Of a stretch of DNA of 64,000 nt, positions 1 to 64,000 are shown one piece after another. Source of the stretch: Pseudomonas sp. BN417. Lineage in GTDB: Bacteria; Pseudomonadota; Gammaproteobacteria; Pseudomonadales; Pseudomonadaceae. Positions within the stretch are counted from its first letter, which is position 1; the number at the start of each line of letters is the position of its first letter. The stretch spans positions 108,384-172,383 of the forward strand of contig NZ_SSOJ01000139.1 of NCBI RefSeq assembly GCF_029871205.1, read 5' to 3'. A model generated the notes under the pieces. It ran no database searches. It worked only from the letters and a program-made list of their open reading frames with translations, and was not told where the DNA came from. A program made the translations under genes and the position numbers.

Positions 1-303
1 CAGACGGTCGGCCAACTGCGTTGTGCGGCGGTGGCCGGCGCGGCCAACAACCAGCTCGCCAGCACCGAGATCGCCGACGAGATGGAGGCGCGGGGCATCC
101 TCTACGCGCCGGACTACGTGATCAATTCCGGCGGGCTCATCTACGTCGCCCTCAAGCACAAGGGCGAAGGGCTGCCGGCGATCACCGCGCACCTGTCGCG
201 GATCAGCCAGCGCCTTACCGAGATCTATGCGCACGCCCAGGCCGACAAGCGTTCCCCTGCGCGGGTCGCCGACGCCCTGGCCGAGCGCCTGCTGTTCGGC
301 TGA
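1..303 (+). CDS. ldh: Glu/Leu/Phe/Val dehydrogenase, C-terminal part (leucine dehydrogenase)
   Basis: The window opens inside this gene, so only the last 100 codons are visible. The frame runs from base 1 to a TGA at 301-303. The visible part is the end of the NAD-binding domain of the Glu/Leu/Phe/Val dehydrogenase family: AGAANNQLA followed by YAPDYVINSGGLI is the family's conserved NAD-domain segment. The family oxidatively deaminates branched-chain amino acids to 2-oxo acids. It lies 92 bases upstream of an E1alpha gene, the same order as PAO1 ldh (PA3418) and PA3417-PA3415, so its 2-oxo acid product may feed the complex encoded next. The leucine preference is inferred from context; the substrate-binding half is outside the window. 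Confidence 0.85.
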   Translation, partial: QTVGQLRCAAVAGAANNQLASTEIADEMEARGILYAPDYVINSGGLIYVALKHKGEGLPAITAHLSRISQRLTEIYAHAQADKRSPARVADALAERLLFG

Positions 304-395
304 GCGGCCGCCAACCAGCGGCCCGGCCCGCAAGCTCCCGGGGCCACAAGCCCCGGGCTGTGCACAGGCACCCACAAGGTGTAAGGAGAGATGCC

Positions 396-1562
396 ATGTC
401 CAACAGGATCGAAGTGCCCTATACGCGCGTCCTCGACCCCGAGGGACGCCTGGTCGGCGAACTGCCGGCCTGGGCCGACGATTTCAACCTGCTCACCGAC
501 CTCTACCGACGCATGGTGCTGACCCGCCTCTTCGACCAGAAGGCGGTGGCCCTGCAGCGCACCGGGCGCATCGGCACCTACGCCCCGACCCTGGGCCAGG
601 AAGCCATAGGCGTCGCCATCGGCAGCCTGATGCAGGCCGACGACGTACTGGTGCCCTATTACCGCGACACCGCCGTGCAATTGATGCGCGGTGTGCGCAT
701 GGAGGAAATCCTCCTCTACTGGGGCGGCGACGAGCGCGGCAGCGACTTCCTCGACCCGCGTTCGCGGGAAGACTTCCCCATCTGCGTACCCATCGCCACC
801 CAGGCCCTGCACGCCTGCGGGGTCGCCACGGCGATCAAGATCCGCGGCCAGCACCGAGCGGTGGTGACCACCTGTGGCGACGGCGCCACCAGCAAGGGCG
901 ACTTCCTCGAAGCCCTCAACGTGGCCGGTGCCTGGCAGTTGCCTGTGGTGTTCGTGGTGAACAACAACCAGTGGGCCATCTCGGTGCCCCGACGCATCCA
1001 GAGCGGCGCCCCGACCTTGGCGCAGAAGGCGATTGGCGCCGGCTTCCATGGCGAGCAGGTGGACGGCAACGACGTGCTCGCCGTCTATGACCGCGTGCAA
1101 TGGGCACTGGAGCGGGCCCGCCACGGCAAGGGCCCGGTGCTGCTCGAGTGCGTCAGCTACCGCCTGGGCGACCACACCACCGCCGATGACGCCACCCGCT
1201 ACCGTAGCGCCGAGGAGGTCAAGGCGGCCTGGCTGGAGGAACCCGTCAAGCGCCTGCAGGCCTTCCTCGCCGGGCACAAGGTCTGGGACGAGGGCCGCGA
1301 ACAGGCACTGGTCGCCGACTGCCAGCGCCAGGTGCAGGCGGCGGTGGACAACTTCGAAGCCGCCGGCACCCAGCCGGCGGAGTCCGTCCTCGACCACGTC
1401 TACGCGCGTTGGCCAGCGGCATTGGGGGATCAGCGCGAAATGCTGATGGAACGTGTCTCCCGTCGGCAGAAGCCCTCTCCCGACGCTGCGCGCCACCCTC
1501 TCCCGCATGCGGTAGAGGGGAAGCACATGGGCTCTTCGAGCAGCGGAGGTCGCCATGAGTAA
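396..1562 (+). CDS. pdhA: Thiamine-diphosphate-dependent 2-oxoacid dehydrogenase E1 component, alpha subunit
   Basis: Alpha subunit of a heterotetrameric E1 that decarboxylates a 2-oxo acid (pyruvate or branched-chain) and transfers the acyl group to lipoyl-E2. The start ATG at 396 follows TAAGGAGAG and gives 388 residues. The thiamine-diphosphate motif is clear: GDG at about residues 161-163 and NNN some 28 residues later, before QWAIS. The early segment YRRMVLTRLFDQKA is typical of E1alpha. The gene overlaps the E1beta start by 8 bases, which suggests translational coupling. The last 25 or so residues (low-complexity KPSPDAARHPLPH then GSSSSGG) look non-homologous and are encoded across a DNA palindrome. 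The symbol follows PAO1 PA3417. Because of the leucine dehydrogenase neighbour, a branched-chain substrate is possible. Confidence 0.9.
   Translation: MSNRIEVPYTRVLDPEGRLVGELPAWADDFNLLTDLYRRMVLTRLFDQKAVALQRTGRIGTYAPTLGQEAIGVAIGSLMQADDVLVPYYRDTAVQLMRGVRMEEILLYWGGDERGSDFLDPRSREDFPICVPIATQALHACGVATAIKIRGQHRAVVTTCGDGATSKGDFLEALNVAGAWQLPVVFVVNNNQWAISVPRRIQSGAPTLAQKAIGAGFHGEQVDGNDVLAVYDRVQWALERARHGKGPVLLECVSYRLGDHTTADDATRYRSAEEVKAAWLEEPVKRLQAFLAGHKVWDEGREQALVADCQRQVQAAVDNFEAAGTQPAESVLDHVYARWPAALGDQREMLMERVSRRQKPSPDAARHPLPHAVEGKHMGSSSSGGRHE
1496..1519. repeat. 24-bp near-perfect palindrome inside the E1alpha 3' end
   Basis: CCCTCT and AGAGGG flank the perfect 10-bp palindrome CCGCATGCGG, with one mismatched pair between them. 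It resembles the CCCTCTCCC-type intergenic repeats common in pseudomonads, but here lies inside the reading frame and encodes part of the odd C-terminal tail of E1alpha. Confidence 0.6.
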
Positions 1563-2556
1563 CCTCAACGCCACCACGGAAAAGCGCGCACTGCTGGAGG
1601 CCGTCAACCTGGCCCTGCACCGCGCCATGCAGGAAGACGAGAACGTCGTGGTCCTGGGCGAGGACGTGGGCGTCAACGGCGGCGTGTTCCGGGCCACCCT
1701 CGGCCTGCGCGAGCGCTTCGGCTTCAAGCGAGTGATCGACACGCCGCTGGCGGAAACCATGATCGCCGGACTGGCCGTGGGGATGGCCGTCCAGGGCCTC
1801 AAGCCGGTGATGGAAATCCAGTTCCTCGGCTTCATCTACGCGGCCATGGAACACCTGGTATCCCACGCCAGCCGCATCCGCTGCCGTACCCGTGGCCGGC
1901 TGAGCTGCCCCATGGTGCTGCGCAGCCCCATGGGCGCCGGCATTCGCGCGCCGGAGCATCACAGCGAAAGCACCGAGGCATTGTTCGCGCATATCCCCGG
2001 CCTGCGCGTGGTCATCCCGTCCTCCCCGGCGCGGGCCTACGGCCTGCTGCTCGCCGCCATCGACGACCCGGACCCGGTGATCTTTCTCGAACCCACCCGG
2101 CTCTACCGGATGAACCCGCAGCCGATCATCGACGATGGCAAGCGCCTGCCGCTCGACAGCTGCTTCACCCTCCGCGAGGGCTCGGATATCACCCTGGTCA
2201 GTTGGGGCGCCAGCATCCATGAAACCCTGCAGGCCGCAGCAAGGCTGGAGGAGCAGGGCGTCTCCGCCGAAGTCATCGATGTCGCCAGCATCAAGCCGCT
2301 GGACCTGGACACCCTGGAAGCCTCGGTGCGCAAGACCGGCCGCTGCGTGATCGTCCACGAGGCGCCGCGCAGTTGTGGGGTGGGTGCCGAGATCGCCGCC
2401 AGCCTCTACGAGCGTGCGCTGCTGGATCTGCAGGCGCCGATCCAGCGGGTCACCGCGCCGGACATCCCGCCACCGTTGTACCGCCTCGAGCAGCTCTACA
2501 TCCCCGGCCCGGAAGACATTCTCGCGGCCTGCGAGCTGGTGCTGAACTACGCCTGA
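1555..2556 (+). CDS. pdhB: 2-oxoacid dehydrogenase E1 component, beta subunit
   Basis: Beta subunit of the E1 heterotetramer, 333 residues, which is the usual family length. The ATG at 1555 follows GGAGGTCGCC and lies within the end of the alpha gene. The N-terminal pyrimidine-binding transketolase domain shows VVVLGEDVGVNGGVFRAT and DTPLAETMIAGLAVGMA. The C-terminal transketolase domain follows from about residue 200 (DITLVSWGASIHETLQAA and VIDVASIKPLD). It works with the upstream alpha subunit and the downstream E2; all three are on one strand with gaps below 20 bases, so they are most likely one operon. No E3 gene lies beside them, so lipoamide dehydrogenase is presumably supplied from elsewhere. 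Confidence 0.93.
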   Translation: MSNLNATTEKRALLEAVNLALHRAMQEDENVVVLGEDVGVNGGVFRATLGLRERFGFKRVIDTPLAETMIAGLAVGMAVQGLKPVMEIQFLGFIYAAMEHLVSHASRIRCRTRGRLSCPMVLRSPMGAGIRAPEHHSESTEALFAHIPGLRVVIPSSPARAYGLLLAAIDDPDPVIFLEPTRLYRMNPQPIIDDGKRLPLDSCFTLREGSDITLVSWGASIHETLQAAARLEEQGVSAEVIDVASIKPLDLDTLEASVRKTGRCVIVHEAPRSCGVGAEIAASLYERALLDLQAPIQRVTAPDIPPPLYRLEQLYIPGPEDILAACELVLNYA

Positions 2557-2571
2557 GACGAGGAACGCACA

Positions 2572-3678
2572 ATGAAATACTTCAAACTGCCCGACCTGGG
2601 CGAGGGCCTGCAGGAAGCGGAAATCGTCCAGTGGCACGTGAAGGTGGGGGACAGCGTCAGGGCCGACCAGTTGCTGGTCTCGGTGGAAACCGCCAAGGCC
2701 CTGGTGGACATCCCGGCGCCCCACGACGGCGTGGTGGCCAGGACCTTCGGCAAGGAAGGCGACATCCTCCATGTGGGCGAACCCCTGCTCGGCTACGAAG
2801 GCGAAGACACCGACGCTGGCACCGTGGTCGGCCGCCTGGAAGGTGGTGGCAACGCCCAGGCTGACAGCTTCTTCGTCGGTGCTGCACCTTCCACCCGCGA
2901 ACACTTGGCGCCTCGCGCCACCCCGGCGGTGCGCCAGTTGGCCCGGCAGATGGGCGTGGAGCTGGCGGCCCTGGCCGGCAGCGGCCCGGATGGCCTGGTG
3001 ACCCGCGCCGATGTAGAGCAGGCCGCGCAGAGCGCGCGCGACAGCTTCGGTGGCGAGCGGTTGCGTGGCGTGCGCCGCAGCATGGCGATCAACATGGCGC
3101 GCTCCCATGCCGAAGTGGTGCCGGTGACCATAGTCGGGGATGCCGACCTGCACCGCTGGCCGGAAGCTCGCGATCCGCTGATCCGCCTGGGCAAGGCCAT
3201 CGCCGCCGCCTGTGAGGTGGAACCCATACTCAACAGCTGGTTCGACGGCCGCGCCTTGTCGATCCGCCAGCACCAGAAGCTCGACCTCGGCATAGCCGTG
3301 GACACCCAGGACGGCCTCTTCGTACCGGTGCTGCGGGACGTGGGCGGGCGCAGCGCCGACGACCTCAAGGAAGGCGTGGCGCGCCTGCGTGCCGACGTCA
3401 AGGCACGCTCCATCCCGCCCCAGGAAATGATGGGCGCCACCATCACCCTGTCCAACTTCGGCACCCTTTTCGGGCGCTACGCGAACCCGGTGGTGGTGCC
3501 GCCCCAGGTGGCGATCATTGGTGCCGGTGGCATTCGCGAAGAGCCGGTGGCCTGGCAGGGCAAGGTGGAAATCCACCCGGTGCTGCCCTTGTCCCTGACC
3601 TTCGACCACCGCGCCGTCACCGGCGGCGAAGCTGCGCGCTTCCTCAAGGCGCTGGTGCAAGCGTTGGAGCTGCCATGA
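2572..3678 (+). CDS. Dihydrolipoamide acyltransferase (E2) of a 2-oxoacid dehydrogenase complex
   Basis: Core E2 enzyme, 368 residues, starting at the ATG after ACGAGGAACGCACA. Domains in order are one lipoyl domain (about 1-80, with the lipoyl lysine in [13 protein letters not shown]), a peripheral-subunit-binding domain (about 118-150, [16 protein letters not shown] then [11 protein letters not shown]), and the catalytic acyltransferase domain (about 165-368). The catalytic signature reads [11 protein letters not shown]: the histidine is present, but the usual aspartate of HxxxDG is threonine. It is the last gene of the ldh-E1alpha-E1beta-E2 cluster and corresponds to PAO1 PA3415. The acyl substrate, pyruvate-derived or branched-chain, cannot be told from sequence alone. 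Confidence 0.9.
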
Positions 3679-3720
3679 CTCTCCCAAGCCCTGCTCTTCC
3701 TAGTCATCGCATCCTGCTTG

Positions 3721-4404
3721 TCAGGCGCTCCGCCCACCCCCACTGAACACCAGCACCAACCCCGCCAGTAGCCCGCCCATCCCGGCCAGGCCCAGCGGCG
3801 CCAGGGTGTTGCCGAGGAAGAGGTAATCCATCCCCGCCGTTACCACCGGCACCAGGTAGAACAGGCTGGTGACATTCACCAGGTTGCCCGCCTGCATCAG
3901 CTTGTAGAGCAGCAACTGCGCCACCACCGAAATCACCAGCGCCAGCCACAGCAGGGGAATGGCGAAGTCCAGCGTGGTCTCGAAGTGGAAGGGCTTGTAG
4001 GGCACCAGCAGCAGGCAGGCCAGCAGGCTGGCGCCGTACTGCAGGGGCAGGAGCTGCATGGGCGACTGCTTGAGGCTTTTCTGCAGGATGGCTCCCAGGG
4101 TCATGCTGCCCAGGGAAGCAAAGCCATACACCAGCCCGAGGACGGAAACCCTTGCCTGGTCGATGCTCTGCCACACCAGCAGTACCAGGCCGCCCAGAGC
4201 CAGGCCCAGGCCCAGCAGGCGCGCCAGGGGATAGCGCCGTTCCAGCAGCACTAGGGTGAGGATGGGCTGCACCCCGAGCAGTGCGGCGAGCACACCGGGG
4301 GTGATGCCGTTGTCCAGCGCCAGCAGGTAGCAGATGGTGTAGCCGCCAATCAGCAGCAGGCCGATGCCTGCCACCTTCAGCCGGCTGCCGCGCTCCGGCG
4401 TCAA
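3721..4404 (-). pseudogene. DMT/EamA-family permease, 5'-truncated remnant
   Basis: About 227 codons of a drug/metabolite transporter, with some eight predicted hydrophobic segments (for example GIGLLLIGGYTICYLLAL, and SLFYLVPVVTAGMDYLFLG near the end). Family members have about 290 residues and ten segments, so roughly the first two are missing. The open frame begins at a TTG directly after an in-frame TAA, with no ATG and no ribosome binding site, and a palindromic repeat (4440-4527) lies just upstream of the break. It points away from the E2 gene. The simplest reading is a permease that lost its 5' end. A functional short half-transporter is possible but unlikely without a start signal. 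Confidence 0.7.
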
Positions 4405-4439
4405 TTACCGTTCGGGGGCACGGCGAGGCTGGAGCAGAT

Positions 4440-4527
4440 GTAGGTTGGACCACGCTTTACCGGTCCACCTTTCGAGGCTCGGCCGGACTCCGAATGGTGG
4501 AAAAGAAAAGCGATTTCCACCCTACGG
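4440..4527. repeat. Palindromic repeat, GTAGG-TGGA ... TCCACCCTACGG family (copy 1)
   Basis: Starts GTAGGTTGGACCACG and ends GATTTCCACCCTACGG, with an internal inverted arrangement of GGTCCACC and GGTGGAAAAG. A close relative lies at 32364-32450 and a half copy at 25352-25382. It sits between the truncated permease and the AraC-type gene. Confidence 0.7.
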
Positions 4528-4562
4528 CGGAGTGAGATCGCCCCCCATCTTCGGTATCGTGC

Positions 4563-5246
4563 ATGACCATGACTGACTCCTGCTGGCAAGGGGCACTCTG
4601 GCTGGCCCGCGACTTCTGCCTGATCGTCGGGGCCAGTGGAGCTACCCGCCCCCACGCCCACTATGCCCACCAGGCCCTGCTGGCCCTGGATGAGCCCCTG
4701 CGCCTGCTGGTGGATGGGCAGCCGGTGAGTGGGCGTGTGGTGCTGGTCGAGTCGATGCGTACGCATGCGCTGGAAGACGCCAGCCAGCCCATGGTGGCGG
4801 TCTACGCCGAGCCGTTGGCATTCAGCCTCGATAGCCTGCGTGCTGCGCTTGATCAGGCCGGACCGGATCTTCAGGGGCTGGCCGACTGTCTGCGAGCCGC
4901 CCCCAGGCAGGCGCTGGACCCGCGCATAGCCAGGGCGCTCCAGGCCGTGGACCAGTTGCTGGCGGAAAAGGTCAGCGCCGCTACCCTGGCGCGAACGGCC
5001 TGCCTTTCCCTCAGCCAGCTCGAGCGGTTGTTCGGCGAACAGGTCGGCCTTTCAGTGCGGCGGCTTGTGCTCTGGCGCCGGCTGCGCCTCGCCGTGGCGT
5101 TGGCCATGGCCGGGGAGCCGCTGACCCACGCGGCCCATGCGGCGGGGTTCGCCGACGCCGCCCACTTTTCGCGGACGGTGCGCAGCACGTTTGGCGTGCG
5201 CGCCGACCGCACCTTCGGCAATCTGCAGCTAAGGCTGTTGGAGTAG
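4563..5246 (+). CDS. AraC-family transcriptional regulator
   Basis: A 227-residue DNA-binding regulator. The N-terminal half has a cupin-like sensor start (LIVGASGATRPHAHYAHQALLAL). The C-terminal 100 residues carry two helix-turn-helix units: LARTACLSLSQLERLFGEQVG and the AraC signature region HAAHAAGFADAAHFSRTVRSTFG. It is shorter than the 250-300 residues usual for the family, mainly because of a short sensor domain. The start is uncertain: ATG 4563 has no good ribosome binding site and a second ATG lies two codons later. It ends 18 bases inside the convergent fatty-acid hydroxylase gene. Its target may be the adjacent truncated permease, but that is only proximity. Confidence 0.85.
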   Translation: MTMTDSCWQGALWLARDFCLIVGASGATRPHAHYAHQALLALDEPLRLLVDGQPVSGRVVLVESMRTHALEDASQPMVAVYAEPLAFSLDSLRAALDQAGPDLQGLADCLRAAPRQALDPRIARALQAVDQLLAEKVSAATLARTACLSLSQLERLFGEQVGLSVRRLVLWRRLRLAVALAMAGEPLTHAAHAAGFADAAHFSRTVRSTFGVRADRTFGNLQLRLLE

Positions 5247-6125
5247 CGATTCCGGTGCCGTCGGGCATGGCATCACCGGGCCTTGTGGCCGGAAGGGGGC
5301 GGCCAACTGGGCCAGGTAGCCGCCGGGGTAGTCGGGTCGGCTGCCGATGCCGAGGTCGTCGCTGCCCATGCGGTAATGCGGGTGGTAAAAGGACGTCCCG
5401 AGCAGCCTGTCCCAGAAACTGAAGAACAGGGCGAAGTTCACGTCCCCCGCCCGGCCGTACTTCATGTGATGGAAGCGGTGCACGGGAGCCCAGGCGAAGA
5501 GGTGGCGCAATCCACCGATGCGCATATCGACATTGCTGTGCTGGAGCAGGAGTTGGATGGCGATGGCGAAGGCCAGCAGGGAGGCGACCTGTTCCGATAT
5601 GCCGAGAATCAGCAGCGGGGCTGTGCCTGCCAGGGCTTCAAGGGTCTGGTGGAGCGGATGTTTCATCAGGCCGTTGAAACCGTACATCCGCCGCACACTG
5701 TGATGCACCGCATGCAGGCGCCAGAGCAGTGGCAGGCGGTGACTGAGCCGGTGCATGAGCGTCAGTCCCAGATCCGCTACCGAAACCGCCATCAGCAACT
5801 GCAGCCACAGGGGCCAGTCATCCGGCCACATCCCCGGGATCGGGAGCAGCGCCGCCGTGAATGGAATGACCAGCAGGCCGAGGCTGCTCAGCCCTTCATT
5901 GACGGCTGCGTGGAGGGCGTCCCGCCGGCGGTCGCGATGGTCCCGGTTCCATGCCGGGCAATAGGGCAACCAGGCTTCGGCCAGGAAGGAGAGGGCGATC
6001 GCAAACGCGAGCAGCGCCAGCAGCCATCCGGGCTGCTGCGGATACCCACTGCTCAGCCATAGCGCGAGCGCGATGAAGCCGAAGAAAAAGGTCGGGGCAT
6101 AGAGTCGGGATATGAGAATACGCAT
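5229..6125 (-). CDS. Fatty acid hydroxylase / sterol desaturase family membrane protein
   Basis: Integral-membrane di-iron oxygenase of 298 residues. The ATG at 6125 follows CAGGAGTGCCCC, which decides this start over longer open frames. Four or five hydrophobic segments alternate with histidine clusters typical of the family: HRLSH, HAVHHS, HPLHQ and HRFHHMKYG. These bind the two irons that activate oxygen for C-H hydroxylation or desaturation of a lipid. The substrate is unknown; bacterial relatives act on fatty acids, carotenoids or hopanoids. The tail overlaps the convergent AraC gene by 18 bases. Confidence 0.88.
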   Translation of the reverse strand: MRILISRLYAPTFFFGFIALALWLSSGYPQQPGWLLALLAFAIALSFLAEAWLPYCPAWNRDHRDRRRDALHAAVNEGLSSLGLLVIPFTAALLPIPGMWPDDWPLWLQLLMAVSVADLGLTLMHRLSHRLPLLWRLHAVHHSVRRMYGFNGLMKHPLHQTLEALAGTAPLLILGISEQVASLLAFAIAIQLLLQHSNVDMRIGGLRHLFAWAPVHRFHHMKYGRAGDVNFALFFSFWDRLLGTSFYHPHYRMGSDDLGIGSRPDYPGGYLAQLAAPFRPQGPVMPCPTAPESLLQQP

Positions 6126-6246
6126 GGGGCACTCCTGATAGAGGGTGCCCCAGCATCGGTTCGTTGCCGCGTGCGGGCTTGAAGAAACGGCGCAAAGAAT
6201 AGCCCGTGTGGCCCTGAGCTGCGTCTGAACAGGGCTTCGGGCCGTA

Positions 6247-6510
6247 TTACTCGTCGCCGCCCGGCAGCTCCAACTCGGCCAGCGCATCCGGCTGGTTCTT
6301 GAAGGCGCGGGCGAAGGTGTCGCGGTGCTTGGCCATGAAGATGCCGATGTCTTCCACCTGCTGTTCGCTCAGGGACGGCACCGCCTTGTGCAGGACCTCG
6401 GCCAGGGACTCGGCCAGTTCGAGCATCTTGTCGTAACGATCGGCTTCGGCCTTATCCATGAACAGGCGCTCCGGATCGCGGCTGCTGCGGTACACCACTT
6501 CGACGGCCAT
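6247..6510 (-). CDS. yebG: YebG-family DNA-damage-inducible protein
   Basis: An 87-residue protein matching YebG at its N-terminus (MAVEVVYRSS, then AEADRYDKMLELAESLAEVL); E. coli YebG begins MAVEVKYV and has DAYDKMLD. YebG is an SOS-regulon protein with no firmly assigned biochemical role. The start ATG at 6510 has GGTGAGGGG upstream. A textbook LexA box lies 36 bases upstream (6547-6566), so induction by DNA damage is well supported. PAO1 PA3413, the equivalent gene, belongs to the LexA regulon as I recall. The acidic tail ELPGGDE is longer than in E. coli. Confidence 0.92.
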   Translation of the reverse strand: MAVEVVYRSSRDPERLFMDKAEADRYDKMLELAESLAEVLHKAVPSLSEQQVEDIGIFMAKHRDTFARAFKNQPDALAELELPGGDE

Positions 6511-6546
6511 TCATCACCCCTCACCTTTGGTCAATTGGTTTGAAAA

Positions 6547-6566
6547 TACTGGATGCGCATACAGTA
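6547..6566 (-). promoter_or_regulatory. LexA (SOS) box upstream of yebG
   Basis: TACTGGATGCGCATACAGTA contains CTG-N10-CAG with extended TACTG/CAGTA arms, matching the gammaproteobacterial LexA operator consensus. Its edge is 36 bases upstream of the yebG start, a good position for promoter occlusion. Confidence 0.88.
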
Positions 6567-6620
6567 TCTGGAATGATGGCAAATGAAAATATCCCGTAGG
6601 AAGTTTCCAACTGCCTACCT

Positions 6621-6752
6621 TCAGCGATCGTTGCGGATCGGACCGTATTCCGCTGGCACCCAAGCATAGCCCTTGCCTTCGCTGCGCACGTGGCCGAGGC
6701 CGGGGAAGGGCAGATGGGCCCCGGCGTGGCGAGCGTGCAGCGGGCGGCCCAT
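6621..6752 (-). CDS. Small 43-residue protein, unknown function
   Basis: An open frame below usual size cut-offs. The ATG at 6752 has AAGGAG seven bases upstream, and an in-frame TAA lies about ten codons further upstream, so the frame is self-contained. The product is basic and glycine/proline-rich with a distinctive end (GYAWVPAEYGPIRNDR). Third codon positions are strongly G/C, as in neighbouring real genes. It lies just upstream of yebG on the same strand, with the LexA box between them. PAO1 has a small LexA-regulon gene (PA3414) beside its yebG, which may be related, but I cannot verify this. No signal peptide or membrane segment is seen. The function is unknown. Confidence 0.55.
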   Translation of the reverse strand: MGRPLHARHAGAHLPFPGLGHVRSEGKGYAWVPAEYGPIRNDR

Positions 6753-6961
6753 GTCGAAGCTCCTTTTCGGGACGACCGGTGTTTATGCGGGTTGCACATC
6801 GGCCTTGTCCAGTACGCAGCTTTTCCTGCCTGACGCACCCACGGGAAAGGGCTGCGACAACCTGCCTCGTGGCGCCGAGACCGTTGCGGCCCCCATCCTG
6901 CATCACCCCAATGTCACCTTGTCCCGTCAAGATCGGGATCGTCGTACCGAGGAGCTTTATC

Positions 6962-7453
6962 GTGAAGATCAACTGGGCTGAAGAGTTGCGCGAAAACGTG
7001 CATGGCCTGGCCGAATCGCTGGGAAACCTGCTGGTGGAAAGTTTCCACTACCTGGCGCTGTTCGCCATCGGCGGGATCACCGCCTGGGCTGCGGTGGTGG
7101 CTTTTCTGGGGATGGTGGAGAAGGGGCACATCACGGTCGATGACATCCTCCTGCTGTTCATCTATCTCGAACTGGGTGCCATGGTCGGCATCTACTTCAA
7201 GACCAACCACATGCCGGTGCGCTTCCTGATCTACGTGGCGATCACGGCGCTGACGCGCCTGCTGATCTCCGACGTGTCGCACCATCACCGGCCGGACATG
7301 GGCGTGGTCTTCGTCTCCGGCGCGATCCTGCTGCTGGCCCTGGCGATACTCGTGGTGCGCTTCGCGTCCTCGCGTTTCCCTTCGGTGCAGAGCGAATCCT
7401 CGCCGCGCCGGCAGCGCTTGCGGCGTCAGGTCGAGGTCGAAGAGGAGGCCTGA
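6962..7453 (+). CDS. psiE: PsiE-family phosphate-starvation-inducible membrane protein
   Basis: A 163-residue inner-membrane protein with four hydrophobic segments, the PsiE family layout. Typical sequence includes FHYLALFAIGG, FIYLELGAMVGIYFKTNHMP, RFLIYVAITALTRLLISD and a final VVFVSGAILLLALAILVVRF. The start is taken as GTG 6962, eight bases after GAGGAG. A short basic and acidic tail follows the last segment. PsiE is a PhoB/Crp-regulated protein in E. coli whose function is unknown; no clear Pho box was seen upstream here. Confidence 0.88.
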   Translation: MKINWAEELRENVHGLAESLGNLLVESFHYLALFAIGGITAWAAVVAFLGMVEKGHITVDDILLLFIYLELGAMVGIYFKTNHMPVRFLIYVAITALTRLLISDVSHHHRPDMGVVFVSGAILLLALAILVVRFASSRFPSVQSESSPRRQRLRRQVEVEEEA

Positions 7454-7475
7454 CCCGACGCACCGGATGCGGGCA

Positions 7476-7787
7476 TCAACTGCCCGCTATCTGTGCGGCG
7501 TTGACGCGTCCGGTGCGCACCGGGGCGACATGGCCGCCGGTCATGGAGGTGAGCATCTCGCCCACCTTGTGCCCGTTCTCGATGGCGATCCCCAGGCGAA
7601 TGCTCTCGATCACCCGCTGCAACCGCACCGGGTCATTGCGCTGGGCTGGGCTGATCATGCGCCGCACGGCCACGCCGTGCTCGTTGGTCAGGGTCAGCAT
7701 GATGTTGCCGTCCAGCCGTTCCAGGCTGAGGTTGACCCGGTATTCGGCCTGGAAGGCGTCGGTCAGAATCTGGAAGGGGTTGTACAT
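7476..7787 (-). CDS. DUF3509 family protein
   Basis: A 103-residue soluble protein found widely in Pseudomonas and annotated as DUF3509. The sequence begins MYNPFQILTDAFQAEYRVN and contains LDGNIMLTLTNEHGV and RLQRVIESIRLGIAIENG. The function is unknown. The ATG at 7787 follows AGGTGACAGGCC. It converges with psiE, leaving only 22 bases between stops. Confidence 0.75.
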   Translation of the reverse strand: MYNPFQILTDAFQAEYRVNLSLERLDGNIMLTLTNEHGVAVRRMISPAQRNDPVRLQRVIESIRLGIAIENGHKVGEMLTSMTGGHVAPVRTGRVNAAQIAGS

Positions 7788-7960
7788 GGCCTGTCACCTG
7801 GTTGATCGAGCGATGAGTCGATGGACTGCCAGGAAGGCTGCAAAGTTCGAACCGCAATGACCGGCGGCGCGGCCGGAAATCGACAAGGTGTCGCATATGG
7901 CTGGGAGCAGGCCGCGTCAGCGCTATTGATACAAATTACCTGTTGCAATAAAAACGCGTA

Positions 7961-7979
7961 TGTAAATAATTCTCAAGTT
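7961..7979 (+). promoter_or_regulatory. Putative Fur box upstream of the DUF3649-PepSY-DUF3325 operon
   Basis: The 284-base gap 7788-8071 is AT-rich around 7925-7985. The stretch TGTAAATAATTCTCAAGTT resembles half to two-thirds of a Fur box (the ATAATTCTCA core). It lies about 95 bases upstream of the first operon gene. By-eye match only; no other feature was recognised in the gap. Confidence 0.4.
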
Positions 7980-8071
7980 TGTTTCCGAACTATCTGGTCA
8001 CTCTGGCCGTGGCGGGATCCAGTCCGGTCGGCACGCCCGCGGCCAGGGTCGCCCTCGACGAAGGTAGCAAC

Positions 8072-8368
8072 GTGAGTAAAGCCAAGACCTCCACGCGCGG
8101 GGAGGTGACCGCGCGGGTGTTGGCGGCGATCCTCGGCGGATACGCGACGGCCTATGCGGCCACCGCATTCCTGTCCGTCTATCTGCCGCTGGTGCGCAGT
8201 GAAAGGGTGGTATTCGCCAGCCTGGCCTGCTTCGCCGTCTACACGATCGCCATCGTTTATGCCTTCGCAGCGCGCTCGGCCCTGTGCGCCTGGCTGGTGC
8301 TGGTGGGAGTGACCGTTCTGATGGCCCTCGCGGCCTACCTGCCAACCGACTTCGGAGTACGCCCATGA
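8072..8368 (+). CDS. DUF3649 family small membrane protein
   Basis: A 98-residue inner-membrane protein with three hydrophobic segments (LAAILGGYATAYAATAFLSV, VVFASLACFAVYTIAIVYAF, LCAWLVLVGVTVLMALAAYL). DUF3649 proteins sit beside PepSY membrane proteins and DUF3325 proteins in iron-uptake gene clusters, the arrangement seen here. The start is taken as GTG 8072, nine bases after GAAGG. The last codon overlaps the ATG of the next gene (ATGA), so the two are probably translationally coupled. The role is inferred from context. Confidence 0.8.
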   Translation: MSKAKTSTRGEVTARVLAAILGGYATAYAATAFLSVYLPLVRSERVVFASLACFAVYTIAIVYAFAARSALCAWLVLVGVTVLMALAAYLPTDFGVRP

Positions 8369-9888
8369 GCCTGCGGCAATCCATGGCAGGGCTGCATACC
8401 TGGGGCGGGCTGCTGCCGTCCTGGCTGCTCTTCGTCATCTTCTTCGCCGGCAGCATCGCCTGCTTCGACAAGGAACTGGAACGCTGGATGCGCCCGGCGC
8501 TGCATGAACCCTCCAGCCACACCCAGACCCTGGACCAGGTTCGCGAGGCCATGCTGGCCAAGGCGCCGGACGCGCATGCCATCTGGATTCGCCCGCCGAG
8601 CGAACGCGAGCCGTTCTACTTGGCAGGCTATGAACCGGCCGACGAGAGCGAGTTCGTGCGCTTCGCCCTGGACCCGGCCACCGGCGAGCCCATGCCGGAA
8701 ACCGTCGGCGGGCTGTTCTTCTTCACCCTGCACTACGACCTCAACGCCGGCATGATCGGTATGTACATAGTGGCGATCGCCGCCATGTTCATGCTGGTGG
8801 CGCTGGTCAGCGGCATCATCATCCACCGCCGCCTCTTCAAGGACTTCTTCACCCTGCGCCCGGACGCCAACGGCCAGCGCGCCTGGCTGGACGCCCACAA
8901 CCTGTTCGGCGTGGTGGGGCTGCCCTTCCACCTGGTCATCGCCTACACGGGCCTGGCCATCTTCGTGACCTTCTACATGCCCGCCGGCATCCAGCTGGCC
9001 TACAAGGGCGATGCCGAAGCCTTCTTCAACGACACCATGGGCGCCTACCACCGCGAGGGGGTGAAGCGCCCGGCGCCGGCGACTGCCTCGCTCGACAGCC
9101 TGCTGGCCGACGCCCACCGTCGCTGGGGAGGTTCGGAGACGGGCTGGATCAGCGTGCACCATCCGGGTGACGCCGCGGCTGTGGTGGACATCCGTCGCTA
9201 CGACCGCTCGGGCATCGTCGACTTCCAGTGGACGATGTCATACGACGCCGCCAGTGGCGAGCTGCTCCATGAACAGAAGCCGTACAGCGCTGGCTACAAC
9301 AGCTACGCCTGGCTGACCAACCTGCATATGGCGCAGTTCGGTGGACAGATCGTCCGCGCGCTCTACCTGCTGCTTGGCCTGATGGGCTGCGCCATGCTGG
9401 TGGCCGGTCTGCAGGTCTGGCTGCGCAAGCGCGAGGCGCGCAGTAGCCGTGGCATCGGCCTGGTCCGTGCACTCAACGGCGCGGTGATCGGTGGCCTGCC
9501 CATCGCCAGCCTGGGCCTGCTCTATGGCAACCGCCTGCTGTCGGCCGGTATGGCCGAGCGTGCCAGCGCGGAAAGCTGGGTCTTCGTCGGCGTCTGGCTG
9601 CTGGTGGCGGTCTGGGCCATCCTGCGCCGCAATAGTGGCAAGGTCGCTCGCGACGTGCTCGCCACCGTTGCCGTCCTGGCTGTCGGCCTGCCGCTGCTGA
9701 ACGCTATGGTCACTCCCCAGGGCAGCCTGCTGGCGACCCTCGGCCGTGGCGATTGGGACATGGCCGGCATCGACTTGGTGCTGCTCGCCTCCGGAGCCCT
9801 ATGCGGCTTGCTGGCCTGGCGCCGCTCCCTGCCGCAGGCGGAGAAGACCGTGCGGGTCCGCCGCCGCCTGTTGGAGGAGAGCGCCTGA
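8365..9888 (+). CDS. PepSY-associated transmembrane protein (iron-uptake type)
   Basis: A 507-residue inner-membrane protein. The N-terminal HTWGGLLPSWLLFVIFFAGS and the later IAAMFMLVALVSGIIIHRR and HNLFGVVGLPFHLVIAYTG match the PepSY_TM family, with histidines in or near membrane segments as in haem-binding ferric reductases. Periplasmic PepSY regions lie at roughly residues 45-130 and 230-310, followed by more membrane segments at the C-terminus. Relatives are thought to reduce or help release iron from siderophores. The ATG at 8365 overlaps the upstream stop, and the stop overlaps the next start, so this is a tight three-gene operon. No TonB-dependent receptor is adjacent. Confidence 0.85.
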   Translation: MSLRQSMAGLHTWGGLLPSWLLFVIFFAGSIACFDKELERWMRPALHEPSSHTQTLDQVREAMLAKAPDAHAIWIRPPSEREPFYLAGYEPADESEFVRFALDPATGEPMPETVGGLFFFTLHYDLNAGMIGMYIVAIAAMFMLVALVSGIIIHRRLFKDFFTLRPDANGQRAWLDAHNLFGVVGLPFHLVIAYTGLAIFVTFYMPAGIQLAYKGDAEAFFNDTMGAYHREGVKRPAPATASLDSLLADAHRRWGGSETGWISVHHPGDAAAVVDIRRYDRSGIVDFQWTMSYDAASGELLHEQKPYSAGYNSYAWLTNLHMAQFGGQIVRALYLLLGLMGCAMLVAGLQVWLRKREARSSRGIGLVRALNGAVIGGLPIASLGLLYGNRLLSAGMAERASAESWVFVGVWLLVAVWAILRRNSGKVARDVLATVAVLAVGLPLLNAMVTPQGSLLATLGRGDWDMAGIDLVLLASGALCGLLAWRRSLPQAEKTVRVRRRLLEESA

Positions 9889-10214
9889 TGCTGGTCCTGA
9901 GTTTTGCCTTCTGCTACCTGGCCATGACTGGCCTGGCTCTGGCCATGTCGCGCCAGCACAAGCTGGTCCTGAATGGCGCTCCCAGTGAAAGCCGCAGCCG
10001 CCTGCTGCGGGGCGGTGCAGGGCTAGCCATGGTCCTTGCACTGGTTCTCATCATCGCTGAGCTGGGTGGGGAAATCGGCGGCGTGATCTGGCTGCTGCAA
10101 CTGATGCTCGCCGGCCTCCTGCTGGTCGTCCTGCTGGCCTGGAAAACTCGCTGGGTCGTGCCGCTGGTGGCGCTGCTGCCGGTGGGCGGGGGCCTGCTGG
10201 CGCTGGTGGGATGA
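9888..10214 (+). CDS. DUF3325 family small membrane protein
   Basis: A 108-residue protein with three hydrophobic segments. The N-terminal FAFCYLAMTGLALAMSRQHK is the DUF3325 hallmark. Its ATG overlaps the upstream TGA by one base. It is the third member of the DUF3649-PepSY-DUF3325 set that accompanies ferric-siderophore uptake in many proteobacteria; the individual role is unknown. A strong hairpin follows seven bases after the stop. Confidence 0.8.
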   Translation: MLVLSFAFCYLAMTGLALAMSRQHKLVLNGAPSESRSRLLRGGAGLAMVLALVLIIAELGGEIGGVIWLLQLMLAGLLLVVLLAWKTRWVVPLVALLPVGGGLLALVG

Positions 10215-10220
10215 ATCGAC

Positions 10221-10246
10221 AAGGGCAGGTCGGAAGACCTGCCCTT
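10221..10246. terminator. Hairpin after the PepSY operon
   Basis: AAGGGCAGGTC and GACCTGCCCTT form a perfect 11-bp stem with a GGAA loop, directly after the DUF3325 stop. There is no T-run after it, so it may be a weak terminator or an RNA 3'-end stabiliser. Confidence 0.5.
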
Positions 10247-10357
10247 CGAGCTTCTGCGGCAGTACATTGCCGTCCGACTGGAGCCGCTTCCCGTTCGCAT
10301 CGCCGGGCGTACACTGGTGCTGGCGGTGAGCCAGTCGTCACCGTCAGGAGGTGTTCC

Positions 10358-10867
10358 ATGCGATCCACGCTGCCCCTCGTCGTACTGGCCCTGGTGATCC
10401 TTTCCCCGACGGTGCTGGCATCCACCACCGAGGTCAGCTTCACCAATCCCGAGAAGTTCAGCGACGCGCGCCTGAACCGTGATTATGGGCGCGGGGCGGA
10501 TGACTTCGTGCTCAAGGACCTCAAGGCCCATATCGAGAAACTGGGCAAGCGCTACCTGCAGCCCGGGCAGAGCCTCAAGGTGGACATCCTCGATATCGAC
10601 CTGGCCGGCCGGTACGAACCCTGGCGGATCAACTTTCAGGACGTGCGCTTCATGCGCGAGGTGACCTGGCCGCGGATCAAGCTGCACTACAGCCTGGAAC
10701 AGGACGGCAAGACCCTGGTCAGCCGTGATGTCACGGTGATCGACCAGTCCTACCTGCAACACGGCAACTACTACTTCAGCAACGACCGCCTGCGGTACGA
10801 GAAGACCATGCTGGACGACTGGTTCCGCTGGAACATCGGTCCGAAGGACAAGACGGTTTCCTATTGA
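10358..10867 (+). CDS. DUF3016 family secreted protein
   Basis: A 169-residue protein with a signal peptide (LPLVVLALVILSPTVLAS) and then a DUF3016-type periplasmic domain (VSFTNPEKFSDARL, LKDLKAHIEKLGKRYLQPGQ, VDILDIDLAGRYEP). The start ATG 10358 follows CAGGAGGTGTTCC, a strong ribosome binding site. The function of the family is not established. It stands alone between a hairpin and an array of degenerate sequence. Confidence 0.8.
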   Translation: MRSTLPLVVLALVILSPTVLASTTEVSFTNPEKFSDARLNRDYGRGADDFVLKDLKAHIEKLGKRYLQPGQSLKVDILDIDLAGRYEPWRINFQDVRFMREVTWPRIKLHYSLEQDGKTLVSRDVTVIDQSYLQHGNYYFSNDRLRYEKTMLDDWFRWNIGPKDKTVSY

Positions 10868-10880
10868 GTGGAATTGCCGG

Positions 10881-10923
10881 GCAGGCCTGCGGCCTGCTTC
10901 GCGAATGAATTCGCCCCCACAGG
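10881..10923 (+). repeat. REP-like element, GCGAATGAATTCGC family
   Basis: The hairpin GCAGGCC-TGC-GGCCTGC (perfect 7-bp arms) is followed by the palindromic core GCGAATGAATTCGC at 10901-10914 and the tail CCCCCACAGG. Other copies lie at 13083, 13197, 29158-29256, 32449 and 53679-53781. The rest of 10868-11190 holds no recognisable gene. Confidence 0.8.
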
Positions 10924-11189
10924 AAAAGCACTGGACCTTAGGCGCGGGTCACCCGTCTCCCTTCAGGGGAAGGAGGCCAGTCTTATCCGGGACACTCGGC
11001 AGAAATCGCCCACCGGAGCCAGATGCAGGGTGCGCCATCTGCACCGACCCTGCACTGCGTCAAACTCCTGGTGCGCACGGCACACCCTAGGGGATCAGTT
11101 TCATCCTGCTGCTCCGCCGAGTCGCCACAGGCAAAGCCGGTGACTCATTACCACGTCCCAAAGACGTATATGGACTCCTCCCCAGCGGC

Positions 11190-11554
11190 AAGCCGTCCAG
11201 CAAGCGGTCCAACTCCACCAGGATTGCCAGGATGATGGCGCGTTCCTCCTCGCTCGGCGCCTCGGCTTCCGGTAGCGAGGCCAGGGCCTGGGGTAGGCGC
11301 GTTCGATATCCTGGCGGCGGTAGTGGTTGGCCAGCACACGCTTGGCCACCGTGCTGAGGAAGGCGCGGGGCTCGAGGATGGCTGGCTGATCGCGGGCCAG
11401 GAGCACATGGAGAAAGATGCTGGGCCAGGTCGGCAGCATTCTGCGGGCAGCCCAGGCGGCGTGGCCAACCGGTCAGCCAACTGTGGTGGTCGCTGTACAA
11501 CGGGTGCAGGGATTCGGCCGGCGGGGGCGGAGATGCGTCGGCGCCGTGATTCAA
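11190..11554 (-). pseudogene. FecI-like ECF sigma factor, frameshifted and 3'-truncated
   Basis: Read on the minus strand, three frames join to give an ECF-sigma sequence: first LYSDHHSWLTGW and RRLGCPQNAADLAQ, then after a shift near 11430 LLARDQPAILEPRAFLSTVA and KRVLANHYRRQDIERAY, then after a second shift near 11295 ALASLPEAEAPSEEERAIIL and VELDRLLDGLP. This matches FecI-type sigma region 2 and the linker; region 4 is absent and the frame runs into unrelated sequence. FecI sigmas activate siderophore-receptor operons and are usually followed by fecR, which is also absent. The gene is dead as read, and sequencing error cannot account for the missing 3' end. Boundaries are approximate. Confidence 0.8.
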
Positions 11555-11721
11555 GGGCTGGATCCGGAAACAAGTGGGAATGCTTCGCGCTCTATAGTTG
11601 CCGGCCGGATTTCAGCAATAATCTGAAATTCGCGATGAAGTCTGCATTCTTAGTGTAGGAAGGCAGGAACCGCGAAAACCGACGTGTGGTCAATTGGTAA
11701 CAATCCTTGGAGAAACCCCCC

Positions 11722-12129
11722 ATGCTTTCGCGTCCCTGCAACCGTCGTCTGGCTTCCGTCCTGATTGCCAGCCAGTTCGCCTTCCTCGCCCAGATGCCCC
11801 TGGCTCAGGCGGCCATGATCGGCACGCCTCAGGCCATGCAGGAGCAACAGCTGCCGCAGCACCAACCCGTCGACCGCGAACAGTTGCGCGCCATGCTCGA
11901 CGACCAGCAGGTCCAGCAGAAACTCGAATCCCTCGGCGTACCGCGCGAGCAGGTGGAAGCCCGGATCGCCAGCCTGACGCCGGCGGAACTGCAGCAGTTC
12001 AACCAGCGCCTGGAGCAGGAACCGGTCGGTGGCTGGGTCGGCATCATCGTGCTGTTCCTGGTGATCTTCATCATCACCGACATGCTCTGCGCCACTGACA
12101 TCTTCAGCTTCATCAAGTGCATCAACTGA
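11722..12129 (+). CDS. PA2779-family small secreted protein with C-terminal hydrophobic tail
   Basis: A 135-residue protein. A signal peptide covers about residues 1-31 (VLIASQFAFLAQMPLAQA). A polar, helix-prone, Gln/Glu-rich middle follows (DREQLRAMLDDQQVQQKLES, then AELQQFNQRLEQE). Next come Gly-Gly at 103-104 and a strongly hydrophobic 31-residue tail with cysteines at 123 and 133. The start is ATG 11722, nine bases after TTGGAG; an earlier TTG overlaps that site and was rejected. The stop overlaps the start of the C39-like peptidase gene (TGATG), so the two are coupled. The pair exists in PAO1 as PA2779/PA2778, as I recall. The function is unknown. The tail could be a membrane anchor or a released peptide. 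Confidence 0.8.
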   Translation: MLSRPCNRRLASVLIASQFAFLAQMPLAQAAMIGTPQAMQEQQLPQHQPVDREQLRAMLDDQQVQQKLESLGVPREQVEARIASLTPAELQQFNQRLEQEPVGGWVGIIVLFLVIFIITDMLCATDIFSFIKCIN

Positions 12130-13079
12130 TGCGCCCCTGGCTGGCCGTGGTGATCCTGGCCCTGGCCGGTTGCGCGGGGCAGCAACCCATGCTGCCCCCC
12201 CAGAGCGACCGCCTGCCGCAGCGGGTGGAGCTCACGCAGACGCCTTTCTATCCGCAGGAAATCTACCAGTGCGGCCCGGCCGCGCTTGCCACCGTGCTGG
12301 TGCAGCGTGGGGTGAAAACCTCGCCCGAGGAACTGGCGCCGAAGGTCTACCTGCCGACCCGGCAGGGCAGCCTGAAGCTGGAGCTGGTGGCTGCCGCGCG
12401 CCAGCACGGCATGCTGGTCTACCCGCTGGAGCCGAACCTGGACGCGCTGCTGGCCCAGGTAGCGGCGGGCAACCCGGTGCTGGTGATGCAGAACCTTGGC
12501 CTGGACTGGCTGCCGCGCTGGCACTTCGCGGTGGTGGTGGGTTTCGACCGGTCCCGGGATGAACTGGTACTGCGTTCCGGCACCGAGAAGCGCTGGATAA
12601 CCGACCTGCGCAGCTTCGACCGCACCTGGGAGCGGGCCGAACGCTGGGCCGTGGTGACCTTGCCGGCAGAGCATTTGCCGGCCGAGGCGCGCCTGGAACC
12701 CTGGATCAAGGCAGCCAGCGACCTGGAGGAAACCTCCCAGCGGCCGGTGGCCGAACGCGCCTACCGCACGGCCGCCGAGCACTGGCCGCAGGAAGCCCTG
12801 CCGCTCTTCGCCCTGGCCAACGCGCGCTATGCCGATGGCGACCGCGACGGCGCGGAGCAGGCCCTGCGGGAAAGCCTGAAGCGCAAGCCGGACTACGCCC
12901 TGGGCTGGTTCAACCTGTCCGAGGTGCTCAACGAGAAGGGCTGCGCCAGCCAGGCCAGCCAGGCCAGGGCCTGCGCCCGGCAACTGGCGCCCGATGACCC
13001 GCGCCTGGCGACTCCTTTGGTAGAAGCTGGCGGGAAGGGACAGTGCGTGGCGTTGCCGATGTGCAGTGCGGGGCGGTAG
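12129..13079 (+). CDS. C39-like cysteine peptidase lipoprotein with TPR repeats
   Basis: A 316-residue lipoprotein (signal with lipobox LAGC, Cys15). Residues 33-150 form a papain-like C39 domain with catalytic cysteine 48 in QCGPAAL and histidine 132 in RWHFAVVVGFD. The expected third-residue position reads VLRSG instead of the usual NDP. Residues 175-290 hold tetratricopeptide-like helices (AYRTAAEHWPQEALPLFALA, then DGAEQALRESLKRKPDYALG). ABC-transporter C39 domains cleave after double glycine; this protein has no transporter part and should face the periplasm. Its ATG overlaps the stop of the PA2779-like gene, which carries a Gly-Gly site. An alternative GTG start at 12117 is less likely. 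Confidence 0.85.
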   Translation: MRPWLAVVILALAGCAGQQPMLPPQSDRLPQRVELTQTPFYPQEIYQCGPAALATVLVQRGVKTSPEELAPKVYLPTRQGSLKLELVAAARQHGMLVYPLEPNLDALLAQVAAGNPVLVMQNLGLDWLPRWHFAVVVGFDRSRDELVLRSGTEKRWITDLRSFDRTWERAERWAVVTLPAEHLPAEARLEPWIKAASDLEETSQRPVAERAYRTAAEHWPQEALPLFALANARYADGDRDGAEQALRESLKRKPDYALGWFNLSEVLNEKGCASQASQARACARQLAPDDPRLATPLVEAGGKGQCVALPMCSAGR

Positions 13080-13082
13080 CAC

Positions 13083-13110
13083 GCTATCGCGAATGAATTC
13101 GCTCCTGCAG
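13083..13110 (+). repeat. REP-like element, GCGAATGAATTCGC family (degenerate hairpin)
   Basis: The core GCGAATGAATTCGC at 13089-13102 with tail TCCTGCAG follows the C39 gene almost directly. The usual 7-bp hairpin is reduced here to TAGC/GCTA. Confidence 0.7.
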
Positions 13111-13125
13111 CGCGGCGCTCGGGCC

Positions 13126-13156
13126 GTTGGGCTTCGCGTAGCTCAGCCCAACCTAC
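13126..13156. repeat. Inverted repeat GTTGGGCTTCGC...CCCAACCTAC
   Basis: GTTGGGC pairs with GCCCAAC around CTTCGCGTAGCTCA. The same unit forms one arm of the larger palindrome at 20390-20475. Confidence 0.65.
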
Positions 13157-13196
13157 GGGCTGGAGCCGGCCAGGTGTTTGGCAGGAAATCAGACGG

Positions 13197-13239
13197 GCAG
13201 ACCTGCGGCCTGCTCAGCGAATGAATTCGACCCCACAGG
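13197..13239 (+). repeat. REP-like element, GCGAATGAATTCG family
   Basis: GCAGACCTGCGGCCTGC followed by the core GCGAATGAATTCGA (one change from the consensus) and CCCCACAGG. It lies between the C39 gene and the terminator at 13261. Confidence 0.75.
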
Positions 13240-13260
13240 AAAAGCAGACCTCCCGCCCAC

Positions 13261-13290
13261 AAAAAAGCCCCGCGAATGCGGGGCTTTTTC
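13261..13290. terminator. Bidirectional rho-independent terminator
   Basis: AAAAAAGCCCCGC-GAAT-GCGGGGCTTTTT: a perfect GC stem with an A-run on one side and a T-run on the other. It serves the plus-strand peptidase gene and the minus-strand SDR gene. Confidence 0.9.
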
Positions 13291-13304
13291 ATCAGGCCGA
13301 GGCC

Positions 13305-14063
13305 TTACAGGCGCAGGCCGCCGTCCAGTTCCAGGATGCGACCGGTGTAGTAGTCGTTCTCCAGGATGTAGGCCACCGAGTGGGCAATTTCCAGCGGCTT
13401 GCCCAGGCGCTTGAGCGGGATGCCGGAGGTCATCTTTTCCAGGGCTTCCGGCTTCATGCTGGCGACCATGTCGGTCTCGATGAAGCCCGGCGCCACGCCA
13501 GCGACGCGGATGCCGTAGCGCGCCAGCTCCTTGGCCCAGACCACGGTGTCGGCGGCGACGCCGGCCTTGGCCGCGGAGTAGTTGGCCTGGCCCATGTTGC
13601 CGGCACGGGAGATGGAGGAGATGTTGATGATCGCGCCCTGGTTATCCAGTTCGATCATCTTGGCCGCGACTTCGCGGGTGCAGAGGAAGACGCCGGTCAG
13701 GTTGACGTCGATCACCGACTGCCACTGGGCCAGGCTCATCTTGGTCATTTCGCCGTCCTTGACCTTGATGGTCAGGCCGTCGCGCAGGATGCCGGCGTTG
13801 TTCACCAGGCCGTTGATGGCGCCGAAGTCTTCGGCCACCTGGGCGACCATGTGGGTCACCTGCTCTTCGTTGGCCACGTTGCACAGGTAGGCGCGGGCGT
13901 CGCCGCCGGCAGCCTTGCAGGCGGCCACGGCCTCATCGAGTTTCTCCTGGTTGAGGTCCACCAGGGCCAGCTTCGCGCCCTTGGCCGCCAGGTACTCACC
14001 CATGGCGCGGCCGAGGCCCTGGCAACCACCGGTGATGATGATGACCTTGTCTTTCAGTTGCAT
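13305..14063 (-). CDS. Short-chain dehydrogenase/reductase, FabG-like
   Basis: A 252-residue classical SDR. Cofactor motif TGGCQGLG near residue 12, NNAG near residue 90, catalytic serine in [10 protein letters not shown], and YSAAK (Tyr-x-x-x-Lys) near residue 164. The end [20 protein letters not shown] and ELDGGLRL is typical of 3-oxoacyl reductases. Two of the four glycines of TGxxxGxG are kept, with Cys-Gln inside. The ATG at 14063 follows GAGGGGAATCAC. It is divergent from the HugZ-like gene, as PAO1 PA4389 is from PA4388. The substrate is probably a 3-oxoacyl-CoA or -ACP but is not shown by sequence. There is no adjacent fatty-acid synthesis gene. Confidence 0.88.
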
Positions 14064-14167
14064 GTGATTCCCCTCGAATAACTGTCGCATTGCCCCCGCT
14101 GGCGCCGTTAAACCGCTATTCTGGGCGCTCGTCCGTTTTCGACGGATTCTCTGCGAGGAGTCATAAG

Positions 14168-14899
14168 GTGAGCGTGAAAGCCGCAAAGCATGCACGAGAA
14201 TTGCTGCTCAAGGAATACCGTGGGGTGCTGTCCACCCATTCCAAGGCCATGCCGGGCTTTCCTTTCGGATCAGTGGTGCCCTATTGCCTGGATGCCGAAG
14301 GCCGGCCGCTGATCCTGATCAGCCGCATCGCCCAGCACACCCATAACCTGCAGAAGGACGCGAAATGCTCGCTGCTGGTGGGCGAGCGCGGCGCCGAGGA
14401 TGTCCAGGCGGCGGGGCGCCTGACCCTGCTGGCCGAAGCCCGGCATATAGAGGGCGAGGCCGAGGTCGAGGCCGCCGCCACCCGCTACTACCGCTATTTC
14501 CCCCAGGCGGTGGACTACCACCGTACCCACGACTTCGGCTTCTGGCGCCTGGAGCCGGTACGCGCGCGTTTCATCGGCGGCTTCGGCGCCATCCACTGGG
14601 TCGACCAGCTGGTGCTGGCCAATGCCTTCGCCGGTGAGGCGGAAATCGGCATGCTGGAACACATGAACAGCGACCACGCCAATGCCATCGCCCACTATGT
14701 GGCGTTGGCCGGGCTGCCCACGGAGCCGACGGCGGAGATGGTCGGGATCGACACTGAAGGCTTCCACCTACGTATTGGTCAGACGCTTCACTGGTTGCCC
14801 TTCCCAACATCCTGTAACAACCCAGGTGCGGTCCGTCAGGCCTTGGTACAGCTGGCTCGCGCCGAATCCTGGCCGACCGGCGGAGAGCCCGAGGCTTGA
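14168..14899 (+). CDS. HugZ-family protein (haem-oxygenase-like / FMN-binding split barrel with DUF2470)
   Basis: A 243-residue two-domain protein. Residues 1-150 form a pyridoxamine-phosphate-oxidase-like split barrel ([44 protein letters not shown]). Residues 160-235 form a DUF2470 domain ([32 protein letters not shown]). HugZ proteins degrade haem in Helicobacter and Campylobacter; many family members have no proven activity. The start is taken as GTG 14168, eight bases after GAGGAG. It shares a 104-base promoter region with the divergent SDR gene. Confidence 0.85.
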
Positions 14900-14964
14900 A
14901 TTGGCGGAAGGCCGGCTTCATGTAGGGGGATATCGGAAGTCGTTCTTCCAGCAAGGAAACCCTG

Positions 14965-15417
14965 ATGCGCGCTTTTCTCTTCCTGTTCCTGCTCTTCCCG
15001 CTGATCGAGCTGGCCGTCCTGATCCAGGTCGGCAGCGTGATCGGTGTCCTGCCGACCCTGCTGTTGGTCATCGGCACCGCCGTGCTCGGCAGCGTGCTGT
15101 TGCGGGTGGCCGGGGTCGCAACTGCGTGGCGCGCCCGTGAGCGCCTGGCTCGCGGCGAGGTGCCCGAGCAGGAAATGCTCGAGGGCCTGCTGATCGCCGT
15201 CGGTGGTGGCCTGCTGCTGCTGCCGGGCTTCATCAGCGATGTGTTCGGCCTGCTCTGCCTGATTCCTTTCACCCGTCGCCTGTTCATCCGCAAGCTGCTC
15301 CAGCGTGCCCAGGAACAGGCCATGCGTCAGCGCGCCTTCGCCGATGACCTGGCCGCCCGCAGCGGCCAGACCCGCCCCAACGTGATCGAAGGCGAGTACG
15401 AGCGCCGCGACCGATAA
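14965..15417 (+). CDS. fxsA: FxsA family membrane protein
   Basis: A 150-residue cytoplasmic-membrane protein. The N-terminal MRAFLFLFLLFPLIELAVLI and the segment EGLLIAVGGGLLLLPGFISD then FGLLCLIPFTRR are the FxsA signature. It has three or four hydrophobic segments and a polar C-terminal tail. E. coli FxsA affects exclusion of phage T7 by F; the normal role is unknown. The ATG follows AAGGAAACCCTG. It sits upstream of groES, as in PAO1 PA4387 and E. coli. Confidence 0.92.
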   Translation: MRAFLFLFLLFPLIELAVLIQVGSVIGVLPTLLLVIGTAVLGSVLLRVAGVATAWRARERLARGEVPEQEMLEGLLIAVGGGLLLLPGFISDVFGLLCLIPFTRRLFIRKLLQRAQEQAMRQRAFADDLAARSGQTRPNVIEGEYERRDR

Positions 15418-15441
15418 AGTGCATATTTTTTTGCGCGTGCC

Positions 15442-15470
15442 CTTGAAATGCCTCCGGGCGCCCCTATGTA
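15442..15470 (+). promoter_or_regulatory. Heat-shock (sigma-32) promoter of groESL
   Basis: The -35 CTTGAAA (15442-15448) is separated by 12 bases from the -10 CCCCTATGTA (15461-15470). This is very close to the sigma-32 consensus and lies about 140 bases upstream of groS. Confidence 0.85.
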
Positions 15471-15612
15471 TCAGTCACCGCAAGGTTCCTGCCGGATGGC
15501 AGGTCTGATTCCAGCGGCGCGCCTGTAGCGCCGCAACCGGCTCCGCCGGAAATTACCAACCCGCCGGTGCCCGCACCGGTAGAAAGAAAAACAGTATTGG
15601 GAGAGATCGACA

Positions 15613-15906
15613 ATGAAGCTTCGTCCTCTGCATGACCGCGTCGTCATCCGTCGCAGCGAAGAAGAGACCAAAACCGCTGGCGGCATCGTGCTGCCGGGCT
15701 CGGCTGCCGAGAAGCCGAACCGTGGCGAAGTCGTCGCTGTAGGCACCGGTCGCCTGCTGGACAACGGCGAAGTGCGTCCGCTGGCCGTCAAGGTCGGTGA
15801 CCAGGTGGTGTTCGGCCCCTACTCGGGCAGCAACACCATCAAGGTTGATGGCGAAGAGCTGCTGGTGATGGGCGAGAGCGAAATCCTCGCCGTCGTAGAA
15901 GCCTGA
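15613..15906 (+). CDS. groS: Co-chaperonin GroES
   Basis: A 97-residue GroES, the exact usual length. It begins [14 protein letters not shown]; the mobile loop region [20 protein letters not shown] that binds GroEL is intact, and [19 protein letters not shown] and [18 protein letters not shown] complete the barrel. GroES caps the GroEL ring to form the folding chamber in the cytoplasm. The ATG follows GGGAGAGATCGACA. It is first of the two-gene groESL operon, 48 bases before groL, under the sigma-32 promoter at 15442. Confidence 0.98.
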
Positions 15907-15942
15907 GTTCCGCGAATCTCCGTCCAAACACAAAAGAATTGA

Positions 15943-17595
<1,653 letters not shown>

Positions 17596-17620
17596 GCCAC
17601 CCGGCCATCCGGTCTGAAGA

Positions 17621-17646
17621 AGCCCCGCCTTGTGCGGGGCTTTTTC
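17621..17646 (+). terminator. Rho-independent terminator of groESL
   Basis: AGCCCCGC-CTTGT-GCGGGGC followed by TTTTT, just after groL. Confidence 0.92.
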
Positions 17647-17789
17647 TTGGTCGGAGAAATGTGCGGTCGGGAAGGGATCGGTATGATCGAGCGATACCGC
17701 GCCGATCGGAACTCCAGCTAGATTGCCGGTCAAAGGTGCGCTGGCTGGCAACTGGCCGCCAGCTGATTGATGAATAGGGAGTTGAGCCG

Positions 17790-18473
17790 ATGCGGATCCT
17801 GCTAGTCGAAGACAACCAAGACATCCTGGCCAACATGATCGATTTCCTCGAACTCAAGGGCTACAGCGTCGACTGCGCGCGTGACGGCCTGTCCGGCCTG
17901 CACCTGGCCAGCAGCGAGCACTACGACCTAATCGTGCTGGACATCATGTTGCCGGGACTGGACGGCTACAACCTGTGCCGCCGCCTGCGCGAGGAAGCGC
18001 GACGCGACACTCCGGTGATCATGCTCACCGCCCGTGACGCCCTGGACGATCGTCTGCAGGGCTTCAAATCCGGCGCCGACGACTATCTGCTGAAACCCTT
18101 CGCCCTCTCCGAACTGGCCGCCCGCATCGAGGCGGTGCTGCGCCGCTCCCAGGGCGGCGGCAAGCGCAGCCTGCAGGTGGCCGACCTCAGTTACGACCTC
18201 GACACCCTGGAAGTCAGCCGCGCGGGCAAGCCGCTCAAGCTCAACCCGATCGGTCTCAAGCTGCTCGCCGTGCTGATGCAGAAGAGCCCCCACCTGGTGC
18301 GCCGCGAGGTACTGGAAGAGGCCCTCTGGGGCGACGACTGCCCCGACAGCGACAGCCTGCGCAGCCATATCCATCAGTTGCGCCAGGTGATCGACAAGCC
18401 ATTCGGCAAGCCGTTGCTGCACACCCTGCATGGCCTGGGCTACCGCCTGGCGGAGTCCGTCGATGGAGTTTAA
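17790..18473 (+). CDS. colR: OmpR-type response regulator ColR
   Basis: A 227-residue response regulator. The receiver domain has the acidic pair in LLVEDNQD, phospho-acceptor aspartate in LIVLDIMLPG (about residue 51), threonine in VIMLTARD and lysine in YLLKPFA. The winged-helix DNA-binding domain covers about 128-222 (LKLNPIGLKLLAVLMQKSPH, then GDDCPDSDSLRSHIHQLRQ). Sequence and position next to groESL match ColR of P. putida and P. aeruginosa PA4381. ColR controls outer-membrane and lipid A modification genes in response to excess metal. It overlaps colS by 11 bases. Confidence 0.93.
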   Translation: MRILLVEDNQDILANMIDFLELKGYSVDCARDGLSGLHLASSEHYDLIVLDIMLPGLDGYNLCRRLREEARRDTPVIMLTARDALDDRLQGFKSGADDYLLKPFALSELAARIEAVLRRSQGGGKRSLQVADLSYDLDTLEVSRAGKPLKLNPIGLKLLAVLMQKSPHLVRREVLEEALWGDDCPDSDSLRSHIHQLRQVIDKPFGKPLLHTLHGLGYRLAESVDGV

Positions 18474-19752
18474 GCAGAGCCTGGCGCGGCGGATCCTGAT
18501 CGCCTTCGTGCTGATGACCACCCTGGTGGGCGGTACCTTCGCGGTGGGCATCATCGAGGTCGTGCACCTGATCGAGGAGCAACTGATTTCCCATGACCTG
18601 AACAACGAGCTGAACCGCGTTCTCACCCAGAACATCGCCAGGGGCCGGCCGCCGAGCCTGGACAGCGATACGCGCTTCTACAGCAGTGCCGGGCCCGTGC
18701 CCTACGCCATCCCCGAGAATCTGGCCAACCTGGAACTGGGCTTCCACGAAGTCTTCGAGGGCGAGAACTCCTACCATGCGCTGGTCCGCGAGATCGAAGG
18801 CCGCCGCTACGTGATGCTGCAGGACCAGAGCGACTTCGAGGCCCGCGAGCAGGTGCTCTACCAGGTGGTAATGGTCGGCTTCGGCCTCAGCGTGCTGCTC
18901 GCCCTGCTGTTGGGCTGGGTACTGGCGCGCAAGGTGATAGAGCCGGTGGTGCGCCTGGCCCGTCAGGTGCGCCACCGCGACCAGTTGCTGGGCATGGCGC
19001 CGCCGCTGGCGCCGGACTATGCCGCCGATGAGGTGGGCCAGCTGGCCCGGGCCTTCGACGACACCCTGGGTCGCCTTCACGAGGTGCTCAATCGCGAGCG
19101 GCTGTTCACCAGCGATGTCAGCCATGAACTGCGTACCCCGCTCATGGTGTTGGCCAGCTCGTGCGAGCTGCTGGCGGACAACCCCAACCTCGACCCGCGC
19201 GGCCGCGCCCAGCTGCAGCGGATCACCCGTGCCACCGAGGAGATGCGCGACCTGGTGCAAACCTTCCTGATGCTCGCGCGCGCCCAACACGACGAAGCCC
19301 GCCTGGCGCCCCGGGCGAGCCTGCGCAGCGTGGCCGATGACCTGGCCAGCCAGTGGCGCGAACCCATCGAAAACAAGGGGCTGCGCTTCGAATACCAGCC
19401 CGGCGATCCGCATGAACAACACTTCAACGCATCCTTCCTGCGCTCGGTGCTGGGCAACCTGCTTCGCAACGCCCTGCACTACACCGACAGCGGCAGCATC
19501 CGCCTGGTGCTGGGGGAGTGCGGCTTCGTGGTGGAGGACAGCGGTGTCGGTATTCCGGAAGAGGAGCGCGAGGCCATGTTCCGTCCCTTCGTCCGTGGCG
19601 CGGCGCGACGTGGTGACGGCCTTGGTTTGGGGCTGTCCCTGGTGCAGCGGATCTGCGAAAACCAGGGCTGGACGGTCAGCCTGAGCGCGGTGGAGCCTAC
19701 CGGCTGCCGCTTCCAGGTGGACCTCAAAGGGCATCGCGACGTTGCGTCTTGA
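18463..19752 (+). CDS. colS: Sensor histidine kinase ColS
   Basis: A 429-residue membrane kinase. Transmembrane segments lie at about 10-32 and 148-168 and flank a short periplasmic domain. That domain contains EVFE (residues 96-99), the Glu-x-x-Glu motif that ColS uses to bind iron or zinc. HAMP-like linker, then the phospho-acceptor histidine in FTSDVSHELRTPL, N-box LLRNALHYT, G1 VEDSGVGIP and G2 GDGLGLGLSLV. The ATG at 18463 lies inside the colR end, so the pair is translationally coupled. Partner is ColR. Together with the imelysin and PepSY operons it adds to the metal-related content of this region. Confidence 0.92.
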   Translation: MEFKQSLARRILIAFVLMTTLVGGTFAVGIIEVVHLIEEQLISHDLNNELNRVLTQNIARGRPPSLDSDTRFYSSAGPVPYAIPENLANLELGFHEVFEGENSYHALVREIEGRRYVMLQDQSDFEAREQVLYQVVMVGFGLSVLLALLLGWVLARKVIEPVVRLARQVRHRDQLLGMAPPLAPDYAADEVGQLARAFDDTLGRLHEVLNRERLFTSDVSHELRTPLMVLASSCELLADNPNLDPRGRAQLQRITRATEEMRDLVQTFLMLARAQHDEARLAPRASLRSVADDLASQWREPIENKGLRFEYQPGDPHEQHFNASFLRSVLGNLLRNALHYTDSGSIRLVLGECGFVVEDSGVGIPEEEREAMFRPFVRGAARRGDGLGLGLSLVQRICENQGWTVSLSAVEPTGCRFQVDLKGHRDVAS

Positions 19753-20097
19753 CGCTTTTTTCACCTGCGCTTGACCACTTCTTGACCAAGGGACGAGTAG
19801 GCTGGGGACTGTCATTCCGGCCCATCGCTGTCCTGAGCGCTGGCTTGGGGAAGCGCGCCGACGACCTCGTTCTGCAACATTTGCCGGCTACCCTCCACCG
19901 CCTGCATCCGGGCGGCGGGGGAGGGCGAGCGGTCCGAAATGGCCCCGCCGGAACGGGTGCCGACTGTCGATCAAACGAGCGATTCCGCGCGAGCTGTGGC
20001 AGTTTAGGCGCCATTCGTCACTGGATGAGGCGGAACGACAGATACTGATCTAGGGTTATGAAGCAGCGTTTGGCAGCGCTATCAAGGGGTTGCGATC
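19753..20097. other. Intergenic stretch between colS and the 74-residue gene
   Basis: 345 bases without a recognisable gene, repeat or terminator. Short open frames here lack ribosome binding sites. The paired TTGACC near 19770-19790 is the only minor regularity seen. Confidence 0.5.
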
Positions 20098-20322
20098 ATG
20101 AAGTTAGAAGTCACGCGAGCTTTGTTTCTCGTCGGCGCCTTGGGGATAGCATCTTTGGCGGTGGCTGCCTGGCACGAGCCTTCGCCCTCGGTGGTCAGTG
20201 CCAACGGGCTGGGCTATTGCCCCTTACCGCCCAACGCCCGGCTGAAAGAGCAGGTACGGCCTGACCAAAACCTGCTGCTGTTCATGTTCGGCCTGTCCCA
20301 GGGCTTGCGCGGCCAGGAGTGA
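20098..20322 (+). CDS. Small exported or membrane-anchored protein, unknown function
   Basis: A 74-residue product with a hydrophobic N-terminus typical of a signal peptide or anchor (ALFLVGALGIASLAVAAW) and a 45-residue outer part with a single cysteine (GLGYCPLPPNARLKEQ) and a hydrophobic patch (NLLLFMFGLSQGLRG). The start ATG 20098 has AAGGGG eight bases upstream, and a terminator follows 15 bases after the stop, so it looks like an independent gene. I do not recognise a family. Confidence 0.65.
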   Translation: MKLEVTRALFLVGALGIASLAVAAWHEPSPSVVSANGLGYCPLPPNARLKEQVRPDQNLLLFMFGLSQGLRGQE

Positions 20323-20337
20323 GGCAGGATCGAAAGC

Positions 20338-20363
20338 AAACCCCGCGAAAGCGGGGTTTTTTG
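20338..20363 (+). terminator. Rho-independent terminator
   Basis: AACCCCGC-GAAA-GCGGGGTTTTTT directly after the 74-residue gene. Confidence 0.9.
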
Positions 20364-20389
20364 TTGGCTCGGAAATGCACGGACTTTTC

Positions 20390-20475
20390 GTAGGTTGGTG
20401 CTGAGCCTGCGAAGCCCAACATTGCCACGCACCGTTCCCGCGCGTTGGGCTTCGCGTAGCTCAGCCACAACCTAC
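20390..20475. repeat. 86-bp palindromic repeat (GTAGGTTG...CAACCTAC)
   Basis: The outer arms GTAGGTTG/CAACCTAC and the inner arms GCGAAGCCCAAC/GTTGGGCTTCGC make a long imperfect palindrome. The right half repeats the unit at 13126-13156. It lies between two terminators. Confidence 0.75.
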
Positions 20476-20505
20476 AAAAGCATCCGGCCGGCGTCGTCAG
20501 CAATA

Positions 20506-20536
20506 GAAAGCCCCGCGATTGCGGGGCTTTCTTTTT
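20506..20536 (-). terminator. Terminator of the mexVW operon
   Basis: GAAAGCCCCGC-GATT-GCGGGGCTTTC: a perfect stem with T-rich sequence on the plus side and A-rich on the other. It follows the minus-strand mexW stop by 11 bases. Confidence 0.8.
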
Positions 20537-20547
20537 CACGCCTTGGC

Positions 20548-23500
20548 TCAGTGGCTGGCCGCCACCTGAGCCGCCGGATGCAGGTCCTTCTTAGCCAGCA
20601 GCGTATAGACGCAAGGCAGGACGAAGAGGGTGAAGAGCGTGCCGATGGACATGCCGGTGGCGATCACCAGGCCGATGTCGAAGCGGCTGACCGCGCCGGC
20701 GCCGGTGGCCAGGATCAGCGGCACCATGCCGAAGACCATGGCCGCGGTGGTCATCAGCACCGGGCGCAGGCGGATGGCTGCGGCTTCTTCCACCGCCTCG
20801 CGGGCGGAGAGGCCTTTGTCCCGGCGCAGCTGGTTGGCGAACTCGACGATCAGGATGCCGTGCTTGCTGATCAGGCCGATCAGGGTCACCAGGCCCACCT
20901 GGGTGTAGATGTTCATGCTCGACCAGCCGAGGAATAGTGGGATCAGCGCGCCGCAGATGGACAGTGGCACGGTCACGAGGATCACCAGCGGGTCGCGGAA
21001 GCTCTCGAACTGCGCCGCCAGCACCAGGAAGATGATCGCCAGCGCCAGGCCGAAGGTGACGTAGAGCGCGCTGCCCTCTTGCACGTACTGGCGCGAGGCG
21101 CCGGCGTGGTCGAAGGCGTAGCCGCGCGGGGCTTCCTCGCGGGCGATCTGGGTCACCGTGTCGATGGCCTCTCCCATGCTCACCATGGGAACGCCTTCGA
21201 TGATCGCCGCATTGAGCTGCTGGAACTGCTTGAGGCGGGTCGGCCGGGCGCTGTCGTGCACGCTGATCAGGCTCGACAGGGGCACCATGGCGCCGCCTTC
21301 GCTCTTCACGTAGTAGTTGCTCAGCCAGCCAGGATTGTCGCGGTAGGCACGTTCCACCTGGGCGATCACCTTGTAGCTGCGACCGTCGATGGTGAATCGG
21401 TTGATCTCGCCTTCGCCCAGCAGGATGGCCAGGGTCGAGCCCAGGTCTTCCATGGATACGCCCATCTGCGCGGCCTTGGCGCGGTCGATATCCACCACCA
21501 CTTCCGGCTTGTCGAAGGCCAGGTCGACATTGAGGAAAGCGAACTTGCCGGACTCCAGGGCGCGCTGCTTGATGCGCTCGGTCACCTGCAACAGCGACTC
21601 GTAGTCGTTGGGTGTGTTGACCACGAACTGGAAGGGCAGGCCTTCACCGGTACCGGGCAGCGACGGCAGGTTGAAGCCGAAGATCTGCAGGCCGGGGATC
21701 TCGTTGAGCTTGCCCTGGACCTCGTGGAGCAGCTCCATCTGGGTGCGCTCGCGCTCGTTCCAGGGTTTCAGCAGGAAGCCGCCGATGCCCGACTGCACGC
21801 CGTCGAAGCCGTTGATCTGGAACGACGAGAAGTACTCGGGGAAGGCCTTGAATATCTCGACGAACTGCTGGGTATAGGCGTTCAGGTAGTCCAGGTTGGT
21901 CGGCTGCGGGGCCTTGGACATGATGAAGACGATGCCCTGGTCCTCGTCCGGCGCCAACTCGCTCTTGGTGAACTTCAGCAGCACCGGGATCAGGCACAGC
22001 ACGATCACGGCGAACACCACCACCACCGGGCGGGTGTTGAGGGTGCCGTGCAGGGCGTGTTGGTAGCGCTGCTTGAGGCGTTCGAAGATCAGGTCCAGCC
22101 GATGCGCCAGGCCTGTGGGATTCTCGTCGTGGCGCAGCAGCTTGGAGCACATCATCGGCGACAGGGTCAGGGCGACTACGCCGGAGATGATCACCGCGCC
22201 CGCCAGGGTCAGGGCGAACTCGCGGAACAGCGCGCCGGTCAGGCCTTCGAGGAAGCCGATGGGCGCATAGACCGCCGCCAGGGTGATGGTCATGGAGACC
22301 ACCGGCACGGCGATCTCGCGGGCGCCTTCGATGGCCGCGTCGAAGGGCGTCTTGCCCTCTTCGATGTGCCGGTGGATGTTCTCCACGACCACGATGGCGT
22401 CGTCCACCACCAGGCCGATGGCGAGCACCATTGCCAGCAGCGTCAGCAGGTTGATGGAGTAGCCCATCAGCTGCATGAAGAAGAGCACGCCGATCATCGA
22501 CAGCGGGATGGTGATCACCGGGATCAGTACAGAGCGGAAGGCGCCGAGGAAGAGGAACACGACGACGATCACGATCAGCACCGCTTCGCCCAGGGTCTTC
22601 ACCACCTCGTCGATTGACGCCTGGATGAAGCGGGTGGCGTCATAGGCGATGGACACCTTGAGGTTCGGCGGCAGCTGGGATTCCAGCTCGGGCATGATGG
22701 CGCGCACGTGCTTGATCACGTCCAGCGGGTTGGCACTGGGGGTGCCCTTGATGCCGATGTAGACCGAGGGGATGCCATCGAAGGAGCTGATGGAGTCGTA
22801 GTTCTCCGCGCCCATTTCCACCCGCGCGATATCCCGCAGCAGCACACGGCTGTCGCCCACCGTCTTGACCGGGATGGCGCCGAAGGCCTCCGGTGACTTC
22901 AGGTCGGTGGCGGCGTTGATGCTGGTCACCACGTACTGGCCCTTCACTTCGCCGGCGGCGGAAAGGAAGTTGTACTTGCGCACGGCGTCGCTGACATCGG
23001 TGGCGGTGATGCCGTACGCGGCCATGCGCACCGGGTCCATCCAGAGGCGCATGGCGAAGACCTGGTTGCCGAGGATTTCCGCTTCGGCCATGCCCGGCAG
23101 GGTGGCCAGCTTGGGCTGGATCACGCGGGACAGGTAGTCGGTGATCTGAGGGTTGGACAACTCGTCGCTGTAGAAACTGATGTACATCAGCGCCGTCGAG
23201 TCGGCGGCCTCCTTGGACAGCACCGGGTCCTCGGCGTCCTGGGGCAGCTGGTTCTTCACTTCGTTGGCCTTGGCCAGCAGTTCGGTGAAGAGGCGGTCGG
23301 AATTGGCGCCGATGCGTGCGTAGATCTGGATGACCGACATGTTCTGCTGGCTCGACGACGTCATGTAGTCGATGCCTTCGGCACTGGCCAGGCTCTGCTG
23401 CAGCGGCTGGGTGATGTAGCCCTGGATGGTCTCGGCGTTGGCGCCCGGGTAGGCGGTGGTCACCGTGATCAGGGCGTTCTCCATCTGCGGGTACTGGCGG

Positions 23501-23601
23501 ATCACCAGCTTGCTGAAGGCCTGCATGCCCAGCAGCACGATCAGCAGGCTGATCACTGTCGCCAGTACCGGGCGACGGATGAAAGGATCTGTGAAAGCCA
23601 T
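20548..23601 (-). CDS. mexW: RND multidrug efflux transporter MexW
   Basis: A 1017-residue inner-membrane RND pump of the hydrophobe/amphiphile efflux family. N-terminus MAFTDPFIRRPVLATVISLL, twelve predicted membrane helices and two large periplasmic loops. The proton-relay aspartate pair is in AIGLVVDDAIVVVENIHRH near residue 405, and the second repeat has QVGLVTLIGLISKHGILIVE. It works as a trimer with MexV and an outer-membrane channel (OprM in P. aeruginosa), since no channel gene is adjacent. Length and position between colRS and the imelysin cluster match PAO1 PA4375. It lies 23 bases downstream of mexV. Confidence 0.92.
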   Translation of the reverse strand: MAFTDPFIRRPVLATVISLLIVLLGMQAFSKLVIRQYPQMENALITVTTAYPGANAETIQGYITQPLQQSLASAEGIDYMTSSSQQNMSVIQIYARIGANSDRLFTELLAKANEVKNQLPQDAEDPVLSKEAADSTALMYISFYSDELSNPQITDYLSRVIQPKLATLPGMAEAEILGNQVFAMRLWMDPVRMAAYGITATDVSDAVRKYNFLSAAGEVKGQYVVTSINAATDLKSPEAFGAIPVKTVGDSRVLLRDIARVEMGAENYDSISSFDGIPSVYIGIKGTPSANPLDVIKHVRAIMPELESQLPPNLKVSIAYDATRFIQASIDEVVKTLGEAVLIVIVVVFLFLGAFRSVLIPVITIPLSMIGVLFFMQLMGYSINLLTLLAMVLAIGLVVDDAIVVVENIHRHIEEGKTPFDAAIEGAREIAVPVVSMTITLAAVYAPIGFLEGLTGALFREFALTLAGAVIISGVVALTLSPMMCSKLLRHDENPTGLAHRLDLIFERLKQRYQHALHGTLNTRPVVVVFAVIVLCLIPVLLKFTKSELAPDEDQGIVFIMSKAPQPTNLDYLNAYTQQFVEIFKAFPEYFSSFQINGFDGVQSGIGGFLLKPWNERERTQMELLHEVQGKLNEIPGLQIFGFNLPSLPGTGEGLPFQFVVNTPNDYESLLQVTERIKQRALESGKFAFLNVDLAFDKPEVVVDIDRAKAAQMGVSMEDLGSTLAILLGEGEINRFTIDGRSYKVIAQVERAYRDNPGWLSNYYVKSEGGAMVPLSSLISVHDSARPTRLKQFQQLNAAIIEGVPMVSMGEAIDTVTQIAREEAPRGYAFDHAGASRQYVQEGSALYVTFGLALAIIFLVLAAQFESFRDPLVILVTVPLSICGALIPLFLGWSSMNIYTQVGLVTLIGLISKHGILIVEFANQLRRDKGLSAREAVEEAAAIRLRPVLMTTAAMVFGMVPLILATGAGAVSRFDIGLVIATGMSIGTLFTLFVLPCVYTLLAKKDLHPAAQVAASH

Positions 23602-23624
23602 GTTCCGTTCCTTCGCGCGAGCGC

Positions 23625-24779
23625 TTATTGCTGGGCGCGGGCTTGGTTGTCCGGCTTGGTGGCCAGGGACTGGTCGGGTACGACGGCGACGTGGGAGCCG
23701 TTATCCAGCTTGAGTTGGCCGGAGGTCACCACTCGTTCGCCGGGCTCGAGGCCCTTCTGCACCACTACCTTGCCGTCGCGGCGTTCTCCGGTCTCGACGA
23801 AGCGGCGCTCCACCACCAGCTGAGGCTGGCCATCCTGGCCTTTCTCGGGCTGGCCTTCGGCGTTCTTCTTCTCGGAGACCACGTACACCGAGTTGCCGTA
23901 GAGGGTGTAGGTGATGGCGCTCTCCGGCACCACCACTCGCTCCTGCTCGCCCGGCAGCAGTACGTCGAGGTTGGCGAACATGCCTGGCAGGAGCTTGCCG
24001 TCAGGGTTCTGCAGCATGGCGCGCACCTGCAGGTTGCGGGTGCTTTCCTCGACCTTGGGGTTCAGCGCAGCGACGTCGCCCTCGAAGAACTCGCCCGGGA
24101 AGGCGGCGACGCTGATGCGCACCTTCTGCCCGACGGCCAGCAGGGGAGCGGATTGCTCGGGCAGGAAGAAGTCGACGAACAGGGTGTTCAGGTCCTGCAG
24201 GGTGGCGATGGTGGTGCCGGAAGAGAGGAAGTCGCCCACGTCCACCTGGCGGATGCCGATGGTGCCGGAGAAGGGCGCGACGATGCGCTTCTTGTCCAGC
24301 AGGGCCTTGAGCTGGGCGACCTTGCCGGTGGCGGCCTGGAGTTCCGAGGCCAGGCGGTCGAATTCGCTCTTGGAGATGTTCTGCCGGCTCACCAGGCTGC
24401 GGCCGCGCTCGAACTCGACGCGCGCCAGGCTCAACTCGGCCTCGGCAGTGGCCAGGGTGGCGCGTTCCACGTCGCTGTCCATCTGGATCAGCGGCTGGCC
24501 CAGCTTGATCTTCTCGCCGGAAAGGAACAGCACGTCCTGGACGGTGCCGCTGGCTTCCACGGTCAGGTCGACGCCCTGGAAGGCCTTCAGTGTGCCGATG
24601 GCGGGCAGGCGGCTCTGCCAGGGCAGTTCGACGGCCTTCTCGGCGGAGACGCTGATGGGCGGCTGAGGCGCAGAGAACTGCTGGATCTGCTGGTAGATCG
24701 AGAAGCCTTTATAGGCGGCTAGGGCGAGCACCACGAGGATAACCACGCCCAGCATGATGAGCATGCGGCGGAGCAACAT
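23625..24779 (-). CDS. mexV: RND efflux periplasmic adaptor MexV
   Basis: A 384-residue membrane fusion protein. An N-terminal membrane anchor (LIMLGVVILVVLALAAY) is followed by a lipoyl-like half (LTVEASGTVQDVLFLSGEKI, KLGQPLIQMDSD), a coiled-coil hairpin (about 100-165), a second lipoyl half (IVAPFSGTIGIRQVDVGDFL) and beta-barrel and membrane-proximal domains. It links MexW to the outer-membrane channel. The ATG at 24779 follows AAGGAACCGGAAT. It is first in the mexVW operon. An inverted repeat at 24843-24857 overlaps a likely -35 hexamer and may be the operator; no local regulator gene is present. Confidence 0.92.
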   Translation of the reverse strand: MLLRRMLIMLGVVILVVLALAAYKGFSIYQQIQQFSAPQPPISVSAEKAVELPWQSRLPAIGTLKAFQGVDLTVEASGTVQDVLFLSGEKIKLGQPLIQMDSDVERATLATAEAELSLARVEFERGRSLVSRQNISKSEFDRLASELQAATGKVAQLKALLDKKRIVAPFSGTIGIRQVDVGDFLSSGTTIATLQDLNTLFVDFFLPEQSAPLLAVGQKVRISVAAFPGEFFEGDVAALNPKVEESTRNLQVRAMLQNPDGKLLPGMFANLDVLLPGEQERVVVPESAITYTLYGNSVYVVSEKKNAEGQPEKGQDGQPQLVVERRFVETGERRDGKVVVQKGLEPGERVVTSGQLKLDNGSHVAVVPDQSLATKPDNQARAQQ

Positions 24780-24842
24780 ATTCCGGTTCCTTGGCAGGGA
24801 TAGAGAGGCCTGGGAATAGGCGAGGGAAGCACCTTAGTACCA

Positions 24843-24857
24843 GACTTAGACCAAGTC
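24843..24857 (-). promoter_or_regulatory. Putative operator upstream of mexVW
   Basis: GACTTAGACCAAGTC has perfect 5-bp arms (GACTT/AAGTC) around five bases. On the minus strand it overlaps TTGACT, a plausible -35 element, 64 bases upstream of the mexV start. The factor is unknown; TetR or MarR families often use sites of this size. Confidence 0.45.
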
Positions 24858-25021
24858 AAAGGCAAGAAATTGCAGAACGTTGCTTCCGGGGATGTAGTCA
24901 GTTTTGGCTGGTGCTGATCACCGAAGATCAAGTCAGTTCGTGACGGTTCGCTATGTAGGATCCCGGCCTTTCCTGATCAATGGGCCAGGAGTGTGCGGCA
25001 CTTCCTTGTGCCGTTTTTGCA

Positions 25022-25285
25022 TCAGGCGTGGAGGCGCGCCGTCAGCTGCTTGAGGTCGCCGGACAGGCCGTGCAGGTGCTGGCTGGTGCCGTGGGTGCGC
25101 TGCACGTTTTGTTCGTTGGTGCTGGCGATGGCGGTGATCTCGGCGAGGTTGCGCGAGATGCCGCTGGAGAGAAAGTGGAAACAGCCGAGGGTGATCAGCA
25201 GGAGCAGCAATAGGCTGCCACCGAGGAGGGTGAGGATCTGGCCCCGCAGCGAGCATCGCAAAGAGATGGTGTTGCGACTCCAGGA
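25022..25285 (-). pseudogene. Methyl-accepting chemotaxis protein remnant with large internal deletion
   Basis: The minus-strand frame reads SLRGQILTLLGGSLLLLLLI then TLGCFHFLSSG, the start and first membrane helix of a chemoreceptor, directly followed by ISRNLAEITAIASTNEQNVQ and SQHLHGLSGDLKQLTARLHA, the last 45 residues of a chemoreceptor signalling domain. Ligand-binding, HAMP and methylation regions (several hundred residues) are missing, while the frame is kept. No ATG or ribosome binding site is found at the expected start. The surrounding 24858-25432 otherwise holds only a small hairpin at 24996-25018 and a repeat fragment at 25352. Confidence 0.72.
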
Positions 25286-25351
25286 GAAGGGAAGGAGATG
25301 CTGGCTCTCCACCAGGTGAAAGTTGCAGTTTCGTGATGGGCGGACTGCGCT

Positions 25352-25382
25352 GGTGGACAGAAAAGCGCTGTCCACCCTAGGG
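25352..25382 (+). repeat. Half copy of the TGGA...TCCACCCTA repeat
   Basis: GGTGGACAG-AAAAGCG-CTGTCCACCC is a perfect hairpin-forming unit matching the right half of the repeats at 4440-4527 and 32364-32450, with compensating changes in both arms. Confidence 0.7.
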
Positions 25383-25432
25383 ACGCGGGGGCCTCGGTGC
25401 CTTTGTAGAGTGGGCGTTGCTACTTCCCGGTA

Positions 25433-26530
25433 TCAGGCCAGGTGCAGGTGGTTGTCCCAGAAGCTCGCCGGCAGCTGCAGCGGGGTGGCGGTGAACTGCT
25501 CTCCACGGCAATCGTAGAGGCGGCAGCGGCCCTGGCCTGAGGTGACCACGAAACCGTCCTTCACCGCACCGACGCCGGCACAGTCCGGCAGCGGCGCGTC
25601 CAGGCGCACGGCGCCGCTGTCCAGGTCCCAGATGAAGAAGCGATTACCGCGCGGCGCGGTCAGGGCCACCAGGCGCAGCTCGTCGTGGATGGCGACGCTG
25701 GCGGTGTACTGGGTCATTGCCAGGCGCTGCTCGTCTTCCATCGGGAACGGCTGGAAGGGTTTGCCCGGCCGCTTGATGGCGAGCAGGTCGGCGTGGTCGC
25801 TGGCCTCACCCATGTACTGCTGGCCGGCGACAATGGTGCCGTCGGCGCCCACCGCCAGGTGGCGGATGCTGTTCATCTGCTGCGGCAGGGTTTCCTTCGA
25901 CAGCAGGCTGCCATCGCGGCGCATCAGCACCAGGCTCGGCTCCATGGCGTCGAGGTTCATTTCCACCCGGCTTTCCGCTTCGGTGCGGATACCGCCGTTG
26001 GCCACCACCAGGGTTTCGCCGTCGGGCATCCACGAGACCTGGTGCGGACCCAGGCCGTGGGTGGAAATCTCCCCGGCATGGCTCAGCAGGCCGTTCTCGT
26101 AGCGGTAGCGACCGAGCACGCCACGGCCGGGGTCGGTAGTGTCGTTCTCGGTGGCGTAGAGCCACTCCCCCTCGCGGTGGAACACGCCGTGGCCATAGAA
26201 GTGACGGCCGGGCTGCGACGTGAGCGTCTGCAGCAGGCGGCCATCACGCAGGTCCACCAGGTAGCTTTCGGTGCCCGGACGGCGGGCGACGAAGAGCGCC
26301 ACCGGTTCGCCGGGGTGCTCGACTATGTCATGGCAGCGCTGGGCGACCCGGGTGGCGAACACCTGGCTGCCGTCCAGGCGATAGCCCACGGCATGGTGAT
26401 GGCCGTCGGCATCGTCGCGAGCGGAAAGCAACAGGGGCGAGCTGTCGCCCCTGCGGCTGAGGGTCCAGCCGCCCAGGCCGACGGCGCCGAGCAGCAGGCT
26501 GGCGAGGGTGAGGACCTGGCGACGGAGCAT
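25433..26530 (-). CDS. DUF1513 beta-propeller-like protein
   Basis: A 365-residue exported protein. It starts MLRRQVLTLASLLLGAVGLG with a twin-arginine-free hydrophobic signal and has repeated blades (PGTESYLVDLRDGRLLQTL, GRHFYGHGVFHREGEWLYAT, QVSWMPDGETLVVANGGIRT). DUF1513 proteins lie next to imelysins and di-haem proteins in iron-responsive clusters. The ATG at 26530 is chosen; a GTG nine bases earlier overlaps the upstream imelysin stop. It is the last gene of the cluster and matches PAO1 PA4373 by position. Function unknown, probably periplasmic. Confidence 0.85.
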   Translation of the reverse strand: MLRRQVLTLASLLLGAVGLGGWTLSRRGDSSPLLLSARDDADGHHHAVGYRLDGSQVFATRVAQRCHDIVEHPGEPVALFVARRPGTESYLVDLRDGRLLQTLTSQPGRHFYGHGVFHREGEWLYATENDTTDPGRGVLGRYRYENGLLSHAGEISTHGLGPHQVSWMPDGETLVVANGGIRTEAESRVEMNLDAMEPSLVLMRRDGSLLSKETLPQQMNSIRHLAVGADGTIVAGQQYMGEASDHADLLAIKRPGKPFQPFPMEDEQRLAMTQYTASVAIHDELRLVALTAPRGNRFFIWDLDSGAVRLDAPLPDCAGVGAVKDGFVVTSGQGRCRLYDCRGEQFTATPLQLPASFWDNHLHLA

Positions 26531-26531
26531 C

Positions 26532-27596
26532 TCAGTCACCGTCGTTGGCGTTGAAGCCGAGCTGCACGCCGAGGGCCTTGGCCAGCTCGCCGGAATGCAG
26601 GCGTTGGACGCGATCCAGGCTGTCGTAGAAGTCGTTCAGCTGTTGCTGGCCTTCTTCGCTGGCCAGCAGCTTGCCCAGAGGCTGCCCGAGGGCGTCGAGC
26701 TTGCCGCGGGATTCGGCGTAGGCCGCGTCGATCTTCTCGGCCAGGGCTTTCTGGTCATCGCCCAGCAGGCTGCGGATACCGTGCTGGTCGACGCCTTTCC
26801 ACAGGCTTTCGGCACTGGCCAGGCTGGCGCCCAGGCTGTCCAGGGACGAGTCGCTGCGCCAGCCGTCCGCCTGCATCGGCTGCGGCAGGCTCTTGGTCTG
26901 GCGGCCCATGGGGGTGCCGAGCTTTTTCTTCAGGGTGTCGAGGGCGGTGACCTGGACCCGCAGCAGTTCGGAGATGGCCTCGTGGGAGTCGGCATAGCGC
27001 TGGTTGGGGAACTTGCTCAGTTGGTCGAGCATGCCGTCCTTGCTGTTCCAGCGCGCGAGGATTTCCTCGGCCAGGCCCTTCTGGCGCTCGCCGATGGCCT
27101 CCAACAGCGGGCAGTAGCGGGCCTTCTGGGCGCTGTCGGCCATGTCCAGGTTGCTGTCGAAGAGGATGTATTCGTAGGCGGAGAGACCCTGCACGACCAC
27201 GCTGGCCTTGGCCAGGGCGGCGGCGTCGACCTGGGGCTGGGCCTTGATCAGCTGCTCCACTTGGCGCCCGACCAGGTTCTTCTTGTCCGGCCAGAACTGC
27301 ACCTGCCAGGCGCGGTTGCCTTCGGCCAGAGGGCCGACCATCAGCGGCTGCAACTCGGCCCAGGCTTTCTGCGCGTTGATGAAATCGGCGCGCGCCTTGG
27401 CCAGGTCTTCCTTGCCGGAGCAGAAGGCGAGCGCGCTGCTGGCCAACTGGCGGTCCGCTTCGACCCAGCGGCTGTAGGTCGGCAGTATCACCTGCTTGGC
27501 CAGGGCGGCGGCGGTCTGCGCCTGCGGGTCCTGCGGGGCGCAGGCGCCCAGGGCCAGGGCGGCGAGGCTGGTGAACAGCAGTTTCGGGCGGAACAT
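26532..27596 (-). CDS. Imelysin-family lipoprotein
   Basis: A 354-residue predicted lipoprotein (lipobox ALGAC). The imelysin fold is suggested by helices such as WVEADRQLASSALAFCSGKE, ARADFINAQKAWAELQPLMV and FWPDKKNLVGRQVEQLI. The GxHxxE motif typical of true imelysins is not found: the corresponding place reads SAYEYILFDSN. It therefore belongs to the imelysin-like group without the metal-binding histidine. Its stop is 2 bases from the preferred DUF1513 start and its start is 10 bases after the di-haem gene, so the three form an operon. It corresponds to PAO1 PA4372. Confidence 0.85.
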   Translation of the reverse strand: MFRPKLLFTSLAALALGACAPQDPQAQTAAALAKQVILPTYSRWVEADRQLASSALAFCSGKEDLAKARADFINAQKAWAELQPLMVGPLAEGNRAWQVQFWPDKKNLVGRQVEQLIKAQPQVDAAALAKASVVVQGLSAYEYILFDSNLDMADSAQKARYCPLLEAIGERQKGLAEEILARWNSKDGMLDQLSKFPNQRYADSHEAISELLRVQVTALDTLKKKLGTPMGRQTKSLPQPMQADGWRSDSSLDSLGASLASAESLWKGVDQHGIRSLLGDDQKALAEKIDAAYAESRGKLDALGQPLGKLLASEEGQQQLNDFYDSLDRVQRLHSGELAKALGVQLGFNANDGD

Positions 27597-27606
27597 GCGG
27601 AGCTCC

Positions 27607-29034
27607 TTACAAGGAATTCAGGAAGGCCAGCAGCGCGGCACGCTGCTGGGCGTCGTATTTCAGGACCTTCAGCTTCGCCGCCTCCGCTTCGCCGCCGTGC
27701 CAGAGGATGGCTTCCAGCAGGTCGCGCGCGCGGCCGTCGTGGAGGAACTGGGTATGACCGTTCACCGCCTGGGTCAGGCCGATGCCCCAGAGCGGCGGGG
27801 TACGCCAGTCGCGGCCGCCGGCCTGGAACTCGGCGCGGCCGTCGGCAAGACCCTCGCCCATGTCATGGAGCAGCAGGTCGCTGTAGGGGCGGATCACCTG
27901 ATTGGCCAATTCGGGTTCTGCGGCATCCATCGCGGTGGTGAAACTGGGGGTATGGCAAGACTGGCAGCCGGCCTGGTGGAACAGGCCCTTGCCTTCCAGC
28001 ACCTGCGGGTCTTCCACCTGGCGCCGGGCTGGCACGGCCAGGTTGCGGGTGTAGAAGAGCACCAGGGACAGGATGTTGTCGCTGACTTCCGGTTCGCCGC
28101 CATGCACCGCGGCCTTGCAGACGGTCTGCGTCGCCGTGCAATCGTCCCGGGTCAGGTGCGTGGTGGTCAGGCCCATATCACCAGAGAAGGCGTGAAAATT
28201 CTGTTGATTCAGGTTCGGCTGGCCAGCCTTCCAACCGAAGCGGCCAAGCACCGTCTTGCCGGCGACATCGTCCCAGACCCAGTTGGCACGGCCACGGATG
28301 CCGTCGCCATTGGCGTCGTCCGGGTCGGCATTGGCCAGCAGGGCGGCCTCGGGAATGGCTTCCAGCAGGCCGAGGCCGATCATGGGCGGGGCGATGCGGG
28401 CGGAGAACAGGGTGTCCGGGTGCATCTGGCCATAGCCGAGCTGGCTGATTTCCAGGCGCGGCTTGCGCAGCTCGACCCTGGTGCCATCGGCGAAAGTCAC
28501 CGGCACCGACTGGTAACTGACTCGTACCTTGCCTTCGGGCGCGACGCCGGGGATGGAAACGTCCTGCAGCTGGCCGCCGTAGACCGGCTCCGGCACCACG
28601 CCCAGGCGCTCCAGCAGGCGCGCATGCACGGCCGAGGCGTCGGCGGGGATCGACAGGCGCACCAGCATGGACACGGCATTGTTCGCCCCAGGTGCCGGCG
28701 GATGGCCGCGGCCATCCTTCACGTGGCAGTTCTGGCAGGCGTTGGTGTTGAACAGCGGGCCCAGGCCATCGCGTGCGGTGGTGGTGGCGGGGGCGATCAC
28801 CCAGGGGTTGCGGAAGAAGCTGTTGCCGACGCTGAAATCCAGCCGGCGCATTGGCGTGAGGTTGGCCGAGGGCATGGAAAAGGCGTTCTGGTCGAACTGG
28901 CGTACGGTCGCCGCGCCGCCGGACAGGTGCTCGCCGGGTTCGGCCTGGGTGAACCGCGGCGCGTCGTCACAGGCGCTGAGGCCGAGGGCCAGCAGCAGGG
29001 GCGACAGGCGGCGAATGGCCGGTGGAGCGTGCAT
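27607..29034 (-). CDS. Di-haem oxidoreductase family (DUF1111) cytochrome c lipoprotein
   Basis: A 475-residue exported protein with lipobox LSAC. Two haem c motifs are visible: CQNCH at about residue 110 and CQSCH at about residue 360. ARDGLGPLFNTNACQNCHVK and IGLTQAVNGHTQFLHDGRAR are characteristic of the DHOR/DUF1111 family, distant relatives of cytochrome c peroxidase. The start ATG 29034 is preceded only by a weak GGAAC. It heads the three-gene group that ends in DUF1513. In this context it may oxidise or reduce iron delivered by the imelysins, which is inference. Confidence 0.87.
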   Translation of the reverse strand: MHAPPAIRRLSPLLLALGLSACDDAPRFTQAEPGEHLSGGAATVRQFDQNAFSMPSANLTPMRRLDFSVGNSFFRNPWVIAPATTTARDGLGPLFNTNACQNCHVKDGRGHPPAPGANNAVSMLVRLSIPADASAVHARLLERLGVVPEPVYGGQLQDVSIPGVAPEGKVRVSYQSVPVTFADGTRVELRKPRLEISQLGYGQMHPDTLFSARIAPPMIGLGLLEAIPEAALLANADPDDANGDGIRGRANWVWDDVAGKTVLGRFGWKAGQPNLNQQNFHAFSGDMGLTTTHLTRDDCTATQTVCKAAVHGGEPEVSDNILSLVLFYTRNLAVPARRQVEDPQVLEGKGLFHQAGCQSCHTPSFTTAMDAAEPELANQVIRPYSDLLLHDMGEGLADGRAEFQAGGRDWRTPPLWGIGLTQAVNGHTQFLHDGRARDLLEAILWHGGEAEAAKLKVLKYDAQQRAALLAFLNSL

Positions 29035-29157
29035 TGGCGGGTTCCGGACGGCTGGAAACAGGCGGGCAAGCTTATCAGGACGGGGCCGTTTGAATAAGAG
29101 GGATTTGCGTTTGGCTTGTGTTCGGGGCCAGGATCGTGAGGCAGATCCGAGCGGTTT

Positions 29158-29256
29158 CTGTGGGGGCGAATTCATTCGCTATGCAGGCCGCCGGCCTGCC
29201 CAGATGCCCTATTGGGGCCGCTGCGCGCCCCTTCGCGAATGAATTCGCCCCCAAAG
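29158..29256. repeat. Inverted pair of GCGAATGAATTCGC REP-like elements
   Basis: A minus-oriented copy (GGGGGCGAATTCATTCGC then GCAGGCC-GCC-GGCCTGC) faces a plus-oriented copy (GGGCCGC-TGC-GCGCCCC, GCGAATGAATTCGC, CCCCC), like a BIME. It fills most of the 311-base gap between the di-haem gene and icmP; the remainder is the icmP terminator. Confidence 0.8.
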
Positions 29257-29292
29257 GAAGAGCAACCCCTCCAGGGGACAACCATCGGACAC

Positions 29293-29325
29293 AAAAAAGC
29301 GGATGCGGCACTAGGCCGCATCCGC
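29293..29325 (-). terminator. Rho-independent terminator of the imelysin gene
   Basis: On the minus strand GCGGATGCGGC-CTAGT-GCCGCATCCGC is followed by TTTTTT, 20 bases after the icmP stop. Confidence 0.9.
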
Positions 29326-29345
29326 TTCGTTCGACGCCGTGTCGA

Positions 29346-30686
29346 TCAGAACTGGTGATCGGCGGTGTCCGGCTTCAGGTCGGTGATGCCGAGCTTGCCG
29401 GCAGCCTGCTCGATGGCACCGGTCTGCTTGACCAGGGAGGCGATGGCATCACGCACCAGTTGCTGGCCGGCGGTGTTGTCGGCGGCGATCAGCTGGTCGA
29501 AATGCACGTCCTTGTTGGCGCTGTCCACCAGGGCCTGCAGCTTGCCTTCGGTGGCTTCCAGATCGGCCTTCAGGGTGGTGTCGGTCTGGGCGTCGGCCTT
29601 GGCCACCAGGGAGGACAGGCTCGGGCCGGTCAGGGTGGTGCCGTCGACCTTCTTGTACTCGCCCAGGTAGACGTTGCGGATGCCCTTGCCGTTGTAGAAG
29701 TGCGAGTTGTGGGTGTTGTCGCTGAAGCAGTCGTGCTCGTCTTCGGTGGAGTTGGCTTCCAGGGCGACCTTCATGCGCTCGCCGGCCAGCTCGCCGAGGG
29801 ACAGGCTGCCCATGCCGAAGAGCATCTTGCGCAGGCCGGCGTCGGCCGGTTCGGCTTCCAGCTTGGCGCGGTAGTTGTCGGCAACGCCGGCTTTCCACTG
29901 GCCAACCATGTATTCCAGGTCGCTCACCAGCAGGTCGGTGGCGGCCTTCAGGTAGGCGCGGCGGCGCTCGGTGTGACCGCCGGTGGCGCCTTCGCCGACC
30001 ACGTAGTCGGTGGCGGGACGGTTGCCGGCGCCCGGGCCGGTGCCGTTCAGGTCCTGGCCCCAGAGGAGGAATTCGATGGCGTGGTAGCCGGTGGCGACGT
30101 TGGCTTCGGAACCGCCGAGCTCGTTCAGGCTGGCCAGTTTCTCACCGGTGATCTCGGTGACGTCGATCTTGTCTTCGCCGACCTGGATGCTGGTGTTGGC
30201 AATGATGTTGGCAGTGGCGCCGGGGTTGCCCAGGGCATGCTGGTAGTCGCCGGCGACGTAGTCGATCAGGCCTTCGTCCAGCGGCCAGGCGTTCAACTGG
30301 CCTTCCCAGTCGTCGACCACCGGGTTGCCGAAGCGGAACACTTCGGTCTGCATGTAGGGCGCACGCGCGGCCAGCCAGGCTTCGCGGGCGGCTTTCAGGG
30401 TGTCGGCATCGGGCTTGGCGAGGAAGGCGTCAACGGCCTTCTGCAGGTTCACGCCGGTGCTGTGGGCATCGGTGAAGACCGCCAGGGCGAGGTCGGCGTA
30501 ATGGGCGACGACCTTCTTGGCCTCGGCCTCGTCGACCTTGGCGGTTGCAGCCGGGGCCGCGGCAGTGCTGGTGGCGGCCGGGGCGACGGCTTGCGGTGCG
30601 GCGGCTTCTTTCTTGTCGTCACCGCATCCGGCGAGGGAAATGGCGACGGCGAGCAGGCTGGCGGTGGCCAGGGGCATACGAATCAT
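29346..30686 (-). CDS. icmP: Imelysin-family lipoprotein IcmP-like
   Basis: A 446-residue lipoprotein: signal LATASLLAVAISLAGC, then an Ala/Pro-rich linker (residues 25-50) and an all-helical imelysin domain. The GxHxxE metal site is intact in TGYHAIEFLLWGQDL. Other family sequence: EAWLAARAPYMQTEVFRFGN and NTHNSHFYNGKGIRNVYLG. PAO1 PA4370 (IcmP, insulin-cleaving metalloproteinase) is the positional equivalent; imelysins are now mostly seen as periplasmic or outer-membrane iron-uptake proteins. The start ATG 30686 follows AAGGACCTCGCCC. A strong Fur-box-like palindrome lies 63 bases upstream, so iron repression is likely. It has its own terminator. Confidence 0.9.
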   Translation of the reverse strand: MIRMPLATASLLAVAISLAGCGDDKKEAAAPQAVAPAATSTAAAPAATAKVDEAEAKKVVAHYADLALAVFTDAHSTGVNLQKAVDAFLAKPDADTLKAAREAWLAARAPYMQTEVFRFGNPVVDDWEGQLNAWPLDEGLIDYVAGDYQHALGNPGATANIIANTSIQVGEDKIDVTEITGEKLASLNELGGSEANVATGYHAIEFLLWGQDLNGTGPGAGNRPATDYVVGEGATGGHTERRRAYLKAATDLLVSDLEYMVGQWKAGVADNYRAKLEAEPADAGLRKMLFGMGSLSLGELAGERMKVALEANSTEDEHDCFSDNTHNSHFYNGKGIRNVYLGEYKKVDGTTLTGPSLSSLVAKADAQTDTTLKADLEATEGKLQALVDSANKDVHFDQLIAADNTAGQQLVRDAIASLVKQTGAIEQAAGKLGITDLKPDTADHQF

Positions 30687-30748
30687 GGGCGAGGTCCTTT
30701 GCTTCTGGGTGATGGCAATGCGAAGTTGCGCAACGAAAACCGCGACAT

Positions 30749-30767
30749 AATGCGAAAGATTTTCATT
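30749..30767 (-). promoter_or_regulatory. Putative Fur box upstream of icmP
   Basis: AATGCGAAAGATTTTCATT is an imperfect 19-bp palindrome agreeing at 16 of 19 positions with the Fur-type sequence AATGAGAATGATTCTCATT. It lies between icmP and the divergent lemA. Confidence 0.7.
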
Positions 30768-30885
30768 TTTGGAAAGGCCGTTCTCGGGCGTTTTGCAACC
30801 CTGTGTGCGAGGTCTCCGCGTCTTCCGCCAAACACCATTAGAATCGGCCAAACCCCATGCCCCGCAGTCTGAAGGAGAAGCCTGC

Positions 30886-31458
30886 ATGAGCCTGACCAGC
30901 GTTGCCCTGATCGTGATCCTGCTGCTCGTCGCCGCCTATGCGGTGATCCTCTATAACGCCCTGGTGCGCCTCAAGCACGGGGTCGGCAAGGCCTGGTCGA
31001 ACATCGAGGTGCTGCTCAAGCAGCGGCATGACGAGCTGCCCAAGCTGGTGGAGACCTGCAAGCAGTACATGCAACACGAGCGCACCACCCTGGAACGGGT
31101 GATCGCCGCGCGCAACGCCGTGGCCAGTGCCCGTGAGAAGGGTGACATCAGTGCCCTCGGCCAGGCCGAGAGCGGCCTGCGTGCCGGCCTCGGGCAGCTC
31201 TTCGCCCTGGCGGAGAACTACCCGCAGCTCAAGGCCAATGAAAGCTTCCAGTTCCTCCAGCAGCGCATCAGCGGCCTGGAGAACGGCATTGCCGATCGCC
31301 GCGAGCTGTACAACGAGGCGGTGAACCTGAACAACGTGCGCATCGAACAGTTCCCGGACGTCATCATCGCTGGCCTGTTCGGCTTCAAGGCCGCGGAGCT
31401 GCTGGAGTTCAGCGAGGCCGAGAAGGCCGACGTCGATCTCAAGTCCCTGTTCGGCTGA
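30886..31458 (+). CDS. lemA: LemA family protein
   Basis: A 190-residue protein with one N-terminal membrane helix (VALIVILLLVAAYAVILYNA) and a four-helix cytoplasmic or periplasmic bundle. Family signature: RLKHGVGKAWSNIEVLLKQR and YPQLKANESFQFLQQRISGL, then AVNLNNVRIEQFPDVIIAGL. LemA proteins occur widely and their role is unclear. This family differs from the sensor kinase historically called LemA/GacS. The ATG follows GAAGGAGAAGCCTGC. It forms an operon with the GIDE-domain gene 3 bases downstream. Confidence 0.93.
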   Translation: MSLTSVALIVILLLVAAYAVILYNALVRLKHGVGKAWSNIEVLLKQRHDELPKLVETCKQYMQHERTTLERVIAARNAVASAREKGDISALGQAESGLRAGLGQLFALAENYPQLKANESFQFLQQRISGLENGIADRRELYNEAVNLNNVRIEQFPDVIIAGLFGFKAAELLEFSEAEKADVDLKSLFG

Positions 31459-31461
31459 GCC

Positions 31462-32367
31462 ATGGCCGTGGATATCGCCGGGCTGGCGGTCAGCCTGGGG
31501 TTCAGCCTCGGCGCCTTCGCCGGCGGCGGCTGGTGGTGCCTGCGCCGCCTGGCCCAGGCGCGGCTGCTGCTGGATACCCCGACATCGAAGATCCGCTCGG
31601 CGGCCCAGGGCTATGTCGAGCTCTACGGCATGCTCCACCGGCATGGCGACGCACCCCTGGCCGCGCCGCTGACGGGTAAGCCCTGCCTCTGGTGGCGCTA
31701 CCGCATCGAGGAGTACAGCGAGAACGGCAAGAGCAAGAGCTGGCGGGTGGTGGACAGCGGTGTCAGCGATGCCTGGCTGCGCCTGGCCGACGCCACCGGC
31801 GATTGCCTGATCGATCCGCGCGGCGCCGAGGTGCGTCCGGCCACCCGCGAAGTCTGGAAGGGCAGTCAGCGTCACCCGCGCGGCGGCCAGGTACACGGCG
31901 GGATCGGTGCCTGGCTGTCCGGCGGCGAGTACCGCTACACCGAGGAGCGCCTGCACGCCGGCGAGCCGCTTTATGCCATTGGCGATTTCCGCACCAGCGG
32001 CGGCGGCCGCCAGGGCCTGGACCTGGCATCGGCCCAAGGGGCGGTGATCCGCGAGTGGAAGGGCGATTTCGCCGGCCTGCTGCGGCGCTTCGATAGCGAC
32101 GGCAATGGCCAGCTGGACGAAGGTGAATGGGGCCGGGTGCGTCTGGCCGCCCAACTGGAAGCCGAGGACCGCCACCGACACACCAGCGCGGCGCCAGCGT
32201 TGAACCATATGCGCCGTCCTCCCGAATCCCAGCCCTTCCTGCTCTCCAGCCATGGCGAGGATGTGCTGGCCCGGCAGTTCCGCTGGCAGGCGCTGATCGG
32301 CGCCGTGCTCTGCGTGGGCGGAGCGGTGGCCACCGTCTACCTGCTCAGGGTGACCGGGCTCTTGTAG
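31462..32367 (+). CDS. GIDE-domain membrane protein with an EF-hand-like loop
   Basis: A 301-residue protein with a membrane helix at each end (LAVSLGFSLGAFAGGGWWCL and ALIGAVLCVGGAVATVYLLR). The middle resembles the GIDE/MULAN intermembrane domain (AAQGYVELYGMLHRHGDAPL, PCLWWRYRIEEYSENGKSKS, RYTEERLHAGEPLYAIGDFR). FDSDGNGQLDEGEW at about residue 210 fits a calcium-binding EF-hand loop (D-x-D-x-N-G-x-x-D). There is no RING domain, so the E3-ligase label sometimes used for these bacterial proteins is misleading. It is coupled to lemA, as in PAO1 PA4368-PA4369. The stop overlaps a palindromic repeat. Confidence 0.85.
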   Translation: MAVDIAGLAVSLGFSLGAFAGGGWWCLRRLAQARLLLDTPTSKIRSAAQGYVELYGMLHRHGDAPLAAPLTGKPCLWWRYRIEEYSENGKSKSWRVVDSGVSDAWLRLADATGDCLIDPRGAEVRPATREVWKGSQRHPRGGQVHGGIGAWLSGGEYRYTEERLHAGEPLYAIGDFRTSGGGRQGLDLASAQGAVIREWKGDFAGLLRRFDSDGNGQLDEGEWGRVRLAAQLEAEDRHRHTSAAPALNHMRRPPESQPFLLSSHGEDVLARQFRWQALIGAVLCVGGAVATVYLLRVTGLL

Positions 32368-32450
32368 GGTGGATCACGCTTCATCGATCCACCGCCGAGG
32401 TGGGGCTGGGGCGGGGATGGTGGATAGGAAAAGCGCTATCCACCCTACGG
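32364..32450. repeat. Palindromic repeat, GTAGGGTGGA ... TCCACCCTACGG family (copy 2)
   Basis: It begins GTAGGGTGGATCACG at the GIDE gene stop and ends GCTATCCACCCTACGG, with outer arms complementary over 10 bases or more. It is the same family as 4440-4527. Confidence 0.8.
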
Positions 32451-32492
32451 GGCCGCTGCGCGGCCCTTCGCGAATGAATTCGCTCCTACAGG
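32449..32492 (+). repeat. REP-like element, GCGAATGAATTCGC family
   Basis: GGGCCGC-TGC-GCGGCCC (perfect 7-bp arms), then GCGAATGAATTCGC and TCCTACAGG. It abuts the previous repeat and ends 4 bases before the minus-strand bifA stop. Confidence 0.85.
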
Positions 32493-32495
32493 GGG

Positions 32496-34562
32496 TCAGA
32501 GTGTGGCGGGGTTTGACGCTGCGTTGGTGAGGCGCCGGGACTGCTTGAGGTAGAGGGTGAGTTCGCGGGCGGAGAGGGGCTTGCTGTAGAGGTAGCCCTG
32601 ACCCTCGTTGCAGCCCTGGGCGATGATGTAGGCCTCCTGCTCGGCGGTTTCCACGCCTTCGGCTATTACCTGCATGCCCAGGTTGCGCGCCAGTTGGATG
32701 ATGGCGCGGACTATGGTGGCGTCGTCCTCGTCTTCCAGCACGTCCTGGACGAAGCTCTTGTCGATCTTGATCTTGTCCAGCGGCAGGCTCTTCAGGTAGC
32801 TCAGGGACGAGTAGCCGGTCCCGAAGTCGTCGATCGCGATCAGCGCGCCGGAGCGGCGCAGGCTCAGCAGGTGCTGGGCGGCGGTGGAGATGTCTTCCAT
32901 CAGGCCGGTTTCGGTGACCTCCATCTCCAGGCTGCGCTGGGGCAGGCGGTAAACCTGCAGCAGGTTGTTCACCACCCGAGGCAGCTCGGCGTGATGCAGT
33001 TGCACGGTGGAGAGGTTGATGGCCATGCGCAGCTCGCTGAATCCCTGGTCGTGCCATTCGCGCAGCTGGCGGCAGGCCTGGTCGAGGACCCATTCGCCGA
33101 TGGGGATGATGGAGCCGTTCTGCTCGGCCAAGGGGATGAACAGGTCTGGCGGGACGAAGCCATGCTGCGGGTGCTGCCAGCGCAGCAACGCCTCGACGCC
33201 CACCACGCGGTGGTCGCGATAGTCGACCTGCGGCTGGTAGACCAGATGCATCTCGCCACGGTTGAGGGCTTCGCGCAGGTCCTTTTCCAGTTCGCGGCGG
33301 CGGCGCATCTCGCTGTCGACGCTGGCGATGTAGAACTGGTAGCGATTGCGCGAGCGGCTCTTGGCCAGGGTCATGGTCTGCTCGGCTTTCTGCAGCAACT
33401 TCTCGGTGCTGTCGCCGTCCTCGGGGAAGAGGGTGATGCCGATGGTGGCGCGCAGGCGCACTTCCTGCTGTTCCAGGGAGAAGGGCACTTCCAGGTCGTC
33501 CAGGACGCTCTGGGCCAGTTCGGCGGCCTCGTAGGGCTGCTCGATATCGGCCTGGACCAGGGCGAACTGGTCGCCGCCCAGGCGCGCCAGGGCACCCAGG
33601 CGGCCGCTGTGGCTGCGCAGGCGGTCGGCCAGGGCGATCAGCAGCTGGTCGCCGGTCTGGTAGCTGAACTGTTCGTTGACGCCCTTGAAGTCGTCCAGGC
33701 CGACGCAGAGCACCGCCACGCGGCGCTGCAGGCGACCGGCGTCTTCGAGGATCTGGTCGAGCTGCTGTTGCAGTTGCTGGCGATTGGGCAGGCCGGTGAG
33801 GAAGTCGTACTGGGCCATGCGCAGCAGGCTGTTCTCGGCTTCGCGGCGCAGGTGGGTGTTACGTTCGATGGACGCCAGCAGATCGTTGGCGGTGGTTATC
33901 CACAGGCCCAGCTCGTTCTTCTCGTTGCCCTTGAGCATGGGCAGCTTGTGTTCGCTGGGACGGTCGGGATTGATGCTGGTCAGGTGCTCGATGATCTTCG
34001 ACAGCGGCTTGGTCAACAGCCAGTGGTAGACGAGATAGAGCACCAGGCCCATGGCCAGGGCGCGCAGCACGCCGGAGATGAAGATGATCACCGAGCTGGT
34101 GACGAAGTCCTCGCCATAGGGCGCGGTGTCGAGGGTGATGCTGAGGTCGCCGTAGTACTCGCTGTAGGGGCTGCGGCCGACCAGTTGGGTGGTGAAAGTC
34201 TGCTCTTTGCCGAGGATGGGGTCTGTCAGCCAACGCGTGGGGAGCTCCATCAGCGGCCGGTCCTTCTCCGCCAGCATGGGCTCGTTGGGATGGCCAATGG
34301 AGGCCTGGCGCACCGATTCGTGCTGGAACAGGCCTTCGATCACCTGCATGCCCATCTCGCGGTCCAGGCTGTAGACGGCCTGGGTGGATGGGTCGCGGAA
34401 CATGCCGAGAATCCGGTTGGCGTCATTGGATACCGCCTGACGGGTCTTGTAGATGTCGAACACGATCTGCGCACAGCTCAGCACCACCCCGACCACCAGA
34501 GCGGACAGCAGCACCACGCGCAGCAGCTTCAGTGACAAGCTGTGTTTGAGATCCAGCTTCAA
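32496..34562 (-). CDS. bifA: c-di-GMP phosphodiesterase BifA (GGDEF-EAL membrane protein)
   Basis: A 688-residue inner-membrane protein. Membrane helices at about 12-32 and 157-180 flank a periplasmic sensor region. A degenerate GGDEF domain follows with GGDQF at 329-333, the exact variant of PAO1 BifA, and an intact EAL domain with EALLRW from residue 457 and DDFGTGYSSLSYLKSLPLDK near 575. BifA hydrolyses c-di-GMP and so favours swarming over biofilm; GGDQF binds GTP but does not synthesise. Length (about 687 in PAO1) and position between the GIDE gene and sodB agree with PA4367. It is transcribed alone, and 243 bases of unremarkable sequence separate it from the sodB terminator. Confidence 0.94.
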   Translation of the reverse strand: MKLDLKHSLSLKLLRVVLLSALVVGVVLSCAQIVFDIYKTRQAVSNDANRILGMFRDPSTQAVYSLDREMGMQVIEGLFQHESVRQASIGHPNEPMLAEKDRPLMELPTRWLTDPILGKEQTFTTQLVGRSPYSEYYGDLSITLDTAPYGEDFVTSSVIIFISGVLRALAMGLVLYLVYHWLLTKPLSKIIEHLTSINPDRPSEHKLPMLKGNEKNELGLWITTANDLLASIERNTHLRREAENSLLRMAQYDFLTGLPNRQQLQQQLDQILEDAGRLQRRVAVLCVGLDDFKGVNEQFSYQTGDQLLIALADRLRSHSGRLGALARLGGDQFALVQADIEQPYEAAELAQSVLDDLEVPFSLEQQEVRLRATIGITLFPEDGDSTEKLLQKAEQTMTLAKSRSRNRYQFYIASVDSEMRRRRELEKDLREALNRGEMHLVYQPQVDYRDHRVVGVEALLRWQHPQHGFVPPDLFIPLAEQNGSIIPIGEWVLDQACRQLREWHDQGFSELRMAINLSTVQLHHAELPRVVNNLLQVYRLPQRSLEMEVTETGLMEDISTAAQHLLSLRRSGALIAIDDFGTGYSSLSYLKSLPLDKIKIDKSFVQDVLEDEDDATIVRAIIQLARNLGMQVIAEGVETAEQEAYIIAQGCNEGQGYLYSKPLSARELTLYLKQSRRLTNAASNPATL

Positions 34563-34805
34563 ATGGCGATTCCTTGTTCGATGCCGCCAGGCGTCAGACG
34601 GGTGTGAGTATTGGCAAACAGGCCTTGGCCGTCAAAGGGCCAGTATGTGAATGCCACTATTCATGGCGCCGGGCCGTTGACGGCACCCACGCGGTCACTA
34701 CTCCCCTCATGTCTATGTCGGTGCGAACTTTGCCGGGCTTGAGGGGATGTACGACATTTTTTCGCTTGTACCGCAACAGGACGACGAACGCCGCCCAGAA
34801 ATGAA

Positions 34806-34830
34806 GAAACCCGGCTATTGCCGGGTTTCC
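34806..34830 (-). terminator. Rho-independent terminator of sodB
   Basis: GAAACCCGGC-TATT-GCCGGGTTTC stem, 20 bases after the minus-strand sodB stop, with T-rich flanking sequence. Confidence 0.8.
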
Positions 34831-34850
34831 TTGAAGCGCTGGAGCGGGTC

Positions 34851-35432
34851 TCAGGCTGCGTAGTTCTTGGCTACGAAGTCCCAGTTGACCAGGTTCCAGA
34901 AGGCCTCTACGTACTTCGGACGCAGGTTGCGGTAGTCGATGTAATAGGCGTGTTCCCAGACGTCGCAGGTCAGCAGCGGGGTATCGCCGCTGGTCAGCGG
35001 GCAGCCGGCGCCGATGGTGCTGGCCAGGGCCAGGGAGCCGTCAGCCTTCTTCACCAGCCAGGCCCAGCCGGAGCCGAAGGTGCCGATGGCGGTCTTGGTG
35101 AACTCTTCCTTGAACTTGTCGAAGGAGCCGAAGGCAGCGTTGATGGCGTCAGCCAGGGCGCCGGTGGGCTGGCCACCGCCGTTGGGCTTCAGGCCATTCC
35201 AGTAGAAGGTGTGGTTCCAGATCTGGGCTGCGTTGTTGAAGATGCCGCCGGAGGAGGTCTTGATGATCTCTTCCAGGGTTTTACCTTCGAATTCGGTACC
35301 CGGAACCAGGTTGTTCAGGTTCACCACATAGGCGTTGTGGTGCTTGCCGTAGTGGTATTCCAGGGTCTCGGCGGACAGGTGCGGCTCGAGAGCGTTTTTC
35401 TCGTAAGGCAGCGGCGGCAATTCGAAAGCCAT
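34851..35432 (-). CDS. sodB: Superoxide dismutase [Fe]
   Basis: A 193-residue cytoplasmic superoxide dismutase that converts superoxide to oxygen and hydrogen peroxide. It begins [20 protein letters not shown]. Metal ligands are in [10 protein letters not shown] (His27), WNHTFYW (His74) and [12 protein letters not shown] (Asp and His near 157-161). The iron type is favoured by the FGSGWAWLV and NHTFYWNGL context, as in PAO1 SodB (PA4366). The ATG at 35432 follows GAAGGAGATAGAC; a longer in-frame start is less likely. Confidence 0.97.
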
Positions 35433-35591
35433 GTCTATCTCCTTCATCAGGTCGGGATTTTTGCGCCAGGCGCGGGGCCGTTCACGGGCGGCCGAATGTG
35501 CGGCTTCGAGTTTGTACTCTTTTTGGCCGCGAGCTCCGGATCATAGCACCGGGCAGGGGGCTTAACCACGCAGCAACTGTGTGGAAATGCC

Positions 35592-35612
35592 TGCGCCAGG
35601 GGCCCTGGCGCA
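35592..35612. repeat. 21-bp perfect palindrome
   Basis: TGCGCCAGGG and CCCTGGCGCA around a single G, 23 bases after the minus-strand argO stop. No T-run, so it may be an mRNA 3' hairpin rather than a classical terminator. Confidence 0.55.
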
Positions 35613-35635
35613 TCTCCATAGTGGACCTGGGGGAG

Positions 35636-36238
35636 TCAGATTCCGTTCACCAATTGCGCCGCCATGCCGAACATCATCAGCGCTACCGCCAGGTCGAGCA
35701 GGCGCCAGGTAGCCGGTCGGGCCAGCCAGGGGGCGAGCCAGGCGGCACCCAGGGCGAGGGCGAAGAACCACACCAGCGAAGCGCTGGCCGCGCCCAGGGC
35801 ATAGGCGCCGGGCACCGTCTGCTGGGCGCCGAGGGAGCCGATCAGCAATACCGTGTCGAGGTAGACATGGGGATTGAGCAGGGTCACTGCCAGGGCCGCC
35901 AGCAGCACCGTCCGGCGCGAGCGCGGCCCGGTCTCGGCGGACTGGTCCAGGGTGCTCGGGCTCAGGGCGCGGCGCAGGGCCTGGATGCCGTACCAGAGCA
36001 GGAAGGCCACGCCGCCCCAGCGGGCGATGCCCAGCAACGTCGGGTTCTGCGCCAGCAGGGTAGCCAGGCCGAAGACCCCGGCGCTGACCAGAAGCGCGTC
36101 GCACAGCACGCAGAGCGCGGCCACCGGCAGGTGGTGTTCGCGGCGCAGGCTCTGGGCGAGGACGAAGGCGTTCTGTGCGCCGATGGCGATGATCAGGCCG
36201 GCGGCCATCAGCAGTCCGTTCAGGTAGCTCTGCCACAT
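35636..36238 (-). CDS. argO: LysE/ArgO-family basic amino-acid exporter
   Basis: A 200-residue inner-membrane exporter with about six hydrophobic segments. GLLMAAGLIIAIGAQNAFVL is the LysE/ArgO signature and LLNPHVYLDTVLLIGSLGAQ matches ArgO. The family exports L-arginine and related basic amino acids. The ATG at 36238 has GGAGTG close upstream; a GTG nine bases earlier overlaps the end of the ACT-domain gene. The divergent LysR-type gene two positions away matches ArgP, the known activator of argO, so arginine- or lysine-responsive control is expected. Confidence 0.88.
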   Translation of the reverse strand: MWQSYLNGLLMAAGLIIAIGAQNAFVLAQSLRREHHLPVAALCVLCDALLVSAGVFGLATLLAQNPTLLGIARWGGVAFLLWYGIQALRRALSPSTLDQSAETGPRSRRTVLLAALAVTLLNPHVYLDTVLLIGSLGAQQTVPGAYALGAASASLVWFFALALGAAWLAPWLARPATWRLLDLAVALMMFGMAAQLVNGI

Positions 36239-36243
36239 GGCCT

Positions 36244-36651
36244 TCACTCCGTCTGGGCGTTGGCCGCGAGGGCACGCAGGGTGGACAGGGCACGCTCGGC
36301 ATCCTTGCTGGCGACGAACAGGTGGTCGTGGAAATAGCCGGCGACCACATTGCAGCTGAGGCCCGCCTGCGCCAGGGCGCCGGCGAAGGTGGCGGTAAGG
36401 CCCACGGCGCTGAGGGATGAATGCACCTCCAGGGTGATCCAGGCGGCGCTGTAGTCGTAGGAAAGACCGAGGCGATCGGCCTCGCCGCGTTCCAGTATCA
36501 CCGTCAGCCCCTCGCGCTCACGGAAGCTGCCCAGCGGCGTGCTGCCGTCGAGCCGGGCTGCATCGTCCAGGGTGCAGAACACGTACTCGCCGGGATTGAG
36601 CTGCGGCGACATGTTGCGGATCAGGGTGGAAAGGGTGGTTTCGCCGGCCAT
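36244..36651 (-). CDS. ACT-domain-containing small protein
   Basis: A 135-residue protein with tandem ACT-like halves: PGEYVFCTLDDAARL and REREGLTVILERGEADRLG, then AAWITLEVHSSLSAVGLTAT and LAQAGLSCNVVAGYFHDHLF. ACT domains bind small ligands, commonly amino acids. The start ATG 36651 follows GAAGGAAGCACC. It lies between argP and argO and is probably co-transcribed with argO, so it may sense a basic amino acid; that is inference. It corresponds by position to PAO1 PA4364. Confidence 0.82.
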   Translation of the reverse strand: MAGETTLSTLIRNMSPQLNPGEYVFCTLDDAARLDGSTPLGSFREREGLTVILERGEADRLGLSYDYSAAWITLEVHSSLSAVGLTATFAGALAQAGLSCNVVAGYFHDHLFVASKDAERALSTLRALAANAQTE

Positions 36652-36751
36652 GGTGCTTCCTTCGGGACGATCGGGTGGGATGTGGCGAGTCTGGGGCGCG
36701 ACGTTGTATAAGGAAAACGAATCATGCTGATCTCTCATTAGGAAAACTGAT

Positions 36752-37648
36752 TTGTTCGACTACAAGTTGCTGTCCGCCCTGGCGGCGGTGGTGGAGCAGG
36801 GTGGTTTCGAGCGTGCGGCGCAGGTTCTCGGCCTATCGCAGTCGGCGGTGTCACAGCGCATCAAGCTGCTGGAAGCGCGGGTCGGCCAGCCGGTGCTGGT
36901 GCGCGCCACGCCGCCGGCGCCCACCGAGGTCGGCACCCGCCTGCTCAACCATGTACAGCAGGTGCGCCTGCTGGAGCGGGACCTGCAGCGCCAGGTACCG
37001 GCCCTGGAAGAGGGCGGCATGCCGGAGCGCCTGCGCATCGCGCTCAACGCCGACAGCCTGGCCACCTGGTGGGCCGCCGCTGTGGGGGATTTCTGCGCCG
37101 AGCAGCAGGTGCAGATGGAGTTGGTGGTGGAGGACCAGGAAGTGGGCCTCAAGCGCATGCGGGCTGGCGAAGTGGCGGCCTGCGTCTGCGGCGCCGAGCG
37201 CCCGGTGGCCGGCGCCCGCAGCCTGCCCCTGGGCGCCATGCGCTACCGCGCCCTGGCCAGCCCGGCTTTTATCGAGCGGTACTTTCCGCGGGGAGTGACG
37301 GCAGCGGCCCTGGCCCGTTCGCCGGCGATCGTCTTCGGCCCGGATGACCTCTTGCAGCATCGTTACCTGGCGGAGTTGGGTGTGGAGGGTGGCTTCATCC
37401 ATCACCTCTGCCCCTCGTCGGAAGGCTTCGTGCGCCTGACCGAAGGCGGCCTGGGCTGGGGCCTGGTGCCCGAGCAGCAGGTCGGTGCCCAGTTGGCGCG
37501 GGGTGAACTCCAGGAGCTGATCCCCGACCATCCCATCGATGTGCCGCTCTACTGGCACCACTGGCGTCACGGGGGTGAACTGCTGGGCCTGCTCACCGAC
37601 CAGCTGGCTCGGGCCGCCGGCCGCTGGCTGGTGCCGTTGCCGCGCTGA
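36752..37648 (+). CDS. argP: LysR-family regulator ArgP (IciA)
   Basis: A 298-residue LysR-type regulator. The N-terminal helix-turn-helix is ERAAQVLGLSQSAVSQRIKL, closely matching E. coli ArgP (ERAAQKL..TQSAVSQRIK). The ligand-binding domain covers about 90-295. ArgP activates argO when arginine is bound and is blocked by lysine. The start is TTG 36752, with AGGAAAA upstream; no ATG precedes the conserved DYKLLSAL. It is divergent from the ACT-argO pair, and the 100-base gap contains both promoters. Confidence 0.9.
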   Translation: MFDYKLLSALAAVVEQGGFERAAQVLGLSQSAVSQRIKLLEARVGQPVLVRATPPAPTEVGTRLLNHVQQVRLLERDLQRQVPALEEGGMPERLRIALNADSLATWWAAAVGDFCAEQQVQMELVVEDQEVGLKRMRAGEVAACVCGAERPVAGARSLPLGAMRYRALASPAFIERYFPRGVTAAALARSPAIVFGPDDLLQHRYLAELGVEGGFIHHLCPSSEGFVRLTEGGLGWGLVPEQQVGAQLARGELQELIPDHPIDVPLYWHHWRHGGELLGLLTDQLARAAGRWLVPLPR

Positions 37649-37680
37649 AACGGGCCTGGACCGGGGGGCGCCGGCGCACC

Positions 37681-38742
37681 CTACTGGCTGATGCGAATCG
37701 ACCCCGAGCCGGGCAACTGCTCCACGCAACGCTCGCCCAGCAGACGCGACGGCGTGAAGTAGCCACCTTCACCCTGGTAGTCGAGCAGATGGCGCACCGT
37801 GAGCAGCACGCCGTGCACGGTCACCTGATAGCCATTGGCGGTCTCCAGGTGCGCGGTGCGCCGATCGCCGGCGGCGTTGCGCGCCTCGCCCCAGACCCAG
37901 GTGGGTCGGCGGGCGCGCATCGTCTCGTCAGGCCCGCTGAGGTGCCTGGCGGCCAGTCCCTTCAGCTGGTCCTGCGCCCAGGTGGCGGCCAGCAGAGCGC
38001 GCAGCGGATCGGCCAGGCGCATGCCCAATGCCAGGAGCGCGGGGGCTGGCAGGTAGACCTCGATATTGGGTATGCCGGTGGAATAGTAGGCGGTGGCCAC
38101 ATCCCCCCAGGGGATGGTCATGGCGGATTTCAGGCCGCGGCCGAAGTCGATCTCGCGGCGCCTGTGGCCCAGGGGCACCGGGCGCAGGCGGCCGTTCTCA
38201 CGCACCTGTCCGCCCATGGCCAGGGCTTCGATGCTGGTCTTGGCGGTGCCCGGCGAGAGCCCGCTGTCGGAGTCGAACCCCAGCGCCAGGTGGGTGGCGT
38301 CGGGCAGGGCCGCCTTGAGGCAGGCGGCCACGCAATCGGTCGGGATGACGTCGAAACCCGCGCCGGGGCAGATCACGATGCCGGCACGTCGGGCTGCCGC
38401 GTCCTGGGCATGGGCGAGGGCGAACACCGTGATCTCGCCGGTGATGTCCAGGTAGTGGGTGCCGCTCGCGAGGCAAGCCTGGATCATCGGCGTGCTGGTG
38501 GCGGAGAAGGGGCCGGCGCAGTGGGCGACCACATCGATGCCGTCGAGGCGTTCGGCGGCGTGCGTGGGGTCGTGCAGGTCGAAGATCCGCGTCGGCAGGC
38601 CGAGGCGGCTGCCCAGGGCTTCGACCTTGGCCGGGTCGCGCCCGGCGAGGACCGGCAGCATTCCTTGCCGCAGGGCTTCCTCGGCCACCAGCTGTCCGGT
38701 GTAGCCATAGGCACCATAGATCATCCAGGTGTTCTTGCTCAC
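37681..38742 (-). CDS. Saccharopine dehydrogenase-like NAD(P)-binding oxidoreductase
   Basis: A 353-residue protein with an N-terminal Rossmann motif (YGAYGYTGQLVAEEAL), the saccharopine-dehydrogenase/enoyl-reductase-like pattern. VAHCAGPFSATSTPMIQACL and GTHYLDITGEITVFALAHAQ are typical of this group. GAGFDVIPTDCVAACLKAAL follows. The start is taken as GTG 38742 with GAAGGA seven bases upstream. Family members in bacteria rarely act on saccharopine and the substrate is unknown. It is divergent from the epimerase-like gene at 38919, the same pair as PAO1 PA4361 and its neighbour, as I recall. Confidence 0.8.
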   Translation of the reverse strand: MSKNTWMIYGAYGYTGQLVAEEALRQGMLPVLAGRDPAKVEALGSRLGLPTRIFDLHDPTHAAERLDGIDVVAHCAGPFSATSTPMIQACLASGTHYLDITGEITVFALAHAQDAAARRAGIVICPGAGFDVIPTDCVAACLKAALPDATHLALGFDSDSGLSPGTAKTSIEALAMGGQVRENGRLRPVPLGHRRREIDFGRGLKSAMTIPWGDVATAYYSTGIPNIEVYLPAPALLALGMRLADPLRALLAATWAQDQLKGLAARHLSGPDETMRARRPTWVWGEARNAAGDRRTAHLETANGYQVTVHGVLLTVRHLLDYQGEGGYFTPSRLLGERCVEQLPGSGSIRISQ

Positions 38743-38918
38743 TGCGTCTTCCTTCGGATGTGCATGAGCTGACAAAGGTAGCCCATGCTCTCCGGCCGGG
38801 CGGGAACGATGGTGGGGGATAGCGTTCAGAGTCGTTCTAATGGCTCGCGATGCCACCCCGGGAAGGCAGAGGTGCTGCTAGAGTCGCGGGCATCACGAGG
38901 CGTACCGAGGGGCTATTG

Positions 38919-39908
38919 ATGAAGATTCTGGTGACGGGGGCGAGTGGGTTCATCGGTGGGCGTTTCGCCCGCTTCGCCCTGGAGCAGGGGCTGGCCGTGC
39001 GCGTCAACGGCCGCCGTCCCGAGGGGGTGGAGCATCTGGTGAAGCGTGGCGCCGAGTTCGTCCAGGGCGACCTGTCCGATCCCGAGCTGACGCAGCGCCT
39101 CTGCCAGGATGTCGATGCCGTGGTGCATTGCGCCGGGGCCGTGGGCGTGTGGGGCAAGTACGAGCACTTCCACCAGGCCAACGTGCAGGTCACCGAGAAT
39201 GTGGTCGAAGCCTGCCTGAAACAGCGGGTGCGGCGCCTGCTGCACTTGTCGTCGCCTTCCATCTATTTCGACGGCGATTCCCATGTCGGCCTGACTGAGG
39301 AACAGGTGCCCAAGCGCTTTTCCGATCACTACGGCGCGACCAAGTACCTGGCCGAGCAGAAGGTCTTCGCGGCGGCGGAGTTCGGCCTCGAAGTCATGGC
39401 CTTTCGCCCGCGCTTCGTCACCGGCGCCGGCGATACCAGCATCTTCCCGCGGCTGATCGCCATGCAGCGCAAGGGCCGCCTGAAGATCATCGGCAACGGC
39501 CTGAACAAGGTCGACTTCACCAGCGTGCAGAACCTCAACGCCGCCCTGTTCAGCGGGCTGCTGGCCGCCGGCCCGGCGCTGGGGCAGGTCTACAACATCA
39601 GCAATGGCCAGCCGGTGCCGATCTGGGACGTGATCAACTACGTGTTTCGCAAGCTCGGCGAGCCTTCGGTGACGCGCCACGTCCCCTATGGGCTGGCCTA
39701 TACCGCCGCGTTGCTGAACGAATCGGCCTGCAAACTGCTGCCCGGACGGCCGGAGCCTTCGCTCTACCGCCTGGCCGTGGCGGTGATGGCCAAGGACTTC
39801 TCCCTGGATATCAGCCGCGCGCGACAGTACCTGGACTACGACCCGCAGGTGAGCGTCTGGACGGCGCTGGATGAATTCTGCGCCTGGTGGGGGGCGCAGC
39901 AGCCCTAA
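38919..39908 (+). CDS. NAD-dependent epimerase / 3-beta-hydroxysteroid dehydrogenase-like protein
   Basis: A 329-residue extended SDR. The dinucleotide motif TGASGFIGG lies at residues 6-14; the catalytic YGATK occurs at about residue 140, and RPRFVTGAGDTSIFPRLI follows the active site. It starts at the ATG after GAGGGGCTATTG. Relatives act on sugar nucleotides, sterols or dihydroflavonols; the substrate is not evident. The stop overlaps the end of the convergent 92-residue gene by four bases. Confidence 0.82.
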   Translation: MKILVTGASGFIGGRFARFALEQGLAVRVNGRRPEGVEHLVKRGAEFVQGDLSDPELTQRLCQDVDAVVHCAGAVGVWGKYEHFHQANVQVTENVVEACLKQRVRRLLHLSSPSIYFDGDSHVGLTEEQVPKRFSDHYGATKYLAEQKVFAAAEFGLEVMAFRPRFVTGAGDTSIFPRLIAMQRKGRLKIIGNGLNKVDFTSVQNLNAALFSGLLAAGPALGQVYNISNGQPVPIWDVINYVFRKLGEPSVTRHVPYGLAYTAALLNESACKLLPGRPEPSLYRLAVAVMAKDFSLDISRARQYLDYDPQVSVWTALDEFCAWWGAQQP

Positions 39909-40183
39909 CCGCGAAGGGGCCCCGCGTATTGGGTGTACTTGCGCACCAGCTCCTCCTCGCTGAGCACCGGCGGTTGCAGGCGCACGCCGGTCAGGGCGCT
40001 GAGGTGCTCGCCCAGCTCGCGGGTCGCATCGCGCTGCGACTCGGCGCAGGCGTTGAGCATGGACAGGATGGCGTCTGGCTGGCTGAGGCGGATATCCACA
40101 GCCTGTTCGTCACGTAGCTGGCGCCGCAGGGTCTGCATGCAGTCCAGCACAGCCTTGGTCAGTTCCACTCCTTCTTCCCCCAT
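39905..40183 (-). CDS. Conserved hypothetical protein, 92 residues
   Basis: A small soluble, mainly helical protein (ELTKAVLDCMQTLRRQLRDE, LSQPDAILSMLNACAESQRD, TRELGEHLSALTGVRL). ATG 40183 is the first methionine that gives a gene-like composition, but the ribosome binding site is poor (GAGGCG 12 bases upstream). It is divergent from the coiled-coil protein gene, with 290 bases between starts and no site recognised in them. No family is recognised. Confidence 0.6.
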   Translation of the reverse strand: MGEEGVELTKAVLDCMQTLRRQLRDEQAVDIRLSQPDAILSMLNACAESQRDATRELGEHLSALTGVRLQPPVLSEEELVRKYTQYAGPLRG

Positions 40184-40473
40184 GGTCGCAGAGCGCCTCG
40201 ATTCCTTCTTCCTGAAGGGCCCGGGGCCTGTCGGAGCCATTCGCTCCGCCTTGCGTCTTCCTGGCATGGCCCCGTGCCGGGGCTGGCATCTGGCTAGCAA
40301 GCCCCGTACCAAGCCCGGAGGCCCGGAACTGCTGGGCTCCGGCGTGGTCAATCGTGGCACGCTGCTCCCGTGCGGTGCAGTCCGCACCGCCTTGGCGCGA
40401 CGCTGAAGACCACGGTGCGAACCGGTATACTGCTGGCCATCAGCGGTTCTGTTTTCTCTCCAAAGGTTCCCCA

Positions 40474-41328
40474 ATGCGCAACGATGCTCTCGACGAAGTG
40501 GATGACGTTCCCAGCTTGACCACCGATTCCCGCGATCGCGACGAGTTCGGCCATCACCCGGCTCCCGAGCCCGTGTTGCGGCACAACGGCAACGGCCATG
40601 CCACGGTCGCCCCCAAAGTCCGCAGTGTCAGCACCGGTCCGCTCTGGGCCCTGGTGGTGGCGCTGCTGGTCGCCCTTTGTGGCCTGGGCTGGTGGAGCTT
40701 CCAGCAGATCAGCCTGATGGAGCAGCAACTGGTGGCGACCCAGGAAAGCTTCGCCCGAATCAGCGAAGAGGCCGCCGGCCGCATCCAGGATATCAGCGGC
40801 AAGGTAGTGGCCACCGAATCCAGCGTTACCAGCGGCAGCGAGTCCATGAAGCTGCAGATCAAGCAGCTGCAGGCCAGGGTGGCCGAGCTGGGCAAACAAC
40901 AGCAGAACGCCAGCGCGCAACTGGGTAGCCAGGGCAAGCGCGTCGAGCAGTTGGCCACCGACCTCAAGGCGCAGCAGGGCGCTGCCAGCCAGCTGGGCGG
41001 CAAGCTCGACGGACTGGGCGGCAAGATCGATGGCCTGGCCAACGAACAGGCCAGGCTGAAGGCCGCGCAGGGCGATATGGCCCAGCTCGATGGCCGCCTG
41101 AAGGGCCTGGGCAGCGATATCGAGGCGTTGAAGAAGCAGGGCAACCCGAACCAGGCGATCCGGAGCCTGGAGCAGGACCTGCTGGTGCTGCGCAGCGAAC
41201 TGGACAATCGCCCGGCGGCCAGTAGCAATACCGCCGAGTTCGATGCCTTCCGCGCCCAGATGACCCGCAATATCAGCACCCTGCAGAGCCAGGTGCAGAA
41301 CCTCCAGCAGCAGATCGACATGCGCTGA
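40474..41328 (+). CDS. Single-pass membrane protein with long coiled coil
   Basis: A 284-residue protein. A polar cytoplasmic N-terminus of about 55 residues is followed by one membrane helix (LWALVVALLVALCGLGWWSF) and a long coiled-coil region from about 75 to 284, rich in Gln, Leu, Ala and Lys (KQLQARVAELGKQQQNASAQ, LGGKLDGLGGKIDGLANEQA). ATG 40474 follows AAAGGTTCCCCA. A terminator follows 20 bases after the stop. This is a type II topology typical of envelope or division-associated scaffolds, but no specific family is assigned. Confidence 0.8.
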   Translation: MRNDALDEVDDVPSLTTDSRDRDEFGHHPAPEPVLRHNGNGHATVAPKVRSVSTGPLWALVVALLVALCGLGWWSFQQISLMEQQLVATQESFARISEEAAGRIQDISGKVVATESSVTSGSESMKLQIKQLQARVAELGKQQQNASAQLGSQGKRVEQLATDLKAQQGAASQLGGKLDGLGGKIDGLANEQARLKAAQGDMAQLDGRLKGLGSDIEALKKQGNPNQAIRSLEQDLLVLRSELDNRPAASSNTAEFDAFRAQMTRNISTLQSQVQNLQQQIDMR

Positions 41329-41348
41329 CGCTGCGAGGCAGGACGAGA

Positions 41349-41382
41349 AGCCCCCGCGCCGTGATGGCCCGGGGGCTTTTTC
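41349..41382 (+). terminator. Rho-independent terminator
   Basis: AGCCCCCGCGCC-GTGAT-GGCCCGGGGGCT stem followed by TTTTC, after the coiled-coil protein gene. Confidence 0.88.
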
Positions 41383-41461
41383 GTTATGGGCCAGCCCGCC
41401 TTACACCCAGGCGCCATTCCCGTATATGCGGACGTCCGGCCCTTGCAGGCTTGTACTGTAA

Positions 41462-41476
41462 AGTCCAAGATGGACT
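41462..41476 (+). promoter_or_regulatory. Putative operator of the dauBAR operon
   Basis: AGTCCA-AGA-TGGACT is a perfect palindrome with 6-bp arms, 33 bases upstream of the dauB start. It is a candidate DauR binding site; I have no experimental sequence to compare. Confidence 0.5.
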
Positions 41477-41509
41477 GATTGTTTATTTCCAGTCCCTGGG
41501 AGCGTCTCC

Positions 41510-43599
<2,090 letters not shown>

Positions 43600-43679
43600 C
43601 GAAGCTGGCGCATTGCGCCACACTCGCTGCGCCGGGCTCCGTGCCCGGCGTCGATCCTTCCGCTCCAGGAGCCGCTCCC

Positions 43680-44312
43680 ATGACGCCCCGCCCAGACCCC
43701 GCCCTGGACAATTACCGGGCCATCGCCGATGCCATCGCCAACCTGTTCTTCCCCCATGCCGAGGTGGTGTTGCATGACCTGCGCACGCAGAAGATCGACT
43801 ACATCGCCAACAACATCTCCAAGCGCTGCATCGGCGACGACGCGGCCCTGGAAGACCTGCTCGGCGAAGAGGTGGGCGAGCGGAACATCGGCCCCTACGA
43901 GAAGCTCAACTGGGACGGCCAGAAGATCCGCTCGATGAGCACCGTGCTGCGCGACGCCCAGGGCGCCCCTCTCGCCATGCTCTGCGTCAACCTGAATATC
44001 TCCATGTTCGAAGCGGCCAAGGCCGCGCTGGACCTCTTCCTGTCCTCCAGCAAGCTCATCCCCCAGCCCGACTCCCTGTTCCGCGACGACTGGCAGGAGC
44101 GCATCAACACCTTCCTGCACAACTGGCTGCGCCAGCGTCAGCTCGGCCTCAACCTGCTGACCCGCGAACACAAGCGCGAACTGGTCCTGGCCCTGCACGC
44201 CGAAGGCGCCTTCAAGGGCAAGAGCGCCGCCAACTACGTGGCCAACGTCCTCAACATGGGCCGCGCCACCGTCTACAAGCACCTCAAGGAACTCAAGGAA
44301 GAGTCGGTCTGA
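43680..44312 (+). CDS. dauR: DauR: YheO-type transcriptional regulator of D-arginine catabolism
   Basis: A 210-residue regulator. The N-terminal YheO/PAS-like sensor domain is YRAIADAIANLFFPHAEVVL with ISKRCIGDDAALEDLL. The C-terminal helix-turn-helix of the DauR/DUF2087-like group is GKSAANYVANVLNMGRATVY followed by KHLKELKEE. DauR represses dauBAR, and D-arginine or 2-ketoarginine relieves this in P. aeruginosa. The ATG at 43680 follows CAGGAGCCGCTCCC. The gap after dauA contains nothing notable. Confidence 0.92.
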   Translation: MTPRPDPALDNYRAIADAIANLFFPHAEVVLHDLRTQKIDYIANNISKRCIGDDAALEDLLGEEVGERNIGPYEKLNWDGQKIRSMSTVLRDAQGAPLAMLCVNLNISMFEAAKAALDLFLSSSKLIPQPDSLFRDDWQERINTFLHNWLRQRQLGLNLLTREHKRELVLALHAEGAFKGKSAANYVANVLNMGRATVYKHLKELKEESV

Positions 44313-44333
44313 CGAGGCTCTGCACAGAACCTC

Positions 44334-44666
44334 TCAGGGGGTGTCGTCGGCCTCGGGCATCAATCGGCAACCCTGGTGCGGGCTGACCCATGCGGCGGTG
44401 TTGCTGCGGCCGAGGCCGCTGGCGGTCACGCGCTTGCGTTCGGCGTCGTCGAGCAAATCGCTGGTGGGCACGTACTGCTTCACGTAGCTCTGGCAATAGT
44501 CGGCCTCATTGCCCATTACATATCGGCAGGAGCAGTACTCCTTGGCGGTGTAGGCGCTGATGATGCCGGGGAAGGCGGTCAGGTGGGCGCGGTTCTGCCA
44601 GACGAGGCCGGCAAGCAGGATCAGGGCCAGTACCAGCAGGCTGAGAACGGGGCGGCGGGCGATCAT
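44334..44666 (-). CDS. Small membrane-anchored cysteine-containing protein, unknown
   Basis: A 110-residue protein: one N-terminal membrane helix or signal anchor (PVLSLLVLALILLAGLVWQN), then a polar domain with four cysteines (YCSCRYVMGNEADYCQ and GCRLM). The ATG at 44666 overlaps the stop of the serine hydrolase gene (ATGA), so the two are coupled. The Cys-x-Cys and later cysteines suggest disulphides in the periplasm. No family is recognised. Confidence 0.7.
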   Translation of the reverse strand: MIARRPVLSLLVLALILLAGLVWQNRAHLTAFPGIISAYTAKEYCSCRYVMGNEADYCQSYVKQYVPTSDLLDDAERKRVTASGLGRSNTAAWVSPHQGCRLMPEADDTP

Positions 44667-45775
44667 GGCTGCACCTCCGGGGCGAACGCGGCCAGGGCCA
44701 GCCTGAGGAAGTCGTTGTGGCGGTAGCCGCCGTCACGGTCATCGGCGTAGCGCACGATCACCAGCTTCTCGCTGGGCAGCACATAGAGCGCCTGGCCCCA
44801 GTGCCCAAGCGCGGCGAAGGTGTCTTCCGGCGCATCTGGCCAGGGCTTGGCGGCGCCCTGCACCTGAGCGTTCAGCCACCAGTGGCCGCCGGGTACGGCG
44901 TCGCCCGGCTTCGCCGGATCGGGCTGGTAGTCGGCGAAGGGTGTGCGGTTGAAGGCCACCCAGTCCCTCGGCAGCAGCTGGCGATCACCCCAGCGGCCGC
45001 CGCGCTGCATCAGCAGGCCGACTCGGGCCAGGTCACGGGCGGTCAGATAGCTGTAGGAGGAGCCCACGTAGGTGCCGGCCGCATCGGCTTCCCACACCGC
45101 CGAGTGGATGCCCAGGGGCTCGAACAATGCGGTCCAGGGATAGTCCGCGTAGGCCTGCTCGCCCACCATGCCGCGGAGGGCGGCGGAGAGCACATTGGTG
45201 TCGCCGCTCGAGTAGCGGAAGCGCTTGCCGGGCACCGCGTCCAGCGGGTGCTCGGCGGCGAAGCCGGCCATGTCGCCGCGGCCGCGGGTGTAGAGCATGG
45301 CTACTACCGAGGATTTCAGCGGCGCGTACTCATAGTCCTCCTGCCAGGCCAGGCCCGAGGCCCAGTGCAGCAGATGGTCCAGCTGGACGTTGGGATGGCC
45401 GGCGAAGGCCGGGTAGTAGCGTGCCACCGGCTCGTCCAGCTTGAATCGGCCCTCGCCATAGGCGACGCCGAGGACGCTGGCGAGCAGGCTCTTGCTCACC
45501 GACCAGGTCAGGTGCGGCGTCTCGGTGCGGGTTGGGCCGGCGTAGTGTTCGTAGATGAGTTCGCCGTCGCGGATCACCACCACCGCATCGCTGCGCACGC
45601 CCTTGCGCCCGGCGTCGTCGCGCGGGGGAAAGGCATAGGCCTCGAAGGCCTGCACGGCGGCGCCGCTGGGCGTGGGGCCCTGCTGCCAGTCCGCGGCGGG
45701 CCAGGTTTCGGCCTGGGCCAGGCCGGCGCAGAAGGCAAGTGCCAGACTCAGTCGGCGCAGCAGCGGGGAGGGCAT
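44663..45775 (-). CDS. Exported serine hydrolase, beta-lactamase (class C) family
   Basis: A 370-residue protein with a cleavable signal (LSLALAFCAGLAQAE). Serine hydrolase motifs: catalytic Ser-Val-Ser-Lys in LTWSVSKSLLASVL (SxxK), and YSSGDTNVLSAALRG near the second conserved site. The substrate-binding HWGQ occurs near the end. Its closest family is the 6-aminohexanoate-dimer hydrolase / esterase group rather than resistance beta-lactamases. The natural substrate is unknown. It precedes the small cysteine protein with a 4-base overlap. Confidence 0.83.
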   Translation of the reverse strand: MPSPLLRRLSLALAFCAGLAQAETWPAADWQQGPTPSGAAVQAFEAYAFPPRDDAGRKGVRSDAVVVIRDGELIYEHYAGPTRTETPHLTWSVSKSLLASVLGVAYGEGRFKLDEPVARYYPAFAGHPNVQLDHLLHWASGLAWQEDYEYAPLKSSVVAMLYTRGRGDMAGFAAEHPLDAVPGKRFRYSSGDTNVLSAALRGMVGEQAYADYPWTALFEPLGIHSAVWEADAAGTYVGSSYSYLTARDLARVGLLMQRGGRWGDRQLLPRDWVAFNRTPFADYQPDPAKPGDAVPGGHWWLNAQVQGAAKPWPDAPEDTFAALGHWGQALYVLPSEKLVIVRYADDRDGGYRHNDFLRLALAAFAPEVQP

Positions 45776-45883
45776 CGGCGGGCCTCATCTGGTTATGAAA
45801 AGGCGCAACCTAGCACGGGCTTCATGACGGTAAAAAGCGCCGAACGCGCCGGCTAATACGGCTATTCGGCGCGCTTGGCCGGT

Positions 45884-46669
45884 TCAGCGCGGCAGCCGGT
45901 AGTCGTCCGGGCCCATCAGGTCGATGCCGCACTCCAGGTTCTCGATCCAGTAAAGGAAGGCGCTGATCATTTCCTTGCCCACGAAGGGCCGGCCGTGCTG
46001 TGGCACGATCATCTCCACATCCATGCCGCGCACCATCTGGGCCCAGAGCCGGCAGATCTTGTTGCTGGCCATGTAGCGACGGTGGAAGCCCTCCATGTTC
46101 GGCACATGGTTGACGAAGTCGCGCACCGGGGTGGCGTCGTCCACCAGCGAGGCACCCATGTCGCCGGAGAAGAGGATGCGGCTGACCGGGTCATAGAGCT
46201 GGAAATTGCCCACCGAGTGGAGGAAGTGTGCTGGCACCGCCTTGAGCTGGCAGCGACCGAGGGTGATGGAGTCGCCGCGGTCCGGCAGGGCGATGATGCG
46301 GTCGTAGGTGGAAATGCCGTGGCTGATGGCCAGGTAGTTGGCGGTCAGGTGCGGCAGGAAACGCGCCCAGAGCTTGGAGCAGATCACCCGCGCGCGGGTG
46401 TGCAGCAGCCACTTGTCCAGGGAGGCGATGATGTCCGGGTCCTGGTGGGAGGCGAAGATATAGGTCAGGTCCTGCACCGGCATGTGCTTGGACAGTTCCA
46501 GTGACAGCGGGGTGTAGGTCAGGTCGCCGCCGGGGTCCAGCAGCAGGTACTGCTCATGGTCGGTGATCAGGAACTGGTTGGACTGCACGCCGTCGCCGCT
46601 GACCAGATCGTCGAACATCAGGCATTGATGGGTGCCGTTATCGAACAGCACGATGGGCTCGCGACGCAT
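45884..46669 (-). CDS. Metallo-beta-lactamase-fold protein, ODP (oxygen-binding di-iron) type
   Basis: A 261-residue protein of the MBL superfamily resembling the di-iron core of flavodiiron proteins. QYLLLDPGGDLTYTPLSLEL leads to the metal motif SHQDPDIIASL (His-x-Asp-x-Asp; flavodiiron proteins usually have His-x-Glu-x-Asp). HFLHSVGNFQLYDPVSRILF then SGDMGASLVDD supplies further ligands, with a final His in VPQHGRP. There is no flavodoxin domain. ODP proteins bind oxygen or reduce it or NO. The ATG at 46669 has GAGGTTTCC upstream. Confidence 0.82.
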   Translation of the reverse strand: MRREPIVLFDNGTHQCLMFDDLVSGDGVQSNQFLITDHEQYLLLDPGGDLTYTPLSLELSKHMPVQDLTYIFASHQDPDIIASLDKWLLHTRARVICSKLWARFLPHLTANYLAISHGISTYDRIIALPDRGDSITLGRCQLKAVPAHFLHSVGNFQLYDPVSRILFSGDMGASLVDDATPVRDFVNHVPNMEGFHRRYMASNKICRLWAQMVRGMDVEMIVPQHGRPFVGKEMISAFLYWIENLECGIDLMGPDDYRLPR

Positions 46670-46763
46670 GGAAACCTCGAGTTGAAATGCGACGCGCAGA
46701 TGTAAGGCATTTCCGACAGAGGCGTGCTGACCTGGGTCAAGAGGGCATGGTGTGACGGGGGAG

Positions 46764-47651
46764 TCAGGCCATTCCCAGAGTGGCCAGGGCCTTCTCCAGC
46801 CGCTTGGCCCGTGGCCCGCTGGCGATATCCAGCACGCCCTGGTCACGCTTCCACAGCTCGGCCCATTCCGCCGGGCCGGCGGCGAAGGCGGCGTCCAGCT
46901 CGGGCTTCAAGGCCTTGAACTCGACGAAAAGCGCCGCCAGCAACAGGTGCATGGTCGATGCGGTGGCGCACTGGCGGGAAACTTCCGCGGCGCCGGTGAG
47001 CAGGGCCAGCAGACGCAACTGCAGCGCCTGCGGCCAGGCGCAATCGCGGCCCACGCCGTAGAGCCAGGCGCAGAGCGCGCTCAGCACATGGAGGTCCTCG
47101 ATGCTGCGGAAGGGCTTCACATAGGCATCCCAGCCATCGCCGGCCAGGCGTTCGCAATGGGCGCCGTCCAGGTGCAGGCGCGCGTGGGGCACGTCGGGCA
47201 TCAGCGGTAGCGGCTTGAGGGTTTCGATGCGCACGCCGGGGGCGCCGTTGCGCACCACGGTCAGGGCCAGGCGCGGCGGTTGCCCTTCGACGTCCTCGCG
47301 GGCCGCCACCAGCAGCCAGTCGGCGGCATCGGCGGCGGTGACGAAATCCTTACGGCCGCTGAGGCTGAGGCCGCTGAGGCGGGTTTGCATGTCCGCCGGG
47401 CGTACGCTGCGGTTTTCGGTCACGCACAGTGCGCCGAGGCTCAGCGGCGCCGAAGGCCAGAGCAGACGCAGGGCGCCCTGGTAGCCGGCGAGGAAGGCCA
47501 GGCCGGGGGTGGGCGCGAGCTTGCCGCCGAGCACCGCCAGTTCGAAAGGCGTGACCTCGCCAAGGCGTTCCAGCAAGGCGCCGTACCAGTCGTCCAAGGG
47601 TTGGCCGGAAGGCAGGCGGGCGGTGGCTTCGAGCAGGCGTTGCCAGGGCAT
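46764..47651 (-). CDS. Acyl-CoA dehydrogenase-like protein, shortened
   Basis: A 295-residue protein related to acyl-CoA dehydrogenases but 80-100 residues shorter than usual (about 380). The middle retains GALCVTENRSV and RLSGLSLSGRKDFVTAADAA (family: G-x-K-x-x-I-S-N-A). The C-terminal helical domain is reduced (ALCAWLYGVGRDCAWPQALQ) and no catalytic glutamate is evident at the standard place. ATG 47651 is chosen for AAGGAG six bases upstream. It is divergent from olsB. Catalysis is doubtful and the substrate unknown. Confidence 0.72.
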   Translation of the reverse strand: MPWQRLLEATARLPSGQPLDDWYGALLERLGEVTPFELAVLGGKLAPTPGLAFLAGYQGALRLLWPSAPLSLGALCVTENRSVRPADMQTRLSGLSLSGRKDFVTAADAADWLLVAAREDVEGQPPRLALTVVRNGAPGVRIETLKPLPLMPDVPHARLHLDGAHCERLAGDGWDAYVKPFRSIEDLHVLSALCAWLYGVGRDCAWPQALQLRLLALLTGAAEVSRQCATASTMHLLLAALFVEFKALKPELDAAFAAGPAEWAELWKRDQGVLDIASGPRAKRLEKALATLGMA

Positions 47652-47668
47652 GGAGGGCTCCTTGGGGG

Positions 47669-47697
47669 CTGTCATACAAGCATCATGGGACCGTCAC
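47669..47697 (+). promoter_or_regulatory. Putative Pho box upstream of olsBA
   Basis: Three direct heptamers with 4-base spacers (11-bp period): CTGTCAT, GCATCAT and CCGTCAC, matching the CTGTCAT PhoB half-site. They lie 91 bases upstream of olsB. Ornithine-lipid genes are induced by phosphate limitation in P. aeruginosa. Confidence 0.6.
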
Positions 47698-47787
47698 GGG
47701 GGTGACACCGGGTCTACCTAGCCTGAGCTTGCACAACAAGATCGTCCGGCTGCAACCGGGATCGAGCCGGCCTACGGAGGCTTATTC

Positions 47788-48558
47788 ATGACCCAGATCG
47801 CCATGACCCGCGACAGCGTCGCATCCAACGGGAAGAGTCCTCGCCGCCTGCAGGCCGAGCGCCTGGACGGCGTAGCCGCGCTGCGCGAGGCGCAAGCCCT
47901 GCGCTTTCGCGTATTCAGCGCCGAGTTCGACGCCAAGCTGCAAGGCGCCGAGTTCGGCCTCGACATGGATGACTACGATCCGCACTGCCAGCACATCGGT
48001 GTGCGCGACCTGGACAGCGGCGAGCTGGTCGCCACCACCCGCCTGCTCGACCACCAGGCCGCCCACGACCTGGGCCGCTTCTACAGCGAGGAGGAGTTCA
48101 GCCTCCACGGCCTTGGCGAGCTGCAAGGTCCGGTGCTGGAGATCGGCCGCACCTGCGTCGCCCCCGCCTACCGCAACGGCGCCACCATCGCCGTGCTCTG
48201 GGGTGAGCTGGCCGAGGTGCTGAACCAGGGCGGCTACCGCTACCTGATGGGCTGCGCCAGCATCCCGATGCAGGACGGTGGCATCCAGGCCCAGGCCATC
48301 ATGCAGCGCCTGCGCGAGCGCCACCTCTGCACCGAGCACCTGCGCGCGGAGCCGAAGAATCCGCTGCCGGCGCTGGAGCTGCCGGGTAACGTGATCGCCG
48401 AGATGCCGCCGCTGCTCAAGGCCTACATGCGCCTGGGCGCGAAGATCTGCGGCGAACCCTGCTGGGACCCGGACTTCCAGGTGGCCGACGTGTTCATCCT
48501 GCTCAAGCGCGACGAGCTCTGCCCGCGCTACGCCCGCCACTTCAAGGCCGCGGTCTGA
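47788..48558 (+). CDS. olsB: OlsB: ornithine N-acyltransferase (ornithine-lipid synthesis, step 1)
   Basis: A 256-residue GNAT-like acyltransferase that transfers a 3-hydroxyacyl group from ACP to the alpha-amino group of ornithine to give lyso-ornithine lipid. Typical sequence: [40 protein letters not shown] and [18 protein letters not shown]. The length is usual for OlsB. The start ATG 47788 follows GGAGGCTTATTC. olsA follows 8 bases after the stop. A candidate Pho box lies upstream. The order equals PAO1 PA4350-PA4351. Confidence 0.93.
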
Positions 48559-48566
48559 GGCGGCCC

Positions 48567-49337
48567 ATGCTGAAGTCCGCGCGTTTCTACGGGCGTGTCG
48601 CCCGTCTGCTTAGCGTGATCGGCCTTGGCCTCTTGCTGGCGGTCTGGGTCGGGCTGCTGGAGCGTTTCGCCCGGGGCGACCAGATGGCCACCCGGCAACG
48701 CCTGACCCGCTGGTTCCTCGCCCGCCTGGCCGGCGCCCTGCCGTTCCGCGTCAGCATCAACGGGCGCCTGCCCGAGGAGCCGATGCTCTGGGTCAGCAAC
48801 CATGTGTCCTGGACCGATATCCCGCTGCTCGGCGCCCTGGCGCCGCTGTCGTTCCTGTCCAAGGCCGAGGTGCGGACCTGGCCGGTCGCCGGCTGGCTGG
48901 CGCACAAGGCCGGCACGCTGTTTATCCGCCGCGGTTCGGGCGATAGCGGCCTGGTGGGCCAGCAACTCGGCCGTCACCTGGGTGAGGGGCGTCACCTGCT
49001 GATCTTCCCGGAAGGCACCACCACCGACGGCAGCCTGCTGAAGACTTTCCACAGCCGCCTGCTGACCAGCGCGGTGGAAACCGAAGTGCCGGTGCAGCCG
49101 GTAGCCATCCGCTACCTGCGTGATGGCGAGCGCGATGGGGTTGCGCCTTTCATAGGCGAGGACGACCTGCTGTCGCACTTGGTGCGGCTGCTGCGCAGTG
49201 ACCTGGCGGAGGTGCAGATCCAGCTGCTCGAGCCCATCCCCAGCCAGGGCCTCAGCCGTACTGTGTTGAGCCAGAAGGCGAAGAGCGCCGTGCAACGGGC
49301 GCTCTTCGGCGAGGAAGAAGAGGCGCTGGCTGCCTGA
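48567..49337 (+). CDS. olsA: OlsA: lyso-ornithine lipid O-acyltransferase
   Basis: A 256-residue PlsC-family acyltransferase that esterifies the hydroxyl of lyso-ornithine lipid. An N-terminal membrane segment (LLSVIGLGLLLAVWVGLLER) precedes the active-site motif HVSWTD (His79 and Asp84, HX4D). The FPEGTTTDGSLLK motif near residue 150 and PVQPVAIRYL near 175 complete the PlsC pattern. It is the second gene of the olsBA operon. Ornithine lipids replace phospholipids under phosphate shortage. Confidence 0.94.
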   Translation: MLKSARFYGRVARLLSVIGLGLLLAVWVGLLERFARGDQMATRQRLTRWFLARLAGALPFRVSINGRLPEEPMLWVSNHVSWTDIPLLGALAPLSFLSKAEVRTWPVAGWLAHKAGTLFIRRGSGDSGLVGQQLGRHLGEGRHLLIFPEGTTTDGSLLKTFHSRLLTSAVETEVPVQPVAIRYLRDGERDGVAPFIGEDDLLSHLVRLLRSDLAEVQIQLLEPIPSQGLSRTVLSQKAKSAVQRALFGEEEEALAA

Positions 49338-49363
49338 AGGGGCTCCAGCGCTGCGTTGAGTGA

Positions 49364-50245
49364 TCAGCCCTGGCCGTTCGACGGCCAGTGGATCGGCGGC
49401 ACCGTGAGGATGTCGCAGCTCAGCTCGCGCAGGGCGGCGTCGGCCACGCTGCCGATCAGCAGGCGTTTCATCCCCGTGAGCCCACGCGTGCCCATCACCA
49501 GCAGGTCGATGGCGTCACGCCCCACTACCCGGCGCAGGGCCGTCATCGGCTGGCCTTCCTCGACCAGGCGCTGGTCGACGAGGGCCTCCAGTTCTTCGCG
49601 AAGCAAGAACTCGTCCAGCGCCGCTCCGGCGCGGCGGCGCTCATTGGCCGCATAGTCGCCCGGAATCGCCCCGGCTCCGGCGCCAGCCGCCAGCAGCATG
49701 GTGCCGCCCAGCGGGTCGAAGGCATGCAGCGCCTTGGCGCCGGCCCCGGGCAGCAGGCCCAGTTCATGGACGGCGCGCGCGGCCTGGGCGGAAGCGGGGG
49801 AGCAGTCCAGCGCCAGTAGGGGCATTTTGTAGTCGGCGTCGGCTGCCTGGTTCACCAATAGCACCGGCACATGGCTGGTGCGCACCAGGCGTTCGAGGGT
49901 GGTGCCGACGAAGACGTCGCGCAGCGGGTTCTTGCGATGGCTGCCGACCACCAGCAGGTCAACGTCGGCGAAGCGGGTGCAGTCGGCGATGTGCTTGGCC
50001 GGGTCGCCGACTTCCACCCAGATTTCCGGGGCGCGCCCGGCCAGTTCGGTGAAGAAGTCCAGCTGCTCCAGCAAGTAGCGCCGGACCTGCTCCACCTCCA
50101 GCTCGACCCGCAGCTGCGGCTGGTCTTCGTCGACGACATGGATGATGAACCAGGGGCAATCGAATTGCCGGACCAGCCGCGCGGCTCGGTGCAGCGCACG
50201 GTCGGAACGGTTGGAAAGGTCTGTCGCCAGCATCAGCGCTTTCAT
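49364..50245 (-). CDS. Universal stress protein, tandem UspA domains
   Basis: A 293-residue protein with two Usp domains. Domain 1 (about 1-140) begins MKALMLATDLSNRSDRALH and ends in DLLVVGSHRKNPLRDVFVGT with an ATP-binding-like glycine pattern. Domain 2 (about 150-290) ends IDLLVMGTRGLTGMKRLLIG then SVADAALRE, the G-2x-G-9x-G motif of ATP-binding Usp. It corresponds to PAO1 PA4352. It ends 26 bases after the convergent olsA. Confidence 0.9.
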   Translation of the reverse strand: MKALMLATDLSNRSDRALHRAARLVRQFDCPWFIIHVVDEDQPQLRVELEVEQVRRYLLEQLDFFTELAGRAPEIWVEVGDPAKHIADCTRFADVDLLVVGSHRKNPLRDVFVGTTLERLVRTSHVPVLLVNQAADADYKMPLLALDCSPASAQAARAVHELGLLPGAGAKALHAFDPLGGTMLLAAGAGAGAIPGDYAANERRRAGAALDEFLLREELEALVDQRLVEEGQPMTALRRVVGRDAIDLLVMGTRGLTGMKRLLIGSVADAALRELSCDILTVPPIHWPSNGQG

Positions 50246-50315
50246 CGTGCACCTCGGAAGCCAGGGTCTCTGGAGCCATTGCACTGCAAGTGCCGGGCTT
50301 TCCCGTTGATGCAGA

Positions 50316-50897
50316 TCAAGCGACGCGCAGCTGGCTCCCCGCGAATTGCTGGAGCTGCGGATAGAACTGGCGGAAGTCCTCGCTGAGCGGCTGGTAGAGA
50401 CTCTCCAGCTCAGCCATGGCGCCGGTTAGCGCTTCGGGTCGCGAGATACGCCGGGCCATGCCGTTGATGACCTGTTCCAGCACCTCGAAGTCGCGGTAGT
50501 TGCCGAGCCAGTCCTGGGCCGCCATGCGCGGGGCGATCAGCGCCAGGCGACCGGGTAGTTCGGCTTCGGCGCTCAGAACCCGGTAGACGTGGAGGGTGAA
50601 GGTGTCCAGCGGTTCGGCGGAGTAGAGCGCCCAGTCCCGGGCCAGGCAATGGTCGAAAAAGACGTCGAGCAGAATGCCGGAGAAGCGTCGGCGCTCGGCG
50701 GGGAAGCGCAGCCTGGCCTGGGCGATCAGCGGGTGGCTGTCGGTGAAGACGTCGATGCGCCGGTGCAGGCGGATGCCGGCTTCGATCTCCGCCGGCCAGC
50801 GACCGGCCAGCGGCCCCTTGACAAAGTCGCCGTAGAGGCTGCCGAGCAATTGCGCGGGCTGCGAGCCGCCGAGGTGGAGGTGGGCGAGGTAGTTCAT
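50316..50897 (-). CDS. acpH: ACP phosphodiesterase (AcpH)
   Basis: A 193-residue enzyme that removes the 4'-phosphopantetheine arm from holo-acyl carrier protein. HD-like metal-site sequence: MNYLAHLHLGGSQPAQLLGS, LYGDFVKGPLA, LHRRIDVFTDSHP and DVFFDHCLARDW. It is the usual length. It corresponds to PAO1 PA4353. It is divergent from the pyeR operon, with the two starts 123 bases apart. Confidence 0.9.
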   Translation of the reverse strand: MNYLAHLHLGGSQPAQLLGSLYGDFVKGPLAGRWPAEIEAGIRLHRRIDVFTDSHPLIAQARLRFPAERRRFSGILLDVFFDHCLARDWALYSAEPLDTFTLHVYRVLSAEAELPGRLALIAPRMAAQDWLGNYRDFEVLEQVINGMARRISRPEALTGAMAELESLYQPLSEDFRQFYPQLQQFAGSQLRVA

Positions 50898-50946
50898 CGG
50901 CTGAGCTTAACCCAGGGCGGTTCTATCATGAGTGTCGATGACGACT

Positions 50947-50984
50947 ATCGTCGCAAACGATCTGTGTATCGTTTCTCATCGATA
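50947..50984. promoter_or_regulatory. Putative PyeR operator cluster
   Basis: Two inverted repeats side by side: ATCGT-CGCAA-ACGAT (50947-50961) and TATCG-TTTCTCAT-CGATA (50967-50984), with another CGATATA at 51002. They cover the promoter region between acpH and pyeR, where an autorepressing ArsR protein should bind. Confidence 0.5.
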
Positions 50985-51020
50985 TAAAGTTCGCTCCATT
51001 CCGATATACGAAACCCGGCC

Positions 51021-51329
51021 ATGAGCACAGCCATAGACCTCGACGAAATCATCAAGGCACTGGCCCACCCGCTGCGGCGGGAGATGCTGCAGTGGCTCAA
51101 GGACCCGGAGAAATATTTCGTCGAACAGGACCACCCCTTCGAGATCGGCGTCTGCGCCGGCAAGTTCGACCAGCGCTGCGGGCTGTCCCAGTCCACCGTG
51201 TCGGCGCACCTGGCGACCTTGCAGCGCGCGGGACTCGTGACCAGCCGCAAGGTGGGCCAATGGAGTTTCTTCAAACGCAATGAAGCTGTCATCGCCGAAT
51301 TTCTTCGCCAGATGAGCGACGAGCTGTAG
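51021..51329 (+). CDS. pyeR: PyeR: ArsR-family repressor
   Basis: A 102-residue winged-helix repressor: HPLRREMLQWLKDPEKYFVE, FDQRCGLSQSTVSAHLATLQ then RAGLVTSRKVGQWSFFKRNE. There is no metal-binding CxCxxC motif, as known for PyeR (PA4354), which is not an arsenic sensor. PyeR represses the pyeR-pyeM-xenB operon. The ATG at 51021 lacks a strong ribosome binding site. Inverted repeats upstream are candidate operators. Confidence 0.9.
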   Translation: MSTAIDLDEIIKALAHPLRREMLQWLKDPEKYFVEQDHPFEIGVCAGKFDQRCGLSQSTVSAHLATLQRAGLVTSRKVGQWSFFKRNEAVIAEFLRQMSDEL

Positions 51330-51373
51330 CTGCAGCACCTGCCACCACCCGCAATCTTCCAAGGAGCAGGCCA

Positions 51374-52537
51374 ATGCCTACTGCGCTTCTCGTCCTCGCC
51401 TTGTCCGCATTCGCCATAGGCACTACCGAATTCGTCATCATGGGGCTGTTGCCCGAGGTGGCTGCCGACCTGGGCGTGTCCATTCCCGGCGCCGGCTGGC
51501 TGGTCACCGGTTACGCCCTGGGCGTGGCCATCGGTGCGCCCTTCATGGCCATGGCCACCGCCAAGCTGCCGCGCAGGGGTGCACTGCTGGTGCTGATGGG
51601 GGTGTTCATCATCGGCAACCTGCTCTGCGCCATCGCCGCCAACTACGGCCTGCTGATGCTGGCGCGGGTAGTCACCGCGCTCTGTCACGGCGCCTTCTTC
51701 GGTATCGGCTCGGTGGTCGCCGCCAGCCTGGTGCCGGCCAACCGCAAGGCATCCGCCGTGGCCCTGATGTTCACCGGCCTGACCCTGGCCAACGTGCTCG
51801 GCGTGCCGCTCGGCACCGCCCTGGGCCAGGCCGCCGGCTGGCGTTCCACCTTCTGGGCGGTGACCCTGATCGGCGTGGCCGCTCTGGTCGGCCTCTGGCG
51901 TGTGCTGCCCCGCCAGCATGACGAGGAGGCCACCGACATCCGTGCCGAGTTCGCCGCCCTGCGCGGTGCCGGGCTCTGGCTGGCACTGTCCACCACCGTG
52001 CTGTTCTCCGCCGCGGTGTTCTGCATCTTCACCTACGTCGCCCCGTTGCTGGGCGAGGTGACCGGCGTTTCGCCCCGCGGCGTGACCTGGAGCCTGTTGC
52101 TGATCGGTTTGGGCCTGACCCTGGGCAATGTGATCGGCGGCCGCCTGGCCGACTGGAAGCTGGCGCAGACCCTGATGGGCGTGTTCGTCGCCCTGGCCAT
52201 CGCCTCCAGTGCGCTGACCTGGACCAGCGCCGCGCTGATCCCCACGGAAATCACCCTGTTCCTCTGGGCCACGGCCGCCTTCGCCGCGGTGCCGGCCCTG
52301 CAGGTCAACGTGGTGGCCTTCGGCAGCGCCGCGCCGAACCTGGTTTCCACCCTGAACATCGGTGCCTTCAACGTGGGCAACGCCCTTGGCGCCTGGATTG
52401 GTGGCCTGGTCATCAGCCAGGGCTTCGGCCTCACCACTGTTCCCCTGGCCGCTGCCGTGCTGGCGATCCTTGCCCTGATAGCGACCCTGCTCACCTTCAG
52501 CAACCGTAATCCCGAGCTGCAAGCAGCTCTCGACTGA
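51374..52537 (+). CDS. pyeM: PyeM: major facilitator superfamily transporter
   Basis: A 387-residue inner-membrane transporter with twelve predicted helices. The start SAFAIGTTEFVIMGLLPEVA and later GWLVTGYALGVAIGAPFMAM and LMLARVVTALCHGAFFGIGS are typical of the DHA1 (AraJ/YdhP-like) drug-efflux group. The ATG follows AAGGAGCAGGCCA. It is the second gene of the operon; its substrate is unknown, possibly an electrophile handled with XenB. Confidence 0.92.
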   Translation: MPTALLVLALSAFAIGTTEFVIMGLLPEVAADLGVSIPGAGWLVTGYALGVAIGAPFMAMATAKLPRRGALLVLMGVFIIGNLLCAIAANYGLLMLARVVTALCHGAFFGIGSVVAASLVPANRKASAVALMFTGLTLANVLGVPLGTALGQAAGWRSTFWAVTLIGVAALVGLWRVLPRQHDEEATDIRAEFAALRGAGLWLALSTTVLFSAAVFCIFTYVAPLLGEVTGVSPRGVTWSLLLIGLGLTLGNVIGGRLADWKLAQTLMGVFVALAIASSALTWTSAALIPTEITLFLWATAAFAAVPALQVNVVAFGSAAPNLVSTLNIGAFNVGNALGAWIGGLVISQGFGLTTVPLAAAVLAILALIATLLTFSNRNPELQAALD

Positions 52538-52552
52538 CCCGAGGTAACTGAC

Positions 52553-53602
52553 ATGCCCACGCTCTTCGACCCGATCAAGATCGGCGACCTGGAACTCTCC
52601 AACCGCATCATCATGGCGCCGCTGACCCGCTGCCGCGCCGACGAAGGCCGTGTGCCCAACGCGCTGATGGCCGAGTACTACACCCAGCGCGCATCCGCCG
52701 GGCTGATCATCAGCGAAGCCACCTCGGTGACCCCGCTGGGAGTCGGCTACCCGGACACCCCCGGCATCTGGTCCGACGAGCAGGTGAAGGGCTGGAGCAA
52801 CATCACCAAGGCGGTGCACGCCAACGGCGGCAAGATCGTCCTGCAACTCTGGCACGTGGGGCGCATCTCCGACCCCAGCTACCTGGGCGGCGAAGCCCCG
52901 GTGGCGCCTAGCGCCATCGCCGCCAAGGGCCACGTCAGCCTGCTGCGCCCGCTGCGTGACTTCCCGGTGCCCCGCGCGCTGGAAACCGAGGAGATCGCCG
53001 ACATAGTCGAGGCTTACCGCGTGGGTGCCGAGAACGCCCAGGCCGCCGGCTTCGACGGGGTGGAGATCCACGCCGCCAACGGCTACCTGCTGGACCAGTT
53101 CCTCCAGGACAGCACCAACCAGCGCACCGACCAGTACGGCGGCTCCATCGAGAATCGCGCCCGTCTGCTGCTGGAAGTCACCGATGCGGCAATCAAGGTC
53201 TGGGGCGCCGGCCGCGTCGGCGTGCACCTGTCGCCGCGAGCGGACCTCCATGACATGAGCGATTCCGACCTGGGCGCCACCTTCGGCTACGTCGCCCGCG
53301 AACTGGGCAAGCGTGGTGTGGCCTTCATCTGCGCCCGCGAGAAGGAGGGCGAGGACAGCCTGTCGCCGCAGCTCAAGGAAGCCTTCGGCGGTGTGTTCAT
53401 CGCCAACGAGCGCTTCACCAAGGGCAGTGCCGAAGCCTGGCTTGAAAGCGGCAAGGCCGATGCCGTCGCTTTCGGTGTCCCCTTCATCGCCAACCCGGAC
53501 CTGCCCGAGCGCCTGCGCCTGGACGCACCGCTGAACGAGCCGCGTCCCGAGCTCTTCTACGCCAAGGGCCCGGTGGGCTACATCGACTATCCGCGGCTGT
53601 AA
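52553..53602 (+). CDS. xenB: XenB: Old Yellow Enzyme family flavin oxidoreductase
   Basis: A 349-residue FMN-dependent ene-reductase / xenobiotic reductase, the same length as P. putida XenB. Key sequences: FDPIKIGDLELSNRIIMAPL then TRCRADEGRVPNAL at the FMN site, active-site HAANGYLLDQFLQDSTNQRT and QLWHVGRISDP. It uses NADPH to reduce activated alkenes, nitro compounds or nitroesters. It is the third gene of pyeR-pyeM-xenB and is followed by a terminator. Confidence 0.94.
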   Translation: MPTLFDPIKIGDLELSNRIIMAPLTRCRADEGRVPNALMAEYYTQRASAGLIISEATSVTPLGVGYPDTPGIWSDEQVKGWSNITKAVHANGGKIVLQLWHVGRISDPSYLGGEAPVAPSAIAAKGHVSLLRPLRDFPVPRALETEEIADIVEAYRVGAENAQAAGFDGVEIHAANGYLLDQFLQDSTNQRTDQYGGSIENRARLLLEVTDAAIKVWGAGRVGVHLSPRADLHDMSDSDLGATFGYVARELGKRGVAFICAREKEGEDSLSPQLKEAFGGVFIANERFTKGSAEAWLESGKADAVAFGVPFIANPDLPERLRLDAPLNEPRPELFYAKGPVGYIDYPRL

Positions 53603-53617
53603 TCCGGACCACCCGGC

Positions 53618-53650
53618 AAAAGCCCCGCCCCCGCAAGGCGGGGCTTTTTC
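53618..53650 (+). terminator. Rho-independent terminator of the pye operon
   Basis: AAAAGCCCCGCC-CCCGCAA-GGCGGGGCTTTTTC, 16 bases after xenB. Confidence 0.92.
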
Positions 53651-53678
53651 GTTGCGGGAAGGACTGGGCGGGGGCCTT

Positions 53679-53781
53679 GTAGGGGCGAATTCATTCGCCA
53701 AGGACCGCGCAGCGGTCCCAGATCGGCCTCGGGAAAGCGCAGACCTTCGGCCTGCCTGGCGAATGAATTCGCCCCTACAGG
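53679..53781. repeat. Inverted pair of GCGAATGAATTCGC REP-like elements
   Basis: A minus-oriented copy (GTAGGGGCGAATTCATTCGC, then GGACCGC-GCA-GCGGTCC, perfect 7-bp arms) is paired with a plus-oriented copy (GCAGACC-TTC-GGCCTGC, one mismatch, then GCGAATGAATTCGCCCCTACAG). It fills most of the 346-base gap between xenB and the YceI gene; nothing else was recognised there apart from the terminator. Confidence 0.85.
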
Positions 53782-53948
53782 TGTCTTGCCAAGCCCCAAG
53801 ATTCGTTTCCTCTGGTAGCTTTGCACCATCGTCCGCTTGCCCGGGTGGATTTTCACGGGCGGCGGCGGAACCCGGCCGCGTTTCCTGTGACCAATGGAGC
53901 CTTGGCCGAGTCTTCTCCGCCGTCAGCGACATGCCTAAGGAACCCCGC

Positions 53949-54530
53949 ATGCACAGATCGATACGCCCCCTCATTGCCCTGCTCGGCGCCCTGGCCTTGC
54001 CGGTGCAGGCCAGCTGGTACCTGGACAACGAGTCGTCGCGGATCTCCTTCATCTCCACCAAGGCCGGCAGCATCTCCGAGGTGCACCGTTTCCTCACCCT
54101 GCACGGCAAGATCGACAACGGTGGCAAGGCGCACCTCAGCGTCGAGCTGGAGTCGGTCAGTACCGGAGTGCCCCTGCGCGACCAGCGCCTGCGCGAGCAG
54201 TTCTTCGAGATCGGCAAGTACCCCGAGGCAGAGGTCAGCGCCCAGCTCGACCTGCGTCCCATCACCGACCTGGCTCCCGGCGCCCAGCTGGAGCTCAGCC
54301 TGCCGTTGAAGGTGAAGCTCAGGAACCGGGAGCACGAGTATCGAGCGGAGCTGCTGGCCACGCGCCTGGATGACCTTCGCTTCCAGGTGGTGACCCTCGC
54401 GCCGCTGGTGCTGCAGGTGGAGGACTTCGGCCTGACCGCAGCGCTGGATGGCCTGCGCAAGGTGGCCGGCTTGCCGGGCATCAGCCTGTCGGTGCCGGTG
54501 GGCGCCGTGCTGATCTTCACGGCGCGCTGA
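53949..54530 (+). CDS. YceI-like periplasmic protein
   Basis: A 193-residue protein with a signal peptide (LIALLGALALPVQAS) and a lipocalin-like YceI domain (WYLDNESSRISFISTKAGSI, EVHRFLTLHGKIDNGGKAHL, VPLRDQRLREQFFEIGKYPE). YceI proteins bind isoprenoid-type lipids; function is loosely defined. The ATG at 53949 is chosen over 53931 because TAAGGA lies eight bases upstream. Its stop overlaps the start of the phospholipase D-like gene by one base. It resembles PAO1 PA4340. Confidence 0.87.
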   Translation: MHRSIRPLIALLGALALPVQASWYLDNESSRISFISTKAGSISEVHRFLTLHGKIDNGGKAHLSVELESVSTGVPLRDQRLREQFFEIGKYPEAEVSAQLDLRPITDLAPGAQLELSLPLKVKLRNREHEYRAELLATRLDDLRFQVVTLAPLVLQVEDFGLTAALDGLRKVAGLPGISLSVPVGAVLIFTAR

Positions 54531-55684
54531 TGGGGCAGATCTTCCCCTGGAAGTCCGGCAACCGCTTCGAGCTGTTGATCGACGGCCCGCAGTTCTTCCC
54601 GCCCATGCTTACGGCCATCGCCCGTGCCGAGCATCAGGTCGCGCTGGAACTCTATCTGGTGGAAGACGGCGAGTGCAGCGAAGCCCTGGTGGATGCCCTC
54701 TGCGTTGCCGCGGTGCGCGGCGTGCGGGTGCGCTGCCTGTTCGACGGCTTCGGCTGCCTGCGCCTGGGCGTGGCACTGCGCGAGCGCCTGTCCCGATCCG
54801 GCGTGATGCTGCAGCTCTACAACCCCCTGCGCTGGCGGCAAGGGCTGAGCAACCTGTACCGCGACCACCGCAAGATCCTGGTGGTGGACGACCGCGTGGC
54901 CTTTGTCGGCGGCACCGGCTCCACCGACGAATTCTGGGACCCCAGCCAGGAGACCAGCCGCTGGCATGAGGTGATGGTGGCCATCGAAGGGCCGCTGGTG
55001 GCGCACTGGCAACTGATCTTCGACTTCCAGTGGCTGGCCAACCTCGGCCGCCGTCCCTGGAAGCCCGGCGAAGCCCCGGGCCTGGCGCGCCTGCCACCCT
55101 ACCCGGCGGTGGGCGAGGGCCTGGGCCGGCTGGCCTATGCCGATGCCAGCCAACACCGCGACATCGTCCAGTCGCTGGTGCGCAGCATCCGCACGGCGCG
55201 CAATCGCGTGTGGCTGGCGACCCCCTATTTCCTGCCGAGCTGGAAGGTCCGTCGCGCCCTGCTCAAGGCCGCCCAACGCGGTGTCGAAGTGCGCCTGTTG
55301 CTCACCAGCCGGCACACCGACCACCCGCCAGTGCGCTTCGCCGGCCAGCGTTACTACCCACGCCTGTTGCGCGCCGGGGTACGGATATACGAGTTCCAGC
55401 AGCGCTTCCTGCACCTCAAGATGGCGCTGGTGGACGACTGGGTCAGCGTGGGTTCCTGCAACTTCGATCACTGGAACCTGCGCTTCAATCTGGAGGCCAA
55501 CCTGGAGGCAATGGATCCGAGCTTCACCGAGGCGGTGGCTACCTGCATGCGCCAGGACTTCTCCGATAGCCGAGAAATCACCATGGATGATTGGCATGCC
55601 AGACCCCTGGTCAAGCGCCTGCGTCAACGGCTCTGGGGTTGGTTGGACCGGCTGGTGGTGAACCTGCTCGACCGCCGCCGCTAG
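54530..55684 (+). CDS. Phospholipase D-like / cardiolipin synthase family protein
   Basis: A 384-residue PLD-superfamily enzyme with two HKD motifs: YRDHRKILVVDD (about residue 120) and QRFLHLKMALVDDW (about residue 305), each with the expected Gly/Ser pattern after it (FVGGTGSTDEFW, SVGSCNFDHWNLR). The layout matches ClsB-type cardiolipin synthases that join phosphatidyl groups. There is no signal or transmembrane segment at the N-terminus. It is translationally coupled to the YceI gene (TGATG). Confidence 0.9.
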   Translation: MGQIFPWKSGNRFELLIDGPQFFPPMLTAIARAEHQVALELYLVEDGECSEALVDALCVAAVRGVRVRCLFDGFGCLRLGVALRERLSRSGVMLQLYNPLRWRQGLSNLYRDHRKILVVDDRVAFVGGTGSTDEFWDPSQETSRWHEVMVAIEGPLVAHWQLIFDFQWLANLGRRPWKPGEAPGLARLPPYPAVGEGLGRLAYADASQHRDIVQSLVRSIRTARNRVWLATPYFLPSWKVRRALLKAAQRGVEVRLLLTSRHTDHPPVRFAGQRYYPRLLRAGVRIYEFQQRFLHLKMALVDDWVSVGSCNFDHWNLRFNLEANLEAMDPSFTEAVATCMRQDFSDSREITMDDWHARPLVKRLRQRLWGWLDRLVVNLLDRRR

Positions 55685-55775
55685 GCGCTCGGACGCAGGG
55701 GCCGCACTTTCGTCGGGTGCGCGCGGGTCGACGCCGGGCTAGCCTTGCTCCACTACGACAAGAGGGAGTGGCTGC

Positions 55776-56387
55776 ATGGGCCGCCGATACCTGCCGATCC
55801 TGCTGCTTTGTGCCGTGCTCGGCGGCTGTTCAACACCAGGTGCGTTCTTCGGTGCCACTGAAGGGCCGCAGTTCCAGACGGCGGCGCCCAGTGACGGCGA
55901 GCACGCGCTGGTCTACCTCTATCGGCCGCAGAGCGAATGGGCGGACCAGGAGCTGGAGGCTCCCGGCATTTTCCTCAACAACGAGCTGATCGGCAGTCTG
56001 CCGAGCAATGGCTACCTGGTGTTGGAGTTCGACGCTGCCAGCTACCAGCTGGAGATGCGCCGGCCGCTCTTCGGCAGCTACTGGACCCTGCTCGCCGACG
56101 GCCCGCTGGACTTCACCCTGATCACCTCCTTTGCCCTGGATGCGACGGCTGGGCGGACCTACTACCTGCGCTACGACGAACTGGACCCGCCGCCGAAGAA
56201 CAGCGAGCAGCCCGCTGCCGGCAACGGTCCGATGCAGCTGGTGGAGGAATCGCTGGGCGGCGAGGAGATCACCGCCACTCGCCAGGTGCAACCGAGCGAG
56301 CGCATCGCCGCCAGCGGCGAGCGGGTGCGGCCGCAACTGGGCTTCTGGCGTGGCGTCGGCCGGGCGCTGGACAAGATCGGCATCTGA
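55776..56387 (+). CDS. DUF2846-type lipoprotein
   Basis: A 203-residue lipoprotein (signal LLLCAVLGGC). The domain EHALVYLYRPQSEW, then IFLNNELIGSLPSNGYLVLE and TYYLRYDELDPP resembles DUF2846. The function is unknown. The start ATG follows GAGGGAGTGGCTGC. It lies downstream of the phospholipase D-like gene with a 91-base gap. Confidence 0.82.
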   Translation: MGRRYLPILLLCAVLGGCSTPGAFFGATEGPQFQTAAPSDGEHALVYLYRPQSEWADQELEAPGIFLNNELIGSLPSNGYLVLEFDAASYQLEMRRPLFGSYWTLLADGPLDFTLITSFALDATAGRTYYLRYDELDPPPKNSEQPAAGNGPMQLVEESLGGEEITATRQVQPSERIAASGERVRPQLGFWRGVGRALDKIGI

Positions 56388-56496
56388 AGCGCCGCCCGTC
56401 CCTGTAGTAGGGGCCTATTACCCGGTGTGAATGAGCCCGGGGATAATTGGCTAACCTTTGAAGCCCAGGGCTTCCAATCCAGGAGGAGGATGCGAC

Positions 56497-57078
56497 ATGG
56501 CCGCGAAGAAGATTCTGATGCTGGTTGGCGACTACGCCGAAGACTACGAAACCATGGTGCCCTTCCAGGCGCTGTCGATGGTCGGCCATACCGTGCATGC
56601 AGTATGCCCGGACAAGATCACCGGGCAGAGCGTGCGCACCGCCATCCATGATTTCGAAGGCGACCAGACCTACAGCGAGAAGCCGGGCCACAATTTCGCC
56701 CTCAACTTCGACTTCGCCAAGGTCAAGGCGGCGGACTACGACGCCCTGCTGATCCCGGGCGGCCGCGCGCCGGAGTACCTGCGCCTGAATGCCCGGGTAC
56801 TGGAACTGGTCAAGGAGTTCGACAAGGCCGGCAAGCCCATCGCCGCCGTCTGCCATGGCGCCCAGCTGCTGGCCGCGGCCGGTGTGCTGGAAGGCCGCGA
56901 GTGCAGCGCCTACCCGGCCTGCGCGCCGGAAGTGCGCCTGGCCGGTGGCACCTTCGTGGATATCCCGGTGGATGGTGCCCATGTGCAGGGCAACCTGGTC
57001 ACGGCCCCGGCCTGGCCGGCCCATCCCGCCTGGCTGGCGGGCTTTCTCAAGCTGCTGGGGACGAAGATAGAGCTCTAG
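56497..57078 (+). CDS. DJ-1/PfpI family protein
   Basis: A 193-residue class I glutamine-amidotransferase-like protein. The nucleophile elbow is [14 protein letters not shown] (Cys near 116, His next), with the acidic residue in [32 protein letters not shown] at the start is typical of the PfpI/YhbO group, whose members act as deglycases, glyoxalases or chaperones. The ATG follows the strong AGGAGGAGGATGCGAC. Confidence 0.9.
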
Positions 57079-57090
57079 GTTCGCGCCCTT

Positions 57091-57144
57091 CGCAGGAGCC
57101 AGCTTGCTGGCGAAAGCCTTTTCGCGAGCAAGCTCGCTCCTACA
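57091..57144. repeat. REP pair of the Pseudomonas GCGAGCAAGCTCGCTCCTACA type
   Basis: CGCAGGAGCCAGCTTGCTGGCG on one side faces CGCGAGCAAGCTCGCTCCTACA on the other. This is the canonical Pseudomonas REP sequence arranged as an inverted pair. Confidence 0.85.
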
Positions 57145-57147
57145 TCC

Positions 57148-57208
57148 GTAGCCCGGATGAAATCCGGGAAGGCTTCACGCACGATTCCCCGGATTGCATC
57201 CGGGCTAC
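57148..57208. repeat. Palindromic repeat GTAGCCCGGATG...CATCCGGGCTAC
   Basis: The outer arms GTAGCCCGGAT and ATCCGGGCTAC are perfect; inner AATCCGGG/CCCCGGATT continue the palindrome. It lies 29 bases upstream of the RHH gene, adjacent to the REP pair. Confidence 0.8.
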
Positions 57209-57237
57209 AGGTGCGAAGCAAAAACCAGGAGGCGCCT

Positions 57238-57540
57238 ATGTGCGAGCTCTACGTCAAGGCCGACCCGATTCTCTACGAGTCCCGCTCGCGCTCGTTGCGC
57301 ATCCGTGGGGTGGTGACCACCCTGCGCCTGGAGAACCAGTTCTGGGACATCCTGCGGGAAATCGCCGAGGTGGACGGCATGACCACCAACCAGCTCATCG
57401 CCAAGCTCTACGACGAGGTGATGGATTACCGCGGCGAGGTGGTCAACTTCGCTTCCTTCCTGCGCGTCAGCTGCACCCGCTATCTGGCCCAGCGCCGCGC
57501 CACGGTCGTCGAACTGCCGAAGGCGCGGAGCGCCTCCTGA
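57238..57540 (+). CDS. Ribbon-helix-helix domain protein
   Basis: A 100-residue protein of the RHH_4 type (SRSLRIRGVVTTLRLENQFW, DILREIAEVDGMTTNQLIAK). The beta-strand then two helices fit a MetJ/Arc-like DNA-binding dimer. Family members precede or regulate nearby genes in proteobacteria, but the target is unknown. The ATG at 57238 has AGGAGGCGCCT upstream. It ends directly against the convergent SnoaL-like gene. Confidence 0.82.
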   Translation: MCELYVKADPILYESRSRSLRIRGVVTTLRLENQFWDILREIAEVDGMTTNQLIAKLYDEVMDYRGEVVNFASFLRVSCTRYLAQRRATVVELPKARSAS

Positions 57541-57939
57541 TCAGCAGACCTGCTCGACCCAATCGTTCAGGTTGTAGTAGTTGGTCACGCGGGCGACCTT
57601 GCCGCAGTGGATATGGAAGAAGGCCCCGGCCGGCAACACGTAGGTCTGCCCCTTGGCCGGCGGCAGCCCTTCGTCGTCGGCCAGGTACTGGCCGTGCACC
57701 ACGAACTCGGCGGCGGCGCGGCTGCCATCGGCGTTCTGCATGATCACGATGTCGGAGAGCCGCTCCTTGTAGCAGCGATTCATCTTGTCCATGAAGGCCG
57801 CGAAGGCGGCCTTGCCCATCTGCCGTTCACCCTGGTTGATGTCGTGCACCACGTCCTCGCTGAGCAGGGCGAGGAAAGCCGGCATGTTCCCGGCGTTGAA
57901 GGCGTCGTAATAGGCTTGCACCAGTTCGGTAGCGGTCAT
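57541..57939 (-). CDS. SnoaL-like / ketosteroid-isomerase-fold protein
   Basis: A 132-residue NTF2-fold protein: [59 protein letters not shown]. The SnoaL-like family comprises polyketide cyclases and many proteins of unknown role. ATG 57939 follows CAGGAACCCAACC. It has no spacer to the convergent RHH gene. Confidence 0.85.
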
Positions 57940-58052
57940 GGTTGGGTTCCTGTCGCAATGGGGTCAGTCGGTCCGTGCCCGGCATGATAGGTTCTTGGCC
58001 CATACCCGGCTTAGCCAGGGGCGTCATCCACATCGCCAGAACGACCGCATCC

Positions 58053-58643
58053 ATGCATATCCGCCTGCTCCAAGGCGCCGCGATCGCGCCCCATATCGAC
58101 GACCTCGCCCGCCTGCGCCTGACGGTATTCCGCGAGTTTCCCTATCTCTATGACGGCACGCTGGAGTACGAAGCGCGTTACCTGGCCACCTATGCCGAGT
58201 CCCCGGAAAGCCTGTTCGTCCTGGCCCTGGACGGCGAGCGGGTGGTGGGAGCCTCCACCGGCCTGCCCATGGCGGATGAGACCGAGGCGTTCCAGCGGCC
58301 GTTCCGCGAGCGAGGCTGGGACCCGCAGCGAATCTTCTACTTCGGCGAGTCGGTGCTGCTGCCTGAATACCGTGGCAGCGGCCTCGGTGTGCGCTTCTTC
58401 GCCGAGCGCGAGGCCTATGCGCGGCATTTGGGGCGCTTCGAGCATTGCGCCTTCTGTGCGGTGGAGCGGCCGGCCGACCACCCGCGGCGCCCGCCCGGCT
58501 ACCAGCCGCTCAATGAATTCTGGGCGCGGCGCGGCTACCACCACCACCCGGAACTGCGCACCGAGTACCACTGGCGCGACCTGGACGAGCAAAGCGAGTC
58601 GGCCAAACCCATGTCCTTCTGGCTCAAGGAGCTCACCCCATGA
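58053..58643 (+). CDS. GNAT-family N-acetyltransferase
   Basis: A 196-residue acetyltransferase. The acyl-CoA-binding loop is in [20 protein letters not shown] followed by [13 protein letters not shown]. The first part carries the family N-terminus ([20 protein letters not shown]). Its 3' end overlaps the start of the amidohydrolase gene by 4 bases (ATGA), so the two act together or at least are coupled. The ATG at 58053 lacks a clear ribosome binding site. Substrate unknown. Confidence 0.85.
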
Positions 58644-59518
58644 TCAGGATCGCAGCCTGCCAGTACGCCATCGAGCTCCATGAAAGCTGGGAGGCCTATG
58701 CCGCCCACCTGGAAGGCCTCTGCGCTGAGGCGGCGGCTCGGGGCGCGAAGCTGCTGGTCCTGCCGGAATACGCCGGCCTGGTGCTGGCGGGCCAGTTGCC
58801 GCAGGCGGAGCGCGGTGACCTGCAGGCGTCCATCGCCGGCATCCAGCCGTTGTTGCAGGATTGGCGGGCCCTGTGCACCGGCATTGCGGCCAGGCTCGGC
58901 GTCTACCTGCAACCTGGCAGCCTGCCGGTGCGCGATGCCGATGGGCGCTACCGCAACCGCGCCTGGCTGTTCGGCCCGGGCGGCGAACTGGGCTTCCAGG
59001 ACAAGCTGATCATGACCCGCTTCGAGCGCGAGCAATGGGGCATCGCGGCGGGGGAGGGGCTCAAGGTGTTCGATACGGCCGTCGGAAGGCTGGGCATCCT
59101 GATCTGCTACGACAACGAATTCCCGCTGCTGGCGCACACCCTGGCCGAGGGAGGCGCCGACCTGATCCTCGCGCCCAGTTGCACCGACACCGAGGCCGGA
59201 TACCACCGGGTACGCATCGGCGCCCAGGCCCGGGCCCTGGAAAACCAGATTGCCGTCCTGCAGGCACCCACGGTCGGCCTGGCACCCTGGTCTCCGGCGC
59301 TGGACGAGAACATCGGCCGCGCCGGCCTCTATGTGCCGCCGGACTACGGCATGCCCAGCAATGGCGTGATCGCCGAAAGCGCCGAGCTCTGCCCGGCCAC
59401 CAGCCAGTGGCTGATCTGCAACCTGGATCTGGATGAGGTCCGCCGGGTGCGCGCCGAAGGCCAGGTATTCACCCGCCGCGACTGGCCGGAGCAGTTCGGG
59501 CAGGCGATGCTTCTGTAG
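58640..59518 (+). CDS. Carbon-nitrogen hydrolase (nitrilase/omega-amidase superfamily)
   Basis: A 292-residue amidohydrolase with the Glu-Lys-Cys triad: Glu in [14 protein letters not shown], Lys in [13 protein letters not shown], Cys in [12 protein letters not shown]. The superfamily cleaves non-peptide amide or nitrile bonds. The ATGA overlap with the upstream GNAT gene is conserved in some Pseudomonas, and the pair could form and hydrolyse the same amide. Substrate unknown. Confidence 0.88.
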
Positions 59519-59529
59519 ATTGGTGCTTC

Positions 59530-59610
59530 GTAGGATGGGTTGAGCGGAGCGATACCCATCGCGTCCTCCTGGGCATCGTTGATGGGTATCGCAGGCTCCA
59601 CCCATCCTAC
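59530..59610. repeat. 81-bp palindromic repeat GTAGGATGGGT...ACCCATCCTAC
   Basis: Outer arms GTAGGATGGGT and the near complement CACCCATCCTAC, inner arms GCGATACCCATC and GATGGGTATCGC. It fills most of the gap after the amidohydrolase gene. Confidence 0.85.
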
Positions 59611-59630
59611 AGTTGCGAGCGCCAGGAACG

Positions 59631-59660
59631 AAAAAGCCCGGCACAAGGCCGGGCTTCTTC
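59631..59660 (-). terminator. Terminator of fumarase gene (bidirectional)
   Basis: AAAAAGCCCGGC-ACAAG-GCCGGGCTTCTTC, 17 bases after the minus-strand fumarase stop; the minus-strand copy is followed by TTTTT. Confidence 0.88.
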
Positions 59661-59676
59661 ATGAGGCGCTGGAGGC

Positions 59677-61200
59677 TTACTTCACTTCCACCGCCAGGTT
59701 CTCGGCGATCTTCTTCTGCCAGATCGCCGGGCCGGTGATGTGCACCGACTCGCCGTTGGTGTCGACGGCCACGGTCACCGGCATGTCCTTCACGTCGAAC
59801 TCGTAGATGGCTTCCATACCCAGTTCAGCGAAGGCCAGGACCTTGGATTTCTTGATCGCCTGGGCCACCAGGTAGGCGGCGCCGCCGACGGCCATCAGGT
59901 ACACGGCCTTGTTGTCCTTGATCGCGTCGATGGCGATGGGGCCGCGCTCGGACTTGCCGATCATGCCCAGGAGGCCTGTGCTCTCGAGGATCTGGCGGGT
60001 GAACTTGTCCATCCGCGTCGCGGTGGTCGGGCCAGCCGGACCAACCACTTCGTCACCGACCGGATCGACCGGGCCCACGTAGTAGATGAAGCGGCCCTTC
60101 AGGTCCACCGGCAGTTCTTCACCCTTGTTCAGCATGTCGACCATGCGCTTGTGCGCGGCGTCGCGGCCGGTGAGCATCTTGCCGTTGAGCAGGATGGTCT
60201 CGCCCGGCTTCCAGCTCTGCACTTCTTCCGGGGTGATGCTGTCCAGGTCGACACGGCGCGCCGACGGACCGGCTTCCCAGACGATCTCCGGGTAGGCGTC
60301 CATCGGCGGTGCTTCCAGCTCAGCCGGGCCGGAGCCGTCCAGCACGAAGTGGGCGTGACGGGTGGCGGCGCAGTTGGGGATCATGCACACCGGCAGCGAG
60401 GCGGCGTGGGTCGGGTAGTCCATGATCTTGACGTCGAGCACGGTGGTCAGGCCGCCCAGGCCCTGGGCGCCGATGCCCAGCTGGTTGACCTTCTCGAACA
60501 GCTCGAGGCGCATTTCCTCGATCTTGTTCTGCGGGCCGCGGGCTTTCAGCTCGTGGATGTCGATGGACTCCATCAACACTTCCTTGGCCATCACCGCGGC
60601 TTTCTCGGCGGTGCCGCCGATGCCGATACCGAGCATGCCCGGCGGGCACCAGCCGGCGCCCATGGTCGGGACGGTCTTCAGCACCCAGTCGACGATGGAG
60701 TCGGACGGGTTGAGCATGGCCATCTTCGACTTGTTCTCGGAGCCGCCGCCCTTGGCCGCGACGTCCACTTCCACGGTGTTGCCGGGGACGATGGAGTAGT
60801 GGATGACCGCCGGGGTGTTGTCCTTGGTGTTCTTCCTGCTGCCTGCCGGGTCGGCCAGGATGGACGCGCGCAGGACGTTCTCGGGCAGGTTGTAGGCGCG
60901 ACGCACGCCCTCGTTGATCATGTCGTCGACGCTCATGGTGGCACCGTCCCAGCGCACGTCCATGCCAACGCGGACGAACACGGTGACGATACCGGTGTCC
61001 TGGCAGATCGGGCGGTGGCCGGTGGCGCACATGCGCGAGTTGATCAGGATCTGCGCCATGGAATCGCGCGCGGCGGGCGACTCTTCGCGCAGGTAGGCCT
61101 CGTGCATGGCCTGGATGAAGTCCACGGGGTGGTAGTAGGAGATGAACTGCAGGGCGTCGGCGACACTCTGGATCAGATCGTCTTGCTTGATCACGGTCAT
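59677..61200 (-). CDS. fumA: Class I fumarate hydratase (iron-sulfur)
   Basis: A 507-residue class I fumarase that interconverts fumarate and L-malate in the TCA cycle. The 4Fe-4S cysteine in the HRPICQDTGIVTVFVRVG context (near residue 62-65) and further cysteines at GWCPPGMLGIGIGGTAEKAA and IPNCAATRHAHFVLDGSGPA are the family cluster ligands. The C-terminal half (about 335-507) is the beta domain (PVDPVGDEVVGPAGPTTATR). It corresponds to PAO1 PA4333. The ATG follows AGGAGCGCACCC. Confidence 0.94.
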   Translation of the reverse strand: MTVIKQDDLIQSVADALQFISYYHPVDFIQAMHEAYLREESPAARDSMAQILINSRMCATGHRPICQDTGIVTVFVRVGMDVRWDGATMSVDDMINEGVRRAYNLPENVLRASILADPAGSRKNTKDNTPAVIHYSIVPGNTVEVDVAAKGGGSENKSKMAMLNPSDSIVDWVLKTVPTMGAGWCPPGMLGIGIGGTAEKAAVMAKEVLMESIDIHELKARGPQNKIEEMRLELFEKVNQLGIGAQGLGGLTTVLDVKIMDYPTHAASLPVCMIPNCAATRHAHFVLDGSGPAELEAPPMDAYPEIVWEAGPSARRVDLDSITPEEVQSWKPGETILLNGKMLTGRDAAHKRMVDMLNKGEELPVDLKGRFIYYVGPVDPVGDEVVGPAGPTTATRMDKFTRQILESTGLLGMIGKSERGPIAIDAIKDNKAVYLMAVGGAAYLVAQAIKKSKVLAFAELGMEAIYEFDVKDMPVTVAVDTNGESVHITGPAIWQKKIAENLAVEVK

Positions 61201-61414
61201 GGGTGCGCTCCTCTTAGAACGGGAACATCAGGGAAGCGCCGGACCACGACCCGGCGCGCGAGGCTAAAAAGGCGCCGCAGTATAGCGCGTGGTACCGGCC
61301 GGGCACAGTCGTCGGTAGTCGACCTTGGTCGGTTGTCGGACACTTCCTACGCACTATGAAATTTGTGATCACAAGGGTACATTGAAGGCACGGTGCCATT
61401 ACGGGAAGGAGCCC

Positions 61415-62542
61415 ATGAGCCCATCGAGCCAGCGGATAAGCCATAGAGCCTTGCAGAGTCTGCTGCTGAAGCGCTTTGGCATGGCCGTGGCCACCTACTC
61501 GATGATTCTGCTGCTGTGCTGGGTCGCCCTGCTGGGCGGCCTGTTCCGGGTCCCGGCATCCACCGCCATGATTGGCATCGGTCTGGTGGCGCTCTCCCAG
61601 CTCGTGCTGTTCTGGCTGTTCAGCAGCGGGCGCAACCTGCAGTTCAGCGACCCCAGCCTGACCGAGCCACAGGTCCTGCTCGCCCTCGGCTGGCATACCT
61701 GGCTGATGTCCATGGTCGACAGCGCCCGCGGCCCGCTGCTGGTGATCTACGTGCTGATCATGCTGTTCGGCGTATTCCAGCTCAAACCGAGGGTCTTCAC
61801 CCGCTGTGCGGCGTTCGCCTTCTTCGCCTTTGCCGGCCTCAACCTGTTCGAAGCCTATCGGATGCAACTGGCCGAGCCGGCCCTGGCGCTACTGCAGGTC
61901 TGCGTGCTGTTCGTGCTGATGGTCTGGCTGAGCCTGTTCGCCAGCTATGTCCAGGCCCTGCGTCAACGCATGCGCCAGCGCCGCTTCGCGTTGCAGGCGC
62001 ACCAGGACACCCTGCGCGGCATGATGCGCCAGCTGGAGGACCTGGTGGCCACCGACGAGCTCACCGGGCTGTTCAATCGCCGTCACTTCCTGCGCCTGGC
62101 CAGCCGCGAGCTGGAAAGCCTGGCGCCGAACCGCCAGCACGGCCTGTCGCTGATCGACCTCGACCATTTCAAGCGGATCAACGATCTCCACGGCCACGCC
62201 GCCGGTGACCGGGTGCTGCAGACCTTCGCCGCGGTAGCGCGGGCCTGCCTGCGCGACGGTGATGTGCTGGCGCGCTACGGCGGCGAGGAGTTCGTGCTGC
62301 TCTTGCCCAACTGCGACGCGGACCGCCTCACCGCCTGCTGCGAGCGCCTGCGCGAAGCCTTCGCCTGCGCCGAGCCAGTGGGCGTGCAGGTGGAGCGGTT
62401 GAGCCTCTCGGCGGGCATGACCCTGCTGGTCGCCGGGGAAGATCTGGATGATGCGCTGCAGCGTGCGGATCAGGCACTCTATCGGGCAAAGCGCGGCGGA
62501 CGTAACCGCTGCGACGCCGCTTGGGAGGGGCAGGGTGCCTGA
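61415..62542 (+). CDS. sadC: Diguanylate cyclase SadC
   Basis: A 375-residue membrane diguanylate cyclase making c-di-GMP from GTP. About five or six membrane helices occupy residues 20-180, then a GGDEF domain: LATDELTGLFNRRHF-like VATDELTGLFNRRHFLRLAS at 211, SLIDLDHFKRINDLHGHAAG, and an intact GGEEF at 289-293. An RxxD inhibitory site (RDGD, 280-283) lies exactly five residues upstream, so product feedback is expected. Position between fumarase and the ferredoxin reductase gene matches PAO1 PA4332, which I recall as longer (about 487). The ATG follows GGAAGGAGCCC. Confidence 0.85.
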   Translation: MSPSSQRISHRALQSLLLKRFGMAVATYSMILLLCWVALLGGLFRVPASTAMIGIGLVALSQLVLFWLFSSGRNLQFSDPSLTEPQVLLALGWHTWLMSMVDSARGPLLVIYVLIMLFGVFQLKPRVFTRCAAFAFFAFAGLNLFEAYRMQLAEPALALLQVCVLFVLMVWLSLFASYVQALRQRMRQRRFALQAHQDTLRGMMRQLEDLVATDELTGLFNRRHFLRLASRELESLAPNRQHGLSLIDLDHFKRINDLHGHAAGDRVLQTFAAVARACLRDGDVLARYGGEEFVLLLPNCDADRLTACCERLREAFACAEPVGVQVERLSLSAGMTLLVAGEDLDDALQRADQALYRAKRGGRNRCDAAWEGQGA

Positions 62543-63476
62543 ACTCGAAGTTGCCGGAAAACGCTGGACCGTGGCGCCTGCCAGTAACCTGCTGGACGCC
62601 CTGAACGCCGGGGGCTGCAAGGTGCCCTACAGCTGCCGTGCGGGCAGTTGCCATGCCTGCCGGGTCCGTTGCCTGTCCGGCGAGCCGGCGGACGCCAAGC
62701 CGGAAGCCCTCGACCGCCTCCAGCGCGCCGAGGGTTGGCGGTTGTCCTGCCAGTGCCTGGTGGTACAGGACCTGGTGGTGGAGGTGTTCGACCCGGTCCG
62801 CGATGGCATCGAGGCGCAGGTGCTGAGCCTCGACTGGCCGGCCCAGGATGTCCTGCGCCTGCGTCTCGCACCTTCCCGACCGCTGCGTTACAGCGCCGGC
62901 CAGCACCTGCTGCTGTGGAACGACGAAGGCATCGCCAGGCCCTATTCCCTGGCCAGCCTGCCCGACTGTGACGACTGGCTGGAGTTTCACCTCGATTGCC
63001 GTAGTCCCGGCCTGTTCAGCGACCGCGCGCGGCTACTGGCCCCAGGCGACCGGCTGCGCCTCGGCGAGCTGCATGGCGGTGCGCTTCACTACGATCCGGC
63101 CTGGGACACACGGCCCCTGCTGTTCCTCGCCTCGGGCACTGGCCTGGCGCCGCTCTGGGGCCTGTTGCGCGACGCCTTGCGGCACCATCACCAGGGGCCG
63201 ATCCGCGTCATTCACCTGGCCCATGATCCCCGTGGGCATTACCTGGCCGAGCCCCTGGCGGAGCTGGCCGCGGCCCACCCCGGCCTGGCGTTGCAGCTGA
63301 TCACAGCGGCCGAGCTGCCGGAGGTTTTGGCGCAATTCCGCCTTGTTTCGCGGCAGACCATCGCCTTACTCTGCGGCGATCCTGCCAGCGTCGAGGATTT
63401 CGCGCGCCGGCTCTACCTGGCCGGCCTGCCACGTAACCAGTTGCTGGCCGATACCTTCCTGACCCGCGAAGCCTGA
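62535..63476 (+). CDS. Ferredoxin-type oxidoreductase (2Fe-2S ferredoxin fused to FAD/NAD reductase)
   Basis: A 313-residue protein. Residues 1-80 are a plant-type ferredoxin with cysteines in PYSCRAGSCHACRVRCLSGE and a distal one in LSCQCLV. Residues 85-313 are the ferredoxin-reductase FAD domain (RPYSLASLPDCDDWLEFHLD) and NAD domain (LLFLASGTGLAPLWGLLRDA). The start is taken as GTG 62535, overlapping the sadC end by 8 bases, with GGGAGG upstream. The order matches PAO1 PA4331. Relatives feed electrons to oxygenases or desaturases; the acceptor is unknown. Confidence 0.88.
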   Translation: MPELEVAGKRWTVAPASNLLDALNAGGCKVPYSCRAGSCHACRVRCLSGEPADAKPEALDRLQRAEGWRLSCQCLVVQDLVVEVFDPVRDGIEAQVLSLDWPAQDVLRLRLAPSRPLRYSAGQHLLLWNDEGIARPYSLASLPDCDDWLEFHLDCRSPGLFSDRARLLAPGDRLRLGELHGGALHYDPAWDTRPLLFLASGTGLAPLWGLLRDALRHHHQGPIRVIHLAHDPRGHYLAEPLAELAAAHPGLALQLITAAELPEVLAQFRLVSRQTIALLCGDPASVEDFARRLYLAGLPRNQLLADTFLTREA

Positions 63477-63505
63477 AGCGGGCACTAGAACATCGAGGAT
63501 TTCCC

Positions 63506-64000
63506 ATGAGCGAGCACATTCTGGTCGAGCGCGAGCAGGGCCTGCTGACGCTGCGCATGCACCGCCCGGACAAGAAGAACGCGCTGACCCGCGCCATGTA
63601 CAGCCGCATGGCCGAGGTGCTGGACGCGGCGCAGGAGGACCGGGAGGTCCGTGCGGTGCTGATCACCGGCGGCGAGGAGTGCTTCACCAGCGGCAACGAC
63701 ATCGTCGACTTCCTCCAGGAGCCGCCAACTGGCATGGACAGTCCAGTGTTCCAGTTCATGCGCGCTCTGTTCGATTTCACCAAGCCGGTCGTGGCCGCGG
63801 TCAGCGGCCCGGCGGTGGGCATCGGCACCACCCTGCTGCTGCACTGCGACCTGGTCTACGTCAGCTGCGACGCCAAGCTGAAGATGCCCTTCGTCAACCT
63901 TGGCCTCTGCCCCGAATTCGGCTCCAGCCTGATCCTGCCGCGCCTGCTCGGCCATGCGAAGGCGGCAGAGCTGCTGCTGCTGGGCGAGGGCTTCACCGGC
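63506..64000 (+). CDS. Enoyl-CoA hydratase/isomerase family protein, 3' end outside window
   Basis: 165 codons are visible before the window ends. Crotonase-fold sequence: LLTLRMHRPDKKNALTRAMY near the N-terminus, VRAVLITGGEECFTSGNDIV as the first oxyanion-hole part, and VAAVSGPAVGIGTTLLLHCD as the second. It could be a hydratase, isomerase or dehydratase. The ATG follows GAGGATTTCCC. It matches PAO1 PA4330 in position. Confidence 0.88.
   Translation, partial: MSEHILVEREQGLLTLRMHRPDKKNALTRAMYSRMAEVLDAAQEDREVRAVLITGGEECFTSGNDIVDFLQEPPTGMDSPVFQFMRALFDFTKPVVAAVSGPAVGIGTTLLLHCDLVYVSCDAKLKMPFVNLGLCPEFGSSLILPRLLGHAKAAELLLLGEGFTG

Follow-up and report, generated by a model that had tools for sequence, protein, structure and literature searches.

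A lipoprotein C39-type peptidase paired with a small exported membrane protein in Pseudomonas: predicted cleavage at a Pro-Ala-Gly motif

Most of what is known of C39 proteases concerns the domains with which peptide exporters cut off leaders. In the window analysed here, a 64,000-nucleotide stretch of the genome of Pseudomonas sp. BN417, the gene for a C39-like peptidase overlaps that of a small exported protein with two adjacent glycines, which raises the question of whether the peptidase acts on its neighbour. A preliminary description of the window, made from its letters, had proposed such a processing system. The small gene runs from an ATG at 11722 to a TGA at 12127-12129, and the stop codon shares bases with the ATG of the peptidase gene at 12129, which confirms the overlap (TGATG) given in that description. 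The residue numbers given there (Gly103-Gly104, Cys48, His132 and a tail of 31 residues) were also right. The features of the two genes are as follows.

11722..12129, plus strand: PA2779-family (DUF6627) small exported membrane protein, 135 aa (NF033919, 132.6 bits; PF20332, 107.6 bits)
11722..11811, plus strand: Sec signal peptide, residues 1-30 (AQA/A), read off the sequence; Ala30 in 134/146 aligned rows
11812..12021, plus strand: acidic helical domain, residues 31-100, proposed carrier or leader (AlphaFold2 helices 52-99, modest confidence)
12022..12033, plus strand: Pro-Val-Gly-Gly, residues 101-104, proposed recognition or cleavage motif (family form PAG[GAS])
12034..12126, plus strand: 31-residue tail, comprising membrane helix 105-121 and a conserved post-membrane segment with Cys123 and Cys133 (AlphaFold2, conservation)
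12129..13079, plus strand: PA2778-family cysteine peptidase, a 316-aa lipoprotein (NF033920, 356.7 bits; AlphaFold2 pLDDT 94.8)
12171..12173, plus strand: lipobox Cys15 (LAGC, +2 Ala); Cys in 123/124 paired rows, +2 never Asp
12216..12674, plus strand: C39 domain, residues 30-182 (VIA Z 17.1 to 3erv, 16.1 to 6mpz, 15.9 to 3k8u)
12255..12257, plus strand: Gln43, oxyanion-hole position; Gln in 122/124 paired rows
12270..12272, plus strand: Cys48, predicted catalytic nucleophile; in 124/124 paired and 0/25 unpaired family rows
12522..12524, plus strand: His132, predicted catalytic base; in 124/124 paired and 2/25 unpaired family rows
12576..12578, plus strand: Ser150, in the place of the ComA catalytic Asp (profile alignment to ComA)
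12693..13013, plus strand: TPR repeats, residues 189-295 (sequence and structure matches to TPR proteins)

On the minus strand of the window, at 11087-11573, overlapping frames gave no Pfam match at E 0.01 (two frames scanned); they look to us like a FecI-type sigma factor gene broken across frames. The window proteins are plain members of NF033919, NF033920 and Pfam DUF6627 (cut-offs of 40 bits for NF033919, 150 for NF033920 and 27 for PF20332). The peptidase also scored above the Pfam cut-offs for Peptidase_C39 (27.6 bits against 22) and Peptidase_C39_2 (33.6 against 24), and several TPR models matched it, all below their cut-offs. Public libraries already carry names for both families, and annotators could see the pair. 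Their NCBIfam and Pfam entries are names without a function, in agreement with the earlier statement that no role had been assigned. No functional study of PA2778/PA2779, DUF6627 or the family names was found in the open-licence literature, and the papers listed on C39 lipoproteins and FapD targets included none on the pair. In the accessible part of a swarming study, PA2779 of PAO1 figures only as a neighbour divergent from bswR (PMC3985676), and a table in PMC3697988 gives PA2778 as having a lost start codon, common to P. aeruginosa clone CHA strains. In Pseudomonas stutzeri DSM4166, according to an excerpt of PMC10155442, a PA2779-family gene ranks in the top 3% by expression under each of the four conditions.

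The layout read earlier for the small protein, with a signal peptide, a helical middle, Gly103-Gly104 and then a 31-residue tail holding Cys123 and Cys133, was borne out. In the AlphaFold2 model (55 sequences, pLDDT 70.4), helices span residues 52-99, the chain breaks at 100-104 and a further helix runs from 105 to 121, so that the motif sits in a loop with helix 87-99 before it and helix 105-121 after it. Gly72, Arg81 and Glu89 of the helical domain are invariant in the 55 rows. Across 146 aligned rows the motif is nearly fixed, with Pro101 in 141, Ala102 in 140 and Gly103 in 142. Gly-Gly and the two tail cysteines had been put forward as possibly invariant, and alignment supported neither. 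Among 208 distinct tails, pooled from two samples, the residue after the motif glycine is Gly in 88, Ala in 75, Ser in 21, Glu in 18, Gln in three and Thr in one, and two tails have Ala-Ala-Ser instead. These counts rule out a literal Gly-Gly (88/208) as an invariant site, and indicate that the conserved element is Pro-Ala-Gly followed by a mostly small residue. Homologues with an intact peptidase and no Gly-Gly had been named as evidence against processing; taken literally such homologues exist, but a weaker rule that suits C39 proteases, Gly-[Gly/Ala/Ser], holds in 184/208 distinct tails, with Gly-Glu/Gln/Thr in 22.

The tail cysteines were likewise rejected as an invariant feature, since 141 of 203 distinct tails have none. 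They are lineage-specific, with two in 62 tails and one in no tail, and the pair is always spaced C-x9-C (62/62). This spacing was found mainly in Pseudomonas- and Marinobacter-like lineages, with a few others (for example loci L050 and L108). The all-or-none pattern looks like that of a disulphide-bonded or otherwise coupled pair. Mean relative entropy was highest for the motif (3.40 bits per column) and next highest for the post-membrane segment (2.81), with lower values for the membrane helix (1.86) and the helical domain (1.83); the C-terminal end of PA2779 is the best conserved stretch beyond the motif. Short-tail copies without this conserved end make up 10/146 rows.

The partner had been described as a predicted lipoprotein with a C39 fold, and the lipobox Cys15, Cys48 in QCGPAAL and His132 in WHFAV all agree with this. 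The nearest solved folds by VIA were a C39-like peptidase (3erv), the double-glycine protease LahT (6mpz) and the ComA peptidase domain (3k8u); the 6mpz superposition covered 135 residues at 2.3 A with a Z of 16.1. In a profile alignment, the Cys and His of ComA pair with Cys48 and His132. The TPR repeats, absent from the preliminary description, are clear in the structure model of PA2778. Absence of Asp at the +2 position of a lipoprotein leads to outer-membrane sorting. Since residue +2 is never Asp in the paired rows, an outer-membrane location is predicted by this usual rule.

The usual third catalytic residue had been reported as not seen, and it is indeed absent: Ser150 stands where ComA has Asp, and position 150 of the 124 paired rows holds Ser (111), Thr (11), Ala (1) or Gly (1), with no catalytic Asp. 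Ser or Thr at this position was found in 122/124 paired rows, compared to Ser in 9/24 unpaired family rows. Such retention fits a role of Ser/Thr150 in catalysis, and some papain-like enzymes are described in an excerpt of PMC10318531 as working with Ser/Thr or with a dyad. Asp140 and Glu85 are conserved in the peptidase and are candidates for the third acid. Thr150-Asp151 replaces Ser-Gly in 15 rows (L004, L010, L011, L255 and others) with substrates that are all Gly-Glu; these rows come from Marinobacter, three genomes of one family, one Vreelandella and one MAG labelled Agromyces. Co-variation between the peptidase and the residue after Pro-Ala-Gly was set aside, as it comes mainly from one lineage and 5/20 Gly-Glu rows are without Thr150-Asp151, in a regex tally that misreads a few rows.

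If PA2779 and PA2778 are a dedicated substrate and its enzyme, near-obligate pairing, an invariant dyad and loss of the nucleophile without the partner are predicted. In a sample of 398 genomes of the phylum, PA2779 was over the cut-off in 40 and PA2778 in the same 40 and in G261, which has only a Cys-less PA2778 relative (locus L042). Among 369 genomes of the class, PA2779 was found in 89, PA2778 in 86 and both in 85. The mismatches in this sample include PA2779 matches at a contig end (G407, G596), a peptidase in pieces (G571) and, in the opposite direction, a peptidase cut by a contig end (G724); in G742 the PA2779 frame is 105 aa with a shortened membrane helix, and no PA2778 was over the cut-off. 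The family sample (119 genomes) gave PA2779 in 62 and PA2778 in 67, and the five extra genomes (G261, G752, G772, G789, G792) have Cys-less relatives only. Both genes, with Gln, Cys and His, were present at 80/80 loci of a named collection, which consists of the best 80 loci, overlaps the first sample in organisms and was gathered with one search pattern containing the His. PA2779 lies upstream on the same strand at 127/127 family loci with both genes, and at one of the loci (L124) another gene stands between the two. The two genes are a near-obligate pair.

No third gene is conserved beside them, as judged by blastp clustering of flanking ORFs at 171 loci. The clusters comprised PA2779 (113), an FAD oxidoreductase (35) that usually lies on the other strand, frames antisense to PA2779 (26), a threonyl-tRNA-synthetase-type gene farther off (24), an ABC-ATPase (13), a histidine kinase (12) and smaller ones; a single representative was scanned for each of the five named clusters other than PA2779. 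The ABC-ATPase (13/171 loci) occurs in varied places on either strand, and the one member scanned was an ABC ATPase without a C39 match; the one antisense representative scanned gave no match. A search for defence systems with PADLOC returned one weak match only, PrimPol over the TPR part. As to mobile cargo, PA2778 was found in no phage record and PA2779 in one plasmid record.

The catalytic residues followed the pairing. Cys48 and His132 are both present in 124/124 intact paired peptidases (the 127 two-gene loci less L018 and L173, with broken frames, and L149, at a contig end). In 24 unpaired family members, Cys48 is present in none, being replaced by Ser or Gly, and His132 in one. A further unpaired member, L210 (G542), is full-length with its TPR repeats, and has Gly for Cys48 and its His kept. 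The nucleophile is therefore found in 0/25 unpaired family members, a set that leaves out L048 and the contig-end fragments L211 and L212. Thus the idea of an enzyme and its substrate stood as regards pairing, the invariant dyad and nucleophile loss without the partner, and fell as regards an invariant Gly-Gly and invariant tail cysteines.

Locus L048 (2617-6266, G113:C319) encodes a lipoprotein with TPR repeats before the C39 domain, Asp kept at the acid position and Cys and His present; it scored 77.5 bits against the PA2778 profile, below the cut-off. Beside it lie a caspase-family gene and a gene whose 296-aa product, an exported membrane protein, matches DUF6627 weakly (16.4 bits, cut-off 27, E 0.01), and from these sequences it is a possible remote relative of the PA2779/PA2778 system. 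Because of the neighbour's weak match, L048 was not taken as an unpaired Cys/His exception and was counted neither for nor against.

A natural comparison is provided by genus g478, in which the pair is present in G759 (L214) and G781 (L185). The MFS and FAD-oxidoreductase flanks of G772 (L187) and G792 (L198) align with those of L214 at 86-95% DNA identity; at both loci PA2779 is absent, Cys48 is replaced by Gly and His132 by Arg or Gln, and the TPR end is gone. A six-frame search of these two loci gave no remnant of PA2779, and a short-chain dehydrogenase gene occupies its place in L187. In the genome from which the window derives, the window carries the intact pair, and another contig has a Cys-less PA2778 copy (43% identity over 200 residues). 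This TPR-less paralogue (L041:4404-5072, G000:C85) lies beside an FAD oxidoreductase gene and has Ser for Cys48 and Arg for His132. The Cys-less clade around it gave dN/dS values of 0.04-0.15 (28 pairs, eight copies); on these values its members are not pseudogenes in decay but retained, predicted pseudopeptidase lipoproteins under purifying selection. Values for genus g478, which came from untrimmed frames whose ends overlap, were left out of account.

How often the active site was lost was examined with trees. The best tree of 97 rows, with 73 of the 124 paired peptidases and 24 unpaired ones, required three changes; that of 113 rows, which included L210 and had 88 paired and 25 unpaired peptidases, required four. 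In both, the number was equal for the Cys and pairing labels. Strongly supported branches alone force one change, and a single clade of unpaired peptidases was not rejected (AU p 0.28). The g478 synteny and the position of L210 in another family are better evidence than the trees for more than one loss event.

PA2779 also occurs without an adjoining peptidase. Gly-[Gly/Ala] is kept in 18/18 such copies, 17 of which lie in genomes with the pair elsewhere (Cys and His checked in 11/17), the exception being G742; some are of the short-tail kind and end just past the membrane helix. More than one PA2779 copy per locus was found at 6/127 loci (L095, L119, L128, L129, L132, L150) and at 2/80 named loci. 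The orphans would fit a substrate served in trans, and many copies to one peptidase would fit the pattern expected of a protease with several substrates. The window genome itself has an orphan short-tail PA2779 paralogue (L040:4137-4493, G000:C143) that ends in PAGG and a hydrophobic stretch, beside what are presumably ScpA/ScpB-like chromosome-partition genes.

An active site confined to PA2778 copies with the small gene beside them makes PA2779 the most probable target of the peptidase. From the observed pairing, dyad conservation, co-loss and predicted fold we infer a cleavage, its bond, the topology and the role of the product: we think it fairly probable that PA2778 is a periplasmic C39-type protease, free of any ABC exporter, that cuts Sec-exported PA2779 at the Pro-Ala-Gly motif. 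PA2779 would be exported by Sec, lose its signal peptide and stay anchored to the inner membrane through the helix near its C-terminus. PA2778, as a periplasm-facing lipoprotein, would bind the helical domain and cut Pro-Ala-Gly-(Gly/Ala/Ser), which lies exactly where this domain gives way to the membrane helix. The bond would lie after Gly103 or after residue 104, and the Gly-Glu tails suggest that it may be after Gly103. Such a cut would separate a helical carrier from a 31-residue hydrophobic membrane peptide. The working product would be an abundant envelope membrane peptide rather than a bacteriocin, a role that we favour because the tail end is conserved and because of the top-3% expression given in the PMC10155442 excerpt; alternatively, the product may be the released helical domain.

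Several observations sit uneasily with this model. The Gly-Glu/Gln/Thr and Ala-Ala-Ser tails break a strict double-glycine rule. An outer-membrane lipoprotein, as predicted for PA2778, is one step away from an inner-membrane substrate, which counts against cleavage. The all-or-none cysteine pair points to an oxidising compartment, which conflicts with a C-terminus in the cytoplasm. Also on this side are Ser/Thr in place of the triad Asp, the displaced Leu-X3-Glu-Leu motif described below, G742 with its PA2779 frame and no PA2778 over the cut-off, and the independence of the losses, which depends on synteny and on where the best trees place the unpaired rows.

The conserved glycine may instead be a hinge before a membrane anchor, with PA2778 acting elsewhere and PA2779 tethering or regulating it. 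Glycines often terminate helices, and a working complex would also lose peptidase activity and the small gene together. We nevertheless regard this as unlikely, since a hinge has no need of a near-invariant Pro-Ala-Gly (Pro in 141, Ala in 140 and Gly in 142 of 146 rows), and since the catalytic Cys is lost where PA2779 is gone while the C39 fold is kept, under purifying selection in one clade. Loss of the Cys with retention of the fold suggests that PA2779 is the target. In C-terminal sorting signals, the tail is usually conserved in composition only. A sortase-like PA2778, which would cut Pro-Ala-Gly and transfer the helical domain to an envelope amine with the tail as a mere sorting signal, is quite unlikely: the post-membrane segment is better conserved than the exported domain (2.81 against 1.83 bits per column), the mean net charge past the membrane helix is just +0.7 (136 long tails; the window tail ends in FIKCIN), and the substrates found are all from one family. 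It would agree with the substrate paralogues away from the peptidase (18 orphans), the multi-copy loci (6/127; 2/80 named) and the 10/146 short-tail rows without the conserved end, and the order of signal peptide, domain, Gly motif, membrane helix and short tail resembles that of the GlyGly-CTERM sorting signals in the accessible text of PMC3237569.

The pair could instead produce a bacteriocin or toxin-like peptide through C39 maturation, as C39 proteases mature bacteriocins and a tail set free would be hydrophobic, possibly with a disulphide bond (C-x9-C) in Pseudomonas. The tail, however, is conserved across families and classes of the phylum, the cluster representatives scanned included no recurring exporter or immunity-like gene beside the pair, and plasmid and phage records held one PA2779 and zero PA2778, respectively. 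Expression in the top 3% in all four conditions in P. stutzeri DSM4166 (PMC10155442, excerpt) also argues against this reading, which we consider very improbable. Among the matches listed for 55 PA2779 members, none was to a bacteriocin-leader family (25 families, NCBIfam or Pfam).

The pair was compared with known systems. PA2778 is like the C39 domains of ComA, LahT and PCAT1 in fold, Gln, Cys-Gly motif and His, and most PA2779 tails are like their substrates in having Gly-[Gly/Ala/Ser] after an Ala (position 102). In contrast to those enzymes, PA2778 has no ABC domain, is a lipoprotein with TPR repeats, would act in the periplasm if at all and has Ser/Thr in place of Asp; PA2779 differs from those substrates as a membrane protein whose C-terminal part is conserved and which has its own signal peptide. 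The signal peptide and the paired peptidase's lack of an ABC domain do not match export by a peptidase-containing ABC transporter. LahT-like transporter substrates, in the accessible part of PMC6363468, typically end in Gly-Gly, Gly-Ala or Gly-Ser behind Leu-X3-Glu-Leu, and those of LahT itself almost always have Ala at -3, as PA2779 has at 102 (140/146 rows). The leader consensus there, Leu(-12)-X3-Glu(-8)-Leu(-7), was not found at that distance in PA2779: Leu85-X3-Glu89-Leu90 lies at -20/-16/-15 from Gly104, eight residues farther from the glycines.

Closer in location is FapD, a Sec-exported Pseudomonas C39 protease needed for FapC secretion, with an essential Cys, as excerpted from PMC5557850. 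PA2778 is predicted to share with it Sec export and a transporter-free C39 protease in the Pseudomonas periplasm. FapD differs in serving the fap operon, with a target that is unclear in that excerpt, whereas PA2778 has a lipobox, TPR repeats and a dedicated neighbour. The GlyGly-CTERM/rhombosortase system, as described in extracts of PMC3237569, also places a Gly motif directly before a C-terminal membrane helix and has a co-distributed protease with adjacent and remote substrates. Its protease is of the rhomboid family of serine proteases rather than C39-type, and its many targets usually resemble one another in the tail only, which has a basic cluster at its end. The unpaired PA2778 relatives are Cys-less C39 proteins like the inactive C39-like domains of type 1 secretion, but they are stand-alone lipoproteins whereas those domains are parts of ABC transporters (PMC5557850, excerpt).

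What appears to be new here is the predicted C39-type processing outside an ABC exporter. In roughly one in ten genomes sampled from the phylum (40/398), the pair is predicted to supply a periplasmic C39 lipoprotein protease together with a membrane substrate dedicated to it. More tentatively, with less assurance than we attach to the cleavage itself, the pair may serve a Sec-routed maturation of an envelope peptide. A helical leader would deliver the 31-residue membrane peptide and a lipoprotein C39 protease with Cys, His and Ser would free it in the periplasm, with a Cys-x9-Cys disulphide in some lineages and, in one clade, Cys-less copies retained as substrate-free lipoproteins. If this is true, C39 leader cleavage has been rebuilt outside the ABC exporter as housekeeping in many Pseudomonadota, not for signalling or warfare. 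The natural loss series offers ready-made controls. If cleavage is confirmed, an abundant, conserved and so far unrecognised envelope peptide would be revealed, and the two families would gain a testable role.
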